The notes under the pieces are model-generated. The model was not told the DNA's origin and made no database searches. It saw nothing but the letters and a program-made list of their open reading frames with translations. Positions 1 to 64,000 of a DNA stretch of 64,000 nt are shown here, piece by piece; the first letter of the stretch is position 1, and the number at the start of each line of letters is the position of its first letter. The stretch is from Sunxiuqinia elliptica. GTDB taxonomy: Bacteria > Bacteroidota > Bacteroidia > Bacteroidales > Prolixibacteraceae. The stretch is taken from NCBI RefSeq assembly GCF_900113005.1, contig NZ_FONW01000005.1, positions 62,001-126,000 of the forward strand, read 5' to 3'. The translations under genes were made by a program, and so were the position numbers.

Positions 1-509
1 GTTTTCTCTGGTGCTTGCATCTCAACAGCTTTAAAAGCAATGGAAGGCGGATAAGAAGAGTGCAGCGGATCTTCCAGCCAAACGCCTCCATCAATAGGCA
101 TGTCGTAGTGCTGGCTTACTTCTTCCCAATGGTGGGCAACATCCGACGGCTTGCTAATGCCCCCGCTGTTGTAACTCCAGTCGGGGAGGAGTCCGCCCAT
201 GCGATATTCAATTTCGAAATAAACACCGTATTCCAGTTGTAGTTTGCGTAGTTGAGGTTCAATTCCCCAACAGGCCGAACAAATGGGATCGGTATAATAA
301 ATAATTCGAACGGGTTTTTGATTGGGGCTGAGCGTTTGCCCTTCCTGCTGGCTTGATTGACCAGGAAGTTCACATAGTCCGGTTTCGGGATCGCACAAAA
401 GTGGGTTGTTCGTTGTTTGTTTCATAGTGTCTGAATTTTGCTGAGCATGACAAACCGGATGGACGGTCAGAAAAAATAGGATACCGAGCAGCCAAATTGT
501 TTTTGTCAT
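1..509 (-). CDS. DsbA-family thiol oxidoreductase (SpxH/FrnE-like), C-terminus off the left edge
   Basis: I translated this gene from the reverse strand; it runs off the window. Residues 1-23 look like a signal peptide (basic start, hydrophobic core, VCHA then QQ), which would make it a periplasmic or lipid-free secreted thiol protein. An in-frame ATG at 425 (residue 29, MKQTTNNPLLCDPETG) would instead give a cytoplasmic protein like the ClpXP-adaptor SpxH family, whose members usually start NPLLCDPETG. The redox motif is C77-S-A-C80 followed by WGIEPQLRKL, then EYRMGGLLPDW, both typical of this DsbA clade. It is transcribed divergently from an HxlR-type regulator 73 bp away, so joint redox regulation is plausible. 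The family call is firm; cell location is not. Confidence 0.82.
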   Translation of the reverse strand, partial: MTKTIWLLGILFFLTVHPVCHAQQNSDTMKQTTNNPLLCDPETGLCELPGQSSQQEGQTLSPNQKPVRIIYYTDPICSACWGIEPQLRKLQLEYGVYFEIEYRMGGLLPDWSYNSGGISKPSDVAHHWEEVSQHYDMPIDGGVWLEDPLHSSYPPSIAFKAVEMQAPEK

Positions 510-562
510 TTTGTTGTTTGTTTAATTATTTTCGAGGCAAATTTCAGCAATCATTTCATACG

Positions 563-575
563 AGTCAATTAGTCA
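563..575. promoter_or_regulatory. direct repeat AGTCA-ATT-AGTCA in the DsbA/HxlR divergent spacer
   Basis: The 73-bp spacer between the two divergent start codons contains the direct repeat AGTCA-N3-AGTCA just before the HxlR start. HxlR regulators commonly bind their own divergent promoter, so this is a candidate operator. Direct repeats are less typical than dyads for this family, hence the low confidence. Confidence 0.3.
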
Positions 576-582
576 GAAAATT

Positions 583-897
583 ATGACCACCATAAAAAAC
601 ACATGTGCGCAAGCTCCTTGCCCCGCCGAGGGCTTGTTGAAGAGCCTTTCAGGAAAGTGGAAGCCGCAGGTATTTCGACTGGCTGTTGAGGGGCCCTTAC
701 GATTTAATTCTTTGTTGCGCCAACTGGAGGGAGCCAGCAAGCAATCGCTTTCGGTTGCTTTAAAAGAGTTGGAAGAGCAAGACATTTTGCAGCGGACGGT
801 CGTTCAGGAGAAACCTTTGCATGTAGAGTATTACTTGACCGAAAAAGGACAGGCCCTCATTCCCGTGTTTAAACAGCTCGAAGTTTTGGGAAGCTAA
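583..897 (+). CDS. HxlR-family winged-helix transcriptional regulator
   Basis: The 104-residue length is normal for HxlR/DUF24 proteins. The signature is clear: CPAEGLLKSLSGKWKPQVF at residues 13-31, then a recognition helix and wing around LEGASKQSLSVALKELEEQDIL, and the ending EYYLTEKGQALIPVFKQL. Two cysteines near the N-terminus (C8 and C13) resemble the thiol switches of HypR and QorR, which sense disulfide or quinone stress. The divergent neighbour is a thiol-disulfide oxidoreductase, which fits a small redox-responsive pair. The target and inducer are inference. Confidence 0.9.
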   Translation: MTTIKNTCAQAPCPAEGLLKSLSGKWKPQVFRLAVEGPLRFNSLLRQLEGASKQSLSVALKELEEQDILQRTVVQEKPLHVEYYLTEKGQALIPVFKQLEVLGS

Positions 898-1095
898 TCG
901 GCTTATTTTTTTTCGAGTTTATTGGTGCCGGAACAGGCATAAGGCTTGTCTGGAAACGATAGATCACCACCTGATTGCCTGAATCAGAAACAGGTTGACC
1001 TTCTTTCAAAATGGCATGGAAAGTGGGACGATGGGAAGAACGATCGTCTAAAGAAATGAGCGAAAAAAGCAGGGGGCTTTTGCCTGCAATAAGGA

Positions 1096-1707
1096 TTAGC
1101 TCAGGATGGTTAAGATGGTGACAAAGATCGTCCAAATACTAATGCCATTGATGAAAAGCAGCTCCGTAGCTCCGTTAATTCCACTTTTCAGAAAAGATAG
1201 CGCCGTAGCCAAAACTACAAGTCCGATGACGATCAGGCCCGATAAGCCTAGAAATTGCTTGTGCTCGATAATGGCAAATTGGTAGGTGACAATGAGCGCG
1301 GGGATCGATAAAAAGACCACAACTGCCAGCAGGTTGTGGAAGAAGCGTTGCAAGGCCGGCGTAAAATTGTCGAGGCTGTAGGGCTTTAAGTTGTGCGGCA
1401 CAAAGGCCAAAAGGGTTAAGGAGGCCACGCAAATATCGATGTACTGCATCAGCTTTTCGTGCTGCCCAAGGTCGTAAAACTCGGAGAGTAGCCAGAAGAA
1501 AGTGTATAAAAGAATGGAGGACGCAAACAGGAGACGTTTATAGCCTTTCGCATATTCCTTGCCATACAAACTTTTGTTACTCAGGAAACTCAGGGTTTGT
1601 GTGTTCAAATCAATTTTGATGTGTTGAATCGATTTCCGAACTGCACCAGGCAGAATACCGGCAAATAAAAATCCAATGAGCAAGATCCCTAGCTTGATCC
1701 AAAACAT
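1096..1707 (-). CDS. multi-pass membrane protein of unknown function
   Basis: A 203-residue hydrophobic protein with about five or six predicted transmembrane helices, spread over the whole length (for example WIKLGILLIGFLFAGILPG at the start and SIWTIFVTILTILS at the end). I chose the ATG at 1707; an upstream TTG at 1734 would add nine residues. No motif identifies a family. The 198 bp between its stop and the HxlR stop has no convincing gene. Nothing in the neighbourhood suggests a role. Confidence 0.6.
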   Translation of the reverse strand: MFWIKLGILLIGFLFAGILPGAVRKSIQHIKIDLNTQTLSFLSNKSLYGKEYAKGYKRLLFASSILLYTFFWLLSEFYDLGQHEKLMQYIDICVASLTLLAFVPHNLKPYSLDNFTPALQRFFHNLLAVVVFLSIPALIVTYQFAIIEHKQFLGLSGLIVIGLVVLATALSFLKSGINGATELLFINGISIWTIFVTILTILS

Positions 1708-1926
1708 GTTGCTTTCAGTTATCAGGTAAAACAATTCACCCTGCTTTTGGCGAAGGTGATTAGATGCAATTAAAATACAAGTTTTTTTTAGTCTGGGAAA
1801 GAGCGGCCGGGTTTCGGGTGTTTTTTTGGGCCAAACTTCTTTTGCTTCCGCTCAAAAGAGGAAGTTAAAAACGTCAGCCTGAAGAATTTCGAACCTACGA
1901 TGGTCTGAATACCGGTCAGCTAATGC

Positions 1927-2307
1927 TTAAAGCTTTTCGAAACGGAGAACAAGTTCCCACTTGGTTTGAGCAACAACGGTGTACTTAAAATTAAGCGGTT
2001 TTAGCGGATAGACTTCGATAACATCCATCAGGCCATTGCTGTTTTGGCCGATGCTCATCATGTAGTTGTTGGTATTTTCGCCTCGGTTGTTGGGGCCAAC
2101 AAACCAAATTCCCATCATGAGTTCGTCACCTGTTGAGTTAGGCCAGTCAACGCTGCAAGCAACCGAGTGACCATCGGCTTGGGTGTAAGCCGAGTTTATG
2201 ACAACTCTATCGATTTTTAGCTGTTGGTCGTCCCAATTAGGATCGCCATCAATTAAGAGGTTTCCGCCAGTGGCGTTAATGCTGATTACGGTACAGGCAT
2301 TTTCCAT
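1927..2307 (-). CDS. hypothetical protein, 126 aa
   Basis: I do not recognise this protein. It has no signal peptide or membrane segment, is rich in Asn, Asp and aromatic residues, and reads as alternating beta strands (WELVLRFEKL at the C-terminus), so a small beta-sandwich or lectin-like fold is possible. Two cysteines are present (C5 and C51). It lies 103 bp downstream of the sialate O-acetylesterase on the same strand, but a hairpin at 2360-2389 lies between them, so cotranscription is uncertain. Confidence 0.5.
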   Translation of the reverse strand: MENACTVISINATGGNLLIDGDPNWDDQQLKIDRVVINSAYTQADGHSVACSVDWPNSTGDELMMGIWFVGPNNRGENTNNYMMSIGQNSNGLMDVIEVYPLKPLNFKYTVVAQTKWELVLRFEKL

Positions 2308-2359
2308 TTTTCTAAATTTATTGGGTTGTTAATGTGTATTTGTCCCCGTTTTCACGAAC

Positions 2360-2389
2360 CCTGACTCTCGCCGTTTGACGAAAGTCAGG
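2360..2389 (-). terminator. possible terminator hairpin after the esterase gene
   Basis: CCTGACT and AGTCAGG form a 7-bp stem, extended by CTCG/CGAA with imperfect pairing, 22 bp beyond the esterase stop on the reverse strand. There is no clean T-run, so termination would be weak. Confidence 0.35.
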
Positions 2390-2410
2390 CACAATTAACA
2401 GTTCAATCAA

Positions 2411-3880
2411 TTAGTTGGATGCTTCTTGCATCTCGGCTCTGGTGGCATCGTTCCAGTTATCGGTACGGAACGAAGAGGCCGGAAGCATATTGGTATCGAA
2501 CAGGGTTCCCTCAAGCCAGTTGCTCCAGCCGTAACGGACTTCAACCGGAGTTGGGACTTGGTCGCTTGATACGAGTATACTTTTTCGGCCTGTAATTTTA
2601 GCCTGAGCTGGGTAGAACACTTTGTCGGGCCCGGCAATTTCAAATCCCTCCAGGTGGGTGGGGGTAAACAGCCCCATTTCGGCATGCTTAAAGTGAAGCA
2701 GCAGGCCACCATCTTTTTCTTCCTTCGATTCGAAAACGGGCCCGTTGCAGTCCACCGTTTCATAGCCATAAGTTTGGTTTAAAGCGAAGTAGAGCAAGCG
2801 ATCAGCCACCTCTTGCTTTTGGGGCGGATGAATGCAATATTCGCTACCAATATCGAGGGTAACGGCCATGCCAGAGTTGGGAATCAGCTCGGCTGATTTT
2901 AACTGAGATTCGCGCAGGAAGGCGGTGTTTTTATAGCTGTTAAACACCTCGTGGTCGTTATACCAAAAAGGAGCAATTTGAACGTAGTAAAAGGGAAAAT
3001 CACCAATTTCCCAACGGGTACGCCAATCTTTCACCATAACGGGGAAAAGTTGGGTATACTTATCTGGCTCATCCCGGTTCGATTCGCCTTGGTACCACAA
3101 AGCACCTTTAATGGTGTAAGGAATCAGAGGGTGAATCATGGCATTGTACAAAGCAGTTGGAATACGGTTAGTGGTCTTGCTGATATCGACCTCGTCCAGA
3201 TCAACTTCCTGGTAGTTGCTCATGGCTTCTTTGCTGATCCAGGCCTGAACGGAACTGCCTCCCCACGAGGTATGGATCATGCCTACCGGAACATCTAAAA
3301 TCTCCTGAAGTTGTTGTCCGAAGAAATAAGCAATGGCACTGAAAGACCGAACATTGCCCGCATGGGCTTGTTCCCAGCCGGTGTATTCTTCAAGGTCGGC
3401 AAGGGGCGTTTTAGCGCCTTTACGAGCGGCGGTAAACAAGCGTAAGTTGGGGTTTGCCGCGTGAGCAATGGCTTTATTGGCTCCAAAAGTTGGTTGTCCG
3501 GCATAGCCATCGAGTGACTGTTGCATGTTCGACTGTCCCGAGCAAAGCCAAACCTCCCCAAAAACAACATTATCGAGGGTGATGTTGGTATCGGAGCTGT
3601 TTATCTTGATGACCTGAGGATCGGTTGAGTTGTTCGTTTTTACTTCAACGCGCCAGTTCCCTTCCTTATCAGCTGTTACCTGCAGCGGTGCAGTTAGCCA
3701 GCTCGCATCGATGTTTAGCTGTTGATTGGCATCAGCCCAGCCCCATAAAACCACGGTTGTATTGCGCTGTAACACCATGTTGGATGATACAATTGCCGGA
3801 AGTTTTACCTTGGCCGTAGCTGCTTGAAAAAACAGCACAGCGAACAGCACTGTTAGTGTCAGTTGGGGTATTCTTTTCAT
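2411..3880 (-). CDS. sialate O-acetylesterase (SASA family), secreted
   Basis: Residues 1-23 form a signal peptide (KRIPQLTLTVLFAVLFFQAATA), so the 489-residue protein is exported. The SASA/SGNH catalytic block GQSNM lies at 115-119 with nucleophile Ser117, after the typical VFGEVWLCS strand. Further blocks follow: TSWGGSSVQAW, GALWYQGESN and the late Asp/His region DIGSEYCIHPPQK. These enzymes remove acetyl esters from the 9-O position of sialic acids or from acetylated plant and algal glycans. No glycosidase or SusCD pair is adjacent, so the substrate cannot be told from context. Confidence 0.92.
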   Translation of the reverse strand: MKRIPQLTLTVLFAVLFFQAATAKVKLPAIVSSNMVLQRNTTVVLWGWADANQQLNIDASWLTAPLQVTADKEGNWRVEVKTNNSTDPQVIKINSSDTNITLDNVVFGEVWLCSGQSNMQQSLDGYAGQPTFGANKAIAHAANPNLRLFTAARKGAKTPLADLEEYTGWEQAHAGNVRSFSAIAYFFGQQLQEILDVPVGMIHTSWGGSSVQAWISKEAMSNYQEVDLDEVDISKTTNRIPTALYNAMIHPLIPYTIKGALWYQGESNRDEPDKYTQLFPVMVKDWRTRWEIGDFPFYYVQIAPFWYNDHEVFNSYKNTAFLRESQLKSAELIPNSGMAVTLDIGSEYCIHPPQKQEVADRLLYFALNQTYGYETVDCNGPVFESKEEKDGGLLLHFKHAEMGLFTPTHLEGFEIAGPDKVFYPAQAKITGRKSILVSSDQVPTPVEVRYGWSNWLEGTLFDTNMLPASSFRTDNWNDATRAEMQEASN

Positions 3881-4117
3881 GATTAAGTAATGTTAGGGTT
3901 TGTATTCGAGGCCTTAAGATCGCACATAAAATGCAATGAGACAAGTGGAAGCTGGAAATAGAGAACAATAAATGACTTGTGCAATTGGCTTATCGCGATA
4001 GAGTAAGGAGACGATTTGATCGCTGATCTTTTGGGCTTAAACTTCATGAATACACGTTTTAAGATGCCCCTTTTCACGAATGGCAAAAGCTTATCCCGCG
4101 GGATGTTTGGTCGATGA

Positions 4118-4777
4118 TCAGCCACGGACGGTTTTTCCTAAAGCTTCCAGAAGCTGAGGTTTATCTTCCAGACCAATCCGGGCAACAGCGTAGAATTCGC
4201 TCATCCAGTCGTCCAGCTTGGCAAAGGCCGCATCTTTCGATTGAGTTGCTTCCTGCGATTCCCCCTTCTCGCGAAGGTAAACAGTGCGTGCGGTTTCCAG
4301 TTCCGAAATTTTGGTCTGGGCCGCCTCAAGTTCATCTGTGGAAATTTTTAGCCGTCCCAGCTTGCTTTGAAGGGCGGTGTCGGTAGTGGCTACCGAGTAG
4401 AATTTCTTGACTGTTTCCAGCCATTTAACGTAAGCTTTTGGAAGTGAGCCGGTGATTCCCAATTGCTCAGCGGTTACCGGATCGTTACGGAAAATTACCT
4501 TGGCTTTTTTCCGATGCAAGGAGTACAGAGCATGCAAATCTGTTTGTTTTAGTTGAAAATCAGCATACGCAGCCGATGTTTCATCATCTTCTGTTTTGTT
4601 CAGATCGTAGGCCAAGCGCGTTGTAGCCAGCAAGGTTTTGCCTTCCCCAATCAAGCTGCTGTCGTAGCCTAAGTCGGCCATAATTGTGGCAATTTGAGGC
4701 TGTGCCTCGGCATTGTCCAGCGCTACCCGGTAGGTCTCCAAAGTAGCGGCTTCTGAATGTCTGGGTCTGGTTGCCAT
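4118..4777 (-). CDS. 219-aa all-helical unknown protein, copy 1
   Basis: I cannot name this family. It is soluble, charged and almost entirely helical, with no signal peptide. A paralogue of the same length sits at 53004-53663 and aligns end to end: SEAA near the N-terminus, KTEDDETSAAYA at about 60-71, HRKKAKV at about 88-94, a Glu-rich middle, then KDAAFAKLD(D/E)WMSEFYAVA and a C-terminus of the form EDxPQLLE(A/S)LGK. Conservation of these blocks shows it is a real protein. Its upstream region carries a 21-bp tandem array, as does that of the paralogue. Low cysteine content and many Lys/Glu suggest a cytoplasmic scaffold or nucleic-acid-associated protein, but that is a guess. Confidence 0.75.
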   Translation of the reverse strand: MATRPRHSEAATLETYRVALDNAEAQPQIATIMADLGYDSSLIGEGKTLLATTRLAYDLNKTEDDETSAAYADFQLKQTDLHALYSLHRKKAKVIFRNDPVTAEQLGITGSLPKAYVKWLETVKKFYSVATTDTALQSKLGRLKISTDELEAAQTKISELETARTVYLREKGESQEATQSKDAAFAKLDDWMSEFYAVARIGLEDKPQLLEALGKTVRG

Positions 4778-4822
4778 AGAACTAAAATTTAGGGTTTATA
4801 ATTAAGCATTTCTGGGAATGCT

Positions 4823-4969
4823 CTTGATTTCAATGTGCTTCAGCTTACTCGTGCCTTGCTTCACGTTTCCCATGGGCTGCTAGGGCTTGCTCATGCGTTG
4901 CTTCATGTTTCCCTTGGGTTGCTTCACCTTGCTCATGTATTGCTTTGCGTTGCCCTTATGTTGCTTCGC
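4823..4969 (-). repeat. 21-bp tandem array upstream of the 219-aa gene (seven units)
   Basis: Seven head-to-tail 21-bp units run from 4969 to 4823 on the reverse strand with no spacer change. The core of each unit is GTGAAGCAAC, and the end is GCAAG or GGAAAC. Units alternate between an A form (ending ATGAGCAAG; 4928-4948, 4886-4906, 4844-4864) and a B form (ending AAGGGAAAC-like; 4949-4969, 4907-4927, 4865-4885), so the underlying repeat is a 42-bp dimer. The array lies within the 5' leader of the 219-aa gene. It has stop codons in every frame, including TAG in the unit at 4865-4885, so it does not encode one peptide. Confidence 0.85.
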
Positions 4970-5194
4970 CCTGCCGTCCTATACTTCCTCCTGATTTTGG
5001 GCCGCTTCGGTTGAAATGCCCCTTTTTTCCGAATCCTTTGTGCTGGCTTCCTGAATGGAGCCAGTGATAACTCCGTCTCGTCCTGTTTCTTAGAACCGAT
5101 TGTTAAATGTAATAAATTCTATTTTGATTAGCAGCATCTTAAGCCTAAAAAATGGAAATGGGGATGGTGGTGGTTGGAGGAGAGGAGTGAAAGC

Positions 5195-5225
5195 CTCTCC
5201 CTACCAGGGGCGTTAGAGGGGAGAG
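5195..5225 (-). terminator. hairpin downstream of the 233-aa gene; rest of the 4778-5230 gap
   Basis: CTCTCCC (5195-5201) pairs with GGGAGAG (5219-5225) just beyond the stop of the 233-aa gene; a competing stem GGAGAGG/CCTCTCC lies at 5179-5200. Together they look like the GC-rich paired hairpins common between Bacteroidota genes. Apart from the 21-bp array, the remaining sequence of this 453-bp gap (about 4991-5178) shows pyrimidine-rich text that may be decayed repeat, and no gene. Confidence 0.4.
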
Positions 5226-5230
5226 CAATT

Positions 5231-5932
5231 TTATTGGTTATTGTTCTTTTTCAATTTTATTATTTCAATATTCTCTTTTTTTACTTCAATCTCTTGATAA
5301 CCATCTTGATCAATAGTGTGCGCATTGGGATTTATTTTTCTATGATAGCTTGAAGCAATAATTTTACCCCAAGGATTCTCAATGAAGGTATTAATCATAT
5401 TAGGATCAAGAGAGCATTTGAGAATCATGGGTTCTCCAATATTTTCAAGCTTGTGTGCAATTTCTGGTATTCTGTATAGGGGAAAATAAACTTGTTCACC
5501 ACCGTAATATTTTAATAACAGTTCTGCACCTCCATTGATTAAAGCATGTTGAGTGAAATTGAAAAAAATTCGGTTATCTCTATTTTTTCCATTTGAATTA
5601 TCAAACTGTCCTTTCCACAGTAATCGTATTTGATCTTGCTCATTCGTTGAGAAGAGATGAAAATGATTTTTAGTAAAACTAGCTCTTATTTCTTGTCCTG
5701 TCCTGATAATGATTCCATGGGTTAAAATATCTTGCTCTAATGCGTTCGTGAAATGAAAGCCAACTATTTTATGTGTGAGGCAGTAATCATTTATCTCAGA
5801 AATCAGATTATTCATTGTTTTATTATTCGCAAAATTTTCAAGAAACTCATAAAATCGAAAATGAGCGTCAAAATCATTTAGTCTTTTAATAAAAGAAACA
5901 GGTAATCCATCTAAATTTTCTAGATTAATCAT
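5231..5932 (-). CDS. unknown AT-rich gene, 233 aa, with possible ADP-ribosyltransferase-like blocks
   Basis: I do not recognise a named family. Conserved-looking blocks are VGFHFTNALEQDILTHGI at about 55-72, RIFFNFTQHAL near 120, and the striking GGAELLLKYYGGEQVYFPL near 134-152, followed by GEPMILKCSL and PWGKIIASSYHRKINP. A HFT near the start of the domain and a later Glu-bearing GGAE/GGE block recall the layout of ART-fold enzymes (DarT, Tpt1 and relatives), but I cannot align the catalytic residues with confidence. The gene is visibly more AT-rich than its neighbours and lies 66 bp downstream of another AT-rich unknown on the same strand, so the two probably form an acquired operon. Confidence 0.6.
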   Translation of the reverse strand: MINLENLDGLPVSFIKRLNDFDAHFRFYEFLENFANNKTMNNLISEINDYCLTHKIVGFHFTNALEQDILTHGIIIRTGQEIRASFTKNHFHLFSTNEQDQIRLLWKGQFDNSNGKNRDNRIFFNFTQHALINGGAELLLKYYGGEQVYFPLYRIPEIAHKLENIGEPMILKCSLDPNMINTFIENPWGKIIASSYHRKINPNAHTIDQDGYQEIEVKKENIEIIKLKKNNNQ

Positions 5933-5998
5933 TGGTTTGATTATGATTTTTACATTTTCTAATGGCTGCTACATTTTGGGGAGTGGTTTATTAAGAGT

Positions 5999-6607
5999 TT
6001 ATTGCTTGAGAAGATAATTTTTATCGGTTATACTTTCATCGTGAGTAATGTTAAAAATCAAGAGTAGTTTTTCTAATATGTCGTGGGGTATATCAGTAGA
6101 ACCTTCATAGTTCAATAATTCAATGCAGTCATTTACAATTGAAGAAGGAACTTTGAGTTCTCTTGCAACAACTTCATATATAATTTTTTCGGAGAAAAGA
6201 AGTTTGCCGTAGAGATCACTACATTTAAGTTTTATTAGATATTTAAAAGTGTATTTATAATGAATGGCATTTCTGAATTTCCTCAATTTTGTATATTCTT
6301 TGAATGGCCTGTTTAACCTTCTATTTAACTTGTCAAGAATCTCTTTTGATGCTCGTAATAAAGAAATCTCTTTTTGGGAAATATTATAATAACAGAGTTG
6401 TTGATCTACTTTTAAGAACTTAAATCGATTCTTTGATATTAGAATTTCGTTCAGTTTAGATTTTTTAATATACTTTCCTGTTCTTTCTTCAAATGCTCCC
6501 CTTATCCCAGGAGTGGAACAATCTCTTGATATCTTTTGCGTAGTTCTCAATAGATACTTATCTATGAGTTCAGAAATATTACATTCTATTTGTTCTTGTT
6601 TATCCAT
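5999..6607 (-). CDS. unknown AT-rich gene, 202 aa, first gene of a two-gene module
   Basis: I do not recognise the family. The protein is basic, helical and lacks membrane segments. I chose the ATG at 6607 (MDKQEQIECN); a TTG at 6667 would add 20 residues in frame. Features to note are a Lys/Arg-rich N-terminal half and KLRKFRNAIHYKY near residue 125. The latter resembles a HEPN-type Arg/Asn...His motif, but the spacing (RN-AI-H, or R-x6-H from the earlier Arg) is not canonical. Codon use and base composition match the downstream 233-aa gene and differ from surrounding genes, which points to joint acquisition. A toxin-antitoxin or defence role is only a possibility. Confidence 0.55.
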   Translation of the reverse strand: MDKQEQIECNISELIDKYLLRTTQKISRDCSTPGIRGAFEERTGKYIKKSKLNEILISKNRFKFLKVDQQLCYYNISQKEISLLRASKEILDKLNRRLNRPFKEYTKLRKFRNAIHYKYTFKYLIKLKCSDLYGKLLFSEKIIYEVVARELKVPSSIVNDCIELLNYEGSTDIPHDILEKLLLIFNITHDESITDKNYLLKQ

Positions 6608-6667
6608 GCTTTTTGTAAGGAGAACATCTCCCTTTTTATTTCTAAATGTGTTAAGTATTTGATGCAA

Positions 6668-7087
6668 GGCGCTATTTAATGCTTACACTTTTCTTATGAT
6701 TTAAAAGTAACCATAAAAAATATGGGAGCTACAGTTGGGAATATGTTTTATAACCCGTTGGGGGTAAGTTGGGACGATTGGGGAAGCGCTAAAGTTTGCC
6801 ATTTTCGGAACCGGAAGGGGGTAAGATGAGAAGTATCGGACAAATCGCATAGAGGAGCTTTTTAGACGGGATGGCTGGATCACATTCAAAATAAATTTGT
6901 GGGCAGCTTATTGGTAGATTCCGAAAACAGTTTGGAACGAGGCGATAGGTCAGGTTGGGAAGCTTTGGGGCAGCTAGCCTTGTTTCGGTGCAAGTAACGC
7001 AAACCACCTCGACATCAGTAAACTGATGACACTCCTCTTTTGGAAGGAGGAAAAAGGGCTTGCTGCTGGCAACGTTTGTATGATTAA
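6668..7087. other. gene-free stretch
   Basis: About 420 bp with no convincing coding region on either strand; the open frames present have no family-like features and poor codon use. It contains a GC-richer segment and a short inverted stretch near 7030-7053 (CCTC...TGGAAGGAGG). It reads as decayed intergenic DNA at the edge of the AT-rich module. Confidence 0.5.
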
Positions 7088-7119
7088 ACCTTTTCCAAGT
7101 TTGAAACTTTGGAAAAGGT
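7088..7119 (-). terminator. terminator of the DJ-1/PfpI gene
   Basis: ACCTTTTCCAA (7088-7098) and TTGGAAAAGGT (7109-7119) form a perfect 11-bp stem with a 10-base loop, 10 bp past the stop of the gene on the reverse strand. This AT-rich palindrome type is common after Bacteroidota genes. Confidence 0.7.
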
Positions 7120-7129
7120 ACCGCCTTTT

Positions 7130-7708
7130 TTATTGTGCCCAAACGCCGTTTTTAAACAGTTGAAACCATTTTTCAATGTTGTCATGGGTATGCAGTTCGA
7201 TGGTTTTAAAAATTTCGCGGGCAAATTCAATGGTGGCAATTCCGTTTGCTGTTATCACTTGCTTGTCGGTTACTGCCAAGGTTTTTTGATAGTGCGCATC
7301 GCCACGGTATTGCGGGGCAATTTCTTTGAGGTAGTTTAAGTCGTTGCTGGTGTGGCGCAGATCGTCCAATAAACCGAGTTGTCCGAGGTAAGTTGTTGCC
7401 GCACAAATTGCCGCAATGGGTTTACCGGCCTGGTGCACACTTCTGGTCAAGGAGTCCAGCTCGGTAATCGCTCTTTTTTCCCAAGCTGTTCCGCCAGGAA
7501 GAACCAGCAAATCAACGGCGGCTGGGTCTATCGTATGAAGCGAGGTGCTTGGCTGTATCGATAATCCGCCCATTGAGCTTACGGATTTCCCATCTACCGA
7601 AAAATAAATCAGCTCAAAGCGTTCACTTCTATTAATCTCGGGGGTGAAGTAAGCGATCTCCCAGTCGGAAAATCCATCAAATAGGAATACATAAATCTTT
7701 TTCTTCAT
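7130..7708 (-). CDS. DJ-1/PfpI family protein (glutamine amidotransferase-like)
   Basis: The 192-residue protein has the single-domain DJ-1/PfpI fold. The first strand KIYVFLFDGFSDWEIAY carries the conserved acidic Glu (E17 in DWE), LLVLPGGTAWEK gives the central turn, and AICAATTYLGQLGLL contains the nucleophile-elbow cysteine. This set matches the YdeA/PfpI-like branch that is often linked to carbonyl stress, glyoxal detoxification or proteolysis. No partner gene is adjacent; the terminator downstream and a 188-bp gap upstream suggest a single-gene transcript. The exact substrate is unknown. Confidence 0.88.
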   Translation of the reverse strand: MKKKIYVFLFDGFSDWEIAYFTPEINRSERFELIYFSVDGKSVSSMGGLSIQPSTSLHTIDPAAVDLLVLPGGTAWEKRAITELDSLTRSVHQAGKPIAAICAATTYLGQLGLLDDLRHTSNDLNYLKEIAPQYRGDAHYQKTLAVTDKQVITANGIATIEFAREIFKTIELHTHDNIEKWFQLFKNGVWAQ

Positions 7709-7896
7709 GCTATTGGTTTTTCTTTGTTTTCTGTCATCATCTCCATCGTATCTCTTTTTCCTTTATTATTTTCATCATTTAGGCTCTGAGTTTAGAACCT
7801 TTTGATTACTATTTCTATCCATAAGACAGAACGGGAGATTAATGCATAATATACGAATTACGATATTGTATGCCTCTGTAATTGCAATTGTTTTTG

Positions 7897-8619
7897 CTAT
7901 TTTTCTATTAAAGCCTGTTCTAAAATTATTCTGTATTTTCCGAAAGGACTTCTTTTGACAGGATACCCTTTTAGCAGCATGGAGGTGATGGCTCCAGCTC
8001 CTACTACAATTGGAGCTCCTGGAGTTGTTGAAGCACTTGCTGCAATAGCAACTTGCTCATTTGACGCATCTAAAGATAAATCATCGCTGGAAGAATTCTC
8101 TGAAGTAACTTGGATATAGTAATAGCCATTTTGGTCAATTTTAAATTCCCATAACGAATAGATATGAAACGGTAAGATACTTGAAGGAGAACGTGTTTCA
8201 TACTTTTGAACTTTTAGGCTATCTAACAATTCACCATTTTCATCATATACTTTAACTACAGGAAGCATGATTGTCTTTTTAAAACCTCCCATGTTTCCTA
8301 ATGAAATGAGTTCAAGAGAAAAAATACCATGTTCCAGATTAAATTTATGAAGATTACAAGGCGATGGAAATGGGGTTTCTTCTTCAAGTATAACTATTGG
8401 GAGCTTGTCGTCCAGCTTGGATTTTATTTTCTTATTTAATGAATTTTCGTTGGGGTTGATCTGTTCTATAAGGTTATCGAAGGAACCGGTGAAACATTGG
8501 TTGATATTAAACTCTTCCAAAAAATCTTGAGTGGTAACTTTTTGTCCGAAAGAGCTATTGGTTGTTAGGAATAAACCAATAATCAAGGTAAAAGACAAAA
8601 TAAGATTCCTTACTATCAT
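7897..8619 (-). CDS. exported hypothetical protein, 240 aa
   Basis: Residues 1-25 are a signal peptide (IVRNLILSFTLIIGLFLTTNSSFG then QK). The mature part has no named domain that I recognise. It holds a run of beta-strand-like segments (VVKVYDENGELLDSLKV, YYYIQVTSENSS) followed by a small-residue hydrophobic stretch near 190-213 (AIAASASTTPGAPIVVGAGA) that could be a membrane or aggregation segment. It stands 21 bp downstream of the HD hydrolase gene on the same strand and may be cotranscribed with it, but no functional link is evident. Confidence 0.6.
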   Translation of the reverse strand: MIVRNLILSFTLIIGLFLTTNSSFGQKVTTQDFLEEFNINQCFTGSFDNLIEQINPNENSLNKKIKSKLDDKLPIVILEEETPFPSPCNLHKFNLEHGIFSLELISLGNMGGFKKTIMLPVVKVYDENGELLDSLKVQKYETRSPSSILPFHIYSLWEFKIDQNGYYYIQVTSENSSSDDLSLDASNEQVAIAASASTTPGAPIVVGAGAITSMLLKGYPVKRSPFGKYRIILEQALIEK

Positions 8620-8640
8620 CGTATTTAATTTTAGCTGTTT

Positions 8641-9231
8641 TTACTTTTTTAGAATCCCTTTTTCGACACTTGCATCAAGAAGCTTTTCGGCATAATTCCA
8701 CAATTCTGCTGAACCTTTTTTAATCACTTTTTTCTTTTCATAAACTGTTGGGTATTTTACGTCGAACTCTCTCCAGGTCCCTCCATTGTTGGAGGTATTT
8801 TGCAATAACGGTTCGAGGCGATCCATTGATTTTGCAAACCTGGCTTCCTTTGAAGTTCCTTCTTCAAATTCAGTCCACAGTTCAATGAATTCTGAAGCTT
8901 GTTTTTCAGGCAGAATACCAAAAACCCGTTTGGCCGATTTCAGTTCTTCCTCGGTATTTTCATGGTTTTTGTTTTGGTCATAGATAAAAGTATCACCAGC
9001 ATCAATTTCAACGATATCGTGTATCAGCACCATTTTGATGACTTTTAACAGATCCACTTTTTCGTCGGCATATTCGCTTAATACAAGGGCCATCATGGCT
9101 AGGTGCCAACTGTGTTCCGCATCGTTTTCATTGCGATCGCTATTCAATAGTTTTGTTCGCCGCTGGATGTACTTTATTTTATCGATTTCTTTAATAAACT
9201 CAATTTGCTTCAATAAATTTTCATTGGGCAT
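8641..9231 (-). CDS. HD-domain hydrolase (YfbR/5'-nucleotidase-like)
   Basis: A 196-residue single-domain HD protein. The metal-binding set is visible: NDAEHSWHLAMMAL (first His) near 36-49, VLIHDIVEIDAGDT (the HD pair) near 68-81, and the distal Asp in KSMDRLEPLLQ. This pattern matches the COG1896 group, which includes the dNMP 5'-nucleotidase YfbR and several oxetanocin-like phosphohydrolases. The gene is part of a leftward run of small enzymes (GNAT, Nudix, LUD upstream), each separated by 70-120 bp, so separate transcription is possible. Substrate is inferred only at the level of nucleotides. Confidence 0.85.
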   Translation of the reverse strand: MPNENLLKQIEFIKEIDKIKYIQRRTKLLNSDRNENDAEHSWHLAMMALVLSEYADEKVDLLKVIKMVLIHDIVEIDAGDTFIYDQNKNHENTEEELKSAKRVFGILPEKQASEFIELWTEFEEGTSKEARFAKSMDRLEPLLQNTSNNGGTWREFDVKYPTVYEKKKVIKKGSAELWNYAEKLLDASVEKGILKK

Positions 9232-9311
9232 AGCTCTTCTCTTTTTTGTGGTGCTTTTAGCTGTTGGGTATCTTTTGCAGTCTTCAAGCTTGACAACTAC
9301 AATAATTGCAT

Positions 9312-9701
9312 TTATAATGTTCCGGGAACTTCAAAGATTGAACCGATACGATTATAACTAACTTTTTCATAGTATTGATCAACATCAGACATCACGTAAA
9401 CGGTTTGATCTGGATAATCTTGGTATAAGCATTCCATTAGTTTGCGTCCAATTTCTTTTCCTCTGAAAATGGGTTTTACCAGTAAATCGCAAACATAGAT
9501 GTAAAAGCCACAATCATCCAACGAACGGGAATAGCCACATAAAACATCCTCTTGATAGGCGACATAAGTGATGGAGACTTCCAGCGCTTTTTTATATTTT
9601 TCGGTCATGATTTCATCGGCATAATCCCATCCTTCTTCCTCCCGGATCATTTGCATCAGCTTGATTTCATCAGTAAGCTTGTTGTATTTTCGTATTTGCA
9701 T
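9312..9701 (-). CDS. GNAT-family N-acetyltransferase
   Basis: The 129-residue protein has the GNAT core: YVAYQEDVLCGYSRSLDD as the early strands, then ICDLLVKP-type strand 4 (YVCDLLVKPIFRGKEIGRKLM) with the acetyl-CoA pyrophosphate loop RGKEIGRK, and a C-terminal strand with a Tyr near VDQYYEKVSY. It lacks the motifs of ribosomal-protein or aminoglycoside acetyltransferases that I could name, so the acceptor is unknown. Length is slightly short for the family but all core elements are present. Confidence 0.85.
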   Translation of the reverse strand: MQIRKYNKLTDEIKLMQMIREEEGWDYADEIMTEKYKKALEVSITYVAYQEDVLCGYSRSLDDCGFYIYVCDLLVKPIFRGKEIGRKLMECLYQDYPDQTVYVMSDVDQYYEKVSYNRIGSIFEVPGTL

Positions 9702-9824
9702 TTTTCTTGGTTTTAGTGATTGGTTGATTAGTTGTCGAGATATTTTTTGCGACCAACGATGAATTCGCTGCGTATGACTCGTTATCTTTGACGAATGATG
9801 TATGCTACTTTCAAAATACGCTTC

Positions 9825-10544
9825 CTAAAAGAACACTTCTCCGTCAGAAACTCTTAATTTGACTTTCTGTTCTTTGAGCTTTAATTCTTTGTTGTTCAAT
9901 GCAGCCTGAACCACACTTTTGTTATAGCTATTTACCTGATCTGAGTTCAGAAAATCAGTTGGGTTGATCCATCTGGCTTCAGCAATCTCAGCTGAATCAC
10001 GAATGCTAATCTCTTCCGATTGAGCTTTGGCTGTGCAGACCAGGTATAAGTTGGATTCGTCGAATTGCCCGTGTTTAAAATGGCCAATGTTTAGAATTGA
10101 TTCAAATTCAATCGCGATGCCTGTTTCTTCGAAAACTTCTCTTTTCAAAGCCGCTTTGATTGATTCTCCCTTATCGATATGACCTCCGGGAAGCTTGTAG
10201 CCAGCGTAAAATTTGTCTTTAACGACTAGCAGCTTCTCCTGATGAATAACGATGGCGCCAACGCCAACAATGAAGTTTTTGGAGGTTGGCACGATCGGGG
10301 CTTGTTGCAGTTTTTTGATCAACATGAGGTTTCGCTCATCGCAGTGATGAAACTCGAAATCCAATCGGGTGAGAATGGGTATGTAATCCGATTTTTCGAT
10401 GGGGATTTTAATCCACAACAGCTCTTTGTCGCTGGCTACCTCAATGATGCGTAATACTTGATCTCTAAACTCGTCGGTATTTTCCGGAAGCGTCGTGTTG
10501 TCAATAATGACGCCATTGTATTTGTTTTCAGTTGTTCTGATCAT
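9825..10544 (-). CDS. Nudix hydrolase with a pre-Nudix N-terminal domain
   Basis: The 239 residues split into an N-terminal alpha/beta domain (about 1-90) like the pre-Nudix domain of NUDT6-type proteins, and a C-terminal Nudix domain (about 95-215). The Nudix box is complete: GGHIDKGESIKAALKREVF followed by EETGI, matching GX5EX7REUXEEXGU, and it binds the catalytic Mg. Such proteins hydrolyse nucleoside diphosphates linked to other moieties; specificity cannot be read from the sequence. The pairing of the two domains is known in eukaryotic NUDT6 and in scattered bacteria. Confidence 0.88.
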   Translation of the reverse strand: MIRTTENKYNGVIIDNTTLPENTDEFRDQVLRIIEVASDKELLWIKIPIEKSDYIPILTRLDFEFHHCDERNLMLIKKLQQAPIVPTSKNFIVGVGAIVIHQEKLLVVKDKFYAGYKLPGGHIDKGESIKAALKREVFEETGIAIEFESILNIGHFKHGQFDESNLYLVCTAKAQSEEISIRDSAEIAEARWINPTDFLNSDQVNSYNKSVVQAALNNKELKLKEQKVKLRVSDGEVFF

Positions 10545-10619
10545 ATCGGGTATTGCTTTCTTGATTGGCTTTTTTATGTGGGTAAGGTCGCGTTGTTCTT
10601 GTTTGTAGATTACTATATC

Positions 10620-11240
10620 CTAAAAACCATATTCTCCATCGAGTAAAAGCACTTTTATTCTTTCCTGGTCAAATTGTCCTTGTATTATCGTATAGTAATT
10701 ACATATCTTATCGGGAGACTTGCAATCTTCACATTTGCCAGTTTTTGTGCAAGGTGTCTTTTTATTTAATCTTTTTGCATCAATTGGAGCTGCAATATTT
10801 TTTATACGCGAAATGGCTTCATCATCATTCTGAACAATTTTATTCGTTCCACAGATCAGCAGCACCTTTTTGGGGCCATAAATAATAGGAGCAACCCTAC
10901 TTCCATTACCGTCCAAATTGAAAATTTTGCCCTCTAGGGTGATTGCATTAATCCCACTAAGAAAAATGTCGGATGAGAAATTGTCTCTATAGAGTTTTGC
11001 CTTTTCAGCTTTTGTAATGTCTTTTTTATACTTGTCGAGAAAGTTAATGTTGCTTTTTCTCAACAGGTCAAATAATCCAATTTGCTCCAGGGTTAATGAA
11101 TCTCCAGTTCCAACTGTGAGGTTAGGTTTTAAGTTATCAATAAAATAGTCAACTAATTCTTTTTTCGAAGGAAAATGGATGGCTTCAATTCTATTTTTTT
11201 TTAGTGACTTAATAAGTTGTTCTATTGTTTCTTTATTCAT
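10620..11240 (-). CDS. LUD-domain protein (LutC/YkgG-like)
   Basis: A 206-residue LUD (DUF162) protein. Diagnostic segments are VGTGDSLTLEQIGL (the phosphate-loop-like region), INAITLEGKIFNLDGNGSRV, and IYGPKKVLLICGTNKIV. Near the C-terminus lies a cysteine cluster, C at KKTPCTKTGKCEDCKSPDKIC, five Cys in about 20 residues, which could bind a metal or iron-sulfur centre and is typical of stand-alone LUD proteins in anaerobes. LutA and LutB partners of lactate oxidation are absent nearby, so it probably does not act as LutC here. Confidence 0.88.
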   Translation of the reverse strand: MNKETIEQLIKSLKKNRIEAIHFPSKKELVDYFIDNLKPNLTVGTGDSLTLEQIGLFDLLRKSNINFLDKYKKDITKAEKAKLYRDNFSSDIFLSGINAITLEGKIFNLDGNGSRVAPIIYGPKKVLLICGTNKIVQNDDEAISRIKNIAAPIDAKRLNKKTPCTKTGKCEDCKSPDKICNYYTIIQGQFDQERIKVLLLDGEYGF

Positions 11241-11540
11241 TTTATTAGTTGCTTATAGCGCTTGGCTTACATATTCCAGGGCTTTTGGGTTGTTGACGTT
11301 GTAGGATGAACGGACTATAAAATTGAATTATTTCAATTTTCTTCTCTCTCTTATTTTTTTGAGGCAAGCAATTTACAAAAAACAACGTGATCCTCATGCT
11401 CATTGCGCCGAGCTATTGCTTTTGCCCCGTTGGGGTGTGAGTCAGTGCCCCGTGGTGAGTGAACGGTGGTCAGTATTGGGGGATCAAGTCCCGATTTCTA
11501 CGAAAGGAGAAAAGGAATTGAGATTTTGTCTTTAAAATAA

Positions 11541-11665
11541 GTTTGGCTGTTTGGCGCATGCTGGTCTAAGCTCTATTCAATAATTTCGGAGTTGCGCCAA
11601 TAATCATCTTTACATCAATCCTCAGGGCGTTGCCCTTGAGTTGTTGCTTTTGCCCTGTTAGGGCT
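11541..11665. repeat. 125-bp REP-like direct repeat, copy 1
   Basis: This segment recurs at 11915-12039 with the same length and only a few mismatches. It ends in two tandem GC-rich hairpins, CTCAGGGC-GTT-GCCCTTGAG (11621-11640) and GCCCT-GTT-AGGGC (11652-11664), which look like the REP/BIME-type units seen between Bacteroidota genes and often mobilised by Y1 (RAYT) transposases. A third partial copy with CCCCGTTGGGG lies at about 11398-11436. The whole 11241-12110 stretch has no convincing gene. Confidence 0.8.
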
Positions 11666-11842
11666 GCAGGAAGTGATCGGTGGTGTGTGAATCGAGAATA
11701 GTGAACAGCAAACAGTGAATGTTGGCCAGTCAAAGTCGCCCGGGCCGGTGTTGGCGTGAATGATTTTCTGAGGGAGCAGGGTCTCTTGGGTTTGAAAAAA
11801 AATCATGAAGCGGGCAGAAGGATTACTTTGACTAGATTTTTA

Positions 11843-11869
11843 CCTCCTTTTTATCAATGAAAAAGGAGG
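11843..11869. repeat. 10-bp perfect inverted repeat between the two direct repeats
   Basis: CCTCCTTTTT (11843-11852) and AAAAAGGAGG (11860-11869) flank a 7-base loop. It could act as a terminator in either direction or be part of the same family of mobile intergenic hairpins. Confidence 0.6.
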
Positions 11870-11914
11870 AGCCCCTCTGGCTTGAAGAGGCGAAAAGGAG
11901 TTGGCATTAAAAAC

Positions 11915-12039
11915 GTTTGCCTGTTTGGCGCATGCTTGTCTAAGCTCTATTCAATAATTTCGGAGTTGCGCCAATAATCATCTTTACATTAATCCTCAGG
12001 GCGTTGCCCTTGAGTTGTTGCTTTTGCCCTGTTGGGGCT
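11915..12039. repeat. 125-bp REP-like direct repeat, copy 2
   Basis: Gap-free counterpart of 11541-11665 at a fixed offset of 374 bp, again ending in the two hairpins (11995-12014 and 12026-12038). After the repeat both copies continue into loosely similar GTGGTCAGTGG/TGATCGGTGG text, which suggests that the duplicated unit was originally longer. Confidence 0.8.
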
Positions 12040-12113
12040 TTAAGAAGAGTGGTCAGTGGTCGGTGATTGGTTTGGGGAAATGTTGATTAAAGGAGTTCAC
12101 TAGTGGTCAAAAA

Positions 12114-12138
12114 AAGCAGCGTTGATGTGACGCTGCTT
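12114..12138 (-). terminator. terminator of the DUF3127 gene
   Basis: AAGCAGCGT (12114-12122) and ACGCTGCTT (12130-12138) make a 9-bp stem; read on the reverse strand it is followed by a run of seven T residues. It lies 12 bp after the stop codon at 12151. Confidence 0.85.
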
Positions 12139-12150
12139 GTGTATAATCAT

Positions 12151-12513
12151 TTAAAATGGGAGATCATCCTGATCGGTTGGTGCCGGTGGAATATCGTCTG
12201 GAGTAAACTCAGGAGGAAGATCCTGTGGTGTTTCTGGCGCCAAACGATCAATTCGCCAAGCGTTGATGTTATGGTACCAACGTCCGTTGAATTCGCGCGA
12301 CTCAACCGAGAACGATACGTTTACATCTTCGCCTGAATTTAAGCCTTCGAGCAACGAAATTTTATCGTTGAACAAGGTAAAACATACTTGACGTGGAAAC
12401 TGGTCATCAGTTTCGATTACAAACTCTTGTTTTTTCCATTCTTTTCCGGCTTTGCTTACGCCAGAAGCTACCGCTAGAACTTGACTTATTTTTCCTTTAA
12501 TTTCTAAACTCAT
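12151..12513 (-). CDS. DUF3127 OB-fold protein with an SSB-like acidic tip
   Basis: The 120-residue protein matches DUF3127: LEIKGKISQVLAVASGVS, then KAGKEWKKQEFVIET, FPRQVCFTLFNDKI and FNGRWYHNINAWRI. These strands form a predicted OB fold of about 90 residues. The C-terminal tail is Pro/Asp-rich and ends DQDDLPF, which looks like the DDDIPF tip by which SSB recruits repair and replication proteins. No established function is known to me for this Bacteroidota family; single-stranded nucleic acid binding is inferred from the fold and tip. It sits downstream of the FKBP genes but is separated from them by a strong terminator. Confidence 0.88.
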   Translation of the reverse strand: MSLEIKGKISQVLAVASGVSKAGKEWKKQEFVIETDDQFPRQVCFTLFNDKISLLEGLNSGEDVNVSFSVESREFNGRWYHNINAWRIDRLAPETPQDLPPEFTPDDIPPAPTDQDDLPF

Positions 12514-12557
12514 TGATTCAATATTTTTTCAGGTGTCAAAAATAGAGAGAAAAAAAG

Positions 12558-12583
12558 ACCCCTGAGAAAAATTTTCCAGGGGT
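12558..12583 (-). terminator. terminator of the FKBP lipoprotein gene
   Basis: ACCCCTG (12558-12564) pairs with CAGGGGT (12577-12583), extended inward by A/T pairs; on the reverse strand a T-run follows. It lies 24 bp after the FKBP stop. Confidence 0.8.
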
Positions 12584-12607
12584 TTTTCAAAAAGTTTTCA
12601 AGAGTGT

Positions 12608-13306
12608 TTATTCAACAATCTCTAACAATTCAACTTCGAAAATCAAGGTTGAGTTAGGGCCAATATCAGCACCAGCTCCACGAGGTCCGTAAGCTAAATC
12701 GCCAGGGATGTACACTTTCCATTTTGATCCTACTGGCATCAATTGCAGTGCTTCAGTCCATCCCGGAATAACTTGCCCTACACCGAAAGTAGTAGGTTCG
12801 CCACGCTCTACAGAGCTGTCAAAAACAGTTCCGTCAAGCAAGGTTCCAGTGTAGTGTACTTTTACTTTTTGGTCGGCTGTTGGTTTTGCTCCTGTTCCTT
12901 CAGTAATTACTTCATACTGCAAGCCACTTTCAGTAACTTCTACGCCTTCTTTTTCTTTATTTTTTGCCAGGAATGCTTCGCCTTCCTGTTTGTTTTTCTC
13001 ACCTTCAGCTTCAGCTAACTGCTGGAAGTAAGTCCGGATGAACGTTTGTGCTTCTTCTGTCGTCATTTGAGCTTCAGCACCGTTCAATTGTTCTTCAAAA
13101 GCTGTAACCAGAATTGAGTAATCCAATTCGTCAGCACCAGAAGCTTCCAGCTGTTGTTTGTTTTGATCTCCAACTAAAAGACCGATCGCATAACTGGCAG
13201 AGTCTGCGTTAGTCGCCAATTTGGCTTGACGCGACGATCCTTGAGGTTGACAAGCTGCCAACACAAGTAGGGCAGCAATTGCAAATAAAATGGAATTAAA
13301 TTTCAT
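12608..13306 (-). CDS. FKBP-type peptidyl-prolyl isomerase, predicted lipoprotein
   Basis: I chose the ATG at 13306 because it opens a lipoprotein signal peptide (KFNSILFAIAALLVLAA then Cys19); the longer frame to 13348 adds 14 unlikely residues. Residues about 30-125 are the FkpA/Mip-type helical dimerisation domain, and about 130-232 the FKBP domain with VKVHYTGTLLDGTVFDSS, FGVGQVIPGWTEALQLM and the conserved IPGDLAYG. It folds proteins in the envelope. It is a tandem paralogue of the next gene, which lacks the signal, so the two give an envelope and a cytoplasmic version. The length, 232 residues, is usual for the family. Confidence 0.93.
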   Translation of the reverse strand: MKFNSILFAIAALLVLAACQPQGSSRQAKLATNADSASYAIGLLVGDQNKQQLEASGADELDYSILVTAFEEQLNGAEAQMTTEEAQTFIRTYFQQLAEAEGEKNKQEGEAFLAKNKEKEGVEVTESGLQYEVITEGTGAKPTADQKVKVHYTGTLLDGTVFDSSVERGEPTTFGVGQVIPGWTEALQLMPVGSKWKVYIPGDLAYGPRGAGADIGPNSTLIFEVELLEIVE

Positions 13307-13390
13307 CGTTTTAAAACTGTTAATTTGTTGTTGTATTAGAGCGTACACGCCATTTGGGGCGTTTTATTTCTAGCTTGAAAAAGAAGTGCG

Positions 13391-14002
13391 TTAGACAATT
13401 TCCAACAGCTCTACTTCGAAAACCAGCGTTGTGTTAGGGCCAATCGCACCGCCTGCACCACGCTCACCATAAGCCAAGTCAGAAGGAACGTACAAGCGCC
13501 ATTTTGATCCGGTAGCCATCATCTGAAGGGCTTCAACCCATCCTTGAATAACTCCGTTAACCGGGAATGTAGCTGGTTCTCCACGTTGTACAGAACTATC
13601 GAATACGGTTCCGTCAATCAAGGTTCCATGATAGTGGCATTTTACTTGGTCGCTTGGGCTTGGTTTTTCGCCTTCTCCTTCTTCCAGTACTTGGTACTGT
13701 AAGCCGCTGGCCGTTTCAATAATGCCTTCTTTTTCGCGGTTTTCAGCCAGGAATTTCAAGCCTTCTTCCAAGTTGGCTTTGCCTTCGCCACTTTGTTGTT
13801 TTTCCATGAACGCCTGCAGGATTTGGTTGGCTCCTTCTGGGGTCAATTTAGGTTCCTTGCCGGTGAAAATATCTTCGAGAGCCAGCATGAAATTGCTTGG
13901 TTCAATGGTTTTTACTCCTGATTGAATGAGGTTGCTCGCAATGCTTAGTCCTAATGCGTAGCTAAATTCTTCCAGTTCGCCTGAAAATTTGTGATCTGAC
14001 AT
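13391..14002 (-). CDS. FKBP-type peptidyl-prolyl isomerase, cytoplasmic paralogue (FklB-like)
   Basis: A 203-residue protein with no signal peptide. Residues 1-95 form the helical dimerisation domain (FSYALGLSIASNLIQSG, then MLALEDIFTGKEPKLT), and residues about 105-203 the FKBP domain with VKCHYHGTLIDGTVFDSS, FPVNGVIQGWVEALQMM and VPSDLAYGERG. It is 84 bp upstream of the lipoprotein paralogue on the same strand, most likely a local duplication with different targeting. FklB proteins are cytoplasmic foldases with chaperone activity. Confidence 0.93.
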   Translation of the reverse strand: MSDHKFSGELEEFSYALGLSIASNLIQSGVKTIEPSNFMLALEDIFTGKEPKLTPEGANQILQAFMEKQQSGEGKANLEEGLKFLAENREKEGIIETASGLQYQVLEEGEGEKPSPSDQVKCHYHGTLIDGTVFDSSVQRGEPATFPVNGVIQGWVEALQMMATGSKWRLYVPSDLAYGERGAGGAIGPNTTLVFEVELLEIV

Positions 14003-14066
14003 AAAATTCTATTTTTTTTAAAGAGCTACGAAGATAAAGGAATTTTTAGGATATCCCTGACCAAGG

Positions 14067-14726
14067 CTAGGCTTTCTCGCCGTACAGCATTTGCTTCTTT
14101 CCCGGAGGTCCCACCAGCCGCTGCATTGCAAAGCCATTTTTTTGTAATGATCGGCGTACATCACCTTTGGCACAGTATGTTGTAAAGCGGGCACCAGCTT
14201 GACAATGTGCACTTATTTTGTGGAAGATCTCATCAGTCCACAGCTCGGGTTGCTTACTGGGAGCGAAGGCATCAAAATAGATGAGATCGAACTTAGGAAG
14301 CTGACTCAGATCGACCGTTTGCAGGTCGGTTTGCAGTTTTGTAAGTTCAAATCCTTCGGTAATCAAAACAGGCTGATTCCAGACGGCTTGGTGCATCTTT
14401 AAAAATAGGGCTTGTTGTTCGGGGCTGTGCGCTTGGGTGTAGTTGAGTTGGCTGTATTCATCAACTGTTAAGGGATATTTCTCCAGTGAATAGTAATGGA
14501 TATTTTTCCCTTGGCGGTGCAGTAAACTTAGCCAGGCATTAAGTCCCGTGCCAAAACCAACTTCTAATAAGTTAATTTCTTGTTGGGGGCAACGGTCGAG
14601 TCCCTGGTGTATAAATACGTGCATCGATTCCTGGATTGCTCCGTGAATGGAGTGGAAGTGTTCATCCATTTCCGGGAGGTAAAGCGTATGCGATCCGTCT
14701 TCGGTTATTTCAAGTTGTCGTTTCAT
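14067..14726 (-). CDS. mnmD: MnmD-like tRNA (mnm5s2U34) methyltransferase
   Basis: The 219-residue protein is the stand-alone methyltransferase half of the MnmC family (DUF752). SAM-binding motif I is LLEVGFGTGLNAWL at about 53-66, and the family signature follows: DLIYFDAFAPSKQPELWT (about 145-162), then the tail RFTTYCAKGDVRRSLQKNGF. It adds the terminal methyl group to nm5(s2)U at the wobble position of tRNAs. The FAD-dependent MnmC2 half is absent, as in many Bacteroidota. It is divergent from the YrdC-domain gene, itself linked to tRNA modification. Confidence 0.9.
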   Translation of the reverse strand: MKRQLEITEDGSHTLYLPEMDEHFHSIHGAIQESMHVFIHQGLDRCPQQEINLLEVGFGTGLNAWLSLLHRQGKNIHYYSLEKYPLTVDEYSQLNYTQAHSPEQQALFLKMHQAVWNQPVLITEGFELTKLQTDLQTVDLSQLPKFDLIYFDAFAPSKQPELWTDEIFHKISAHCQAGARFTTYCAKGDVRRSLQKNGFAMQRLVGPPGKKQMLYGEKA

Positions 14727-14839
14727 TGTGTTTTTTTCTGAATGAATTTGACAGCTGTCACATCAGAGCAAAGCTTGGCGGCGCAGCTGTTGAAGGGGCA
14801 AATTTCGTGATTTTATAGCTGGGTTCCACATTTTTATTC

Positions 14840-14847
14840 TAATTTTG
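14840..14847 (+). promoter_or_regulatory. -7 element TAATTTTG upstream of the YrdC-domain gene
   Basis: TAATTTTG matches the Bacteroidota -7 consensus TAnnTTTG and lies 19 bp before the ATG at 14867, implying a short leader. No clear -33 TTTG is visible. A separate 12-bp palindrome, TGACAGCTGTCA, lies at 14749-14760 in the same divergent spacer. Confidence 0.5.
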
Positions 14848-14866
14848 ATTGGCTTAAACAAATGCT

Positions 14867-15481
14867 ATGTTGATCAAATTGTACGAAGAAAATCCGAACC
14901 AGCGGGAAATTGAAAAAGTGCTGGAAGTATTACGCAGTGGTGGTATCATTATTTATCCGACTGATACGGTTTATGGAATTGGTTGCGATATTACCAATGC
15001 TCGTGCTGTTGAGAAGGTAGCACAATACAAGAATGTGAAGATTGAAAAGTCGAACATGTCTTTTATCTGTAGTGACTTGAGTCATTTGTCAGATTATGCC
15101 AAGCCCATCTCAAACTCGATTTTTAAATTGCTGAAGCGCAACTTGCCGGGGCCTTTTACCTTTATTTTGGAAGCTAACTCCAATGTGCCTAAATACTTTA
15201 AAGGGAAAAAGAAGACGGTTGGTATTCGGGTTCCAGATAATAATATCATTCGTGAGATTGTCCGGCAGCTGGGAAATCCAATTCTTTCGACCTCGATACA
15301 CGATGAAGATGAGGTGTTGGAATACACGACCGATCCGGAACTGATTCATGAGAAGTTTGAGAATTTTGCAGACTTGGTAATTGACGGGGGCTTTGGCGAT
15401 AATATTCCATCAACAGTTATCGACTGTACTTCGGATATTCCGGAGATTACTCGTCAGGGTAAAGGGGAGCTTGAAGAATAA
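14867..15481 (+). CDS. YrdC/Sua5/YciO-family protein (threonylcarbamoyl-AMP synthase-like)
   Basis: A 204-residue YrdC-domain protein: GGIIIYPTDTVYGIGCD at about 25-41, then LPGPFTFILEAN, VGIRVPDNN and STVIDCTSD. Canonical TsaC/Sua5 carries a KxR...SxN set with Lys-Gly-Arg before the strand; here the region reads KIEKSNMSFICSD, closer to the YciO branch. TsaC makes threonylcarbamoyl-AMP for t6A37 of tRNA; YciO proteins have the fold but a less settled role. There is no C-terminal Sua5 domain. If no other TsaC gene is present in the genome, this one must supply t6A. Confidence 0.85.
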   Translation: MLIKLYEENPNQREIEKVLEVLRSGGIIIYPTDTVYGIGCDITNARAVEKVAQYKNVKIEKSNMSFICSDLSHLSDYAKPISNSIFKLLKRNLPGPFTFILEANSNVPKYFKGKKKTVGIRVPDNNIIREIVRQLGNPILSTSIHDEDEVLEYTTDPELIHEKFENFADLVIDGGFGDNIPSTVIDCTSDIPEITRQGKGELEE

Positions 15482-15587
15482 CCGCGATCATTGAAGTTTG
15501 GTATTTCAAGTTTCAGATTCCTAATTTATTTGAGGTGAGCCAAGCTTGGTTTGAAGGTTGAATCGGGGAAATAGATTTTCAGACCAA

Positions 15588-17036
15588 TTATTTTCTCCAG
15601 AAAGCAGGGGAGAAGAGTACCAATACGGTGAAAAGCTCCAAACGCCCAAGCAGCATTAAGAAGGAAAGAAACCACTTTCCTACAGGTTGCACGTGGTGGA
15701 AGTTTTCTGCTGGTCCAACATTTCCTAAGCCCGGTCCAATATTCCCTAAAGAGGTGGCTACCGCTCCCATGGCTGACTCCATGTCGGGCTCAATCAATGT
15801 GAACAGGATTGTGCTGAAAAAGAAAATGATAAAATAGATCATGAAAAAAGCCAGCACATTGGTGATGATATGCTCTGATACCGACCGTTTGTTGAATCGA
15901 ACAGGAATTACTGCATTGGGGTGTAGCAGGCGACGAAGTTCGTAATAGCTGTTTTTCATCAGCAGGACAACTCGCATAATTTTGATACCGCCACCTGTTG
16001 ATCCGGCACTTCCTCCGAAGAAAAAGAGCGAAAAGATCAGGATGGTTAAGAAAGGATTCCACGTGAGGTAATCAGCCGTGGCAAACCCTGTTGTTGTGAT
16101 GATGGATACAACCTGAAACAAGGAATCGCGAAATGCCTGTTCGTAGCCCAACTGGGTTGAAACCAATAGTCCGCTGAAGATAACAGCGGTAAAGCCGACA
16201 ATAAACAGGACGTAATATTTGAATTCTTCATTTTTAAATACTTTCTCAAATTTACCATGAATAGCCAGGTAGGACAGGGTGAAATTGGTTCCAGCCACAA
16301 ACATGAAAAAGATGATCACATACTGGATGAATGGTGAAGACCAGTAGGCCACCGAGGCTTGCTTGGTGGAATAACCGCCAGTAGCCATGGTGGTAAATGA
16401 ATGGTTTACAGCATCAAATAAGGTCATTCCTCCTGCCCATAAAAGCAGGGTTTCAGCAACGGTAAATCCCAGGTAGATAATCCACAGACTCTTTGCTGTT
16501 TGCTGAATACGAGGACTAATTTTATCGGGTGTTGGTCCCGGAACTTCTGCAGCAAAAAGCTGCATCCCACCAATTCCAAAAACCGGCAATATAGCCAAGG
16601 ATAGTACGATAATCCCCATACCTCCCATCCATTGGGTCATGCTTCGCCAAAACAGAATCCCATTGGGGAGGGCTTCAATATCATTTAGGATTGACGATCC
16701 GGTGGTTGTAAAGCCGGACATTGTTTCGAAAAAAGCATTGGTTAGCGTCGGGATCGAGTCACTAAGCATATAGGGAAGACTTCCGAAAAAAGAGAAGACC
16801 ACCCAAACCAAGCTGACAATGACAAAGCCTTCATGCTTCCCGATTTTCTTTTCGGCTCCTTTGGTAAGAATGAGTGCCAATGAGCCAACGCCCATGCTGA
16901 TGAGTGCCGAATACAGCAAAGCCATCAGGCCGGCATCGTTGTAAATGGCGGAAACGCCCATTGCCAGGAGCATTGATACGCCTTCAACAAACAATAAGAA
17001 CCCCAGAATCCTAAAGACTATTTTGAAGTTAAGCAT
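15588..17036 (-). CDS. trkH: TrkH/KtrB-type potassium transporter, membrane subunit
   Basis: The 482-residue protein has about ten transmembrane helices arranged as four M1-P-M2 repeats. The four selectivity-filter loops are visible: SGFTTTGSS, TTMATGGYS, ITTTGFATAD and SLGNIGPGLG. Each has the central Gly that lines the potassium pore. It lies 12 bp downstream of trkA, giving the usual regulator-channel operon. Convergent with the YrdC gene; no terminator with a clear stem was seen between them. The C-terminal FSPAFWRK is a common TrkH ending. Confidence 0.96.
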   Translation of the reverse strand: MLNFKIVFRILGFLLFVEGVSMLLAMGVSAIYNDAGLMALLYSALISMGVGSLALILTKGAEKKIGKHEGFVIVSLVWVVFSFFGSLPYMLSDSIPTLTNAFFETMSGFTTTGSSILNDIEALPNGILFWRSMTQWMGGMGIIVLSLAILPVFGIGGMQLFAAEVPGPTPDKISPRIQQTAKSLWIIYLGFTVAETLLLWAGGMTLFDAVNHSFTTMATGGYSTKQASVAYWSSPFIQYVIIFFMFVAGTNFTLSYLAIHGKFEKVFKNEEFKYYVLFIVGFTAVIFSGLLVSTQLGYEQAFRDSLFQVVSIITTTGFATADYLTWNPFLTILIFSLFFFGGSAGSTGGGIKIMRVVLLMKNSYYELRRLLHPNAVIPVRFNKRSVSEHIITNVLAFFMIYFIIFFFSTILFTLIEPDMESAMGAVATSLGNIGPGLGNVGPAENFHHVQPVGKWFLSFLMLLGRLELFTVLVLFSPAFWRK

Positions 17037-17048
17037 GAGAGCATGAAA

Positions 17049-18383
17049 TTATTTGAAATACTTATCGAGCTTTTTAATGGCTGACGGCAAGGCGAAGACA
17101 ACAACTTTGTCGTTTTCCTGAATGTGAGTATCGCCCTTTGCAACAAAACCTTTTGTTCCTCTAATATATCCTCCAATTTTAGCATCATCAGGGAATGCTA
17201 AATCCCGAATTGGGTGCTCCGTAATTTTTGAGCCTTCTTTGGCAATAAATTCAAAAACTTCGGCGTCGGAGGCTGTCAAACACTTGGCCTGCGCCACTTT
17301 TGCTCCCAAAGTATATTTATAGATGTAGCTTGCTGCAATCAATTTTTTATTAATGATACTACCAATATCCATGCTTTCAGCAATGCCCATAAAGTCGATG
17401 TTTTCCACTTCGGCAACGGTACGTTTTACGCCCATTGTTTTCGCTAGGTGACAAGACAGAATATTGGTTTCAGAGTTTCCGGTTACAGCAATAAAGGCAT
17501 CCATGCGTTCAATTCGTTCTTCTTTTAGCAAGTCCAGGTTCCTGCCATCCCCTTGAATAACCAAGATGTTTTCAAAGCGATCTGCGACTTTCTGACTACG
17601 AACCTTATCGCTTTCAATAACTTTGATGTTGTAGCTGTCTCCTAAGCGTTCAACAGTCTTTTGAGCAATCCGGCTTCCTCCTAAAATCATTACATTTCGA
17701 ACGGCAAAGATTTCTTTTCCAGCCATTTCGAATACCCGGTTTTGATTGGCCCGGGTGGTAATGAAGAAGACAATGTCGCCATTCATAATCATATCTTTCC
17801 CGTAAGGAATGATTGTTTCGCTTTCGCGGTTGATGGCTACTGCTCGGATATCATTATTTACACTGGTAAGGTCTTCAAGTGTCTTGTTCAGAATGGGGGC
17901 ATTTTCGCGAATCTTGACTCCCATCAAGATCAGTTTTCCTTGCGAAAATTCGATCATTTGCCGGGTTCCAACCTGCTTTACCGAGGAGGCAATTTCTTTG
18001 GCGGCCAGGCTTTCAGGATAGATTAACTCGTCAACCCCCAGGTTTAAGAGCTTTTCTCGATACTTATCAGTTAAATACTCTCCCTGGTTGATCCGCGCAA
18101 CAGTACGTTGAACCCCCATATCTTTAGCCTGAACGCAGGCAAAGATATTGCGTTCTTCGTAAGGGGTTACTGCAATAAACAAATCTGCTTTTGAAAGGCC
18201 GGTTTCTTTTAGGTCCCGGAACGAATTTGCATAACCAGTGATCGTGAGTAGATCCACTTGACTGGAAATGTGATGCAACTTATCGGCATCTTCGTCCATC
18301 AAGACGATGTCGTGGTCTTCCTTGCTCAGCATTTTGGCAAGGTGCGTACCAACTTCACCAGCGCCAACAATAACAACCTTCAT
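17049..18383 (-). CDS. trkA: TrkA potassium-uptake regulatory subunit
   Basis: A 444-residue cytoplasmic protein with two RCK (KTN) domains, each followed by a TrkA-C domain. Nucleotide-binding loops are VGAGEVGTHLAKML at about 5-18 and LGGSRIAQKTVERL at about 234-247; acidic residues ending the second strands (MDED, ESDK) favour NAD(H). TrkA-C regions lie near 140-220 and 365-444. It gates TrkH, the next gene, 12 bp downstream. The two-domain length is normal for TrkA rather than the single-domain KtrA. Confidence 0.96.
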   Translation of the reverse strand: MKVVIVGAGEVGTHLAKMLSKEDHDIVLMDEDADKLHHISSQVDLLTITGYANSFRDLKETGLSKADLFIAVTPYEERNIFACVQAKDMGVQRTVARINQGEYLTDKYREKLLNLGVDELIYPESLAAKEIASSVKQVGTRQMIEFSQGKLILMGVKIRENAPILNKTLEDLTSVNNDIRAVAINRESETIIPYGKDMIMNGDIVFFITTRANQNRVFEMAGKEIFAVRNVMILGGSRIAQKTVERLGDSYNIKVIESDKVRSQKVADRFENILVIQGDGRNLDLLKEERIERMDAFIAVTGNSETNILSCHLAKTMGVKRTVAEVENIDFMGIAESMDIGSIINKKLIAASYIYKYTLGAKVAQAKCLTASDAEVFEFIAKEGSKITEHPIRDLAFPDDAKIGGYIRGTKGFVAKGDTHIQENDKVVVFALPSAIKKLDKYFK

Positions 18384-18511
18384 AATTACGTTACTCCTTT
18401 TTTCAAAAATTCAGCCTGGTAAAGTAAGGTATAAACAACAATTTCAACAAATTTAAACATGCTTTTCGGCTGCTTTGCTTTGCCGAACGAACGCTTCGTT
18501 ATTGCATGTGA

Positions 18512-20485
18512 TTATAAATCAATGGTAAACGTCTGTTGTCTTCTCCTGTGATAATTATTTAACATTGTTCCTTTTTGCCTGGCTGAATCTAACTTCATGT
18601 GTAACAATAAACTCCAATATTTGTGTTCTCCTTTTTCGAGGATATAGTTCTGCATAGGCTGCTTATCTATACGTTCTTTATATTGAAATGTTTGGTTAAT
18701 GAATACGATTGTACCTTGGTCAATAACCAAATCCGACGTTTGAAAGGAAGCACAGGTGTCTGGATACAAGATGATGGGTTGATTGAGCTGAAGTTCTCGA
18801 GTTACAGCTTGAATCGGAGGCTGTTTCCTTGGAGTTTTGGTCAATAGCAGCAGGTAGTTGTTTCGGCCATTAATCAGCTGAATGGCTTGGTGACGAGCAT
18901 AAATGATACAAGCTCTTTGCTCAAAGAGCTGTTGTTTTTGCCAAAGGCCTGCTATTAGAAAGATCAGGTAGAAACTTAAGGTGGCAAACAAGAAGGCTTT
19001 GCGTTTTAGCTTGATGAAAAAGATTAGGCTGACGAGCATGCCTGCAAGGAATGCTAGCTGGGAGTTGCTGATGCTGATGTTTTCAATTAGCGAGTAGGGG
19101 AGTTGGTCAATTTGTTTCAGCGCAAAGAGTGTGATTTGGGTAACACCTGATAATGCCCAGGCAATAGCTGATGATAGCATCTCCAAGGGAATACTCAGGA
19201 AGAACAGCAAGGTTCCTCCAAGTATGAGATAAGCTGCTGGAAGAACAATAAAATTACTTAGCCAGAAGAAAACCGGGAATTGATGAAAATAATAGATTGA
19301 TAAAGCAAAGGTGCCTAGTTGTGCTGCAAATGAAACGCAGAATAATTGCCAGGCTTTAGTGAGTAGCTTATTCTTAGGATGAATGAGTCGTTCGAGCCGA
19401 GGATAAAAGAAAACAATACTGGTTACAGCAGCATAAGAGAGTTGAAATCCCACTTCAAAAATTAGCCGTGGATTGATTAGTAATAGCAGGAAGGCTGATG
19501 CAGCAATGGAGTTGTAAATGGAGCTTGGGCGTCGCATGCTGTTGCCAATCAAAATAAAGGAAAACATTACGGTTGCTCGTTGCACCGAGGGGGAGAATCC
19601 GGTTAGTAAGGCATAAGCCCAAAGCAGCGCAGCTATCAATAATACAAAGCAGACTTGTCCTAAGCGCGACCGTTTGAGAAATCCCAAGAGCTGCGATAGA
19701 AAAAGAAAGATCATTCCAACATGTAAGCCGGATACCGCTAAAACATGCATGGCTCCTGTTGATGCAAAATACGAACGGGTTTCCGGGGCTAATTCTTTGC
19801 GGTAGCCTAGTGTAAGGGCCGAAATTACCTGAACAACTTCTTGATTGTCGATGTGTTCATGAAGCAGGCAGATCAGTTTTCCTCGAAAGACTTCTGCTTG
19901 TAATTTTAATGAGAAGGTTTCGAGTGTGGTTAATGGGTAGTAATTTGTTGAAGGAATATACGTGCTGAAAAAGACCTGGCGGTTGGCCATGAATCGACGA
20001 TAGTTAAATGCAAAGGGCTCTCCGGAGTTTTGAATGCGCTGAAGTTGGCTGTTGATAGCCAGTCGATCTCCTGGTTTTAGTTTGGTTGCAGCATCGGTTT
20101 TTTCAAAATAAGCCAGTACTTGTCGATTATGAAGATAGCTTGAGTCTGCTTGTTCAATACGAATGAGACATTGGTATGAATTGGGTTTGGGTGTTGGGGA
20201 GTCTAATACTTGGGCAACATACTTGTGTCCTTGATGCTGTTCAGGTAATTGGGTGGTGCGAATCGAAAAAGAAGCGAGAACGACGATGGCTAAAGCAAGG
20301 AGGGAGGAAGCGAAGAAATCAAAAGGGGATGCTTTGCTTTTGATTTTTGAAAGAGCCAAAAGCAAAGCAAGCCCGAGTAAGCATACAACAGCTATTCTAT
20401 GTTCCGGGACGTAAAATCCAAGGAGTAAGCCCAGTAACCAAAAGCTGAGAATCCGGATGAATGGGTTGTTCAGGAAAAAGTTCAC
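18512..20485 (-). CDS. comEC: ComEC/Rec2-family DNA-uptake channel, without metallo-beta-lactamase domain
   Basis: A 657-residue membrane protein starting with GTG. Residues about 1-70 are hydrophobic, about 80-190 form the DUF4131 OB-like domain (YVAQVLDSPTPKPNSY), and about 220-500 the competence domain with the signature MHVLAVSGLHVGMIF and further helices. The C-terminal domain (about 525-657) is short and has no HxHxDH metal site, so the nuclease-like lactamase domain of long ComEC proteins is absent, as is usual in Bacteroidota. It would transport single-stranded DNA across the inner membrane during natural transformation. Confidence 0.92.
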   Translation of the reverse strand: MNFFLNNPFIRILSFWLLGLLLGFYVPEHRIAVVCLLGLALLLALSKIKSKASPFDFFASSLLALAIVVLASFSIRTTQLPEQHQGHKYVAQVLDSPTPKPNSYQCLIRIEQADSSYLHNRQVLAYFEKTDAATKLKPGDRLAINSQLQRIQNSGEPFAFNYRRFMANRQVFFSTYIPSTNYYPLTTLETFSLKLQAEVFRGKLICLLHEHIDNQEVVQVISALTLGYRKELAPETRSYFASTGAMHVLAVSGLHVGMIFLFLSQLLGFLKRSRLGQVCFVLLIAALLWAYALLTGFSPSVQRATVMFSFILIGNSMRRPSSIYNSIAASAFLLLLINPRLIFEVGFQLSYAAVTSIVFFYPRLERLIHPKNKLLTKAWQLFCVSFAAQLGTFALSIYYFHQFPVFFWLSNFIVLPAAYLILGGTLLFFLSIPLEMLSSAIAWALSGVTQITLFALKQIDQLPYSLIENISISNSQLAFLAGMLVSLIFFIKLKRKAFLFATLSFYLIFLIAGLWQKQQLFEQRACIIYARHQAIQLINGRNNYLLLLTKTPRKQPPIQAVTRELQLNQPIILYPDTCASFQTSDLVIDQGTIVFINQTFQYKERIDKQPMQNYILEKGEHKYWSLLLHMKLDSARQKGTMLNNYHRRRQQTFTIDL

Positions 20486-20599
20486 AGTTCTTTGTTTTAT
20501 AACTGCTTACGTTTTTCCTTCGTCACGGTTTACAAAATTCAATTTATTTTGACGAAGCGAACAAAAATCGTGATGAACTCCGGGCGATCTTTTATAAAG

Positions 20600-21160
20600 C
20601 TACTTTTTCCCAGGTAAAACAATCCGGTATGAAGTACGAACTTTTCCCTTGGTGATGGCGGTTAATTTTCCTTTAAGGAGCCTTTTTCGCAGTGGGTTGA
20701 GATGATCAATCAGTAGTTTCCCATCCAAGTGATCGTATTCATGCTGAATCACCCGGGCTGCAAAACCACCATACTCTTCGATGTGCTCTTCCAGGTTTTC
20801 GTCAAGGTACTTGATTTTGACATGCTCGGGGCGGCTAACATCTTCACGGATTTCTGGTAAGCTAAGACATCCTTCATTCATTACCCATTCGTCTCCTGTT
20901 CGTTCAAGTATCTCTGGGTTGATGAATGCTTTTTTGAATCCTTCCAACTCAGGTTCTTCATCGGCTGCCGAACTGGCATCAACAACAAAAACACGAAGTG
21001 ATTTTCCAATTTGAGGGGCAGCAAGCCCAACACCATCTGAGTGGTACATGGTTTCAAACATGTTTTCAATAAATTCATTAAGCCCTTCAAAATCCTTGTC
21101 TATTGGCTGGGCAACTTTGCGCAAAAGAGGATCTCCATATACGGTTATCGGATAAATCAT
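20600..21160 (-). CDS. def: peptide deformylase
   Basis: The 186-residue protein has all three deformylase motifs: GVGLAAPQIGK (about 43-53), EGCLSLPE (about 96-103, with the metal-ligand Cys), and QHEYDHLDGKLLID (about 138-151, with the two metal-ligand His and catalytic Glu). It removes the formyl group from nascent proteins. Its start overlaps the stop of ruvX by 4 bp (ATGA), so the two are translationally coupled. Confidence 0.97.
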   Translation of the reverse strand: MIYPITVYGDPLLRKVAQPIDKDFEGLNEFIENMFETMYHSDGVGLAAPQIGKSLRVFVVDASSAADEEPELEGFKKAFINPEILERTGDEWVMNEGCLSLPEIREDVSRPEHVKIKYLDENLEEHIEEYGGFAARVIQHEYDHLDGKLLIDHLNPLRKRLLKGKLTAITKGKVRTSYRIVLPGKK

Positions 21161-21579
21161 GATCTGTATTTTTGTTGTTCCATGTACGATTGAAGGATAA
21201 TGGTTGCACTAACGGCATCAATCGTACCTTTATTTTGTCTGTCTTTCTTTTTCAGGCCTGCATCAAGCATGGTCTGAAAGGCCATCTTTGAGGTAAATCT
21301 TTCGTCAACTTGCTCAATGGGCATGTCGGGAAACAATTTCTGAAAACGCTTCAAAAATGGGTTGATATACAGAACGGCTTCTGAGGCTTCATTGTTCATT
21401 TGAAGCGGATAACCGATAATGACTTTTTCGACATTTTCTTTTTCAAAATAGTCTTTTAGAAAATCTAAAATATCGTGAGTTCTGACTGTCGTGAGTTTGT
21501 TGGCGATAAGCTGCAACGGATCAGTAACAGCAAGCCCTACACGTTTTCTTCCGTAATCAATCGCTAGTATTCTACCCAT
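21157..21579 (-). CDS. ruvX: RuvX/YqgF, Holliday-junction resolvase-like RNase
   Basis: A 140-residue RNase-H-fold protein. The first catalytic Asp lies in GRILAIDYGRKRVGLAVTD (1-20 region), the second acid in KVIIGYPLQMNNEAS, with the supporting block VDERFTSKMA and the C-terminal IDAVSATIILQSYM holding the last Asp. YqgF is implicated in 16S rRNA 5'-end processing. It is first in a two-gene operon with def, with a 4-bp overlap. Confidence 0.95.
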   Translation of the reverse strand: MGRILAIDYGRKRVGLAVTDPLQLIANKLTTVRTHDILDFLKDYFEKENVEKVIIGYPLQMNNEASEAVLYINPFLKRFQKLFPDMPIEQVDERFTSKMAFQTMLDAGLKKKDRQNKGTIDAVSATIILQSYMEQQKYRS

Positions 21580-21788
21580 GTTTAAAAGAATTGCTGCAAA
21601 ATTAATATTCTCAAATCAGAATGAAAGTACAAGTTTGATAAAAAAGCTTTTCTGATCGTTTTGTTAACTTCTTGGTAACTAGTTTTTTCATTTTTTGGCA
21701 TATCCTTTGCATAGAATCAGTCAACTGATTACCGGTAAATGCAGGCACCAGAGCAAATGAATTATTAACTAAAAAAAAACTGGAAGCC

Positions 21789-22535
21789 ATGAGAAGAAGA
21801 AAAATGAGACTGATTGCTACGATGATTACTCTGGCGGCGGTCATGTTAAGCGTAAACGCTGAAGCACAAAGAAGAGAGACTGGCTCGGACAGAGGCCGGA
21901 CAAATAAGGAAAGTAGACAGTATAGTAGTAAGAAGTATAATAACCAAAGAGCGGATCGTAACAGAAGGAGTTATTCTAATAGTGAGCGGTATTCAGATAG
22001 TCGGAAGCAAAACAATGCTTACCGAAACTCTGATAAACGTTATTACAAGAACGACAACAGATATCACAAGAACGATAAGCGGTATTCCAAGAATGACAAC
22101 CGATATCACAGGAATGAACGTTCTTATCATCACAAAAGAGATGCTCATTGGGATCGACACAAGCATAAGTCGTACTACTACACCAAAAAGTATGGGCATA
22201 AACATTATCGCTACGACCGTCGCTATGAATACAATCATCCAAGATACGGGCATGTTTACAAGCGTTTTTATTCGAAGCCGGTAAGGGTTAGGCATCATCA
22301 CCATGGCGACTTTTATTTCTATGGGGGCCATTATTATAGGCACCATCGCGGAGTAGGCTATGTTAGAGTCGAGTTTCCTAGTCATCTGGTGTTTGATTAT
22401 TTACCGTTCGAATGTGAGCAAGTTTGGGTAGGGCCTAACGCTTATTATCAGTATGGCGATATGGTTTTTGAGCGTTGCGATCACGGCTTCCGCTTAGCTC
22501 CTAAAATTGATATTCATATTTCAACCCATTTCTAA
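21789..22535 (+). CDS. exported Arg/His/Tyr-rich low-complexity protein
   Basis: A 248-residue protein with a signal peptide (residues 1-26, ending LSVNAEA). Residues 30-190 are extraordinarily rich in Arg, Tyr, His, Asn and Lys. Residues 80-114 are a near-perfect heptad repeat: NSDKRYY, KNDNRYH, KNDKRYS, KNDNRYH, RNERSYH. A HRHKHKSYYY-like segment and two short His runs follow. The last 60 residues are more ordinary (VRVEFPSHLVFDYLP, VWVGPNAYYQYGD) and may fold. The composition suggests binding of metal, polyanion or cell-wall material after export. I know no characterised homologue. A terminator follows directly. Confidence 0.8.
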   Translation: MRRRKMRLIATMITLAAVMLSVNAEAQRRETGSDRGRTNKESRQYSSKKYNNQRADRNRRSYSNSERYSDSRKQNNAYRNSDKRYYKNDNRYHKNDKRYSKNDNRYHRNERSYHHKRDAHWDRHKHKSYYYTKKYGHKHYRYDRRYEYNHPRYGHVYKRFYSKPVRVRHHHHGDFYFYGGHYYRHHRGVGYVRVEFPSHLVFDYLPFECEQVWVGPNAYYQYGDMVFERCDHGFRLAPKIDIHISTHF

Positions 22536-22560
22536 TTACATAAAGTTGTTCTAAAAAAGA

Positions 22561-22590
22561 AAAAGCCATCATGCGAGCATGATGGCTTTT
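22561..22590. terminator. bidirectional terminator between the RYH-rich gene and pncA
   Basis: AAAAGCCATCATGC (22561-22574) and GCATGATGGCTTTT (22577-22590) form a perfect 14-bp stem with a 2-base gap, flanked by A-run and T-run. It lies between convergent genes and should serve both. Confidence 0.92.
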
Positions 22591-22608
22591 CTGTGTTGTC
22601 TTTTTGCA

Positions 22609-23142
22609 TTAAAATGACGGGATTAGTTTCGCTCCGGCTTGCTGCATAGCTGTCCAAGCTTGTTCTTCATCACCTGGTTTGGCTCGAACGCCAGCAACTG
22701 CATTCTGAATAACGGTTGTTTTAAATCCAGCCTTAAGGGCATCCAGTACCGTGTTTTTTACACAGTACTCAGTTGTTAAGCCACAAATGTATAGCTCCTT
22801 AACCTGCTTTTTTTGTAAGTATTTCTTCAGGTTAAGGCTGGTGGCTTCAAAGGCGGAGTAGCCGTCATCACTATCGCGGGTGCCTTTTTGTACGATTGTT
22901 GTGATTTTTTCGTGATTTAATTCTGATGGAAAATCAGCCCCAGCACTGTTGGCAACACAATGAACTGGCCATTGCTCAAAATGTACGGTCTTTTCCGGGT
23001 GCCAGTCTTTGGAGGCGACAACTAGTTCGAATTGATTTAGTAGTTGGTTAACAACGGGAATAATTTGATTTCCGTAGGGGGCTGGCAGAGCTCCTCCAGG
23101 AAGAAAATCATTTTGTAGATCGACAATAAGAAGCGCTTTCAT
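22609..23142 (-). CDS. pncA: nicotinamidase
   Basis: A 177-residue isochorismatase-fold amidase. Catalytic Asp8 lies in ALLIVDLQNDFLPGG; metal-binding residues in ASKDWHPEKTVHF and PVHCV; the catalytic Lys in IVQKGTRDSDDGYSAF; and the nucleophile Cys in GLTTEYCVKNTVLDA. It converts nicotinamide to nicotinate for NAD salvage. The next gene, 27 bp downstream on the same strand, encodes nicotinate phosphoribosyltransferase in the reverse order pncB-pncA of transcription, so both steps of the deamidating salvage pathway are encoded together. Confidence 0.94.
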   Translation of the reverse strand: MKALLIVDLQNDFLPGGALPAPYGNQIIPVVNQLLNQFELVVASKDWHPEKTVHFEQWPVHCVANSAGADFPSELNHEKITTIVQKGTRDSDDGYSAFEATSLNLKKYLQKKQVKELYICGLTTEYCVKNTVLDALKAGFKTTVIQNAVAGVRAKPGDEEQAWTAMQQAGAKLIPSF

Positions 23143-23169
23143 GATTCCAAATTTTGTCGGTTAATCGAA

Positions 23170-24591
23170 TTAAAATAAGTCTTTCTTCAAATATTGTTTC
23201 GCTAAGTCATTGCGGTTTTGCTGAAGCTTCTCGCTGATTCCTACCTTATAAACGTGTGGATTTAAAAATCGTTTATGTTCTTCAGTGAGTTGCTTAAGTC
23301 GCTTTTGAGTGTATTGAGCCACTTCTGCAGGAGTTTGTTTGCTCAGGATGTTTTTCCCATCATGCATGGCTTCTTGAATCAGCGATTCTTTGGTGTATTT
23401 TGAGATCTCTTTTTGCTTGTGCGGATCAGTCGGGTGATGAATAAATTCGTAGTCAGGTTCATCAGCGAACGAAATTCCATCGGCACCAAATAGGCCGTCC
23501 TGGTCGACAAACCGGTGGATGGCTTTAATGCCGGGCAAAGTCATTTTAGCAATATTTTCTGACACTTTGATAGAAGGAGTCCCGTCGAAATGAGCGAGTT
23601 TGTAAACGCCGTCCAAAGCCGCATCCTCTTTTCCTGCAGCTAAAGAAGTGCCGACTCCAAAAATGTCAATCGGTGCCCCTTGAGATAGCAAACTTTGAAT
23701 AATAATCTCATCCAATTGGTTGGATGCAACAATCTTCACATGTTGCAGGCCGGCGTCGTCAAGCAAGCGACGTGCTTTTTTACTTAAATAGGTTAAGTCT
23801 CCGCTGTCAAGCCTGACGGCAGCCAACTCATGCCCTTGTTGGTGCAGTTCGCGAGCTACAGTAATGGCATTCGGAATACCGCTTTTTAGGGTATCGTAGG
23901 TATCTACCAAAAGCGTGCACTCATCTGGGTAGTGTTTGGCATACGTTCTAAAAGCTTCCAGCTCATCGTCAAAACTCTGAATCCAGGAATGTGCCATGGT
24001 GCCACTGCTTTCCAAGTCAAAATAATAGGCACTGAATACATTCGAAGTGCTGTTAAATCCTCCGCTTACAGCTGCTTTACTGGCATGGACACCACCAAGT
24101 CCTTGGGCACGCCGAAGCCCAAATTCCATCAAAATACGGTCGCCGGCTGCCAGACGTATTCGGCTGGCTTTTGTCGCTATTAGCGATTCGAAATTGAGGA
24201 CATTCAACAAAAGGGTCTCAATCAATTGGGTTTCCAGAATAGTCCCTTCTACTCTTAATGTAGGTTCATAAGGAAAAACCAATTCTCCTTCCCGAACAGC
24301 ATGAATGTTTCCCTGAAAGCGGAATGTTCTTAGGTAATCAACAAACGAGGACTGAAATCCAATGGATAACAGATAGTCACAATCTTCAGGAGAAAAATGA
24401 AAGGCTTCAATCATTTCCAGTAGCGAACTAAGCCCTGAAAAAACAACATAGCTCCCTTTGTAGGGATTCTTTCTGAAGAAATAATCGAAACTAGCCCGTT
24501 TCAAGTGGCGGTTGCTTAAAAAATAGCCCTGAGCCATCGTTAACTCGTAGTGGTCAGTATAAAGGCCAATATTGTTTTGTATAGGTAACAT
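23170..24591 (-). CDS. pncB: nicotinate phosphoribosyltransferase
   Basis: I chose the ATG at 24591 (MLPIQNNIGLYTDHYELTMA), giving 473 residues, the normal length; the open frame continues upstream to 24855 but that part is basic, unconserved and lies in a promoter region. Family blocks include LYTDHYELTMAQGYF, FDYFFRKNPY, MEFGLRRAQG (with the Arg pair), VAAVRLDSGDL (PRPP site) and FGVGTSLAAG. It makes nicotinate mononucleotide from nicotinate and PRPP. pncA follows, so the pair forms an NAD-salvage operon. Confidence 0.95.
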   Translation of the reverse strand: MLPIQNNIGLYTDHYELTMAQGYFLSNRHLKRASFDYFFRKNPYKGSYVVFSGLSSLLEMIEAFHFSPEDCDYLLSIGFQSSFVDYLRTFRFQGNIHAVREGELVFPYEPTLRVEGTILETQLIETLLLNVLNFESLIATKASRIRLAAGDRILMEFGLRRAQGLGGVHASKAAVSGGFNSTSNVFSAYYFDLESSGTMAHSWIQSFDDELEAFRTYAKHYPDECTLLVDTYDTLKSGIPNAITVARELHQQGHELAAVRLDSGDLTYLSKKARRLLDDAGLQHVKIVASNQLDEIIIQSLLSQGAPIDIFGVGTSLAAGKEDAALDGVYKLAHFDGTPSIKVSENIAKMTLPGIKAIHRFVDQDGLFGADGISFADEPDYEFIHHPTDPHKQKEISKYTKESLIQEAMHDGKNILSKQTPAEVAQYTQKRLKQLTEEHKRFLNPHVYKVGISEKLQQNRNDLAKQYLKKDLF

Positions 24592-24916
24592 AGGAATAAA
24601 ATTTACGGGGTGACCGTTAAAATCAAAAACGTTGCAAATTACATATAAAAATACGGATGAGGTAACAGAACAGTTCGAAAGATCTTTTGTGAAATGAATT
24701 GAGGTGGTGATTTGTGGATTTCTTGCCTCATTGGGTGGGGAATTGGAAAGGAAAATGATTCGATATAAATAGAGCTTTTTTTTGAGGTGAAATCTTTTTA
24801 TGTTGATTGTCAGTATTTTGTTTGCTATTTTTACTCTGGGCCGTTTGTTCGGCATTGTCCTTGTAATCTGAGAAGAGACTATAGACTTGGAATTAGTAAC
24901 TTAAAACAATAATCGA
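24592..24916. other. divergent promoter region, pncB/osmC
   Basis: A 325-bp gene-free spacer between divergent genes. It is AT-rich and contains motifs near the Bacteroidota -7 element on both strands (for example GTAATTTGC on the reverse strand near 24635), but none with both a good -7 and -33. No dyad long enough to call an operator was found. Confidence 0.4.
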
Positions 24917-25342
24917 ATGAAAACGAATCAAGCACATGCTTTTTGGAAAGGTAATTTGAAAGATGGAAACGGTAGAATGCAGTTTGAAAATAGCGATACA
25001 GAATTCCCGTTTAGTTTTAAATCCAGGTTTGAAGAAGGTGTTGGTGCAAATCCCGAAATGCTGATTGGATCAGCACATGCAGGATGTTTTTCCATGGCTT
25101 TTTCAAATATTTTGGCCGAAGAAGGGTATGAACCGGTTGAGGTTGCAACGAAAGCTAAGATTAAATTGGAAGTAGTTGATGGAGCTCCTACGATTACGAC
25201 CAGTCACCTGGACGTGGTGGCGGAGGTTCCTAACATTGAAGAGAATGTTTTTCAGGAATTGGCAACCAAAGCCAAGGAGAATTGTCCCGTTTCACGAGCT
25301 TTAGGAAGTATTCATATTACCATGGAAGCTAAGCTTCGTTAG
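24917..25342 (+). CDS. OsmC-family peroxiredoxin
   Basis: The 141-residue protein is an OsmC (not Ohr) type: GVGANPEMLIGSAHAGCFSMAFS at about 42-64 with the peroxidatic Cys, and KENCPVSRALG near 122-132 with the resolving Cys. OsmC proteins reduce organic hydroperoxides using a dithiol partner. Complete, with both cysteines intact. The next gene, ppdK, is convergent and shares a strong terminator. Confidence 0.94.
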   Translation: MKTNQAHAFWKGNLKDGNGRMQFENSDTEFPFSFKSRFEEGVGANPEMLIGSAHAGCFSMAFSNILAEEGYEPVEVATKAKIKLEVVDGAPTITTSHLDVVAEVPNIEENVFQELATKAKENCPVSRALGSIHITMEAKLR

Positions 25343-25411
25343 CCACAGGATTTGTTGCTTCAAAATTGGGATTGATTATTTATCCTGATATTTCATAATA
25401 GACCAGAAAAA

Positions 25412-25445
25412 AAGAGCCGTTTCAACTTGTGCTGAAACGGCTCTT
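25412..25445. terminator. bidirectional terminator between osmC and ppdK
   Basis: AAGAGCCGTTTCA (25412-25424) and TGAAACGGCTCTT (25433-25445) form a perfect 13-bp stem with an 8-base loop; an A-run precedes it, giving a T-run for the reverse-strand gene ppdK. Confidence 0.92.
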
Positions 25446-25469
25446 GTGTGTTTGTACTTTTAGAGTTCT

Positions 25470-28181
25470 TTAGTTACGATGTTTAATGTTAGCTAGGGCT
25501 GCTGCAACGCGCGCAATAGGAACGCGGTATGGAGAACAGCTAACGTAATCCAGGTCAACACTGTCGCAGAATTCAACAGAACTTGGTTCACCACCATGCT
25601 CGCCGCAAATACCAACCTTCAAATTAGGTTTCGCGGAGCGTCCTTTTTCAACACCAATTTTTACCAGTTGTCCAACACCGTTACGGTCCAGAACCTGGAA
25701 TGGGTCTTGTTTCAGGATACCATTTTCCAGGTATACCGGAAGGAATTTTCCGGCATCATCACGAGAATAACCCAAGGTCATCTGAGTTAAGTCGTTGGTC
25801 CCGAATGAGAAGAAGTCAGCTTCTGCAGCAACATGATCAGCCGTCAATGCTGCACGAGGAATTTCAATCATTGTACCAACGAGGTAGTCAATGCGATCTC
25901 CTTTTTCTTCAAAGACTTTTTCAGCAGTCGAGCGAATGATTTTAGCTTGATTTCTAAGTTCTGCTACGGTACCTACCAATGGAACCATAATTTCAGGTCG
26001 AGCATCAACACCCTTAGCTTTCAGGTTCAGAGCTGCTTCAATGATTGCACGAGCTTGCATGGCTGTAATTTCAGGATAAGTAATTCCTAAACGACAACCA
26101 CGGTGTCCGAGCATTGGGTTGAATTCTTCCAAATCAGCAATTTTCGATTTTACAGCATCGATAGAAATGCCCATTTCTTTGGCCAATTCTTTTTGTGTTG
26201 CTTGTTGGTGAGGAACAAATTCGTGCAAAGGTGGATCCAGCAGACGAACGGTGACACCATAGCCGGCCATCGCTTCAAAAATCCCTTCAAAATCTTCACG
26301 CTGGTATGGAAGTAATTTGGCTAGTGCTTTTTCACGTCCTTCCAGAGTTGATGATAAAATCATTTCGCGCATGGCTTTAATCCGGTTACCTTCGAAGAAC
26401 ATGTGTTCTGTACGGCAAAGACCAATACCTTGTGCTCCAAAGTCACGGGCAACTTTAGCATCGTGTGGAGTATCAGCGTTGGTGCGCACAGTCATACGTG
26501 CAAACTTATCTGACAGGTCCATGACTTTTCCAAAATCACCACCTAAGTCAGGATTCATTGTTTGTACTTTGCCTTCGTAAACTTGTCCGGTTGTTCCGTT
26601 CAGTGAAATCCAGTCTCCTTCTTTGAATTGTTGCCCGTCAACGTTCATGACGCGGGCTTTGTAGTCAATTTTTACAGCGCCTGCACCTGATACACAGCAT
26701 TTACCCATACCACGAGCAACAACCGCAGCGTGAGAGGTCATTCCTCCGCGCGCCGTTAGAATACCACGAGCAAGGTTCATTCCCTCTAAGTCTTCAGGAG
26801 ACGTTTCGATACGAACCAGAATCGAGTTTTCGTATTTTGATGCCTCATCAGCAAAGAATACAACCTGGCCTGTTGCTGCTCCCGGAGATGCTGGTAATCC
26901 TTTTGCCAGTACTTTGGCGTCTTGTAAAGCAGCTGTGTCAAAAACCGGGTGAAGAAGTTCATCCAATTTCGCTGGCTCAATGCGAGAAAGAGCTGTTTTC
27001 TCGTCAATCATTTCTTGTTCTAGCATGTCAACTGCAATTTTCACCATCGCTGCTCCGGTACGTTTCCCGTTACGGGTTTGCAGTAACCACAATTTGCCAT
27101 CCTGAATGGTGAATTCCAGGTCTTGCATGTCTTTGTAGTGGTTTTCCAGTTTCTCCTGGATGGCCATCAATTCTTTGAAGATTTCAGGCATTGTTTCTTC
27201 CAAAGAAGGGTACTCAGCTTTGCGAACTTCTTCTGTTACTTCAGCTAGTTCAGCCCAGCGCTTACTTCCTTCCAAGGTAATTTGCTGAGGTGTGCGCGTT
27301 CCTGCAACAACATCTTCACCTTGAGCATTGATCAGGTATTCTCCATTGAAAATGTCTTCTCCTGTAGCTGCATCACGGGTGAAAGCTACACCTGTGGCTG
27401 AGGTATCTCCCATATTTCCGTATACCATTGCCTGAACGTTAACGGCAGTACCCCATTCAGCTGGAATGTTGTTCAGCTTACGGTAGTAGATCGCACGCTC
27501 GTTCATCCAGCTATCGAATACCGCAGAAACAGCACCCCAAAGTTGTTCCCATGGATCATCGGGGAAGCTCTTGCCTGTTACTTTAAGTACTGCTTCTTTA
27601 AAGCGGATAACCAATAATTTCAGGTCTTCCGTTGTGAATTGTGTATCCAATTCAATTCCTTTTTCTTCCTTCAGGTTTTCCATGATGGCCTCAAAAGGAT
27701 CAATGTCTTCTTTGCTCTCTGGTTTCATTCCCAGTACAACATCACCATACATTTGAACAAAACGACGATAAGAGTCCCAAGCGAAACGTTCGTTGCCTGA
27801 TTTTTTTGCAATACCTTGAACGGCCAGGTCGTTTAGCCCCAGATTCAATACCGTGTCCATCATTCCAGGCATTGATACCCGTGCGCCGGAACGAACAGAA
27901 ACAAGACAAGGGTTGTCTTTATCTCCAAATGTTGTGTTGGTTAATTCTTCAATAAGAGCAACAGCTGCTTCAACTTCTTCTTTGATTGCTGAAACTGCTG
28001 CGTCATGGCCCTGTTGCGTATAGATGGTACAAACTTCTGTAGTAATTGAAAACCCGGGAGGAACAGGAACTCCGATCAGGTTCATTTCAGCGAGGTTAGC
28101 GCCTTTTCCACCAATGAGGTTTTTCATATCGGCTTTGCCTTCAGCCTTACCATCACCAAATGTATAAACATACTTTGCCAT
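25470..28181 (-). CDS. ppdK: pyruvate, phosphate dikinase
   Basis: At 903 residues this is full length. The N-terminal ATP-grasp domain starts KYVYTFGDGKAEGKADMKNL and has NLIGGKGANLAEM; the central phosphohistidine domain has ARGILTARGGMTSHAAVVAR with the catalytic His; the C-terminal PEP/pyruvate TIM barrel has GLCRTEHMF, GHRGCRLG and GICGEHGGEP. It interconverts pyruvate, ATP and phosphate with PEP, AMP and pyrophosphate, serving glycolysis or gluconeogenesis in anaerobic Bacteroidota. It is transcribed alone, with a terminator downstream. Confidence 0.97.
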   Translation of the reverse strand: MAKYVYTFGDGKAEGKADMKNLIGGKGANLAEMNLIGVPVPPGFSITTEVCTIYTQQGHDAAVSAIKEEVEAAVALIEELTNTTFGDKDNPCLVSVRSGARVSMPGMMDTVLNLGLNDLAVQGIAKKSGNERFAWDSYRRFVQMYGDVVLGMKPESKEDIDPFEAIMENLKEEKGIELDTQFTTEDLKLLVIRFKEAVLKVTGKSFPDDPWEQLWGAVSAVFDSWMNERAIYYRKLNNIPAEWGTAVNVQAMVYGNMGDTSATGVAFTRDAATGEDIFNGEYLINAQGEDVVAGTRTPQQITLEGSKRWAELAEVTEEVRKAEYPSLEETMPEIFKELMAIQEKLENHYKDMQDLEFTIQDGKLWLLQTRNGKRTGAAMVKIAVDMLEQEMIDEKTALSRIEPAKLDELLHPVFDTAALQDAKVLAKGLPASPGAATGQVVFFADEASKYENSILVRIETSPEDLEGMNLARGILTARGGMTSHAAVVARGMGKCCVSGAGAVKIDYKARVMNVDGQQFKEGDWISLNGTTGQVYEGKVQTMNPDLGGDFGKVMDLSDKFARMTVRTNADTPHDAKVARDFGAQGIGLCRTEHMFFEGNRIKAMREMILSSTLEGREKALAKLLPYQREDFEGIFEAMAGYGVTVRLLDPPLHEFVPHQQATQKELAKEMGISIDAVKSKIADLEEFNPMLGHRGCRLGITYPEITAMQARAIIEAALNLKAKGVDARPEIMVPLVGTVAELRNQAKIIRSTAEKVFEEKGDRIDYLVGTMIEIPRAALTADHVAAEADFFSFGTNDLTQMTLGYSRDDAGKFLPVYLENGILKQDPFQVLDRNGVGQLVKIGVEKGRSAKPNLKVGICGEHGGEPSSVEFCDSVDLDYVSCSPYRVPIARVAAALANIKHRN

Positions 28182-28677
28182 AAAGCGTTTTTTGAGGGTT
28201 AGTTAAAATATAATATTCAGTTAATGTTAATCACGTTATTTGGACTCGTTAAAATTGAAAAAATGAATCCTAAAAAACAACCAAAAGCTCTGTTTTTTAG
28301 CCACTTTATGAAAATGTGGGTGATTGTTGTTGAATTGTTTCTGGCGAAAGATTGCAAATTTAATAAATCCAATAATATTTCTTGTTGTTTTACTTAAAAT
28401 AAATGCTACAAAAGCAAGCTTGGACGAATCTGCATTTTTTTCACTTACAATGGACAAGTAAAACAACTAAAAGTTCATCAAAAGTGAGGGAATAATTAAT
28501 AGGAGCATAATTTGATTGGATTTAATGGTAGAAAGAATAGGGAAACGAAAAGAAAATGCACTATTTCTGGCGTTTTTTGTGGCAAATCGTAATTAGAAGT
28601 AATGAATTGAAGCAATAGTGAGTTGAATTCTTAACATTTATTAACGTTGCTTGTAGGTTCTTAACTATAATTCCCGG

Positions 28678-28685
28678 TACTTTTG
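28678..28685 (+). promoter_or_regulatory. -7 element TACTTTTG ahead of a possible small RNA
   Basis: TACTTTTG is an exact match to TAnnTTTG. A TTG at 28651-28653 lies somewhat too far upstream (24 bp) for a standard -33 element, so promoter strength is uncertain. Confidence 0.45.
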
Positions 28686-28690
28686 TATTG

Positions 28691-28778
28691 TAAGTTTTTC
28701 AAATAGATAAGTAATTTTTTTCATAGAGATAGGTTTGGTTAAGTTATAAAAAAGGATGGTCCCAGCCATCCTTTTTTT
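28691..28778 (+). ncRNA. candidate small RNA of about 88 nt ending in an intrinsic terminator
   Basis: An intrinsic terminator with no upstream gene lies here: AAAGGATGG (28751-28759), loop TCCCAG, CCATCCTTT (28766-28774), then a T-run to 28778. A consensus -7 element lies about 90 bp upstream, so a transcript from about 28691 to 28778 is likely. The body is AT-rich with no start codon plus good frame. Orphan terminator plus promoter suggests a trans-acting RNA, or else premature termination in a long clpB leader. No known RNA family was recognised. Confidence 0.4.
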
Positions 28779-28999
28779 ATTGGCCTGTTTTGAGGCCAGA
28801 AAATTTGATGTGAATGCCTGCTTCGGGACGGAGGATTTCTCGGTTATCTGTCAAAACTACTTTCCGTTTTCTTCTTTTCAGAAAAAATTTCCTATTTTCT
28901 TTGTGTGACTAGGACAAAATGTCTGTATCCGGTTGGTGTTTAGGGCTTGGCTGACTTTTTGGTTTATTGGGATAGTCATGAAAATAAAAGGAGGAAACC

Positions 29000-31588
29000 A
29001 TGAATTTTAACAACTTTACAATTAAATCTCAGGAAGCTTTGCAGCATGCGTTTGAAGTGGCGCAAGCTAATCAACAGCAGTCTATCGAAACAGGACATGT
29101 GTTGAAAGGGTTACTGCATGCCGCGGAGAATGTTACCGGTTTTCTTTTGAAAAAGATGGGAGTGAATACCGGTATCTTTCAGCAAGCTTTGGAGAAAATC
29201 ATTGCTTCATATCCTAAAGTTAGTGGAGGAGAACAATACTTATCCGGAAATACAAATAAGGCTTTGCAAAAGTCTGTTGACATCTCTCGAAAAATGGGCG
29301 ATGAGTTTGTTTCGGTAGAGCATATTTTAATGGCTTTATTGGAAACAGGAGATACAATCTCGAACTTGCTTAAAGATAGTGGCGTTGGACGAAAAGAACT
29401 GAATGCAGCTGTTGAGGAGTTGAGAAAAGGAGCTAAGGTGCAGAGTCAAACCGCCGAAGATCAGTTTAATTCGCTGAGCCGTTTTGCTGTTAACTTGAAT
29501 GAAATGGCTCGAAATGGCAAGCTTGACCCGGTGATTGGTCGGGATGATGAAATCCGACGGTTGCTGCAGATTCTTTCTCGCCGGACAAAAAATAATCCGG
29601 TGTTGATTGGAGAGCCGGGAACAGGGAAAACGGCTATTGCAGAAGGATTAGCTCATCGGATTGTGCGGGGCGATGTCCCCGAAAATCTAAAATCAAAGCA
29701 ACTATTCTCGTTGGATATGGGCGCTTTGGTTGCTGGGGCAAAATACAAGGGTGAGTTTGAAGAACGCCTAAAAGCGGTTGTCAACGAAGTAGTTAAGTCT
29801 GATGGTGAGGTCATTTTGTTTATCGATGAGATTCATACCTTGGTCGGTGCAGGAAAAGGGGAAGGAGCAATGGATGCTGCTAATATTTTAAAGCCTGCAT
29901 TAGCTCGGGGCGAGTTGCGTGCGATAGGAGCCACAACTTTGAATGAATACCAAAAGTACTTTGAGAAGGATAAAGCATTGGAGCGCCGTTTTCAGATTGT
30001 TATGGTCAACGAACCGGATGCCTTGAGTGCGATTTCGATTCTGAGAGGATTGAAAGAACGCTACGAAGGACACCATAAAGTACGGATTAAGGACAATGCA
30101 ATCATTGCTGCGGTAGAGCTTTCACAGCGGTATATTTCAGATCGTTTTTTGCCGGATAAGGCTATCGATTTGATGGATGAAGCGGCTGCCAAGTTGCGTT
30201 TGGAAATGGACTCTGTTCCAGAGGAGTTGGATGAAATTGAACGTCGGATTAAGCAGCTTGAAATTGAGCGTGAGGCAATCAAGCGGGAGAAAGATGAAAG
30301 CAAGCTGGCGTCGTTGCATGAAGAAATTGCCAACTTGAAGGAAGAACAATCGCGCTATCGGGCTCAATGGGAAATGGAGAAATCCTTGATTGATCAAATT
30401 CAGCAGAATAAAACTAATATTGAAAGCTTTAAGTTTGAAGCGGAGCAAGCTGAGCGTTCCGGAGATTATGGAACGGTTGCCGAGATTCGGTATGGAAAAA
30501 TAAAGGAAGCGGAGGAGGAAATTGTTCGTTTGCAGGCTGAACTGCAACAAATTCAAGGCGATTCTTTAATAAAAGAAGAAGTTGATGCTGAGGATATTGC
30601 TGATGTGGTTGCTCGATGGACCGGAATTCCGGTATCGAAAATGCTGCAAAGTGAGCGCGAAAAGCTGTTGCACCTGGAAGAGGAGTTGCACAAGCGCGTT
30701 GTTGGGCAGCAGGAAGCAATTCGCGCTGTTGCCGATGCCGTGCGGCGAAGCCGGGCTGGTTTGCAGGATGAGAAAAGGCCAATTGGATCCTTCATCTTTT
30801 TGGGGACAACCGGAGTTGGAAAAACGGAGTTGGCAAAAGCTTTGGCCGAATACCTGTTTGACGATGAAAATATGATCACTCGTATCGATATGTCGGAGTA
30901 TCAGGAAAAATTTTCAGTGACTCGCTTGATCGGTTCTCCTCCAGGGTATGTTGGTTACGATGAGGGCGGTCAGCTGTCTGAGGCCGTGAGGCGGAAACCT
31001 TATTCTGTTGTGCTTTTTGATGAGATTGAGAAAGCGCATCCTGATGTATTTAACGTCTTGCTGCAGGTGTTGGATGATGGCCGTTTAACAGATAATAAAG
31101 GGCGTTTGGTGAATTTCAAAAACACCCTGATCATTATGACTTCAAACTTGGGCTCTCAGATAATCCAAGAAGGATATGAGCGAATGAATGACTCAAATAA
31201 AGGAGCGGTGTATGAAGAAACACGTCAGGCGATTTTTAATTTGTTGCGGAAGACGATTCGTCCGGAGTTTTTGAACCGAATTGATGAGACAATCATGTTT
31301 ACCCCCTTGTCTCGGGAGGATATTCGTGAGATTGTCCGGATTCAGTTTAGCCGGATAATTAAGCGGTTAGGAAATCAGGATTTGAAGATTGAAATTAGTG
31401 ATGAAGCTGTTAACTGGCTCGCTGTTGTTGGTTACGATCCGCAGTATGGAGCACGTCCGGTTAACCGTTTGTTGCAAAAGTATATTTTGAATGACTTGTC
31501 GAAAAAGATATTGGCAGGTGAAGTTGATGTTAATCACACCATCAAAATTGAACTTGAAGATGATGAGTTACAATTCAAAAGCGAATAA
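29000..31588 (+). CDS. clpB: ClpB disaggregase ATPase
   Basis: The 862-residue protein is a complete class-I Hsp100. Residues 1-145 are the double Clp-N repeat; NBD1 has Walker A GEPGTGKT at 204-211 and Walker [10 protein letters not shown]; residues about 405-530 form the coiled-coil M domain that distinguishes ClpB from ClpA/C; NBD2 has Walker A GTTGVGKT near 602-610 and [13 protein letters not shown]. The C-terminal D2-small domain follows. It rescues aggregated proteins with DnaK. A strong AGGAGG precedes the ATG by 5 bp. A terminator follows immediately. Confidence 0.98.
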
Positions 31589-31590
31589 AA

Positions 31591-31614
31591 AAGAGGCAGG
31601 ATTTCCTGCCTCTT
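31591..31614 (+). terminator. clpB terminator
   Basis: AAGAGGCAGGA (31591-31601) and TCCTGCCTCTT (31604-31614), an 11-bp perfect stem, followed by a T-run; it begins within a few bases of the clpB stop. Confidence 0.95.
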
Positions 31615-31717
31615 TTTTATATCGTGTACTAATTTTTACTGTGTTGAAGGTTGTTTGGTTTTAATCATCTAAAATGATGGAATAGTAACCTGGCTTTATT
31701 GAAAAGCTAGCGAGCGG

Positions 31718-32071
31718 TTATAAGGTCTCTAAAACTTCTTGTAGCTCTTTTTCTGCATGAGCTATTACCTCGTCAAATTCTTTTAGAAAGTCGGGATAGG
31801 TTTCAATTGCTTCCAGCTTTTGCGTCTTCAATTGCAGATCTTTTAGTTTCCATCCCAGATCCTCCATTCCAAAAGTCATAACCGAAGATTTGGCTTTATG
31901 TGCTAGTTCTCCCAATTCCTTATATCTTTTGTTTTCTAAATGGTCGTGCAACCCATTTTTAAATTCGGGTAACTGGTCGAAAAACATGAGAATGAATTCT
32001 TTCAGAATTTCATCTTCGTCACCGGTGATTTCCTTGAGGTAGTCTAAGTTGGTGTAATTTTTTTCAGGCAT
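31718..32071 (-). CDS. Hpt-domain phosphotransfer protein
   Basis: I chose the ATG at 32071 (MPEKNYTNLDYLKEITGDED), giving 117 residues, normal for a stand-alone Hpt. The phospho-accepting His is H58 in ELAHKAKSSVMTFGM, matching the AHxxKSS pattern. The N-terminal LDYLKEITGDEDEILKEFI matches the first helix of the four-helix bundle. Such proteins relay phosphoryl groups between hybrid histidine kinases and response regulators; no kinase is encoded nearby, so the partner is elsewhere. It lies convergent to clpB. Confidence 0.9.
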   Translation of the reverse strand: MPEKNYTNLDYLKEITGDEDEILKEFILMFFDQLPEFKNGLHDHLENKRYKELGELAHKAKSSVMTFGMEDLGWKLKDLQLKTQKLEAIETYPDFLKEFDEVIAHAEKELQEVLETL

Positions 32072-32414
32072 GCGTTTGAAAATATGTTTTAACATACAAT
32101 AATAGCTAAAATTCGAATACAATGCCAACGCAGCCAAGCAGATAATATTTTAACTTTGCGATGATATTTTTCATGATTTAAAGATTTTGGAAGTCTTACT
32201 TTTGATGTCCCAATGAAAATTTTGTGAGACACTTGAAGGGAAATATTTCCTCTTTTTTTATGAAATTTTTTTGACAGAGAAAGTTGAAAATGTTTAATTT
32301 GACGTGCCAATACTGAGTCGATAATAACTTAGTTCTTGGTATTTCTTAGGAACTGTTGAATCGAGCATAGTGCCATTTTATGGGTAGTATGCCGGAAAAT
32401 TAAATTTTAAACGA
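32072..32414. other. divergent gene-free region, hpt/gcvT
   Basis: A 343-bp spacer. It has two good -7 elements on the forward strand, TAACTTTG near 32151 and TACTTTTG at 32197-32204, both over 200 bp before gcvT, and a GGAAATATTTCC palindrome near 32241 followed by a T-run. These could mark a long gcvT leader with early termination, or simply chance in AT-rich sequence. No glycine-riboswitch-like structure was recognised. Confidence 0.35.
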
Positions 32415-33506
32415 ATGAAAAAAACTGCATTCAATCAACTACATAAAGATGCTGGTGGTAAAATGGTCGAATTTGCTGGATACGAAATGCCAGTTGAATT
32501 CAACGGAATTAAAGAAGAGCACTTAACGGTACGTAATGCTGTAGGTGTTTTTGATGTGTCTCACATGGGCGAATTTTGGGTGAAAGGGCCTAATGCAGCC
32601 AAATTGGTGCAAAAACTGACGACCAATGATATCTCGAAACTGCGAATGGGGCAGGCTCAATACACTTGTTTCCCGAACGGAAAAGGTGGTATTGTTGATG
32701 ATTTTTTGGTTTATTATTATGAGCCCAATAAATACATGTTGGTTGTTAATGCTGCCAATATTGAAAAAGACTGGAATTGGGTTGTTTCTCAAAACGATGT
32801 TGGTGCAGAGCTTGAAAATGCTTCAGACGAAATTAGTCAGCTGGCTATTCAGGGACCAAAAGCAACTGAGGTTTTGCAAAAACTGACAAAGGTTGATTTA
32901 GCAGACGTTCCATTTTATACGTTTGTTACTGATAAGTTTGCTGGGGTAGACGATGTCATTATTTCTGCTACTGGCTATACCGGATCCGGTGGTTTTGAGT
33001 TGTATTTTCACAACAAAGATGCGGAACAAATTTATAAAGCGATATTTGAAGCTGGCGAAGAATTTGGAATTAAGCCAATTGGATTAGGCGCTCGCGACAC
33101 CTTGCGCTTGGAGATGGGATTCTGTTTGTACGGAAACGATATCGACGATACAACAAGTCCGATTGCTGCTGGCTTGGGCTGGATTACCAAGTTTAACGAT
33201 GATAATGAATTCATTGATAAAGAGTTGCTTCAGGTTCAGAAGCTCGAAGGAGTGAGCAGTAAGCTGCGTGGCTTTGAAATGATTGATCGCGGAATTCCTC
33301 GCCATGGTTATGAGTTAGCTGATAGCGAAGGACAAGTTATTGGACACGTAACGTCAGGCACACAATCTCCAATGTTGAACAAAGGAATTGGAATGGGATA
33401 CGTAGCCAAGGAGTATTCTGCTTTTGGAACAGAAATATTTGTGAAGGTTCGCAATAAATTATTAAAAGCAAAGGTGGTAAAAGTACCTTTCGTAAGTCTT
33501 CAATAA
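32415..33506 (+). CDS. gcvT: aminomethyltransferase (glycine cleavage T protein)
   Basis: A 363-residue GcvT, complete. Typical blocks: N-terminal [22 protein letters not shown], then [35 protein letters not shown] (with the catalytic Asp region), [15 protein letters not shown] and [21 protein letters not shown]. It transfers the methylene unit from the lipoyl H-protein to tetrahydrofolate. GcvH and GcvP are not in the window, so the cleavage system is split across the genome. A perfect palindromic terminator follows. Confidence 0.97.
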
Positions 33507-33537
33507 GGGGGTTGACTTACAACTTTTCTAATCTGAG

Positions 33538-33559
33538 AGCCTGCTGAATTCAGCAGGCT
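33538..33559 (+). terminator. gcvT terminator
   Basis: AGCCTGCTGAA and its exact inverse TTCAGCAGGCT form an uninterrupted 22-bp palindrome followed by a T-run. Confidence 0.92.
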
Positions 33560-33719
33560 TTTTTTGGGCAATAAATCTGTGAAGAGGCAGAAAAGAAACA
33601 ATACTTTGCTTTCTGTGTTGTTTTGTAGCATCGTGCTTGTTGTCATTCTTAAAAATTAACAATTTGAATAAAATACAGGAAATCTCGTATTCATTTCTGT
33701 CTTATTCTTTCCAGAAACT

Positions 33720-33727
33720 TATCTTTG
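33720..33727 (+). promoter_or_regulatory. -7 element TATCTTTG upstream of comB
   Basis: Exact TAnnTTTG match, 26 bp before the comB ATG. The region about 20 bp upstream reads TTTCTG rather than TTTG, so the -33 is weak. Confidence 0.5.
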
Positions 33728-33753
33728 CGTCGTTTGAACCTTGAACATAAAAG

Positions 33754-34503
33754 ATGAATCACAAAAAACGTCGACTTGAAGTTTGCCTTTCTCCGGCAAT
33801 TTATGAGAAACATGCCAATGATGAGAATATTGTTGTTGTTATTGATGTTTTAAGAGCAACTTCCTCGATTTGTAATGCTTTTGCTAATGGCGTGAAGCGG
33901 ATTATTCCGGTAGCTACTGTTGAGGAAGCCCGGCAAAAAAAGGAAGACGGTTATACGGTTGCCTCTGAGCGTGATGGCTATGTGCTTGATTTTGCTGATT
34001 TTGGGAATTCTCCATTCAATTTTAGTGCTGATAAAGTAAAAGGAAAAGAGATTGTCTATTCAACCACCAATGGAACTCGTTGTATTCATATGGCCAGTCA
34101 TTCTCGAGAAGTGCTGATTGGTTCCTTTCTAAATTTATCGGCATTGGCAAACTACCTCTTGAAGCAAGACGCGCCGGTACTCATTTTTTGTGCTTCCTGG
34201 AAAGATCGATTTAGCTTGGAAGATACTGTCTGCGCAGGTGCCTTGGCCGAGCGTTTATTGGCTTCTGGTCAATTTGAGAGCATTTGTGATGCGGTAACGG
34301 CCTCGGTCGATTTGTGGTCGCTGGCGAAAGATGATTTGTTTGGGTACATTCAAAAGGCGGCCCAAAAGGATCGTTTAGCATCGAAAGGTTTAGATGATTG
34401 CATCGCCTTTTGTCATGAGCCGGATCAAATGGACTTGGTCCCCTATTTTGATGATGGGAGCTTGCTAGCAAAGGTCTCTACTCCTTGCGAAGTCAACGAG
34501 TAG
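33754..34503 (+). CDS. comB: 2-phosphosulfolactate phosphatase-family protein
   Basis: A 249-residue ComB-family protein: VVVIDVLRATSSICNAF at about 27-43 (with Asp and Arg of the active site), DFGNSPF, IVYSTTNGTRCI at about 107-118 and FCASWKDRFSLEDTVCAG near 148-165. In methanogens ComB makes sulfolactate for coenzyme M; in bacteria without that pathway the homologue is common and its substrate is unsettled, possibly sulfolactate metabolism or another phosphate ester. No ComA or ComC is nearby. The product name should be treated as family-level. Confidence 0.88.
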   Translation: MNHKKRRLEVCLSPAIYEKHANDENIVVVIDVLRATSSICNAFANGVKRIIPVATVEEARQKKEDGYTVASERDGYVLDFADFGNSPFNFSADKVKGKEIVYSTTNGTRCIHMASHSREVLIGSFLNLSALANYLLKQDAPVLIFCASWKDRFSLEDTVCAGALAERLLASGQFESICDAVTASVDLWSLAKDDLFGYIQKAAQKDRLASKGLDDCIAFCHEPDQMDLVPYFDDGSLLAKVSTPCEVNE

Positions 34504-34779
34504 CGTGTTTTGGTACACTGGCGAAATAGTGCTGGGTGATTGAGGAGTGGTTCGAAGAAGAAGGGAAAGCAGCACCACCGGCTGTTTTTAGTATAGGAAA
34601 AATAAGTTACTTTTTTATGATTTCTGTCAAAACGGATGAGATGATTGGTAATGTTTTACAACTTATTCAAGAAGAGAACAGACTGATTTTTCTCAGATAT
34701 CAGCCTTTCATTTTTCCTTTATTTTGATTGAATATATAACTTTAGCAAAAAATAAATTTAACCCTTAATATTAAATAAA

Positions 34780-35856
34780 ATGAAGAAGCATAATTTTTCA
34801 GCTGGACCTTCAATTTTACCACAATTTACCATCGAAAAGACAGCTGAAGGCATTAAAGATTTTGCCGGCTCTGGTCTTTCTGTTATGGAAGTTTCGCATC
34901 GTGGAAAAGATTTTGTCGCTGTAATGGACGAAGCTCAGGCTTTGTTTCGTGAATTACTGAATATTCCTGAAGATTACTCGGTACTATTTCTGGGGGGCGG
35001 TGCTTCGTTGCAATTCTGCATGATTCCGTACAACCTAATGAGTAAGAAAGCGGCTTACCTGAATACTGGTGCGTGGTCAGCAAAAGCAATCAAAGAAGCT
35101 AAATTCTTTGGTGAAGTTGTTGAAGTTGCTTCTTCGAAGGATACCGTTTACAATTATATCCCAAAAGATTTTGAAGTTCCTGCTGATGCAGATTATTTCC
35201 ACTTTACTTCAAACAACACCATTTACGGAACCCAAATTCGTAAAGATTTTGATTTAGATATCCCTGTTGTTTGTGATATGTCGTCAGATATTTTTTCTCG
35301 TAAAATTGATGTTTCTAAATACGGAATCATTTACGGTGGAGCTCAAAAGAACTTGGCGCCTGCTGGTGTTGCTTTTGTTATCATTAAAAATGACTTGGTC
35401 GGAAAAGTTGACCGTGCCATTCCAACCATGTTGAACTACCAAACACATATCGACGGCGGTTCCATGTTCAACACACCTCCTGTTGTGCCAATCTTTGCCG
35501 CTTTGCAAACCTTGAAATGGTTGAAAGCAAATGGTGGTATTGAAGCTATGGAGAAAATCAATGAAGAGAAAGCAGCTTTGCTTTATGATGAGATTGACCG
35601 GAATCCTGTATTTAAAGGTACTGTCTTGAATAAAGAAGATCGCTCATTGATGAATGTTTGCTTCATTATGAATGATGGTTATGAAGCGTTGGAAAAAGAA
35701 TTCCTGGAGTTTGCAACAGGAAAAGGTATGTCAGCAATTAAGGGACACCGCTCGGTTGGTGGTTTCCGTGCATCGATTTACAATGCCATGCCAAAATCAA
35801 GTATTCAAGCCCTGATCGATTGTATGCAGGAGTTTGAGAAAAAACATGCAAAATAG
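34780..35856 (+). CDS. serC: phosphoserine aminotransferase
   Basis: The 358-residue protein starts [14 protein letters not shown], the standard SerC opening, and has [26 protein letters not shown] and the PLP lysine in [13 protein letters not shown] near residue 190. [15 protein letters not shown] near the C-terminus gives the substrate Arg. It makes phosphoserine from phosphohydroxypyruvate and is followed by serA, the preceding step, in the order usual for Bacteroidota. Confidence 0.97.
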
Positions 35857-35870
35857 TTCTTTTAGATAGG

Positions 35871-35897
35871 AAGGTGGATCTTAAAAGAATTCACCTT
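35871..35897 (+). terminator. terminator or attenuator after serC
   Basis: AAGGTG (35871-35876) pairs with CACCTT (35892-35897), partly extended inward, and a run of seven T residues follows shortly. It would reduce readthrough from serC to serA. Confidence 0.6.
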
Positions 35898-36008
35898 TCG
35901 CTTTTTTTAAGTCATTAAAGCATGAGGAACGGCTAAAGTAACCTGAGGAAGGTTACTTCGATTTGGCTTGCAATGACATTTTATTTTAACCTAAAAAACT
36001 TGAATAAA

Positions 36009-36929
36009 ATGACTAAAGTATTAATTGCAACCGAAAAACCGTTTGCCCCGGCCGCGGTTGCTCAAATGAGTAAAATCTGCGAAGACGCGGGCTATCAGGT
36101 TCAACTGTTAGAAAAGTATACTGAAAAAGAAGCCTTGCTGGAAGCTGTTGGCGATGCCCATGCTTTAATTGTACGAAGTGATAAAGTCGACCAACAGGTA
36201 CTCGAAGCTGGTCGGGAGTTGAAAATTGTTGTGCGGGCTGGTGCTGGTTACGACAATGTAGATACTGCTTATGCGAAAGAGAAAGGCATTTGCGTGATGA
36301 ATACTCCCGGACAAAATTCAAATGCAGTAGCCGAACTGGCTATTGGATTGGCAATATTTGCTATTCGTAATTTCTTTAACGGAACATCTGGTGGCGAGTT
36401 GCGTGGCCGCGTCTTGGGCCTACATGGCTATGGGTACGTAGCGCGTAATGTGCATCGAATTGCGCGAGGCTTAGGAATGACAGTTAAGGTATATACTCGC
36501 TACAGTAAGGCACAAGCTACTTCTGAAGGTCTGGAAGTAACCAATTCTTTAGAAGAACTGTATGCGGTTTCTGATGTGGTTTCAATTCATGTTCCTGCTC
36601 GTGGCGAACACATCAAGTCAGTAAGTATGGATGTGTTAAAGCACCTTAAAAAAGGAGCCGTTTTGGTGAATACAGCCCGTAAAGAAGTGGTTAATGAAGA
36701 AGAACTTTGCCAATTTATGACTGAGCGTGCTGATATTAAATATGTATCAGATATTGCTCCGGATTGTACTGATCGCTTTAAGCAAGAGTTTGAAGGTCGT
36801 TATTACTTCACACCCAAAAAGATTGGAGCTCAAACAGCTGAAGCAAACCTGAATGCCGGGGTTGCTGCTACCGAGCAAATTGTTGGTTTCCTCGAAAAAG
36901 GAGATGCAACGTTTCAGGTGAATAGCTAA
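36009..36929 (+). CDS. serA: D-3-phosphoglycerate dehydrogenase, short Entamoeba/Bacteroides type
   Basis: I chose the ATG at 36009 (MTKVLIATEKPFAP), giving 306 residues; the frame opens at 35973 without added homology. It has the NAD-binding loop GLHGYGYVARNVHRI near 138-152 and conserved Arg224 in NTARKEVV, but no ACT domain. The usual catalytic His of the TPHxGxxT motif is replaced: the segment reads TPKKIGAQT with Lys271 at the His position. That replacement is known from the Entamoeba histolytica enzyme and its bacterial relatives. It makes phosphohydroxypyruvate for SerC. Confidence 0.94.
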   Translation: MTKVLIATEKPFAPAAVAQMSKICEDAGYQVQLLEKYTEKEALLEAVGDAHALIVRSDKVDQQVLEAGRELKIVVRAGAGYDNVDTAYAKEKGICVMNTPGQNSNAVAELAIGLAIFAIRNFFNGTSGGELRGRVLGLHGYGYVARNVHRIARGLGMTVKVYTRYSKAQATSEGLEVTNSLEELYAVSDVVSIHVPARGEHIKSVSMDVLKHLKKGAVLVNTARKEVVNEEELCQFMTERADIKYVSDIAPDCTDRFKQEFEGRYYFTPKKIGAQTAEANLNAGVAATEQIVGFLEKGDATFQVNS

Positions 36930-37086
36930 TTGAGTGAGTTGGGTTTTTAAGGCAGGGCAAAGTCGAACTCTTTTGCCTTGTCTTCGTTACTTTATTTTCA
37001 ACTTGATTTTAGGTTGAGTGTATTTTTGAATGTTGTTGGTGACTTTATTGTCCCCCAGTATTCTCTTCATTTTAAATTGATTAAAA

Positions 37087-38337
37087 ATGGCTAAAATAAA
37101 ACCCTTTAAAGGCTTGCGTCCACCGAAAGACATTGTTGAGAGTTTGGCTTGTTTGCCTTATGATGTGATGAACTCGGAAGAGGCTGCTCGCATGGCTGAA
37201 GGAAAAGAAAATTCCTTGTTGCACATTACTCGTGCCGAAATTGACTGTCCTGCAGGGATTGATATTCACTCAGAGGAAGTGTATAATAAATCTGTTGAGA
37301 ATTTTAATCGTTTCCAGGAAAAAGGATGGTTAAAACAGGATAATGCTGACAAGTATTACATCTATGCTCAAACAATGAATGGACGTACACAGTACGGAAT
37401 TGTTGGAGCTGCGTCTTGTGAAGATTATCACACAGGCGTGATCAAGAAGCATGAGTTAACTCGCCCGGATAAAGAAGAAGATCGGATGGTGTTGACCCGT
37501 TATTTGAATGCCAATATCGAACCTGTTTTCTTTTCTTACAAAGCAGTTCCTGAGATTGACCAGATTGTAAGTTCAATCGTGGATAATCAAGAGCCTGAAT
37601 ATAGCTTTGTGGCTGAAGATGGCTTTGGACACCAGTTTTGGCCAATCAACGAGGCAGGTGTAAACCAGCAGATTGAAGAGTTGTTTGCAACAAAAGTAGA
37701 AGCCACTTACGTTGCTGACGGACACCATCGTACTGCCGCAGCCGCTCGTATCGGCGTGGAGAAGAAAGCTCAGAACCCAAATCATACCGGAGAAGAGTCT
37801 TACAACTACTTTATGGCGGTTCACTTTCCGGATAATCAGTTGCAAATTATCGACTATAACCGAGTGGTGAAAGATCTGAATGGTTTGAGTAAAGACGATT
37901 TGCTGGCTCGTTTGAGTGACGGTTTTGAAGTGGATAAGATGGGAGCTGAAATTTATAAGCCTTCCAGCCTACACGAAATGAGCATGTATTTGGATGGAGC
38001 ATGGTACAAGCTTGTGGCTAAAAAAGGAACTTATAATGACAATGACCCGATTGGTGTGTTGGATGTGACGATTTTGTCAAGCCAAGTGCTTGAGCCAATC
38101 CTGGATATTCAAGACTTACGTACTTCTACCCGAATTGATTTTGTCGGTGGAATACGTGGTTTGGGAGAATTGCAAAAACGGGTTGATCAAGGTGAAATGA
38201 AAGTTGCTTTTGCCTTGTATCCAGTTTCGATGCAACAATTGATTGATATCGCAGATAGCGGTAATATCATGCCTCCAAAAACAACTTGGTTTGAGCCTAA
38301 ATTGCGCTCTGGATTGGTTATCCATAAGTTGGATTAA
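37087..38337 (+). CDS. DUF1015-family protein, serine-pathway neighbour
   Basis: A 416-residue DUF1015 protein: IKPFKGLRPPKDIVESLACLPYDVM at the start (written here as two blocks, KPFKGLRPP and LPYDVMNSEEA), then GIVGAASCEDYHTGVIKKHE, VADGHHRTAAAARIG and FALYPVSMQQLIDIAD. ADGHHR and KKHE are the most conserved blocks; the family has been linked to serine kinase (SerK) activity in archaea, using the same HxR/E motifs. Its position directly after serC-serA supports a role in serine metabolism. Function here is inference. Confidence 0.9.
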   Translation: MAKIKPFKGLRPPKDIVESLACLPYDVMNSEEAARMAEGKENSLLHITRAEIDCPAGIDIHSEEVYNKSVENFNRFQEKGWLKQDNADKYYIYAQTMNGRTQYGIVGAASCEDYHTGVIKKHELTRPDKEEDRMVLTRYLNANIEPVFFSYKAVPEIDQIVSSIVDNQEPEYSFVAEDGFGHQFWPINEAGVNQQIEELFATKVEATYVADGHHRTAAAARIGVEKKAQNPNHTGEESYNYFMAVHFPDNQLQIIDYNRVVKDLNGLSKDDLLARLSDGFEVDKMGAEIYKPSSLHEMSMYLDGAWYKLVAKKGTYNDNDPIGVLDVTILSSQVLEPILDIQDLRTSTRIDFVGGIRGLGELQKRVDQGEMKVAFALYPVSMQQLIDIADSGNIMPPKTTWFEPKLRSGLVIHKLD

Positions 38338-38364
38338 AACTTTTTTGAAAAAAATTGGATAAAG

Positions 38365-38393
38365 AAAAGGCCTGAGAATTTCTCAGGCCTTTT
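38365..38393. terminator. bidirectional terminator between DUF1015 and carB
   Basis: AAAAGGCCTGAGA (38365-38377) and TCTCAGGCCTTTT (38381-38393) form a 13-bp perfect stem with a 3-base loop, between convergent genes. Confidence 0.93.
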
Positions 38394-38417
38394 TCGTTTA
38401 TGGTGATCTCTGTATTT

Positions 38418-41400
38418 CTAGTATTCACCCCAGTGCTTGATGGTAATGTCTTCGGGAGTGTGTTTGCAAATGGCATAGATAAATGCACTTGCAACCCGGG
38501 CATTGGTAATCAGTGGTACATTGTAATCAATTGAATTCCTACGGATCTTGTAGCCGTTGCTTAATTCCCGTTTACTGTAGTTTTTAGGAATGTTTACAAC
38601 AAGGTCAATTTTCTTCTCACGTAAGTATTCAATAGTATTTGGGTGTTGATCTTCTTCGTCGGGCCAGTGTAGCATGGTCGATTCTACTTTATTTTCGCGT
38701 AAGAAACGGTGAGTTCCTTCGGTTGCAAAAACATTGTAGCCATTTTCTACCAACATGCGTGCGCTGTTCAACATTTCCAGTTTTGAGCGGGCTGGACCTG
38801 AAGAGATCAGAACGTTTTTGCGAGGGAAATTATATCCAACCGAAAGCATGGCTTTCAGAATAGCTTCGTAGAAATTTTCGCCAATACAAGCAACCTCTCC
38901 AGTTGATGACATATCAACTCCAAGTACTGGGTCGGCATTTAACAGACGGGCAAAGGAGAACTGAGGTGCTTTTACGCCAACGTAATCCAACTCGAACAAC
39001 GATTTATCTGGCTTTTGATAAGGAATTCCAAGCATAACCTGAGTGGCAATTTCAATCAGGTTGATCTTCATGACCTTCGAAACAAATGGGAAGCTTCTTG
39101 AAGCACGCAGGTTACATTCAATTACTTTGATATCGTTGTCTTTAGCCAGAAATTGCATGTTGAATGGTCCTGAGATATCAAGTGCTTTCGCAATTTCTCT
39201 TGAAATCTTTTTAACACGGCGAATCGTTTCAACATACAGTTTCTGTGGAGGGAACACAATGGTTGCATCGCCCGAGTGAACTCCGGCAAATTCAACGTGC
39301 TCGGAGATTGCGTAAGCGACCATCTCTCCTTTGTCGGCAACTGCATCCAGTTCAATTTCCTTGGCTTGCTCAATAAATTCAGAAACAACTACGGGGTGCT
39401 CTTTCGATACATCAGCGGCCAACTGCAGGAAATGCTCCAATTGCTCTTGGTTGGACACCACATTCATGGCTGCACCAGAAAGTACGTATGAAGGACGAAT
39501 CAGCAGTGGATAGCCAACTTCATCAACAAAACGATAGATGTCATCAATGCTGGTTAACTCGTTCCAGCGAGGTTGGTCAACACCTAGATCATCAAGTAGT
39601 GAACTGAATTTTTTACGGTCCTCTGCGTTGTCAATCTTTAGAGCCGAGGTTCCCAGAATAGGTACATTCTGGCTGTCCAGCTTCATGGCCAGGTTGTTCG
39701 GAATTTGGCCTCCCACAGAAAGGATAACTCCCTTGGGACTTTCCAGGTCAATAACATCAAGCACACGCTCGAATGTCAGCTCATCAAAGAACAAACGGTC
39801 GCAGGTGTCATAATCCGTACTTACAGTTTCCGGGTTGTAGTTGATCATGACTGAGCGGTAGCCTTCTTTACGAATCGTATTGATCGCATTGACCGAACAC
39901 CAGTCAAACTCTACTGAGCTACCAATACGATATGCTCCGGAGCCCAATACGACGACTGAGTTATTGTCATGAATAAACTCAATGTCGTGCTCAGTACCAT
40001 TATAAGTCATATACAGGTAGTTTGTTTGGGCAGGATATTCCCCAGCGAGGGTGTCAATCTGCTTAACTACCGGAGTAATATTTCTAGCTTTACGATGCTC
40101 GCGAACCTCGATCAGCTTGTTGTTCATTTCGCGGTTTGGAGCTTTCAGAACCAGTCTTGCAATTTGGAAGTCAGAGAAACCTGCTTTTTTAGACTGAAGC
40201 AATAGTTCGTCGTTAAGCTCTTGCAGTGAGTTAAACTGAATCAGGTCTTCCTTCAGTAGGTAGATTTTATAAAGCTTTTGAAGGAACCAGCGGTCGATTT
40301 TTGTTTTCTCGTAAATCTCATCGATGCTATAGCCTTTATTGAAAGCTGCTGCAATGGCAAAAATTCGTCGGTCGGTTGGACGAGTCAGTTCTTCGTCAAT
40401 CTCCTCAATGGTGATTTCTTCTTTATTGGCTACAAAACCGTGCATGCCGAGTCCAACCATTCGAATCCCTTTTTGAATCGCTTCTTCGAAACTACGACCA
40501 ATGGCCATGATTTCTCCGACTGATTTCATGGAGCTACCAATGTGTTTGGATACGCCGCTAAACTTGTTTAAGTCCCAGCGTGGAATTTTACAAACAACGT
40601 AGTCCAGTGCCGGCTCAAAACAAGCTGTTGTAACTTTGGTTACAGAGTTACTCAATTCGTGTAGGCCGTATCCTAAGCCTAATTTTGCAGCAACGAAAGC
40701 CAATGGGTAGCCGGTTGCTTTTGAGGCCAAGGCCGAAGAGCGGGACAGACGAGCGTTTACCTCAATAACCCGGTAGTCTTCCGAGAAAGGGTCAAGGGCA
40801 AATTGAACGTTACACTCACCAATAATTCCAATGTGGCGGATAATCTTGATAGAGATTGCCCGTAGTTTATGATATTCTTTGTTGGATAGAGTTTGAGACG
40901 GAGCAACAACGATACTTTCACCGGTATGGATTCCCAGTGGGTCAAAGTTCTCCATGTTACACACCGTAATACAGTTGTCGTAACGGTCACGAACAACTTC
41001 GTACTCGACTTCTTTCCATCCTTTTAATGATTCTTCTACCAGAATTTGAGGAGAATAAGAAAAAGCACTTGAGGCGAGTTCTTTTAGTTCATTGTCGTTA
41101 GAGCAGAACCCACTTCCTAGTCCTCCCAATGTGTATGCGGCACGGATAATGATTGGGTAGCCTAATTTTTGGGCGGCAGCTTTGGCTTCCTCCATATTGG
41201 TACAAGCCAGGCTTCGAGGTGTTTTTACTTCAATCTCACCAAGCTTTCCAGCAAAAATATCGCGGTCTTCCGTGTCAATAATAGCTTGAACCGGAGTTCC
41301 TACTACTTTAATATTGTATTTTTCAAGAATTCCCTGTTTGAACAAGTCAACACCACAATTCAATGCCGTTTGTCCTCCAAAGGCAAGAAGGATTCCATCA

Positions 41401-41654
41401 GGATTTTCTTTTTTGATGACTTGTTCTACAAAGAAGGCTGTGACAGGCAAGAAATAAATTTTGTCAGCAATTTCCTGAGACGTTTGAATGGTCGCAATGT
41501 TGGGATTGATCAAGACCGTTTCTACGCCCTCTTCTTTCAGTGCCTTCAGTGCTTGAGACCCGGAATAGTCAAATTCTCCGGCTTCTCCAATTTTCAATGC
41601 TCCCGATCCGAGAACAATTACTTTTTTGATGCTTTTATCTATTTGGTTACTCAT
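38418..41654 (-). CDS. carB: carbamoyl-phosphate synthase, large subunit
   Basis: The 1078-residue protein is complete, with two carboxyphosphate/carbamate ATP-grasp halves: the first has GSGALKIGEAGEFDYSGSQA and PNIATIQTSQ, the second GSGAYRIGSSVEFDWCSVNA and YNPETVSTDYD. The oligomerisation domain lies near 400-550 and an MGS-type allosteric domain at the C-terminus (about 935-1078). It makes carbamoyl phosphate for both arginine and pyrimidine synthesis. It lies 15 bp after carA in one operon. Confidence 0.98.
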   Translation of the reverse strand: MSNQIDKSIKKVIVLGSGALKIGEAGEFDYSGSQALKALKEEGVETVLINPNIATIQTSQEIADKIYFLPVTAFFVEQVIKKENPDGILLAFGGQTALNCGVDLFKQGILEKYNIKVVGTPVQAIIDTEDRDIFAGKLGEIEVKTPRSLACTNMEEAKAAAQKLGYPIIIRAAYTLGGLGSGFCSNDNELKELASSAFSYSPQILVEESLKGWKEVEYEVVRDRYDNCITVCNMENFDPLGIHTGESIVVAPSQTLSNKEYHKLRAISIKIIRHIGIIGECNVQFALDPFSEDYRVIEVNARLSRSSALASKATGYPLAFVAAKLGLGYGLHELSNSVTKVTTACFEPALDYVVCKIPRWDLNKFSGVSKHIGSSMKSVGEIMAIGRSFEEAIQKGIRMVGLGMHGFVANKEEITIEEIDEELTRPTDRRIFAIAAAFNKGYSIDEIYEKTKIDRWFLQKLYKIYLLKEDLIQFNSLQELNDELLLQSKKAGFSDFQIARLVLKAPNREMNNKLIEVREHRKARNITPVVKQIDTLAGEYPAQTNYLYMTYNGTEHDIEFIHDNNSVVVLGSGAYRIGSSVEFDWCSVNAINTIRKEGYRSVMINYNPETVSTDYDTCDRLFFDELTFERVLDVIDLESPKGVILSVGGQIPNNLAMKLDSQNVPILGTSALKIDNAEDRKKFSSLLDDLGVDQPRWNELTSIDDIYRFVDEVGYPLLIRPSYVLSGAAMNVVSNQEQLEHFLQLAADVSKEHPVVVSEFIEQAKEIELDAVADKGEMVAYAISEHVEFAGVHSGDATIVFPPQKLYVETIRRVKKISREIAKALDISGPFNMQFLAKDNDIKVIECNLRASRSFPFVSKVMKINLIEIATQVMLGIPYQKPDKSLFELDYVGVKAPQFSFARLLNADPVLGVDMSSTGEVACIGENFYEAILKAMLSVGYNFPRKNVLISSGPARSKLEMLNSARMLVENGYNVFATEGTHRFLRENKVESTMLHWPDEEDQHPNTIEYLREKKIDLVVNIPKNYSKRELSNGYKIRRNSIDYNVPLITNARVASAFIYAICKHTPEDITIKHWGEY

Positions 41655-41669
41655 TATAAGCGGTGTTAT

Positions 41670-42761
41670 TTATTGAGCTTTTTGCTTAAATTCAACAATG
41701 TTTTGAATGAACTCATCAAACAAATATTCAGTATCAACCGGTCCGCTGGAAGCTTCCGGGTGGAACTGAGTTGAGAAGAATGGCTTTGTTTTATGGCGAA
41801 TTCCTTCGTTGGTCTTGTCGTTGACATTGACAAACAAAGCTTCCCAATCTTCTGGCAGCGTTTCTTGAGAAATGGCGTAGCCGTGGTTTTGCGAGGTAAT
41901 AAAACAGCGATCAGTTCCAGTCAATAATACGGGTTGGTTGTGGCTTCGGTGTCCGAACTTCAATTTGTAAGTTTCGGCTCCGGCAGCTCGCGCCAAAAGC
42001 TGATTTCCTAAGCAAATTCCCATGATTGGCTTGTCGGTTCGCATTGCCTTTTGGATGTTTGCAACTGTCGTTTCACAGCGTGCAGGGTCTCCTGGCCCGT
42101 TTGAGATGAAGATACCGTCGTAATCTTCATTTGAAAAATCATAGTCCCATGGTACGCGAATCACGGTTGCATTACGATCAAGTAAGCAACGGATGATGTT
42201 GTTTTTTACTCCGCAGTCAACCAAAACCACTTTGTGTTCGCCATTGCCATATACTTCCTTTTCTTTAATACTAGCTAATGCAACCAGGTTTTCTTTGTTG
42301 GGATCGTAAAGTTCGATGGGCTCATCCTCAAATTCGATTTTTCCCAACATGGATCCTTTTACCCGAAGAATTTTGGTTAGCGCTCGCGTATCGATGTCAT
42401 ACAATCCTGGAACTTGCCATTCTTTGAGCCAGTCTCCCAAGCTCTTCATTGCATTCCAGTGGCTGTATTCTGACGAATAATCAGAGATAATCAACCCGCT
42501 GATGTGTACTTTGTGCGACTCATAATGTGCATGGATGCCTTCTTTCTGAAGATCGGTAGGCACACCATAGTTCCCAATCATTGGGTAAGTAGAAACCAAA
42601 ATTTGACCCGTATATGAAGGATCTGTTAAACTTTCGGGATAACCGGTCATGGCTGTGTAAAAAACCACTTCTCCGGCAACGGATTGATCGTATCCGAAAG
42701 ATTTACCTTCAAACCTGGTCCCATCCTCTAAAACCAAACTGACTTTTCTTGCCTTTGTCAT
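41670..42761 (-). CDS. carA: carbamoyl-phosphate synthase, small (glutaminase) subunit
   Basis: The 363-residue protein opens VSLVLEDGTRFEGKSFGYD and has the N-terminal domain block VVFYTAMTGYPESLTDPSY. The class-I amidotransferase domain (about 175-363) carries the catalytic Cys in IMGICLGNQLLARAAG and the His/Glu pair in TQFHPEASSGP. It supplies ammonia to CarB, 15 bp downstream. Expression is likely controlled by the leader hairpin at 42783-42824 and possibly by ArgR, whose boxes are in the shared intergenic region. Confidence 0.98.
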   Translation of the reverse strand: MTKARKVSLVLEDGTRFEGKSFGYDQSVAGEVVFYTAMTGYPESLTDPSYTGQILVSTYPMIGNYGVPTDLQKEGIHAHYESHKVHISGLIISDYSSEYSHWNAMKSLGDWLKEWQVPGLYDIDTRALTKILRVKGSMLGKIEFEDEPIELYDPNKENLVALASIKEKEVYGNGEHKVVLVDCGVKNNIIRCLLDRNATVIRVPWDYDFSNEDYDGIFISNGPGDPARCETTVANIQKAMRTDKPIMGICLGNQLLARAAGAETYKLKFGHRSHNQPVLLTGTDRCFITSQNHGYAISQETLPEDWEALFVNVNDKTNEGIRHKTKPFFSTQFHPEASSGPVDTEYLFDEFIQNIVEFKQKAQ

Positions 42762-42782
42762 TGTAGTAATCGCTTATTGATT

Positions 42783-42824
42783 AAAAAAAATGCGTCTGGC
42801 TACTAAAAGTAGGGCAAACGCATT
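42783..42824 (-). terminator. intrinsic terminator (attenuator) in the carA leader
   Basis: Read on the reverse strand, AATGCGT (42824-42818) pairs with ACGCATT (42795-42789), with an inner CTACT-TTT-AGTAG stem, followed by a run of T to 42783. It ends only 22 bp before the carA ATG, downstream of the presumed promoter, so it must be passed to express carAB. That is the layout of an attenuator. Confidence 0.8.
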
Positions 42825-42865
42825 GTGCTTATTTCGTTTAAATAATGTCTGTTCTTCACCGTCAT
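42803..42865 (-). CDS. candidate leader peptide 2 of carA, ending inside the terminator hairpin
   Basis: A 20-codon frame (MTVKNRHYLNEISTMRLPYF) starts at 42865, overlapping the stop of the preceding mini-ORF by ATGA, and stops with two adjacent TAG codons at the loop of the hairpin at 42783-42824. A ribosome on this frame would open the 5' arm of the terminator. Whether it is translated is unproven. Confidence 0.35.
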   Translation of the reverse strand: MTVKNRHYLNEISTMRLPYF

Positions 42866-42912
42866 AATGTGATACTTCGAAAACGTTCAAGATATCTAAA
42901 ATGTTTCCTCAT
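42862..42912 (-). CDS. candidate arginine-rich leader peptide 1 of carA
   Basis: A 16-codon frame, MRKHFRYLERFRSITL, begins about 11-15 bp after the predicted transcription start. Four of 16 residues are Arg (AGG, AGA, CGT, CGA codons). It is coupled by a 4-bp overlap to the second mini-ORF. Arg-rich leaders are typical of arginine-sensing attenuation, but four scattered Arg codons could also arise by chance. Confidence 0.35.
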   Translation of the reverse strand: MRKHFRYLERFRSITL

Positions 42913-42926
42913 GAACTTATCGGCTA

Positions 42927-42934
42927 CAAAAATA
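42927..42934 (-). promoter_or_regulatory. -7 element of the carA promoter
   Basis: On the reverse strand TATTTTTG matches TAnnTTTG exactly. It places the transcription start near 42920-42923 and the carA leader at about 160 nt. No good TTTG -33 element is visible at the expected distance. Confidence 0.5.
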
Positions 42935-42955
42935 GAAATAATTCTTGAATATAGA

Positions 42956-42986
42956 TTTGAATTTCGTAATAAAATGCATAATTTTG
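42956..42986 (+). promoter_or_regulatory. argR promoter
   Basis: TTTG at 42956-42959 (-33) and TAATTTTG at 42979-42986 (-7) are separated by 19 bp, an exact Bacteroidota promoter. The -7 element lies inside ARG box 1, so ArgR binding should block its own transcription. Predicted start is near 42992, leaving a leader of about 20 nt. Confidence 0.7.
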
Positions 42987-43011
42987 CATTGTTATTGAAT
43001 ATATATGCAAG
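42973..43011 (+). promoter_or_regulatory. pair of ARG boxes (18 bp, 3-bp gap, 18 bp)
   Basis: Box 1 (42973-42990) is AATGCATAATTTTGCATT, with perfect arms ATGCA-N6-TGCAT. Box 2 (42994-43011) is ATTGAATATATATGCAAG, with arms TTGAAT-ATAT-ATGCAA (one mismatch). The 3-bp gap (42991-42993) equals the spacing of ARG box pairs bound by ArgR hexamers in E. coli. Box 2 ends at the base before the argR ATG. Confidence 0.7.
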
Positions 43012-43494
43012 ATGAAGAATCGTACAAAAAGGCAATTAGCGATAAAAAAAATCATAACCTCTCAAGAAATCAGTAGTCAGGAAGAGTTGTTGGGAATTTT
43101 GAAAGAGGATGGATTTGATTTGACTCAGGCAACATTGTCTCGCGATTTAAAAATATTAAAAGTCGCTAAGGTGCCACATTCCAATAAAGGATACGTATAT
43201 GTAATTCCGGAAGGGGTAACAGTGGAGCCACAGCGAGAAAACACAAGAGTGAATTTTTTGGCCGATGGATATCGCGATTTGCAATTTTCAGGAAACTTGG
43301 CCGTACTCAGGACTCGCCCGGGGTATGCCAGTAGTTTAGCCGCCGTGCTAGACAATGCCGACCCGTATGAAATACTTGGAAGTATTGCGGGCGACGACAC
43401 CATTTTATTGGTGATGAGAGAAGGCGTTACTCCCAGTGACTTAATCAACAGTTTAATTTTGATTATGCCCTCGCTGGAAGATAAGATTGGATAG
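43012..43494 (+). CDS. argR: arginine repressor ArgR
   Basis: The 160-residue protein has an N-terminal winged helix (about 1-70: TKRQLAIKKIITSQEISSQ, then LTQATLSRDLKILKVAK) and a C-terminal hexamerisation/arginine-binding domain with GSIAGDDTILLVMREG near 126-141. The Asp pair of GDDT binds arginine. It heads the arginine-proline cluster, 19 bp before the GNAT gene, and its own promoter carries two ARG boxes. Confidence 0.97.
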   Translation: MKNRTKRQLAIKKIITSQEISSQEELLGILKEDGFDLTQATLSRDLKILKVAKVPHSNKGYVYVIPEGVTVEPQRENTRVNFLADGYRDLQFSGNLAVLRTRPGYASSLAAVLDNADPYEILGSIAGDDTILLVMREGVTPSDLINSLILIMPSLEDKIG

Positions 43495-43513
43495 AAGGAT
43501 AGGAATTGATTAA

Positions 43514-44227
43514 ATGAAAAAGGTAGAAAATATTGTAGTTGCAGCAGCTAGCCTCGCTCACTTAAAGTATGTGGGGCAGATTAATGATAGCATTGATGCT
43601 GCATCAAAAGAGAGGGGAACAGGTATTGCTCGTCGTTCGGACGAGTACATTACCACCAAAATAATGGAAGGCAAAGCAATTATCGCCCTGGATGGCGAAG
43701 ATTTTGCTGGCTTTTGTTACGTCGAATCGTGGGGACACAACCGTTTTGTGGCCAACTCGGGCTTGATTGTGGTGAATACCTACCGTGGAATTGGTTTGGC
43801 GCGTGAGATTAAGCGAAAAGCTTTTGAATTATCGCGGAAAAAGTTCCCCGATGCCAAAATCTTTGGTTTAACCACAGGTTTGGCTGTTATGAAGATTAAC
43901 CATGAACTGGGATACCGTCCGGTAACTTTTTCGGAGCTAACAACCGATGAGGATTTTTGGAAAGGGTGTCAAAGTTGTGTGAATTACGATATTCTTACGC
44001 GTACCGGACGTTCGAAGTGTTTGTGTACCGGAATGTTGTTTGATCCGGCATGGGAGGCTGAGAAAGCGAAAAAAGAGACGAAACCCAAAAAAGTTTCGTT
44101 GATGGAAATGATTGGGAAATTGAAGAATAAGAGTAATTCCAACGGGAAAGACTCTGGTTTTAAAATGTTTAAAAAGTTAAAACAAAACATGAGTGATGAC
44201 ACTGTTCGGCAGTCATTTCAGGATTAA
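43514..44227 (+). CDS. GNAT-family acyltransferase of the arginine cluster (candidate N-acylglutamate synthase)
   Basis: A 237-residue protein with a GNAT core at about 35-135: IIALDGEDFAGFCYVESW, NSGLIVVNTYRGIGLAREI (acyl-CoA loop RGIGLA) and IFGLTTGLAVMKINHELGY. Then follows a Cys-bearing segment (WKGCQSC, RSKCLCTG) and a Lys-rich C-terminal tail with no counterpart in classic ArgA. Its fixed place between argR and argG suggests that it acylates glutamate, the first step, and no other ArgA or ArgJ is present in the cluster. Substrate and acyl donor (acetyl- or succinyl-CoA) are inference. Confidence 0.8.
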   Translation: MKKVENIVVAAASLAHLKYVGQINDSIDAASKERGTGIARRSDEYITTKIMEGKAIIALDGEDFAGFCYVESWGHNRFVANSGLIVVNTYRGIGLAREIKRKAFELSRKKFPDAKIFGLTTGLAVMKINHELGYRPVTFSELTTDEDFWKGCQSCVNYDILTRTGRSKCLCTGMLFDPAWEAEKAKKETKPKKVSLMEMIGKLKNKSNSNGKDSGFKMFKKLKQNMSDDTVRQSFQD

Positions 44228-44372
44228 TTTTCTTCAAATGATTCCGGATATTGTAATTGGTTGATTGATCACTATAACCGTGCAGTTGAGGGAAAAATTA
44301 AGGTTAGTATAGTTGTAAGTTTTCAGTAAGATGCTGAGCTGTTGTCATCACTTTTCACAAAAAAATAAACGA

Positions 44373-45566
44373 ATGAAAGAGAAAGTAGTACTAGCATATA
44401 GCGGTGGTTTAGATACTTCGTTTTGCGCGAAGTACTTGTCGGTAGAAAAAAATCTTGAAGTATATACGGCAATTGCAAATACCGGAGGTTTTGGTTCGGA
44501 GGAACTAGACGATATTGAAAAGAAAGCCTATGAGTTGGGCTCAACCAAACACGTAACCTTGGATGTTACTGACACCTACTACGATAAATGTATTCGTTAC
44601 ATGGTGTTTGGGAATGTGTTGCGTAACAATACGTATCCAATCTCAGTAAGCTCGGAGCGGGTTTTTCAGGCAATTGCAATTATTGAATATGCCAAGAAAA
44701 TTGGTGCCAAATATGTTGCTCATGGAAGTACAGGAGCAGGAAATGACCAGGTTCGTTTCGACTTGACTTTTGATGTATTGGCTCCGGATATTGAAATTCT
44801 GACACCAACTCGTGATCTTCAGTTGACACGCGAAGCTGAAATTGACTACTTGAAAAAACACGGTGTTGAAGCCGATTGGTCAAAAATGGCCTACTCGATC
44901 AATAAAGGCTTATGGGGAACCAGTATTGGTGGTAAGGAAACATTAACTTCAGATCAAACCTTGCCTGAAGAGGCTTACCCATCTCAAATGACAGCCGAAG
45001 GCGAAAAAGAGATTACCCTCGATTTTGTTGAAGGAGAACTGAAAGGTGTTGATGGCAAGAAGTATTTCAATACTGTTGATGCTATCCGTGCTTTGGAAGC
45101 CATCGCTGCTCCATTTGCAATTGGGCGCGATATGCATATTGGCGATACCATCATTGGAATTAAAGGTCGTGTTGGGTTTGAAGCGGCAGCTCCTATGTTG
45201 ATCATCAAAGCCCATCAGATGCTCGAGAAACACACATTGACCAAATGGCAAATGTATTGGAAAGAGCAGCTGTCTAACTGGTACGGTATGTTCTTGCATG
45301 AATCATTGTACTTGGATCCGGTAATGAGAGACATCGAGAAGTTCCTGGAAAATACGCAAAAGGCGGTAACCGGAACCGTTACAATTTCGCTGAAACCTTA
45401 TCATTACGTATTGGTGGGTATCAAGTCAGAAAATGACTTGATGAAGTCAGACTTCGGTGAGTATGGTGAAATGAACAAGGCTTGGACCAGCGAAGATGTA
45501 AAAGGCTTTACCAAGATTTTGGGAACTTCCCTGAAGATTTACAATTCAGTCAATAAGAAATTTTAA
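44373..45566 (+). CDS. argG: argininosuccinate synthase
   Basis: I chose the ATG at 44373 (MKEKVVLAYSGGLDTS), giving 397 residues; the frame opens at 44331 with a Cys/His-rich stretch that has no homology. The PP-loop AYSGGLDTS binds ATP, and VAHGSTGAGNDQVRF and NKGLWGTSIGGKE are conserved substrate blocks. It joins citrulline and aspartate. In this acylated pathway it acts after deacylation of the ArgF' product. It is followed by argC after 15 bp. Confidence 0.97.
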   Translation: MKEKVVLAYSGGLDTSFCAKYLSVEKNLEVYTAIANTGGFGSEELDDIEKKAYELGSTKHVTLDVTDTYYDKCIRYMVFGNVLRNNTYPISVSSERVFQAIAIIEYAKKIGAKYVAHGSTGAGNDQVRFDLTFDVLAPDIEILTPTRDLQLTREAEIDYLKKHGVEADWSKMAYSINKGLWGTSIGGKETLTSDQTLPEEAYPSQMTAEGEKEITLDFVEGELKGVDGKKYFNTVDAIRALEAIAAPFAIGRDMHIGDTIIGIKGRVGFEAAAPMLIIKAHQMLEKHTLTKWQMYWKEQLSNWYGMFLHESLYLDPVMRDIEKFLENTQKAVTGTVTISLKPYHYVLVGIKSENDLMKSDFGEYGEMNKAWTSEDVKGFTKILGTSLKIYNSVNKKF

Positions 45567-45581
45567 TTCGGAGAGAAACGT

Positions 45582-46550
45582 ATGATTCAAGTTGGTATAA
45601 TTGGAGGAGCAGGATACACGGCTGGAGAGTTAATCCGAATTTTATTGAACCATGCTAAAGCGGAAATTGCATTTGTGCAAAGTAGCAGTAATGCTGGAAA
45701 TCCCATTGACACAGTGCATCGCGATTTGATTGGGGAAACTTCCCTGAACTTTGTTGCTGAGCCTGATTTCGAGGCAGTGGATGTTATTTTCCTGTGCATG
45801 GGGCATGGTAAATCAAAAGAATTCATAGAGAGGAATAGCATCCCAGATGCTGTTCGCATTATAGATTTGAGTCATGACTACCGTTTAAAAGCTGAGGGAA
45901 ATGACTTTATTTATGGCTTGCCCGAGCTTAATCGGGAAGTGATTCGTTCTTCGCGACGAATTGCGAATCCCGGTTGCTTTGCTACAGGGATTCAGCTTGC
46001 TGTTTTACCATTGGCAGCAGCTGGTGTTTTGGAAAATGAAGTACACGTGCATGCAATAACCGGCTCCACTGGAGCCGGGCAGGCACCTTCTCGTACTTCG
46101 CATTTTAGTTGGCGAAATAGCAATGTTTCCGTTTATAAAGCTTTTCAGCATCAGCATTTGGGTGAAATAACCCAAAGTTTTAAGCAGTTGCAAAACTCGT
46201 TTGACTTTGCCATCAATTTCATTCCGGTACGAGGAAATCACACCCGGGGTATTTTTGCATCGGTTTATACTGATTTTAAGGGCAGTCTTGAAGAAGCTAA
46301 GGATTTGTATAAACGCTATTACGCTGATCATCCGTTTGTTTTTGTTACCGATGAGAACCCGGATGTTAAGCAGGTGGTTAATACCAATAAGGCCGTTTTG
46401 CATCTTGAAAAGCATGGTGACAAACTGTTGATTTTAAGTGTTACCGATAACCTTTTGAAAGGGGCTTCAGGTCAGGCGGTTCAAAACATGAACCTGTTGT
46501 TTGGATTGGATGAGAAAGAAGGCTTGAACCTGAAACCAGTTTCTTTTTAA
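45582..46550 (+). CDS. argC: N-acyl-gamma-glutamyl-phosphate reductase
   Basis: A 322-residue reductase with the NADP loop GIIGGAGYTAGELIRIL at the start, the catalytic Cys in RRIANPGCFATGIQLA, and GSTGAGQAPSRTSHFSWRN for the acyl-group pocket. The HTRGIFASVYT block near 220 is also conserved. It lies between argG and argD with almost no gap and makes the acylated glutamate semialdehyde used by ArgD. Confidence 0.96.
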   Translation: MIQVGIIGGAGYTAGELIRILLNHAKAEIAFVQSSSNAGNPIDTVHRDLIGETSLNFVAEPDFEAVDVIFLCMGHGKSKEFIERNSIPDAVRIIDLSHDYRLKAEGNDFIYGLPELNREVIRSSRRIANPGCFATGIQLAVLPLAAAGVLENEVHVHAITGSTGAGQAPSRTSHFSWRNSNVSVYKAFQHQHLGEITQSFKQLQNSFDFAINFIPVRGNHTRGIFASVYTDFKGSLEEAKDLYKRYYADHPFVFVTDENPDVKQVVNTNKAVLHLEKHGDKLLILSVTDNLLKGASGQAVQNMNLLFGLDEKEGLNLKPVSF

Positions 46551-46559
46551 TTAATGCGC

Positions 46560-47705
46560 ATGAAGTTATTTGATGTATATCCAGTTTTTGATATAACCCC
46601 GGTAAAAGCCCAAGGCTGTTATGTTTGGGATGACCAGGGAACACGGTACCTGGACCTGTATGGGGGGCATGCTGTAATATCGGTGGGCCATAGTCATCCG
46701 GTTTATGTTGATTATATTAGCAATCAGCTAAACGAGATTGGCTTTTACAGTAATTCGGTGAAGATTCCGCAGCAACAGGAATTGGCAACTCGTTTAGGAA
46801 AGCTTTCCGGGCTTGATGATTACCAGTTGTTTCTATGTAATTCAGGGGCTGAAGCCAATGAAAATGCCATGAAGCTGGCCTCGTTTGCGACAGGCAAAAA
46901 AGGAATCATCAGCTTTAAAAAAGGGTTTCACGGAAGAACTTCGGGAGCTGTTTCGATTACGGATAATCCGAAGATCATTGCTCCAGTGAATGAAAACGAG
47001 CATGCTGTTATTTTACCATTGAATGATATTGATGCCGTTGAAAAACAGCTTCAAAATGGTGATATTGCTGCCGTTGTCATTGAAGGAATTCAGGGTATTG
47101 GTGGAATTCATGTGCCAGACCCCGAGTTTTTAGAGCAATTGGAAAAGCTTTGTAAACAGCATGGTGCATTGTTGATTTTGGATGAAATCCAGTCAGGTTA
47201 TGGTCGGAGTGGAAAGTTCTTTGCTTTTCAATACACCAATATCAAACCGGATATGGTCACCCTCGCCAAGGGCATGGGGAACGGTTTTCCAGTTGGAGGC
47301 GTATTGATCAGTCCTGAGTTGGAACCTTGGCCCGGCATGTTGGGAACAACCTTTGGCGGGAATTACCTGGCATGTGCTGCAAGCATTGCCGTACTTGATA
47401 TTATGGAGCAGGAGCAATTGGTGTCTAATTCCGAAGAAATTGGAAATTACCTGATGGACCAATTGCAAAAAATGCCCGAAATTAAGGAAGTAAGAGGTAA
47501 AGGTTTGATGATTGGAATTGAATTTGAAACAGAAATCAAAACCATTCGACAAAAACTGTTGTTTGAAGAAAAGATATTTACCGGTGTATCCGGTGCAAAC
47601 ACAATCCGGTTGCTTCCTCCTTTGACTTTAAGCAAGGAGCAAGCCGAGTATTTTATCCGGAAGTTTGAAAAAGTCCTGAGCGAATTAAACCTTCACTCAG
47701 TTTAA
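46560..47705 (+). CDS. argD: N-acylornithine aminotransferase
   Basis: A class-III PLP aminotransferase, 381 residues from the ATG at 46560 (MKLFDVYPVFDITPV); another ATG six bases earlier is possible. Blocks: LDLYGGHAVISVGHSHP, LFLCNSGAEANENAMKLA, VVIEGIQGIGGIH, LLILDEIQSGYGRSG and the PLP lysine in VTLAKGMGNGFPVGGV. It transaminates N-acylglutamate semialdehyde to N-acylornithine. The start lies within 10 bp of the argC stop, consistent with coupling. Confidence 0.96.
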   Translation: MKLFDVYPVFDITPVKAQGCYVWDDQGTRYLDLYGGHAVISVGHSHPVYVDYISNQLNEIGFYSNSVKIPQQQELATRLGKLSGLDDYQLFLCNSGAEANENAMKLASFATGKKGIISFKKGFHGRTSGAVSITDNPKIIAPVNENEHAVILPLNDIDAVEKQLQNGDIAAVVIEGIQGIGGIHVPDPEFLEQLEKLCKQHGALLILDEIQSGYGRSGKFFAFQYTNIKPDMVTLAKGMGNGFPVGGVLISPELEPWPGMLGTTFGGNYLACAASIAVLDIMEQEQLVSNSEEIGNYLMDQLQKMPEIKEVRGKGLMIGIEFETEIKTIRQKLLFEEKIFTGVSGANTIRLLPPLTLSKEQAEYFIRKFEKVLSELNLHSV

Positions 47706-47717
47706 AATACGAAACGA

Positions 47718-48515
47718 ATGAAAGTTGGAAAGATCGCCATCATTGGCGCAGGAAACATGGGTGGGGCCATTGTGAATGGCTTGTTGAAGTCTGGTTATGT
47801 CGAGGCTTCATCCATTGCTATTGCTGACCCTCGCAAGCAAACGCTTGAGAAATTCAGTGCCCAGGGAGTCAATACATTCCAGGATAACAGCCAAGCTGTT
47901 GAGACGGCTGACTTGGTTATTCTGGCAGTAAAACCTTATCACATCGAGAAGGTGATTGACGGATTAAAGCCGGCACTGAACCCGCAAAAAATCATTGTTT
48001 CTATTGCTGCTGGTGTAAATTTGAGCGATTTGACCAAACTTATTGGCGAGGAGTACCGTATTTTCAGAGTGATGCCTAATACGGCGATCTCTCTGCAGGA
48101 ATCCATGACTTGTATTTCAGGAAATGGAAATTCAGAAGAATCACTTGCTGTGGTTAAGGAGCTTTTCGATCATTTGGGAGCAACGGTTGTTATCAACGAG
48201 GAATTGATGGCAGCGGCTACAGTACTGGCTTCTTGTGGAACGGCGTTTGCCTTGCGCTATGTACGTGCGGCCATGCAAGGAGGCGTTGAAATGGGCTTTG
48301 GCGCTGAAATGGCTCAGTTTATTACGGCTCAAACCGTAAAAGGAGCAGTGCAACTCATTATGAATACGGGGCATCATCCGGAGCGGGAAATTGACAAGGT
48401 AACCACACCTCGAGGAATTACCATCACCGGAATCAATGAAATGGAGCACAAAGGCTTCAGTTCATCCGTTATTCAAGGACTGATCGCTTCTTTCAATAAG
48501 ATTGAGCGTGGCTAG
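47718..48515 (+). CDS. proC: pyrroline-5-carboxylate reductase
   Basis: The 265-residue protein has the NAD(P) loop IAIIGAGNMGGAIVNGLLKSG and the C-terminal dimerisation domain with the PROSITE-type ending TTPRGITITGINEMEHKGF (in parts, VTTPRG and GFSSSV). It closes proline synthesis from P5C. It sits inside the arginine cluster with proB and proA, so arginine and proline, which share glutamate, are likely expressed together. Confidence 0.96.
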   Translation: MKVGKIAIIGAGNMGGAIVNGLLKSGYVEASSIAIADPRKQTLEKFSAQGVNTFQDNSQAVETADLVILAVKPYHIEKVIDGLKPALNPQKIIVSIAAGVNLSDLTKLIGEEYRIFRVMPNTAISLQESMTCISGNGNSEESLAVVKELFDHLGATVVINEELMAAATVLASCGTAFALRYVRAAMQGGVEMGFGAEMAQFITAQTVKGAVQLIMNTGHHPEREIDKVTTPRGITITGINEMEHKGFSSSVIQGLIASFNKIERG

Positions 48516-48526
48516 AAAGATTGGAG

Positions 48527-49618
48527 ATGAGTTTCAACTATAAAAAAATTACCATTAAAGTTGGTAGTAACGTTCTAACTAAGACTGACGGAACATTGAA
48601 TGTTGCCCGTATGGCACATTTGGTTGATCAAATTGCTCAGCTTTATAAGCAAGGTGTTGAGGTAATTTTAGTATCGTCGGGTGCTGTTGCAGCCGGCCGT
48701 AGTGAAATTAAGCTGAATAAAAAGCTGGACACGGTTTCGTCCAGACAGTTGTATTCAGCCGTGGGACAGGTGAAAATGATTAACCAGTGGGCCGACTTTT
48801 TCACGCAACATGGGATCAATTGTGCGCAGGTGCTCACCACGAAAGACAATTTCGGGGAGCGCAATCATTACCTGAACATGAAAAACTGTTTTACCACTTT
48901 GCTGGAAAATGGGGTGGTTCCAATTGTGAATGAAAATGATACGATTTCGGTAAGTGAGTTGATGTTTACGGACAATGATGAGCTTTCGGGCTTGATTGCT
49001 TCGATGCAAAACTCGGATGCCTTGCTAATTCTGAGTAATATCGACGGAATTTACGATGGAAATCCGGCATTGTCTGAATCCAAAGTCATCACCGAAATTG
49101 GACAGAAGGACCGGGATTGGATGGAAAATATTTCAACCCAAAAATCGGGTTTCGGTCGTGGTGGAATGCTAACCAAAAGCTCCATCGCCCGAAAAACAGC
49201 CAAGGAAGGCATTGCCGTTCATATTGCCAATGGCTTGCGCGATAACGTGCTGACCGATATTTTGCGAAAGGAAAGTCAAGTCATTCATACTTGGTTTAAA
49301 CCAGGTAAACGGAAAGCATCCAATGTGAAAAAATGGATTGCCTATTCAGATAGCTTTGCCAAAGGTGAGTTGGTGATTAACCAAGGGGCCTGCGATGCGT
49401 TATTCTCACCCAAAGCAACAAGTTTGTTGCCCATTGGAGTGACCAAGGTGAAAGGGCAATTCAAGAAAGGCGATATTGTTAAAATTATGGATGAAAAAGG
49501 TCATTTGATTGGCTGGGGGAAATCGCAGTATGCAGCCGAAAAGGTGCATGCCAAAAGTGATTCGGCTAAGCAAAAACCTGTTGTCCATTACGATTATTTA
49601 TACTTAAGCGAAGATTAG
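48527..49618 (+). CDS. proB: glutamate 5-kinase
   Basis: I chose the ATG at 48527 (MSFNYKKITIKVGSN), giving 363 residues; a TTG two codons earlier is also in frame. The amino-acid-kinase domain has ITIKVGSNVLTK, VILVSSGAVAAG, VPIVNENDTIS and LLILSNIDGIYDG; the C-terminal PUA domain (about 270-350) is present, as in feedback-regulated kinases. It phosphorylates glutamate for proline synthesis. A GC-rich hairpin separates it from proA. Confidence 0.96.
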   Translation: MSFNYKKITIKVGSNVLTKTDGTLNVARMAHLVDQIAQLYKQGVEVILVSSGAVAAGRSEIKLNKKLDTVSSRQLYSAVGQVKMINQWADFFTQHGINCAQVLTTKDNFGERNHYLNMKNCFTTLLENGVVPIVNENDTISVSELMFTDNDELSGLIASMQNSDALLILSNIDGIYDGNPALSESKVITEIGQKDRDWMENISTQKSGFGRGGMLTKSSIARKTAKEGIAVHIANGLRDNVLTDILRKESQVIHTWFKPGKRKASNVKKWIAYSDSFAKGELVINQGACDALFSPKATSLLPIGVTKVKGQFKKGDIVKIMDEKGHLIGWGKSQYAAEKVHAKSDSAKQKPVVHYDYLYLSED

Positions 49619-49702
49619 AAAATTGACTCAGGATAATTATTTATACCCTTTTCTTCAATCCCCTTTTTGTTGACTTCAACAAAGTCAAAATATTCTGAGT
49701 TT

Positions 49703-49730
49703 GTCCCCTTCCTCCCCCAGGGAAGGGGAC
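49703..49730 (+). terminator. hairpin between proB and proA
   Basis: GTCCCCTTCC (49703-49712) and GGAAGGGGAC (49721-49730) form a perfect 10-bp stem followed by TTTT. It could partly terminate transcription between proB and proA, or be one of the mobile GC-rich intergenic hairpins of this phylum. Confidence 0.55.
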
Positions 49731-49757
49731 TTTTAATTAAACCTAACAGGAGAGATC

Positions 49758-51008
49758 ATGGAGGTAAAAAAACAACTGGATTTGACATTGAAAGCCAGCA
49801 GGAGCCTGGCCCTGTTGAGCAAAGACAAAATTGATGAGATTTTGCTCGACTTAGCCGATGCTGCCGAAGAGCATGCGGAGGCAATCCTTGTAGAAAACCA
49901 AAAAGATTTGAACCGGATGGACCCGGCAGATCCCAAATATGACCGGTTGAAGTTAAGCACAGAGCGTATTGCTGGAATTGCTGCTGATATTCGGAATGTT
50001 TCCTCTTTACCCTCTCCGCTGGGCCGCATTTTAAGCAAAATAACCCGCCCGAACGGCATGGTCATTCAAAAGGTGTCTGTCGCTTTTGGGGTGATTGGAA
50101 TCATCTATGAAGCCCGTCCGAATGTGACCTTCGATGTGTTCTCACTTTGCCTGAAATCGGGGAATGCCTGCGTGTTGAAAGGTGGCAGCGATGCCATTGA
50201 TTCGAACACTGCCATTGTAAAAGTGATCCATCAGGTGTTGGAAAAGCATGGCGTTGATCAAAACATTCTGACCTTGTTGCCTGCCGATCGTGCAGCTACT
50301 GCCGAGATTTTGAATGCCCGCGGCTATGTTGATCTGATTATTCCCCGAGGATCTCAGGGATTGATCAACTATGTGCGCGAAAATGCCACCATTCCGGTTA
50401 TTGAAACCGGAGCAGGAATCTGCCATACCTATTTTGATGAGTATGGAGATTTGGACAAAGGGCAGGCCATTGTTGAGAATGCGAAAACCCGTCGTCCGAG
50501 TGTTTGCAATGCCCTGGATTGTTTGGTGATTCATGAGAGCCGCTTGAATGATTTACCTGAGCTGTGCGCTGGCCTTATCAATAGCAAAGTGGTGATTTAT
50601 GCCGATGAAAAAGCTTACCCGCTTTTGAACGGTCATTATCCTGCCGAATTGTTGGAGAAAGCAAGCGAGGAGTCTTTTGGAATAGAGTTCCTGGATTTTA
50701 AAATGTCGATTAAAACAGTTCCTTCATTTTTAGATGCCTTGGATCACATTGCGGCTTATAGTTCAAAGCATAGCGAAGCCATTGTTTCCGATAGCGAAGA
50801 ACGCTTGGATTTATTCCGGAAAATGGTGGATGCCTCTTCGGTATATTGCAATGTGTCGACCGCTTTTACTGATGGTGCGCAGTTTGGATTGGGTGCTGAA
50901 ATAGGCATATCAACACAAAAATTACATGCCCGCGGACCAATGGCTTTGGAAGAGCTTACCAGCTATAAATACTTGATTGATGGGGATGGGCAGGTAAGGC
51001 CAAAATAG
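49758..51008 (+). CDS. proA: gamma-glutamyl phosphate reductase
   Basis: A 416-residue aldehyde-dehydrogenase-fold protein: [17 protein letters not shown] near 114-130, [11 protein letters not shown], the catalytic Cys in [15 protein letters not shown] near 253-267, and [18 protein letters not shown] near the C-terminus. It reduces glutamyl phosphate to the semialdehyde. GGAG precedes the start. It completes proB-proA-proC in one cluster. Confidence 0.96.
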
Positions 51009-51077
51009 ATTGATGATTGCAAAGAGCTGAGAGTATGGAGTAAAGAGAAGCGCAGGAAGCAATTGCTACTGGCTATC

Positions 51078-51124
51078 TTGAGATTTGCAACTTGAAACTT
51101 TGAACTTGGAATTTGAAACTTGAT
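51078..51124 (+). repeat. degenerate AACTTTG-type repeats between proA and argF'
   Basis: The 128-bp spacer before argF' contains a series AACTTGAAACTTTGAACTTGG followed by AATTTGAAACTTGA, near-copies of a 7-8 base unit. It may be replication slippage in AT-rich DNA or overlapping -33/-7-like boxes. Confidence 0.4.
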
Positions 51125-51136
51125 ATATTACGAACT

Positions 51137-52087
51137 ATGAAGCATTTTACGTCAGTACATGATCTTGACAATTTAGACGAAGCCTTAAAGTTGGCTCTTG
51201 AGTTGAAGAAAGATCCTTACCAATATCAATCACTTGGAAAAAATAAAACCTTGTTGCTGGTGTTTTTCAATTCCAGCCTTCGGACTCGTTTAAGTACGCA
51301 AAAGGCGGGACTTAACTTGGGGATGAATGTCATTGTTTTCGACATCAATGAAGGTGGCTGGAAACTGGAAACAGAGCTTGGTGTAATTATGGATGGTGAT
51401 AAGCCGGAGCACATTCGTGAAGCAGTTCCGGTCATTGGAAAATATTGCGACATCATTGGCGTCCGGTCTTTTGCCAAATTCGAAAACCGGGATGATGATT
51501 ACCAGGAAAAAATTATTCAGCAGTTTATCGACTATGCTGGGGTGCCAGTCGTGAGTATGGAAGCGGCTACACGTCACCCGCTGCAGTCTTTTGCCGACCT
51601 GATAACGATTGAAGAGCATAAAACAAAAGCACGTCCTAAGGTGGTGATGACTTGGGCTCCGCATCCTCGGGCATTGCCGCAAGCAGTTCCTAACTCGTTT
51701 GTTGAATGGATGCGCGAAACGGATTACGAATTGGTGGTCACCCATCCGGAAGGTTACGAGCTGGCCCCAGAGTTTATGGGTGATTTAAAGCCAGAGTACG
51801 ACCAGATGAAAGCTTTTGAAGGAGCTGACTTTATCTATGCTAAGAGCTGGGCTTCCTATTCGGACTATGGCAAAGTATTGTCGCAGGATCGTAACTGGAC
51901 GGTGAGCGATCGGCAAATGGCGGTTACCAACAATGCCAAATTCATGCACTGCTTGCCCGTTCGTCGTAATATGATTGTGGCTGACTCGGTGATTGATAGT
52001 GCAAACTCCATTGTTGTTCCTGAAGCCGAAAATCGTTTGTTCTCAGCCCAGGCTGTTTTAAAAATGATGTTAGACCAGATGAAGTAA
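51137..52087 (+). CDS. argF': N-succinylornithine carbamoyltransferase (ArgF')
   Basis: I chose the ATG at 51137 (MKHFTSVHDLDNLDE), giving 316 residues. It has the carbamoyl-phosphate motif FFNSSLRTRLSTQKA near 43-57 and the family hallmarks ATRHPLQSFADL and the loop HCLPVRRNMIV. Residue 90, in MDGDKPEH, is Pro. In the Bacteroides fragilis enzyme Pro90 favours succinylornithine, while Glu at that site (Xanthomonas) favours acetylornithine. That makes the succinylated route the likely one here. It lies inside the arg cluster after proA and before argB. Confidence 0.92.
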   Translation: MKHFTSVHDLDNLDEALKLALELKKDPYQYQSLGKNKTLLLVFFNSSLRTRLSTQKAGLNLGMNVIVFDINEGGWKLETELGVIMDGDKPEHIREAVPVIGKYCDIIGVRSFAKFENRDDDYQEKIIQQFIDYAGVPVVSMEAATRHPLQSFADLITIEEHKTKARPKVVMTWAPHPRALPQAVPNSFVEWMRETDYELVVTHPEGYELAPEFMGDLKPEYDQMKAFEGADFIYAKSWASYSDYGKVLSQDRNWTVSDRQMAVTNNAKFMHCLPVRRNMIVADSVIDSANSIVVPEAENRLFSAQAVLKMMLDQMK

Positions 52088-52159
52088 GAGAAGGTGTTGT
52101 TGGTGTTTCTCCGAAATGGATAACTGCCCCCAATGACAGCGTTAATGAAAAGAGAATTG

Positions 52160-52936
52160 ATGAGTAAGCAAAAATTAACAATCGTAAAAGTTGGCGGAAA
52201 GGTCGTGGAAGAAGCAGCTTCGCTGGCCGATTTGCTGGGGCGTTTTTCAGCCTTGGACGGACTGAAGGTGTTGGTGCATGGAGGTGGTCGCTCTGCCACT
52301 GCAATGGCCGAACGCCTGGGAATTGAAACCCAAATGGTGGAAGGACGCCGGATCACAGATCAATCCATGTTGGAAGTGGTTACCATGGTGTATGGCGGAC
52401 TGGTTAATAAAAATATTGTAGCACAACTGCAGGCTTTGGGGCTCAATGCCATTGGCCTGACAGGTGCTGATCTCAATTATATGCAGGCCGTAAAACGTCC
52501 GGTAAAAACCATCGACTATGGTTTTGTGGGCGACATCGTTCAAGTGAATGTGGATGAATTAAATCTCCTGCTCGAAAAGCAGGTGATTCCAGTTCTGGCT
52601 CCTTTGTCACACGACAAACAGGGAAGCATGCTGAATGTGAATGCCGATACCATTGCAGCAGAGGCAGCGGTTGCTTTCAGTGAGCATTTTGAGGTTGAAC
52701 TGGTGTACTGTTTCGAAAAGTCCGGCGTATTAGAAGATGCTGACGATGATGCCTCTGTGCTGAGCTCGTTGACTTATGAAACGTTTAAAGGCTTGCAGGA
52801 AAGTGGTGCCATTCATGCCGGAATGATTCCTAAGCTGGATAATAGTTTCAATGCCATCAAACGAGGAGTATCAACAGTGCGTATTACCAATATTCCTGGG
52901 TTACAAGAAGGCGGAACAAGCCTGTTAGCTGAATAA
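52160..52936 (+). CDS. argB: N-acylglutamate kinase
   Basis: I chose the ATG at 52160 (MSKQKLTIVKVGGKVV), giving 258 residues; the frame opens at 52133. Kinase blocks: IVKVGGKV, LVHGGGRSATAMAERLG (substrate side), GLTGADLNY, and the nucleotide side NADTIAAEAAVAF with GMIPKLDNSFNAIKRGV. In this organism the substrate is probably N-succinylglutamate. The last 282 bp are duplicated at 57238-57519. An 18-bp perfect hairpin follows. Confidence 0.95.
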   Translation: MSKQKLTIVKVGGKVVEEAASLADLLGRFSALDGLKVLVHGGGRSATAMAERLGIETQMVEGRRITDQSMLEVVTMVYGGLVNKNIVAQLQALGLNAIGLTGADLNYMQAVKRPVKTIDYGFVGDIVQVNVDELNLLLEKQVIPVLAPLSHDKQGSMLNVNADTIAAEAAVAFSEHFEVELVYCFEKSGVLEDADDDASVLSSLTYETFKGLQESGAIHAGMIPKLDNSFNAIKRGVSTVRITNIPGLQEGGTSLLAE

Positions 52937-52942
52937 AGCCTG

Positions 52943-52988
52943 TTATCAAGTAACCCAATTGGGATCAAAAAATTGGGTTACTTGATAA
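52943..52988. terminator. 18-bp perfect stem-loop after argB
   Basis: TTATCAAGTAACCCAATT (52943-52960) and its exact inverse (52971-52988) flank a 10-base loop between argB and the convergent 219-aa gene. There is no T-run in either direction, so termination would depend on the long stem alone, or it has another role such as RNA stabilisation. Confidence 0.7.
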
Positions 52989-53003
52989 TAAATAGGCTAG
53001 GAT

Positions 53004-53663
53004 TTAACTCTTGATTGACTTGCCCAATGATTCTAGGAGTTGAGGGTGATCTTCCAGTGCAATTTTTGCAACGGCATAAAATTCACTCATCCACTCATCA
53101 AGCTTGGCAAAAGCAGCGTCTTTTTGTTGGGTGGCATCTTCTGATTCTCCAACCTCCCGAAGGTATTCAGCGCGAGCCGACTCTGTTGAGCTAATTAGCT
53201 CTGAAGCCTGATTTAATTCTTCTTCCGGTACTTTTAACCGGCTTAATCTATTTTTTAATTCTTCGCTTTTAGTCAATTCGTCATAGAACTTTTTGATCAT
53301 TTCCATCCACTTGACATAAGCACCAGGTTGTGTTCCTTGGAGAAGCAATAAATCAAGAATCACAGGTTCATTTTTAAATACGACTTTTGCCTTTTTTCGG
53401 TGAGTCTTGTAAAGTTCTTTTAGTGCGTCTTTTTGATTGCTGAAAGTGGCATAGGCAGCAGATGTTTCATCATCTTCTGTCTTATTTCGGTTGTAGATCT
53501 CAAAGGTTTTGGAATAAAGGTTTTCACCAGTAACAATGACTTCAGGAGTATAACCATATTCAGTCATGATAGAGGAAATCGTTGGTTGCTTTTTTGCATT
53601 TTCGATTGAAACCCGGTATTGCTCCAATACCGCAGCTTCTGAATTTGTTCTTTTTGTGGACAT
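53004..53663 (-). CDS. 219-aa all-helical unknown protein, copy 2
   Basis: Paralogue of the gene at 4118-4777, same length and collinear from end to end: SEAAVLEQYRVSIENA against SEAATLETYRVALDNA, the block NKTEDDETSAAYA, HRKKAKVVFKNEPV, and KDAAFAKLDEWMSEFYAVA. No domain I can name, no signal peptide, no membrane segment. Two copies about 49 kb apart in one window show an expanded family in this genome. The N-terminus and the last 40 residues are the best conserved parts. Its 5' region holds the diverged 21-bp array. Confidence 0.78.
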   Translation of the reverse strand: MSTKRTNSEAAVLEQYRVSIENAKKQPTISSIMTEYGYTPEVIVTGENLYSKTFEIYNRNKTEDDETSAAYATFSNQKDALKELYKTHRKKAKVVFKNEPVILDLLLLQGTQPGAYVKWMEMIKKFYDELTKSEELKNRLSRLKVPEEELNQASELISSTESARAEYLREVGESEDATQQKDAAFAKLDEWMSEFYAVAKIALEDHPQLLESLGKSIKS

Positions 53664-53703
53664 AAATTCAACATTTTAAGTTAAACTGGTATTTCGTCGT
53701 GTC

Positions 53704-53871
53704 CTTAAAGGGCACGAGCTGTTCCTTAACATGTTTTTCGCATCCCTTCATGCGATTTATCCACTTTTAAGCACATTTTGTTTACTCTTTGTTGTCGTTT
53801 GTCTTCTCCTTAAGGCAGTTGGTGGGAGCCTTGTGGTGCTTTGTCAACTCCTTGGGAAATAGCTGCTTCAC
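53704..53871 (-). repeat. 21-bp phased array upstream of copy 2 (eight units)
   Basis: Read on the reverse strand, eight consecutive 21-base blocks from 53871 to 53704 end in AAG or AAA/TAA, six of them exactly AAG (53851, 53830, 53809, 53746, 53725, 53704). The first unit begins GTGAAGCAGC, like the core GTGAAGCAAC of array 1. Base identity between units is low apart from this, yet the period has no indel over 168 bp. Stop codons interrupt all long frames. The frame differs from that of the downstream gene. Confidence 0.65.
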
Positions 53872-53992
53872 CTCTTGAATAAACCTTAATTCAAATATAA
53901 AGTGTTTTGATTAGTTAGCAATAAAATGAATTGATTTTTTATGAAAACTTTATAGCTTTAGCTCCAAAATTCATAACTTCTAATCAAACAAT
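53872..53992. promoter_or_regulatory. spacer between the array and the 762-aa gene
   Basis: About 120 bp of AT-rich DNA holding the divergent starts of the 762-aa gene (rightward) and of the array/219-aa transcript (leftward). TATAGCTTTAG near 53951 resembles a -7 element (TAnnTTTA). With the array, the full gene-free gap is 53664-53992, 329 bp. Confidence 0.35.
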
Positions 53993-56281
53993 ATGAACCT
54001 GATCGAAATCTGTATCGCTTTTGTGGCTGCTATTATTAGTGTTGGAACACCTTTGGTCTTTCAGGTCATATCGAAGTTTGATGAGAAATACCAGTCTGCA
54101 AAAGTTATTGATCTGTTTAAGAAGGAAAGCAAGTTTGAATGGTTAAAGGGATTGATTATTGCAACGCCAGCCTTTGCGTTGTTGTATGTGTTAATTTCAT
54201 TTTTAGTAGTTTTTATTCATGAAAACAGGTTTAGTAATTTACTCTTTATCATCTCAGCACTTCTTTTGTTGTCAACAGGCTTATTATTGTCTCAATTTAT
54301 ATTCTTTTCTTTTAAAGTTTTAAAATTCAGTAATCCTTTTTCTTTTGTAGAAGCAAGAATCAAATATTTGGAAAAGAATACGAAGACCAAAAGGGTTGAA
54401 TCTGATGATAGCATGGAGGTAGTTACCAATTTCTTCCTTTATTCATTATCAAAGGAATTGGTTGATATTTGTACTCTGATCCCTAGATATATGGTTGCTG
54501 TTTCCAGATGCTATGAAAAAAACTCAAAAAATGGTATAGTTGAATTTCCAGATAAGTTTTATGAATCAACTCGATACATAGCACAGGAGTTTTCGTTGTC
54601 AGAAAGTGCAAGATTAAAGAAACTTGAGAATGTAGCGTCTGGATTTGATTGGTTAATTGGATCAGCAGATGGGCTGAAGATATCTGAAAAGACATACAAT
54701 GTACTTTGGTCAAGTTTGACATACCTGGTTTCAAATAAGAAGGATGATGTGGTTTTTGCATATTGGAGGAGATCATCACGATACTTTGAATTTGAGTTAA
54801 GGCGGCCTGCTAAAATATATTCGACTCCTGATTCTACAGATAAAGTTAATCAGGAAGAGATTAATCAAAAAGAAAAAGAACGTGACGAATTTCGCGATTT
54901 TCATTATTATCTGGGAGGGATGTTATTATCTGAAAACCGGATGATGTGTATCCGAAAAATTTGGGATCATACCAATAGCGAACCACCAAGATATCCATTG
55001 TTGCCATCAACAATGGGTGAGATATTTAATCGTTATTTTAAGTTATGTACCACCTTTGATAACGAGTTATGGGAAAAGGCTGCACGATTTAATTTTCCCA
55101 AAAATGATTCTATAAATTTTGACTGGGAGGTAAATGGGATGATTAAAAGATACTTGGTGCTTCTGTTTCTGAGGCAATACACTTTGAGAAAATATTTGAT
55201 GACACAAAATTATTTTAGTTTGCCAAAGTCACCGGATTCTCAAGCAGGTAAAAGGCATTGGCTTGAATGTCTTCCTTGGTTTAGGGAACGATTAGAAGAG
55301 TATATGGCGGATGAAAATTTCATGGAACTTCTACGATTTGATAAGATCGAGGGGGCCTGCGACGAAAGGGGATTATCAAGGCCGTTAGCATTAATTGATG
55401 AGTTTAAAGAACGACTCGAGGCAGACCTCAAACAAGCTGAAGTTGAACAACCGATATCCGAAGAAAAAGAGAAGAATTTTTTAACTGTAAGCAAATCCTT
55501 AATCGAAAGTGCAACTGTAGAATACGGAAATGTTTTGGTTAAGGAAAGCGGGATTAATGGGAAGGAATACAATTCATTTTATATCGGTGGTGAATTCCAG
55601 GTAGTTTCGAAAAGTGATTTTGCAGACGAACAAGGCTATGATCACATCAATTACGATTCGTTTTTAGCAGAAAGTATATCAACAAAACTTCAGATGGGGA
55701 TTTCGGAGACATTTTTAACATCGGTTAAGGCAAGTTATTTATTAAAAGAGGAAGACTTATTTCCAGCTATCGATCGTTTGGGTGTTATTGATAAACCAGA
55801 AGATTTTATGATTGTTTCTTTTCGTAATAACATTAAATATTTTATGGATGTTTTAGAGGTTGGTGAATTAAGCAGCGAGAAATACAAGGGGATTGATATA
55901 GTTGATATCTGGACTTGTGATAGTCGTTTAGTTAGAAGTATGTTTTTTATTCTTAGGAAATCAGACAAGCCTATATTTGTATTTGAAGAGCCAAGGAGAA
56001 AATGGAAAGAAACATATGAACCCAAAGAACAAATTTTATCTCCAGAACCTATTTGGGCTTCAATCATCGATCTACACAAGCATACTACAGTTCAGGGGAA
56101 ACTTCGGGAGCAAGGACTGAATGACGATTTGGATGATAAAGTGCTGGTTTCAATTGAAATGCTAGCAAAAATATCCTGGAAAAAGACTGCAAAAGTTATT
56201 GCTCTTGTATTGGCTAATGCCTATGAAGATAAAGGGCTTCCCAATAAGTTGGAAGAAGTTAAACCCTTCAATAAAAATTAA
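53993..56281 (+). CDS. unknown membrane-anchored protein, 762 aa
   Basis: Not recognised. Three N-terminal membrane helices are predicted at about 4-24, 53-75 and 82-106, then a cytoplasmic part of about 650 residues, mostly helical with charged stretches (for example INQKEKERDEF near 290, and LEADLKQAEVEQ near 480). Recurrent features such as WRRSSRYFEFELRRP and HWLECLPWFRERLEEYM hint at a large helical scaffold. There is no ATPase or nuclease motif that I can see. The gene is AT-rich compared with the arg cluster, which suggests transfer, and it lies within the segment bounded by argB-tail copies. Confidence 0.7.
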   Translation: MNLIEICIAFVAAIISVGTPLVFQVISKFDEKYQSAKVIDLFKKESKFEWLKGLIIATPAFALLYVLISFLVVFIHENRFSNLLFIISALLLLSTGLLLSQFIFFSFKVLKFSNPFSFVEARIKYLEKNTKTKRVESDDSMEVVTNFFLYSLSKELVDICTLIPRYMVAVSRCYEKNSKNGIVEFPDKFYESTRYIAQEFSLSESARLKKLENVASGFDWLIGSADGLKISEKTYNVLWSSLTYLVSNKKDDVVFAYWRRSSRYFEFELRRPAKIYSTPDSTDKVNQEEINQKEKERDEFRDFHYYLGGMLLSENRMMCIRKIWDHTNSEPPRYPLLPSTMGEIFNRYFKLCTTFDNELWEKAARFNFPKNDSINFDWEVNGMIKRYLVLLFLRQYTLRKYLMTQNYFSLPKSPDSQAGKRHWLECLPWFRERLEEYMADENFMELLRFDKIEGACDERGLSRPLALIDEFKERLEADLKQAEVEQPISEEKEKNFLTVSKSLIESATVEYGNVLVKESGINGKEYNSFYIGGEFQVVSKSDFADEQGYDHINYDSFLAESISTKLQMGISETFLTSVKASYLLKEEDLFPAIDRLGVIDKPEDFMIVSFRNNIKYFMDVLEVGELSSEKYKGIDIVDIWTCDSRLVRSMFFILRKSDKPIFVFEEPRRKWKETYEPKEQILSPEPIWASIIDLHKHTTVQGKLREQGLNDDLDDKVLVSIEMLAKISWKKTAKVIALVLANAYEDKGLPNKLEEVKPFNKN

Positions 56282-56393
56282 AGAAAGGGGCATGCTAAAT
56301 TTATTTGCTACTTTTGACCATGCGTTTACGGCTCCAACCTTAAAAGCGGGAGCAGCGTTATTAGCCATCAATTTTCACTAAAAAAGAGAGTAT

Positions 56394-56657
56394 ATGCCCC
56401 TTACCAATAATGACATTCTGAAAAAGCTACGCGTAGCCCTGAAATTGCGCGATGAAGATATTGTGGAGATTCTAAATCTGGTGGATTACAAGGTGACCAA
56501 GAGCGAGTTGGGAGCTTTTTTCCGAAGTGTTGAACATCCGAATTACAAGCCGCTTCAGGATCAGATTTTACGAAATTTTCTGAATGGACTGATTATTTAC
56601 AAGCGTGGCCCGCGGGAGCAGAAACCTGCGAAAGGCCCGGATAAAAAGCAGGAATAG
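56394..56657 (+). CDS. single-repeat DUF1456 protein, 87 aa
   Basis: Family proteins (YehS type) usually have two copies of a roughly 68-residue repeat. This one has one, starting NNDILKKLRVALKLRDEDI and ending LRNFLNGLIIYKRG, followed by a short charged tail (REQKPAKGPDKKQE). The repeat resembles the second half of normal members (NNxILKKLRxAL, LGAFFR), so the gene may be a 5'-truncated descendant with a new start. A -7-like TACTTTTG lies at 56309-56316. Function of the family is unknown. Confidence 0.75.
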   Translation: MPLTNNDILKKLRVALKLRDEDIVEILNLVDYKVTKSELGAFFRSVEHPNYKPLQDQILRNFLNGLIIYKRGPREQKPAKGPDKKQE

Positions 56658-56853
56658 GCTTTTTCAAGTTTAATTCCGCACCGTATCAATATAGGCGGGC
56701 TGAAGGCGGTTGCATGCAACAGGAAATTCTGAAAGTTCGTTGTATACAACCGCTTTCTTTTTGCTTTAGGTTGAAGTCTGCGATTATGGGCATTCAGCAA
56801 TAGGGAAGCAGATACAACAGAAAAATAAGAATGATGCTCAGCCCGAAGCCTTC

Positions 56854-57525
56854 GTGCAAGCACGCAAACAAATGGTTCGCATGCAAATTCAAGCCAGCGG
56901 TATCCAAGATCAGGAGGTGTTGGAGGCCATGCGAACCGTTCCCCGTCATCAGTTTGTTCCGTTGGACTATCTGGCAGAAGCCTATCGCAACGATCCACTG
57001 CCAATTGGCTACGGACAAACCATCTCGCAGCCTTACATTGTTGCCTATATGACCGAACAGATTTGTCCCCAATCTGACTTTAAAGTGTTGGAGATTGGTA
57101 CAGGTTCGGGCTATCAGGCTGCTGTGCTGGCCGAAATTGTTGATTCGGTTTATACCATTGAAATTGTGGAGGAGCTTGGGCAGGCGGCTAGGCAGCGCTT
57201 GCTGGATTTGAACTACAACAACGTGCGGGTAAAGATTGCCGATACCATTGCTGCAGAGGCTGCAGTTGCTTTCAGTGAGCATTTTGAGGTTGAACTGGTG
57301 TATTGTTTCGAAAAGCCCGGCGTATTGGAAGATGCTGACGATGATGCTTCTGTGATGAGCTCGTTGACTTACGAAACGTTTAAAGGCTTGCAGGAAAGTG
57401 GTGCCATTCATGCCAGAATGATTCCCAAGCTGGACAATAGTTTCAATGCCATCAAACGAGGAGTATCAACAGTGCGTATCACCAATATTCCTGGTTTGCA
57501 AGAAGGCGGAACGAGCCTGAATTAA
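56854..57525 (+). pseudogene. chimeric ORF: N-terminal half of Pcm fused in frame to the C-terminal third of ArgB
   Basis: Residues 1-128 are the start of a protein-L-isoaspartate methyltransferase: RTVPRHQFVPLDYLAEA, YGQTISQPYIVAYMTE and SAM motif I VLEIGTGSGYQAAVLAEI, up to NNVRVKI. At the point where Pcm should read GDG, the frame passes into ADTIAAEAAVAF and continues to the end of ArgB (residues about 162-255 of that protein). The junction is at the shared bases TTGCCGATAC-like text near 57236. The only start is GTG at 56854, with no upstream ATG in frame, so the Pcm 5' end is also doubtful. The key Gly of the ArgB HAGMIPKL block is Arg here. Neither enzyme can be complete. Confidence 0.88.
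57238..57519 (+). repeat. second copy of the last 282 bp of argB
   Basis: Aligns without gaps to 52643-52924 with 16 mismatches by hand count (about 94% identity). Thirteen of the 16 are synonymous in the ArgB frame; the others change Ser to Pro, Leu to Met and Gly to Arg. Similarity stops a few bases before the argB stop codon. Confidence 0.9.
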
Positions 57526-57555
57526 TCGCAGAAATTATTTTAGCCGATAACTTAT

Positions 57556-57588
57556 AAGGCCCCGATCCAATAATTAGATCGGAGCCTT
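57556..57588. terminator. terminator after the chimeric ORF and dipeptidase
   Basis: AAGGCCCCGATC (57556-57567) pairs with GATCGGAGCCTT (57577-57588), 12 bp with one mismatch, followed by a T-run on the forward strand. It lies between convergent genes. Confidence 0.88.
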
Positions 57589-57608
57589 TTTTTATGGTTG
57601 AGCTATTT

Positions 57609-58688
57609 TTAGCTAAAATATTCTTGTAGAAAGCGGATGAAATTACGGTGCATAATGTTGTCAATATCCTCCGAATTGTAGCCTCTCTGGGCGAGGAGAT
57701 GAGGCAGTTTTTGCAAATCAGCGATGGTGTCCAGGTCGTGTGGGCATTGTTCGGTCCCAAAAGCTCCATCGAGGTCACTACCCACTCCGGCGTGTAAGGA
57801 GTTGCCAGCCAGCTGACAGATGTGGTCAATGTTGTCCACCATTAAATCGAGCGTTACCTGGCGTTCTTTAGGATCAGACTTCCCACGAATCCAGTTTGGA
57901 ACCATCATCCAGGCATCGAGTGCCAAGCCAATTACGGCTTTCCGGTTGATCAACTCTTTGATCATTTCGTCGCTGAACTGGCGATTGTGGTCCACAAAAT
58001 GACGGCAGTTATTATGACTGGCCCAAATGCTTCCTTGGTATACTTCGAGGGCATGCCAAAAAGCATCGTCGTTGAGATGAGTCATATCCAGAATCATATT
58101 CAGCTGATCCATGGTTTTTAGTAGTTCAACCCCACGGGCGTTGAGCCGTCCACTTGAGTCGGTTCCATTGGCATAAACTCCCGGGCCGTAGTGGGCAGGA
58201 CCAATCGCTCGCAAGCCATAACCGTAGGCTCTTTCCAAGTGGTTCATTGACACGATTGAGTCAGCTCCTTCAAGGCTAAGCAGGTAGCCAATAGGTGTTT
58301 GCTCCGAGGGATTCTCCCAAAGTTTTAAGCTTTCCGCAAGGCTGGTTGCATCGGTAATGGGCTTCATTTCGCCGGCTTCTTCCATGGTGCGGTACCATTG
58401 CAGCTGTCCTTGGGTTTGAGCCCACGCTTGTTCCTGCGAAAACCAGCCGGGAATTGGGCTGCCAGGTTTTACCACTCGTGCAATTTGTGTGGCTACAACC
58501 AGCCCGACATGGCCTTCACGTAAGGCTGGAAATGAAACGGTGTTTTTTTCCCGGTCGGGTTTGTCGGTCATCCCTTTTTCACTAGCCCTGATTTGTTCAA
58601 CAGTCCACCGTTGATCCCGATTCCATTCCATGGCATTCATGGAAATGTCGAGATGGGCATCAAAACACAATATTTTTTTGTCGTTCAT
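57609..58688 (-). CDS. M19-family (renal-type) dipeptidase
   Basis: The 359-residue protein opens CFDAHLDISMNAM, giving the first HxD metal ligands, and has SLEGADSIV (Glu ligand), the catalytic HLNDD region, WASHNNCRHFVDHNRQ (two His) and GVGSDLDGAFG. These are the binuclear zinc sites of membrane dipeptidases, although this one has no signal peptide. It is last in an operon with a D-threonine-aldolase-like enzyme, so its natural substrates may be dipeptides containing D-residues. Confidence 0.93.
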   Translation of the reverse strand: MNDKKILCFDAHLDISMNAMEWNRDQRWTVEQIRASEKGMTDKPDREKNTVSFPALREGHVGLVVATQIARVVKPGSPIPGWFSQEQAWAQTQGQLQWYRTMEEAGEMKPITDATSLAESLKLWENPSEQTPIGYLLSLEGADSIVSMNHLERAYGYGLRAIGPAHYGPGVYANGTDSSGRLNARGVELLKTMDQLNMILDMTHLNDDAFWHALEVYQGSIWASHNNCRHFVDHNRQFSDEMIKELINRKAVIGLALDAWMMVPNWIRGKSDPKERQVTLDLMVDNIDHICQLAGNSLHAGVGSDLDGAFGTEQCPHDLDTIADLQKLPHLLAQRGYNSEDIDNIMHRNFIRFLQEYFS

Positions 58689-58712
58689 TGGTTTGTTCTT
58701 TCGTTGTTTGAT

Positions 58713-59819
58713 TTAGTAGATTCGTTTGCGTGCGGCAACTTGCCAGGTCTTTACAACTTCCTGCTGTTTCACCACATACACTTGCTCGTGAAGGGCTATG
58801 GTAGGGCAAACATGCTTCGGAATACCATAAACCAACTGGCCGATTGGTAATTCAGATGCTTGTTTACTCTTGATAACCAAGTGTTCTTCGCTATGATTGA
58901 TGACTTCATCAATTGGCAGGTCCAGGAAACGGAGACGTGGATGAGGCATTTCGGAAGCCAAAGCTTTGTAGCCAAGGTCGAAACAGATATACCCATTGGG
59001 TTTGCTGATTACGCGTGTGGCGATGACTGCTGCTGGCTGAAATTTCAACTCGGGCATTTCGTGGGTGTAGCCTTCATCCCAAAACACAGGCGTTCCGGGG
59101 CAAAGTGTCCGATCTGGATATTGGGCATGAATGGGGAAGGTTGGTGTACCTCCACAAGTAAGTTCGCCAACAGAAATGCCTTGTTGCTGAAGTGTTGCTA
59201 TCAGCTCTTCTACGGATTTGAAGTCTTGCTCTGTTTGTTGTCTGCGGGCTTCAATATCTGCAGAATGAATATGTCCATCGTAAACGTGCAAGCCTGAAAA
59301 TTTCAGGTTCTTATGAGTCTGAATAGCTTGAATAAGCTGCAAGGCTTGCTTGGGATCAATGCCCGTGCGATGCATGCCATTGTCAAGATCAACAAAAACA
59401 GCAGTTGTCAGTCCGGTCTGTTCACTAGCTTTATTTAGAGCTGTTGCAGCTTCGTATGAGTCAACCGTTACCGCAAATTTCACATTGGGAAAACGGTTGC
59501 ACAGCTTTAAAAAATGCTGAATGGCAGGTCCGAGCAGGGGATATGCCAATAAAATATCTTTCCCACCCTGTTGGGCAACCATCTCAAGCTCGCTTAAGGT
59601 AGCGCATTTAAACTTCTCAATGCCAAGTTCAATTTGCAGGGCAATTAATTCAGGAATCTTATGCGTTTTAACATGAGGACGCAAGCGGGAAGTACCTCCG
59701 GCAAGTTTAATCATTTGCTGGAGGTTGGAGTTTACCCGTTCCTGATAAATGAGCACGGAAGGGGTAAAAACTACCTCTTCGTTGGCGATGGAGTACCACA
59801 TCTCGGATGGACTATTCAT
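58713..59819 (-). CDS. D-threonine aldolase/D-serine dehydratase-like PLP enzyme (alanine-racemase fold)
   Basis: A 368-residue fold-type III PLP enzyme. The Schiff-base Lys is in SRLRPHVKTHKIPE near 44-57; further blocks are DLDNGMHRTGID, GLHVYDGHIHSAD, TCGGTPTFP and, at the C-terminus, the metal-binding His/Cys in YGIPKHVCPT. The pair His-x-Cys is typical of the zinc- or manganese-dependent D-serine dehydratase/D-threonine aldolase group. Its start overlaps the RidA stop by 8 bp (translational coupling). Whether it cleaves or dehydrates a D-hydroxyamino acid is open. Confidence 0.9.
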   Translation of the reverse strand: MNSPSEMWYSIANEEVVFTPSVLIYQERVNSNLQQMIKLAGGTSRLRPHVKTHKIPELIALQIELGIEKFKCATLSELEMVAQQGGKDILLAYPLLGPAIQHFLKLCNRFPNVKFAVTVDSYEAATALNKASEQTGLTTAVFVDLDNGMHRTGIDPKQALQLIQAIQTHKNLKFSGLHVYDGHIHSADIEARRQQTEQDFKSVEELIATLQQQGISVGELTCGGTPTFPIHAQYPDRTLCPGTPVFWDEGYTHEMPELKFQPAAVIATRVISKPNGYICFDLGYKALASEMPHPRLRFLDLPIDEVINHSEEHLVIKSKQASELPIGQLVYGIPKHVCPTIALHEQVYVVKQQEVVKTWQVAARKRIY

Positions 59820-60282
59820 GATCGTGAAGTTCGAAAATACACTCTACTTCAACGGCAATATTTCCAGGAAGGGACATGCCAACGGCGCTTCGGGCACCTT
59901 TCCCGTTTTCTTCGCCAAAAACGTCAACCATAAACTGGCTAAAGCCATTGATTGTTTGCGGGTGTTCTTCAAACTCCGGGTAGCAGTTGACCATCCCCAG
60001 TGTTTTGATGAGGCGTTTAATTTTTCCCAGATCTCCTAATTGCGCTTTTATGGTTGCAAGCATGGTTAGTCCAACCTGTTGAGCTGCAAGTTGTCCTTCT
60101 TCAAGGGTGAGGTCCCTGCCAACTTTTCCTTTAATGAGTTGGCCGTTACTTTGCAGCGGGCCTTGACCGGAGACATACAAGTAGTTACCGGTTATCAGAG
60201 TCGGATGATAAATTCCACCGAGGGGAGGAGCTGGTGGTAGTTCAAGTCCTAAGGCTTTAATTTTTTCTTCTACAGTTTGCAT
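59812..60282 (-). CDS. RidA-family enamine/imine deaminase
   Basis: I chose the ATG at 60282 (MQTVEEKIKALGLELP), giving 156 residues; the longer frame overlaps gntP and lacks homology. Blocks: GNYLYVSGQGPLQSNGQLIKGK, then LAAQQVGLTMLATIKAQLGDL, and RSAVGMSLPGNIAVEVECIF with the substrate Arg region. RidA proteins hydrolyse reactive 2-aminoacrylate-like enamines released by PLP dehydratases. A PLP enzyme of that kind is the next gene, overlapping by 8 bp, which fits a scavenging role. Confidence 0.92.
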   Translation of the reverse strand: MQTVEEKIKALGLELPPAPPLGGIYHPTLITGNYLYVSGQGPLQSNGQLIKGKVGRDLTLEEGQLAAQQVGLTMLATIKAQLGDLGKIKRLIKTLGMVNCYPEFEEHPQTINGFSQFMVDVFGEENGKGARSAVGMSLPGNIAVEVECIFELHDHE

Positions 60283-60328
60283 GATATTCCTGTTTTTAGG
60301 TGTAAAAAATAGCTTTATTCTAATTGAT

Positions 60329-61648
60329 TTAGACGAAAATACTGACGATAAAAATGCCAATCAGGCCAACAACGGAAATGGTGGTTTCCATGACCGTCCA
60401 GGTCATCAGGGTCTCCTTTACTGAAAGGTTAAAATACTCTTTAAACATCCAGAAGCCACCATCGTTAACGTGCGAAAGCATCAGGCTTCCAGATCCAATG
60501 GCCAGAACCATAAGTTCCGGCGAAACACCGGGGCTTGTAGCCAAGGGGAGGACAATGCCGGCAGCTGTCATTCCGGCGACGGTGGCTGAGCCAACTGCCA
60601 CGCGAATGACGGCAGCGATGAGCCAGCCCAGGAATAGCGGGGAAAGTTGTGATTGGCTTAATAGATCGCCCAGGTAGTCACTAATTCCGCTGGTCACCAA
60701 AATTTCTTTTAAGCCTCCCGCGCCTGCCAATATCAATAAAATCATGGCAATGCTTGAGATGGCATGAGTAAGCCCGTTCATAATCTCACCGATCTTTTTC
60801 CCACGTCGAATGCCGAGTGTGTAAATGGCAAATAGAACAGAAATCAGCATGGCAAAAACTGGGTTCCCAATGCCTTGTAGCACTCCATATATGGTTGAGC
60901 CTTTGGGAACCAGGTAGGAGCCAATCCCGGAGGACGCAATCAGAATTACGGGCATTAATGCAGTGACAATGCTGATGAATGTTGAAGGAAGTTCTTCTTC
61001 CTCGAGAGGCGCTTGTCCTGTAAAATCCTCCAGCGGTTTGGCTTGAATGTGTTTAAAGCGTGGGGATAGAATGGGACCGGCAATAACAATAGCCGGAATG
61101 GCTACCAGTAGTCCCAAAAACATGGTTTTCCCAAGGTCGGCATTAAACATGTCGGCAATCGCTGTTGGGGCGGGGTGTGGGGGCAGGTAGCCATGAGTAA
61201 CCGACAAGGAGGCAAGCATGGGAAGTCCTACAAATAAAAGCGGAAGTCTGGTGGCAGCCGCAACAGTAAAGACAATGGGAACAAGAATAACAAAGCCGAC
61301 CGAGTAAAACATCGGAATGCCAACAATAAAGCCGGTCAGCATTAAAGCCCAATGAATTTTTTTCAGCCCAAATGCTTTCACCAAGGCATTGGTAATTCGT
61401 TGTGCAGAACCGCTGTCGGCAACTAGTTTACCAAGCATGGAGCCAAACCCCAGTATAAGTACCAGCAAGCCCAAAGTGTCCCCCATGCCCTTTTTCATGG
61501 CATCAATGGTAGTGTCTAAGGACAAACCCATTCCCAAGCCCACAAAAAGGCAAACCAATGAAAACGAAATAAAGGCATTCAGCTTGAATACAGTAATGAG
61601 TAGCAAGAGCAGAATTACTCCTGTAATGACAATCAGTAAAGGTAGCAT
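60329..61648 (-). CDS. GntP-family gluconate/hydroxyacid permease
   Basis: A 439-residue protein with about 12-14 membrane helices. It opens LLIVITGVILLLLLITVF and has the family blocks GFGSMLGKLVADSGSA, YLPPHPAPTAIA and AVIRVAVGSATVAG. Members carry gluconate, L-idonate, D-serine (DsdX) or other hydroxyacids with protons. It leads a leftward operon with RidA, a D-threonine aldolase-like enzyme and a dipeptidase, which points to a DsdX-like substrate such as a D-hydroxyamino acid rather than gluconate. Confidence 0.92.
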   Translation of the reverse strand: MLPLLIVITGVILLLLLITVFKLNAFISFSLVCLFVGLGMGLSLDTTIDAMKKGMGDTLGLLVLILGFGSMLGKLVADSGSAQRITNALVKAFGLKKIHWALMLTGFIVGIPMFYSVGFVILVPIVFTVAAATRLPLLFVGLPMLASLSVTHGYLPPHPAPTAIADMFNADLGKTMFLGLLVAIPAIVIAGPILSPRFKHIQAKPLEDFTGQAPLEEEELPSTFISIVTALMPVILIASSGIGSYLVPKGSTIYGVLQGIGNPVFAMLISVLFAIYTLGIRRGKKIGEIMNGLTHAISSIAMILLILAGAGGLKEILVTSGISDYLGDLLSQSQLSPLFLGWLIAAVIRVAVGSATVAGMTAAGIVLPLATSPGVSPELMVLAIGSGSLMLSHVNDGGFWMFKEYFNLSVKETLMTWTVMETTISVVGLIGIFIVSIFV

Positions 61649-61749
61649 GTTGTTCTTGTTTAGTTTAGTTAGTTGCCACTTGCGCGACAGGTTTTAAGCG
61701 GCTTTTGTTTTTAGGGGTGGGAATAAAACAAGAGCAATATCTTAAAACA

Positions 61750-61791
61750 AACCCATGCAAGCAGTTGTCTTTCAATCTGCTCGTATGGGTT
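61750..61791. promoter_or_regulatory. interrupted inverted repeat, cydB/gntP intergenic region
   Basis: AACCCAT (61750-61756) and ATGGGTT (61785-61791) with inner GCAG (61761-61764) and CTGC (61777-61780). It can fold into an interrupted hairpin in the leader of the gntP operon or downstream of cydB. Confidence 0.45.
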
Positions 61792-61815
61792 CATAAATAT
61801 AGAATATAATCTTGA

Positions 61816-61849
61816 AGAATGAAATGATTGTACGACCTCATTTCATTCT
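61816..61849. promoter_or_regulatory. 12-bp perfect inverted repeat, candidate operator or terminator
   Basis: AGAATGAAATGA (61816-61827) and TCATTTCATTCT (61838-61849) flank 10 bp. Its AT-rich 12-10-12 layout suits an operator for the gntP operon; no regulator gene is adjacent. A GCCAATATTGGC palindrome lies near 61880. Confidence 0.5.
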
Positions 61850-61913
61850 AAATAATGTGATTATCAATTGTAATAAGCGCCAATATTGGCTTTGCTTAAC
61901 CTCTTTTTATTGT

Positions 61914-62918
61914 TTAAGAAGAGGCTTTTTTATCGAATTTGAATGTTTTGTATAAATAGCCCATAAAAGGGAAAATGATCAACACTCCAACAATCAAAGC
62001 AATTAGGAGGTGTAGCTGTGTTTGTTCCGATGCAACTGAGCTTTGAACAGTAATGTCTGTCCCGTCATTAATCTTCACAAGTATGGGGAATTGAATGGCA
62101 AACCAGCCCACAACGATCATGGTTGTTTGAAAACCGGCGATAAGCCTTAAATAGTTTTTATTGTTCCGGTTGAGGTTGACCCATAAGAGAGGCAAAGCCA
62201 GTGTTGCCAAAATAATACTGATCATACTTGGTGTTGAATGGTAGAACTCGTAAAACAAAGGATGCCCATCAATTTGAGCGGCAGCAAATACAAAAGCACC
62301 AGCTAAAACGAGTGCCACGATGAGGTATTTACCCATCCGGGTGAACCGTTTTACGTGCACCGGGTCAGTGGTCTCTCCTAAAGTGAAAATATTGGCCAAA
62401 AAGGCAAATAAAACTACCAGAAAGATACCCATGCTAAACGAGAATAAATTGAGCCAAGGGTGCAAATAGACCCTGAAAAAGCCCAAACTATAATCGGTCG
62501 TAATTTCTCCCAGAATAATTCCTCCCATGGTTACTCCCAGAAAGAAGGTTGTAAACAGGCTGGAGTATCTAAAAATTGATGAGTAAATTGCTTTTGGGGT
62601 TTCTTCATCAATGTCGTAATGACGAAAGGTGAAGGCCGAGCCTCGAAAAATAATCCCAATCAGAACCAGTAGAACCGGAATGTGTAAAGCTGTAAGCACC
62701 GTTGAGTAAACAGTGGGGAACCCAACAAACAGGATCACGACCACCAAAATTAACCACACATGGTTAGCTTCCCAAACAGGTGCAATTGCGCGGGCAACAA
62801 TGCCTGAGGCTTTTCCTCTCGAAATCAGTTCCAGAATTCCTCCGCCAAAATCAGCTCCACCAAGGAGCACATAGAGTAAAAGGCTAATGCCTAGTACGAT
62901 TAGAATAATCTCAGTCAT
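61914..62918 (-). CDS. cydB: cytochrome bd ubiquinol oxidase, subunit II
   Basis: The 334-residue membrane protein has about eight or nine helices. It opens LIVLGISLLLYVLLGGADFGGGILE, the typical CydB start, and has PVWEANHVWLILVVVILFVGFP near 46-67 and GSAFTFRHYD. It forms the high-affinity oxygen reductase with CydA, whose gene overlaps its start by 8 bp (ATGACTGA). The bd oxidase lets an otherwise fermentative organism respire or remove oxygen at low levels. Confidence 0.95.
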   Translation of the reverse strand: MTEIILIVLGISLLLYVLLGGADFGGGILELISRGKASGIVARAIAPVWEANHVWLILVVVILFVGFPTVYSTVLTALHIPVLLVLIGIIFRGSAFTFRHYDIDEETPKAIYSSIFRYSSLFTTFFLGVTMGGIILGEITTDYSLGFFRVYLHPWLNLFSFSMGIFLVVLFAFLANIFTLGETTDPVHVKRFTRMGKYLIVALVLAGAFVFAAAQIDGHPLFYEFYHSTPSMISIILATLALPLLWVNLNRNNKNYLRLIAGFQTTMIVVGWFAIQFPILVKINDGTDITVQSSVASEQTQLHLLIALIVGVLIIFPFMGYLYKTFKFDKKASS

Positions 62919-64000
62919 TGGATTTGTATTTGTTTTGAAGCATTTTAATTTGACGGCTCAAAAGCCAGATAACAATAAAGCTAAGTAGCAAGTATACAGC
63001 CGTAATGGTGTAGAACGTGTATTGGATTCCCGGCATCGGAGTCAGTGAATCTTTGGTTTTCATGATGCCGTAGATAATCCAGGGTTGACGGCCAACTTCG
63101 GTAACCACCCATCCGGCCTGAATGGCAATAAAACCAAGCGGAGTAGCAACAATCAGCAGTTTTAACCACCAACGCTTTTCAAGCCAGTGTTTCCATTTGT
63201 AGGTTCCTGCCAGGAAGATCACACCCAACAAGGCCAAAAACATCCCAATTCCCACCATAATTTGGAAGGAATAGTGTGTGATTGGAACTGGAGGCCATTC
63301 TTCTTCCGGAAACTCTTCCAACCCTTTCACCTCGGCTTTGAAATCGCCATGAGCCAGGAAACTCAGGAATCCAGGGAGTTTGATGGCATACTTAACTTCC
63401 CGGTTTTCAACATCGGGGATCCCTCCAATAATCAGCGGAGCCGACTCTTGAGTTTCAAAATGTGCTTCAAAAGCAGCCAGCTTGGCGGGTTGGCGTTCTG
63501 CTACACTTTTAGCGGCATGGTCGCCACTTAGTGGTTGCAACAAGGCAGCTACCGAAGCAAAAGCCAAGGCAATGGTGATTGCTTTAGCATGAATCTCGAG
63601 TTTGTTTTTCAGGTAGAGGATGGCGTGTACACCGGCAACGGCAAATCCGGTAGCCGAAAAGGCCGCAATAACCATGTGGTGCGATTGTACAAACCAAGCC
63701 TTGTTGAACATTGCTGCAACGGGATCAATATTGATTGCTTGTCCGTCGACCCAATCAAATCCCGCAGGAGCATTCATCCAGGCATTTGCCGAAATAACAA
63801 AAATTCCGGACATAACTCCGGCAATTCCGACAACCATTCCAATGTAAAGGTGTAGTTTTTTATTGAGGCGATTCCAGCCATATAGCCACAGCCCTAAGGC
63901 AATTGCTTCTACAAAGAATGCTGATCCTTCGTAGGAGAAGGGCATTCCAAAAATGGGGCCTGCATGTTCCATAAATGTAGGCCACAACATTCCCAATTCG
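62911..64000 (-). CDS. cydA: cytochrome bd ubiquinol oxidase, subunit I, N-terminus off the right edge
   Basis: About 363 residues are visible; the usual first 75-90 residues with the first heme ligand lie beyond the window. Seen here: FMEHAGPIFGMPFSYEGSAFFVEA, SANAWMNAPAGFD and NKAWFVQSHHMVIAAFSATGF (heme ligand His), LQPLSGDHAAKSVAERQP, and the C-terminal block GWVVTEVGRQPWIIYG. The stretch between about 190 and 230 replaces the long Q-loop with a short charged segment. It overlaps cydB and ends KYKSND. Confidence 0.95.
   Translation of the reverse strand, partial: ELGMLWPTFMEHAGPIFGMPFSYEGSAFFVEAIALGLWLYGWNRLNKKLHLYIGMVVGIAGVMSGIFVISANAWMNAPAGFDWVDGQAINIDPVAAMFNKAWFVQSHHMVIAAFSATGFAVAGVHAILYLKNKLEIHAKAITIALAFASVAALLQPLSGDHAAKSVAERQPAKLAAFEAHFETQESAPLIIGGIPDVENREVKYAIKLPGFLSFLAHGDFKAEVKGLEEFPEEEWPPVPITHYSFQIMVGIGMFLALLGVIFLAGTYKWKHWLEKRWWLKLLIVATPLGFIAIQAGWVVTEVGRQPWIIYGIMKTKDSLTPMPGIQYTFYTITAVYLLLSFIVIWLLSRQIKMLQNKYKSND

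Follow-up and report, generated by a model that had tools for sequence, protein, structure and literature searches.

Within the window (the whole 64,000-nucleotide stretch of Sunxiuqinia elliptica DNA analysed here), the front of pcm, an isoaspartate methyltransferase gene, is joined to the last ~94 codons of argB, the acetylglutamate kinase gene, in a single chimeric reading frame, pcm'::argB' (Table 1). The frame is open over 251 codons with no internal stop, and each half is recognised on its own by profile searches: residues 5–131 of the product match PCMT (Pfam, PF01135; 112.2 bits for the whole protein), while residues 129–211 match the end of AA_kinase (Pfam, 25.9 bits). These Pfam matches, the TIGR00761 match described below and the open frame confirm the in-frame pcm::argB fusion described by the first-pass annotation.

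Table 1. Features of the pcm'::argB' locus (positions in the window).
Feature	Position	Strand	Remarks
Intact argB; no nearer relative of argB' found	52133..52936	+	
DUF1456 gene	56394..56657	+	Upstream neighbour of pcm in G003, G001 and G004 too
Deletion site, ~0.6 kb relative to G003	56832..56836	+	Loss of most of x148, the pcm start and its leader
pcm' (5' half of pcm without start codon and leader)	56836..57243	+	93% nucleotide identity to full-length pcm of G003 (L029 7920-8627)
Chimeric ORF pcm'::argB'	56854..57525	+	223 aa from GTG; stop TAA 57523-57525
argB' (second copy, argB 3' end)	57234..57519	+	94.06% identical to 52639-52924
Junction microhomology TGCCGAT	57237..57243	+	Common to pcm and argB
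Terminator-like hairpin and T-run, 3' of argB'	57556..57593	+	Fold z -3.3 for 57520-57600
Cassette: M19 dipeptidase, D-serine dehydratase/alanine racemase-like (DSD), RidA-like, GntP permease	57609..61648	-	Occupies the spmS place of relatives
cydB-cydA	61914..63996	-	G003 synteny resumes; cydB family assigned

Specifically, the chimera resembles Pcm over positions 4–133 of the 210-position PCMT profile and differs from it in missing the last 77 positions, the start and the leader (the latter judged by eye), whereas its homolog in G003, another genome of the genus, covers positions 3–208. Its scores lie below the cut-offs of both Pcm models (NF001453, 153.1 bits vs 188; TIGR00080, 123.1 bits vs 159.05). 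The ArgB part shows the mirror image, since only positions 156–231 of the TIGR00761 profile are covered, i.e. the last 76 of 231, at 37.9 bits vs a cut-off of 151.3, and the first two thirds of ArgB are absent. The fusion was found in one of the 140 family genomes. A narrow open-access literature search returned no paper joining gene fusion, isoaspartate methyltransferase and acetylglutamate kinase, and among the matches listed for the genus name no title concerned the pcm'::argB' locus.

A search for pcm elsewhere in the genome, as the first-pass annotation had recommended, retrieved a full-length paralog on contig C10 (218 aa, 48% identity over 119 residues), which is the only other match to the pcm half of the chimera. 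The argB half, in turn, has a single further copy in the genome, the intact argB, 96% identical to it as a protein. The plasmid collection yielded a single irrelevant 76-base match to pcm.

The surroundings of the chimera were compared with those of its relatives. In G003, G001 and G004 the gene order is DUF1456, x148 (on the opposite strand; in G004 a partial match only), full-length pcm, spmS, cydB and cydA, where spmS encodes a long protein that we take to be spermidine-synthase-like and for which Pfam gives no match. In the window the order is DUF1456, the ~0.6-kb deletion, pcm', argB', a stop codon, the hairpin, M19-DSD-RidA-GntP and cydBA, the 3' half of pcm and spmS of the relatives being replaced by argB', the hairpin and the cassette. 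No match to spmS was detected in the window's genome, and the rest of the contig (C13) gave no tblastn match (E 1e-8) to the locus genes or to the G003 versions of spmS, pcm and x148. Among the six genomes searched, spmS was matched in two (G001 and G003) and was not found in G002, G005 and G006; a tblastn search matched it in G004 as well; the leader-bearing kind of pcm had no match in G002 and G006. Because they are missing from these other members, spmS and the leader-bearing pcm are dispensable in the genus, and for the same reason their absence alone does not require a recombination event.

The cassette has a distribution of its own. A close match to the M19 gene is present in one of the seven genus genomes, the window's own; five of the other six show weak partial matches (E 7e-12 or worse, 29–38% identity), and the incomplete G004 shows none. 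At E <= 1e-40, M19 was found in 10 of the 139 other family genomes, in eight of them at 81–84% identity, and in the 4-kb stretches inspected around these eight DSD adjoins M19 in every case and RidA in seven. Given this patchy distribution in genus and family, the cassette is accessory and most likely acquired. The flanks of the ten M19 carriers outside the genus (up to ~1.5 kb beyond M19) contain no argB, and no resemblance of the argB' hairpin to sequences flanking M19 in other genera could be shown.

The eight main reading frames scanned between argB and cydBA gave no integrase or transposase family match, and h219 and h762 gave no Pfam match. The h762 gene (53993-56281) encodes a 762-aa protein with no Pfam or NCBIfam match and no match in the six other genus genomes (E 0.001), while the h219 gene (53004-53663) has diverged nucleotide matches at 4145-4594 (77% over 93 bases and 94% over 32 bases). 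Elsewhere in the window, 11526-12039 holds a direct repeat of 140 bases, 94% identical, with copies 375 bases apart. An integrative element targeting argB was dropped as a candidate, as h219 follows argB in G001 and G079 too, so that the argB-h219 side looks native. Campbell-type integration of an argB-bearing circle was likewise set aside: it would place the cassette between the argB copies and not after argB'.

In addition, the DUF1456-pcm' block (56256-57243) is 98% and 93% identical to its counterparts in G003, with dS of 0.09 and 0.23, whereas the flanking argF, argB, cydB and cydA are 72–82% identical, with dS of at least 1.4 or saturated. Since DUF1456 and pcm' are so much closer to G003 than their flanks, a recent exchange of this block between the lineages of the window and of G003 is likely. 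Between argB and cydBA (52937-61913) the window and G003 carry different content, the M19 cassette being present in the window only, and this interval may be an exchange hotspot.

The two argB copies lie on the same strand at an offset of 4.6 kb, the intact gene 4.3 kb upstream, and align over 286 bases with 17 mismatches and no gap. One mismatch falls on the pcm side of the junction; with this base left out, 16 differences remain, 13 synonymous and 3 nonsynonymous. Had one copy been free of constraint since a local duplication, 8.8–10.5 of the 16 would be expected to be nonsynonymous, and the probability of three or fewer is 0.0002–0.0035 (intact-copy omega 0.02–0.15, kappa 1–4), smaller still if the intact argB were likewise unconstrained. 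By comparison, the same stretch of argB is 95.4% identical in nucleotides between G002 and G006, which are separate species of the genus, with 9 synonymous and 4 nonsynonymous differences. As judged from these sequence comparisons, the pattern resembles that of orthologs from two species, unlike that of a free-running local duplicate. The 13:3 excess would equally follow from purifying selection acting on the chimera.

The nonsynonymous sites were polarised with seven relatives (G001–G006 and Gaoshiqia). At two of the three, argB' keeps the base of all seven and the intact argB has changed: Met-to-Leu (relatives have Ile) and Pro-to-Ser, the latter at 52721-52723, where argB' and 7/7 relatives have Pro (FEKPG). 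The third is a Gly-to-Arg change on argB', at a site that is Gly in 7/7 relatives.

These same 16 differences bear on the possibility that the seam is an assembly artefact. The two argB copies have exact runs of up to 44 bases in common, which would favour such an error; the differences indicate a real second copy of argB, the pcm half is single-copy in the genome, the seam is internal to a 276-kb contig (genome of 5.09 Mb in 26 contigs), and the missing spmS and the adjoining cassette fit a real rearrangement. We regard an artefact as highly improbable.

The homology between argB and argB' ends four codons short of the argB stop, where the ArgB C-termini of the relatives differ, and beyond this point argB' has its own stop and a terminator-like hairpin. 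The latter is absent from the matches of our consensus scan, its 9-base loop exceeding the scan's loop limit of 8. Hairpins occur 3' of argB in several relatives (by eye; folded for the window argB and G003 only), and that of argB' resembles the relatives' argB terminators in kind only, again by eye. As argB' is diverged from the intact copy and ends in a stop and terminator-like hairpin of its own, it would be DNA of a related strain; taken together, the synonymous excess, the C-terminus and the hairpin look like the natural terminus of a close relative's argB.

At the seam, L029 (G003), the closest full-length pcm, has the sequence ...AAAGATTGCCGATGGG..., to be compared with ...GTGAATGCCGATACC... 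in the intact argB and ...AAAGATTGCCGATACC... in the chimera. The first-pass annotation had proposed that Pcm and ArgB share a few bases at the junction and were joined by microhomology. The pcm sequence that it expected, ATTGGCGAT, has to be corrected, as the L029 gene has ATTGCCGAT instead, and because of this the two genes share seven bases, TGCCGAT, in agreement with both proposals. A shared run of at least seven bases is found at 0.06% of the 567,721 breakpoint pairs between these two genes. The open frame across the seam is a roughly one-in-three accident.

The main rival explanation is an event local to one genome, in which a template switch or tandem duplication via TGCCGAT put the 3' end of argB 4.6 kb downstream, in pcm, after which the resident argB was overwritten by the allele of another strain, or both copies diverged. 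Several observations suit it: argB and pcm occur close together on one strand in the window, in G003 and in G111 and G113 (two genomes of a neighbouring genus), a joint of 5' pcm to 3' argB is just what a tandem duplication would create, and no nearer relative of argB' was found than the argB of this window. Such an event needs a second one, or selection on the copy, to account for 13 synonymous vs 3 nonsynonymous differences, and a further one to bring the M19 cassette and remove spmS. We consider it possible, but rather doubtful. In G111 and G113 (L147 and L149) argB is followed by x148 and pcm, an arrangement from which the closeness of argB and pcm may predate the window's genus.

The pcm half was compared with its counterpart in G003, giving 9.5 nonsynonymous and 17.5 synonymous differences (omega 0.14). 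With G001 and G004 as reference, five or six of the amino-acid changes can be assigned, by eye, to the window's sequence and two to that of G003, and three changes of pcm' affect sites common to the other three pcm genes compared. Selection on pcm' has probably been mildly relaxed, which suggests that the break is probably recent; the same mild relaxation would fit either a recent event or a frame still under some constraint. Our box motif has no match in 56317-57525 and is no commoner than chance in the window (57 vs 64 expected), and a sigma-70-type scan, in an organism that may use other promoters, found 14 sites vs 14.3 expected.

These data also bear on whether the chimera is an expressed new protein, in which the SAM-binding half of Pcm is completed by the C-terminal half of ArgB into a hybrid alpha/beta domain; the first-pass annotation had offered a new protein joining SAM-binding and ATP-binding half-domains as one outcome. 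AlphaFold2 predicts a plausible compact alpha/beta fold (pTM 0.65), and a folding product of the chimera is conceivable on this model. How the two halves pack against each other is poorly supported, since the alignment consists of two non-overlapping blocks, pLDDT of the five models runs from 79.1 down to 59.4 and the Foldseek TM-score of the model to Pcm is 0.56. Moreover, the native start and leader of pcm are gone, the region lacks the box motif, ArgB carries the Gly-to-Arg change at an otherwise invariant Gly among the relatives, pcm' is altered at three common sites, and a single genome has the fusion. A functional new protein is on these grounds unlikely. The model would place the seam just after a Pcm beta strand and just before an ArgB helix, so that the ArgB tail could complete the Pcm sheet; that the cell makes, in one recombination step, a folded and possibly SAM-binding hybrid of two unrelated enzymes is a very unlikely extension of this idea.

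In conclusion, the reading that we favour, and hold to be reasonably probable, is that pcm'::argB' is the chimeric remnant of a gene, left at the seam where illegitimate recombination, probably homology-facilitated, joined a close relative's DNA to the resident pcm. It starts from what is directly seen at the locus, namely two gene halves, a diverged second copy of argB, microhomology, missing genes and regained synteny. The ancestral locus would have been DUF1456-x148-pcm-spmS-cydBA, with argB nearby, and the incoming DNA would have carried argB-terminator-M19-DSD-RidA-GntP-cydBA, an arrangement conjectured for the donor; a genome with argB next to M19 was not found. One end would have paired by homology, presumably in cydBA, which is common to the window and its relatives. 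The other end would have been sealed at TGCCGAT, joining the pcm of one parent to the argB of the other and leaving the argB tail and the cassette in place of the pcm 3' half and spmS. A separate deletion would have taken the pcm start, the leader and the upstream region; we infer likewise which side was resident and in what order the events occurred. The product of the chimera is most likely without function, in line with the decaying by-product envisaged at first pass.

As a gene, pcm'::argB' probably matters little, since the genome retains a full-length pcm paralog. The locus illustrates cleanly how an in-frame chimera can arise at the border of a swapped cassette when close relatives recombine illegitimately, and it calls for caution, as reading frames of this kind may get annotated as methyltransferases. 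More broadly, the argB-cydBA interval may be a site of repeated exchange in the genus.

Homology-facilitated illegitimate recombination (HFIR) is described in PMC3240628 for S. pneumoniae, A. baylyi, P. stutzeri and E. coli conjugation, with joints that in most cases have 3–10 bp of microhomology, insertion coupled with deletion, and reported events averaging 1 kb. The window joint, with its seven-base TGCCGAT, falls within the range given there, and the insertion of the cassette is likewise coupled with the loss of the pcm 3' half and spmS, synteny being regained at cydB. It differs from the events of that report in size, with ~4.7 kb of new DNA (57234-61913) vs the 1-kb average, and in being reconstructed by comparison instead of observed directly, with a putative donor and a presumed homologous end. 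Small variable segments of bacterial genomes have also been attributed to illegitimate recombination, in a survey described in PMC2884548 as made within species and in other organisms; the window shares with these segments the swap of one stretch for another between conserved flanks.
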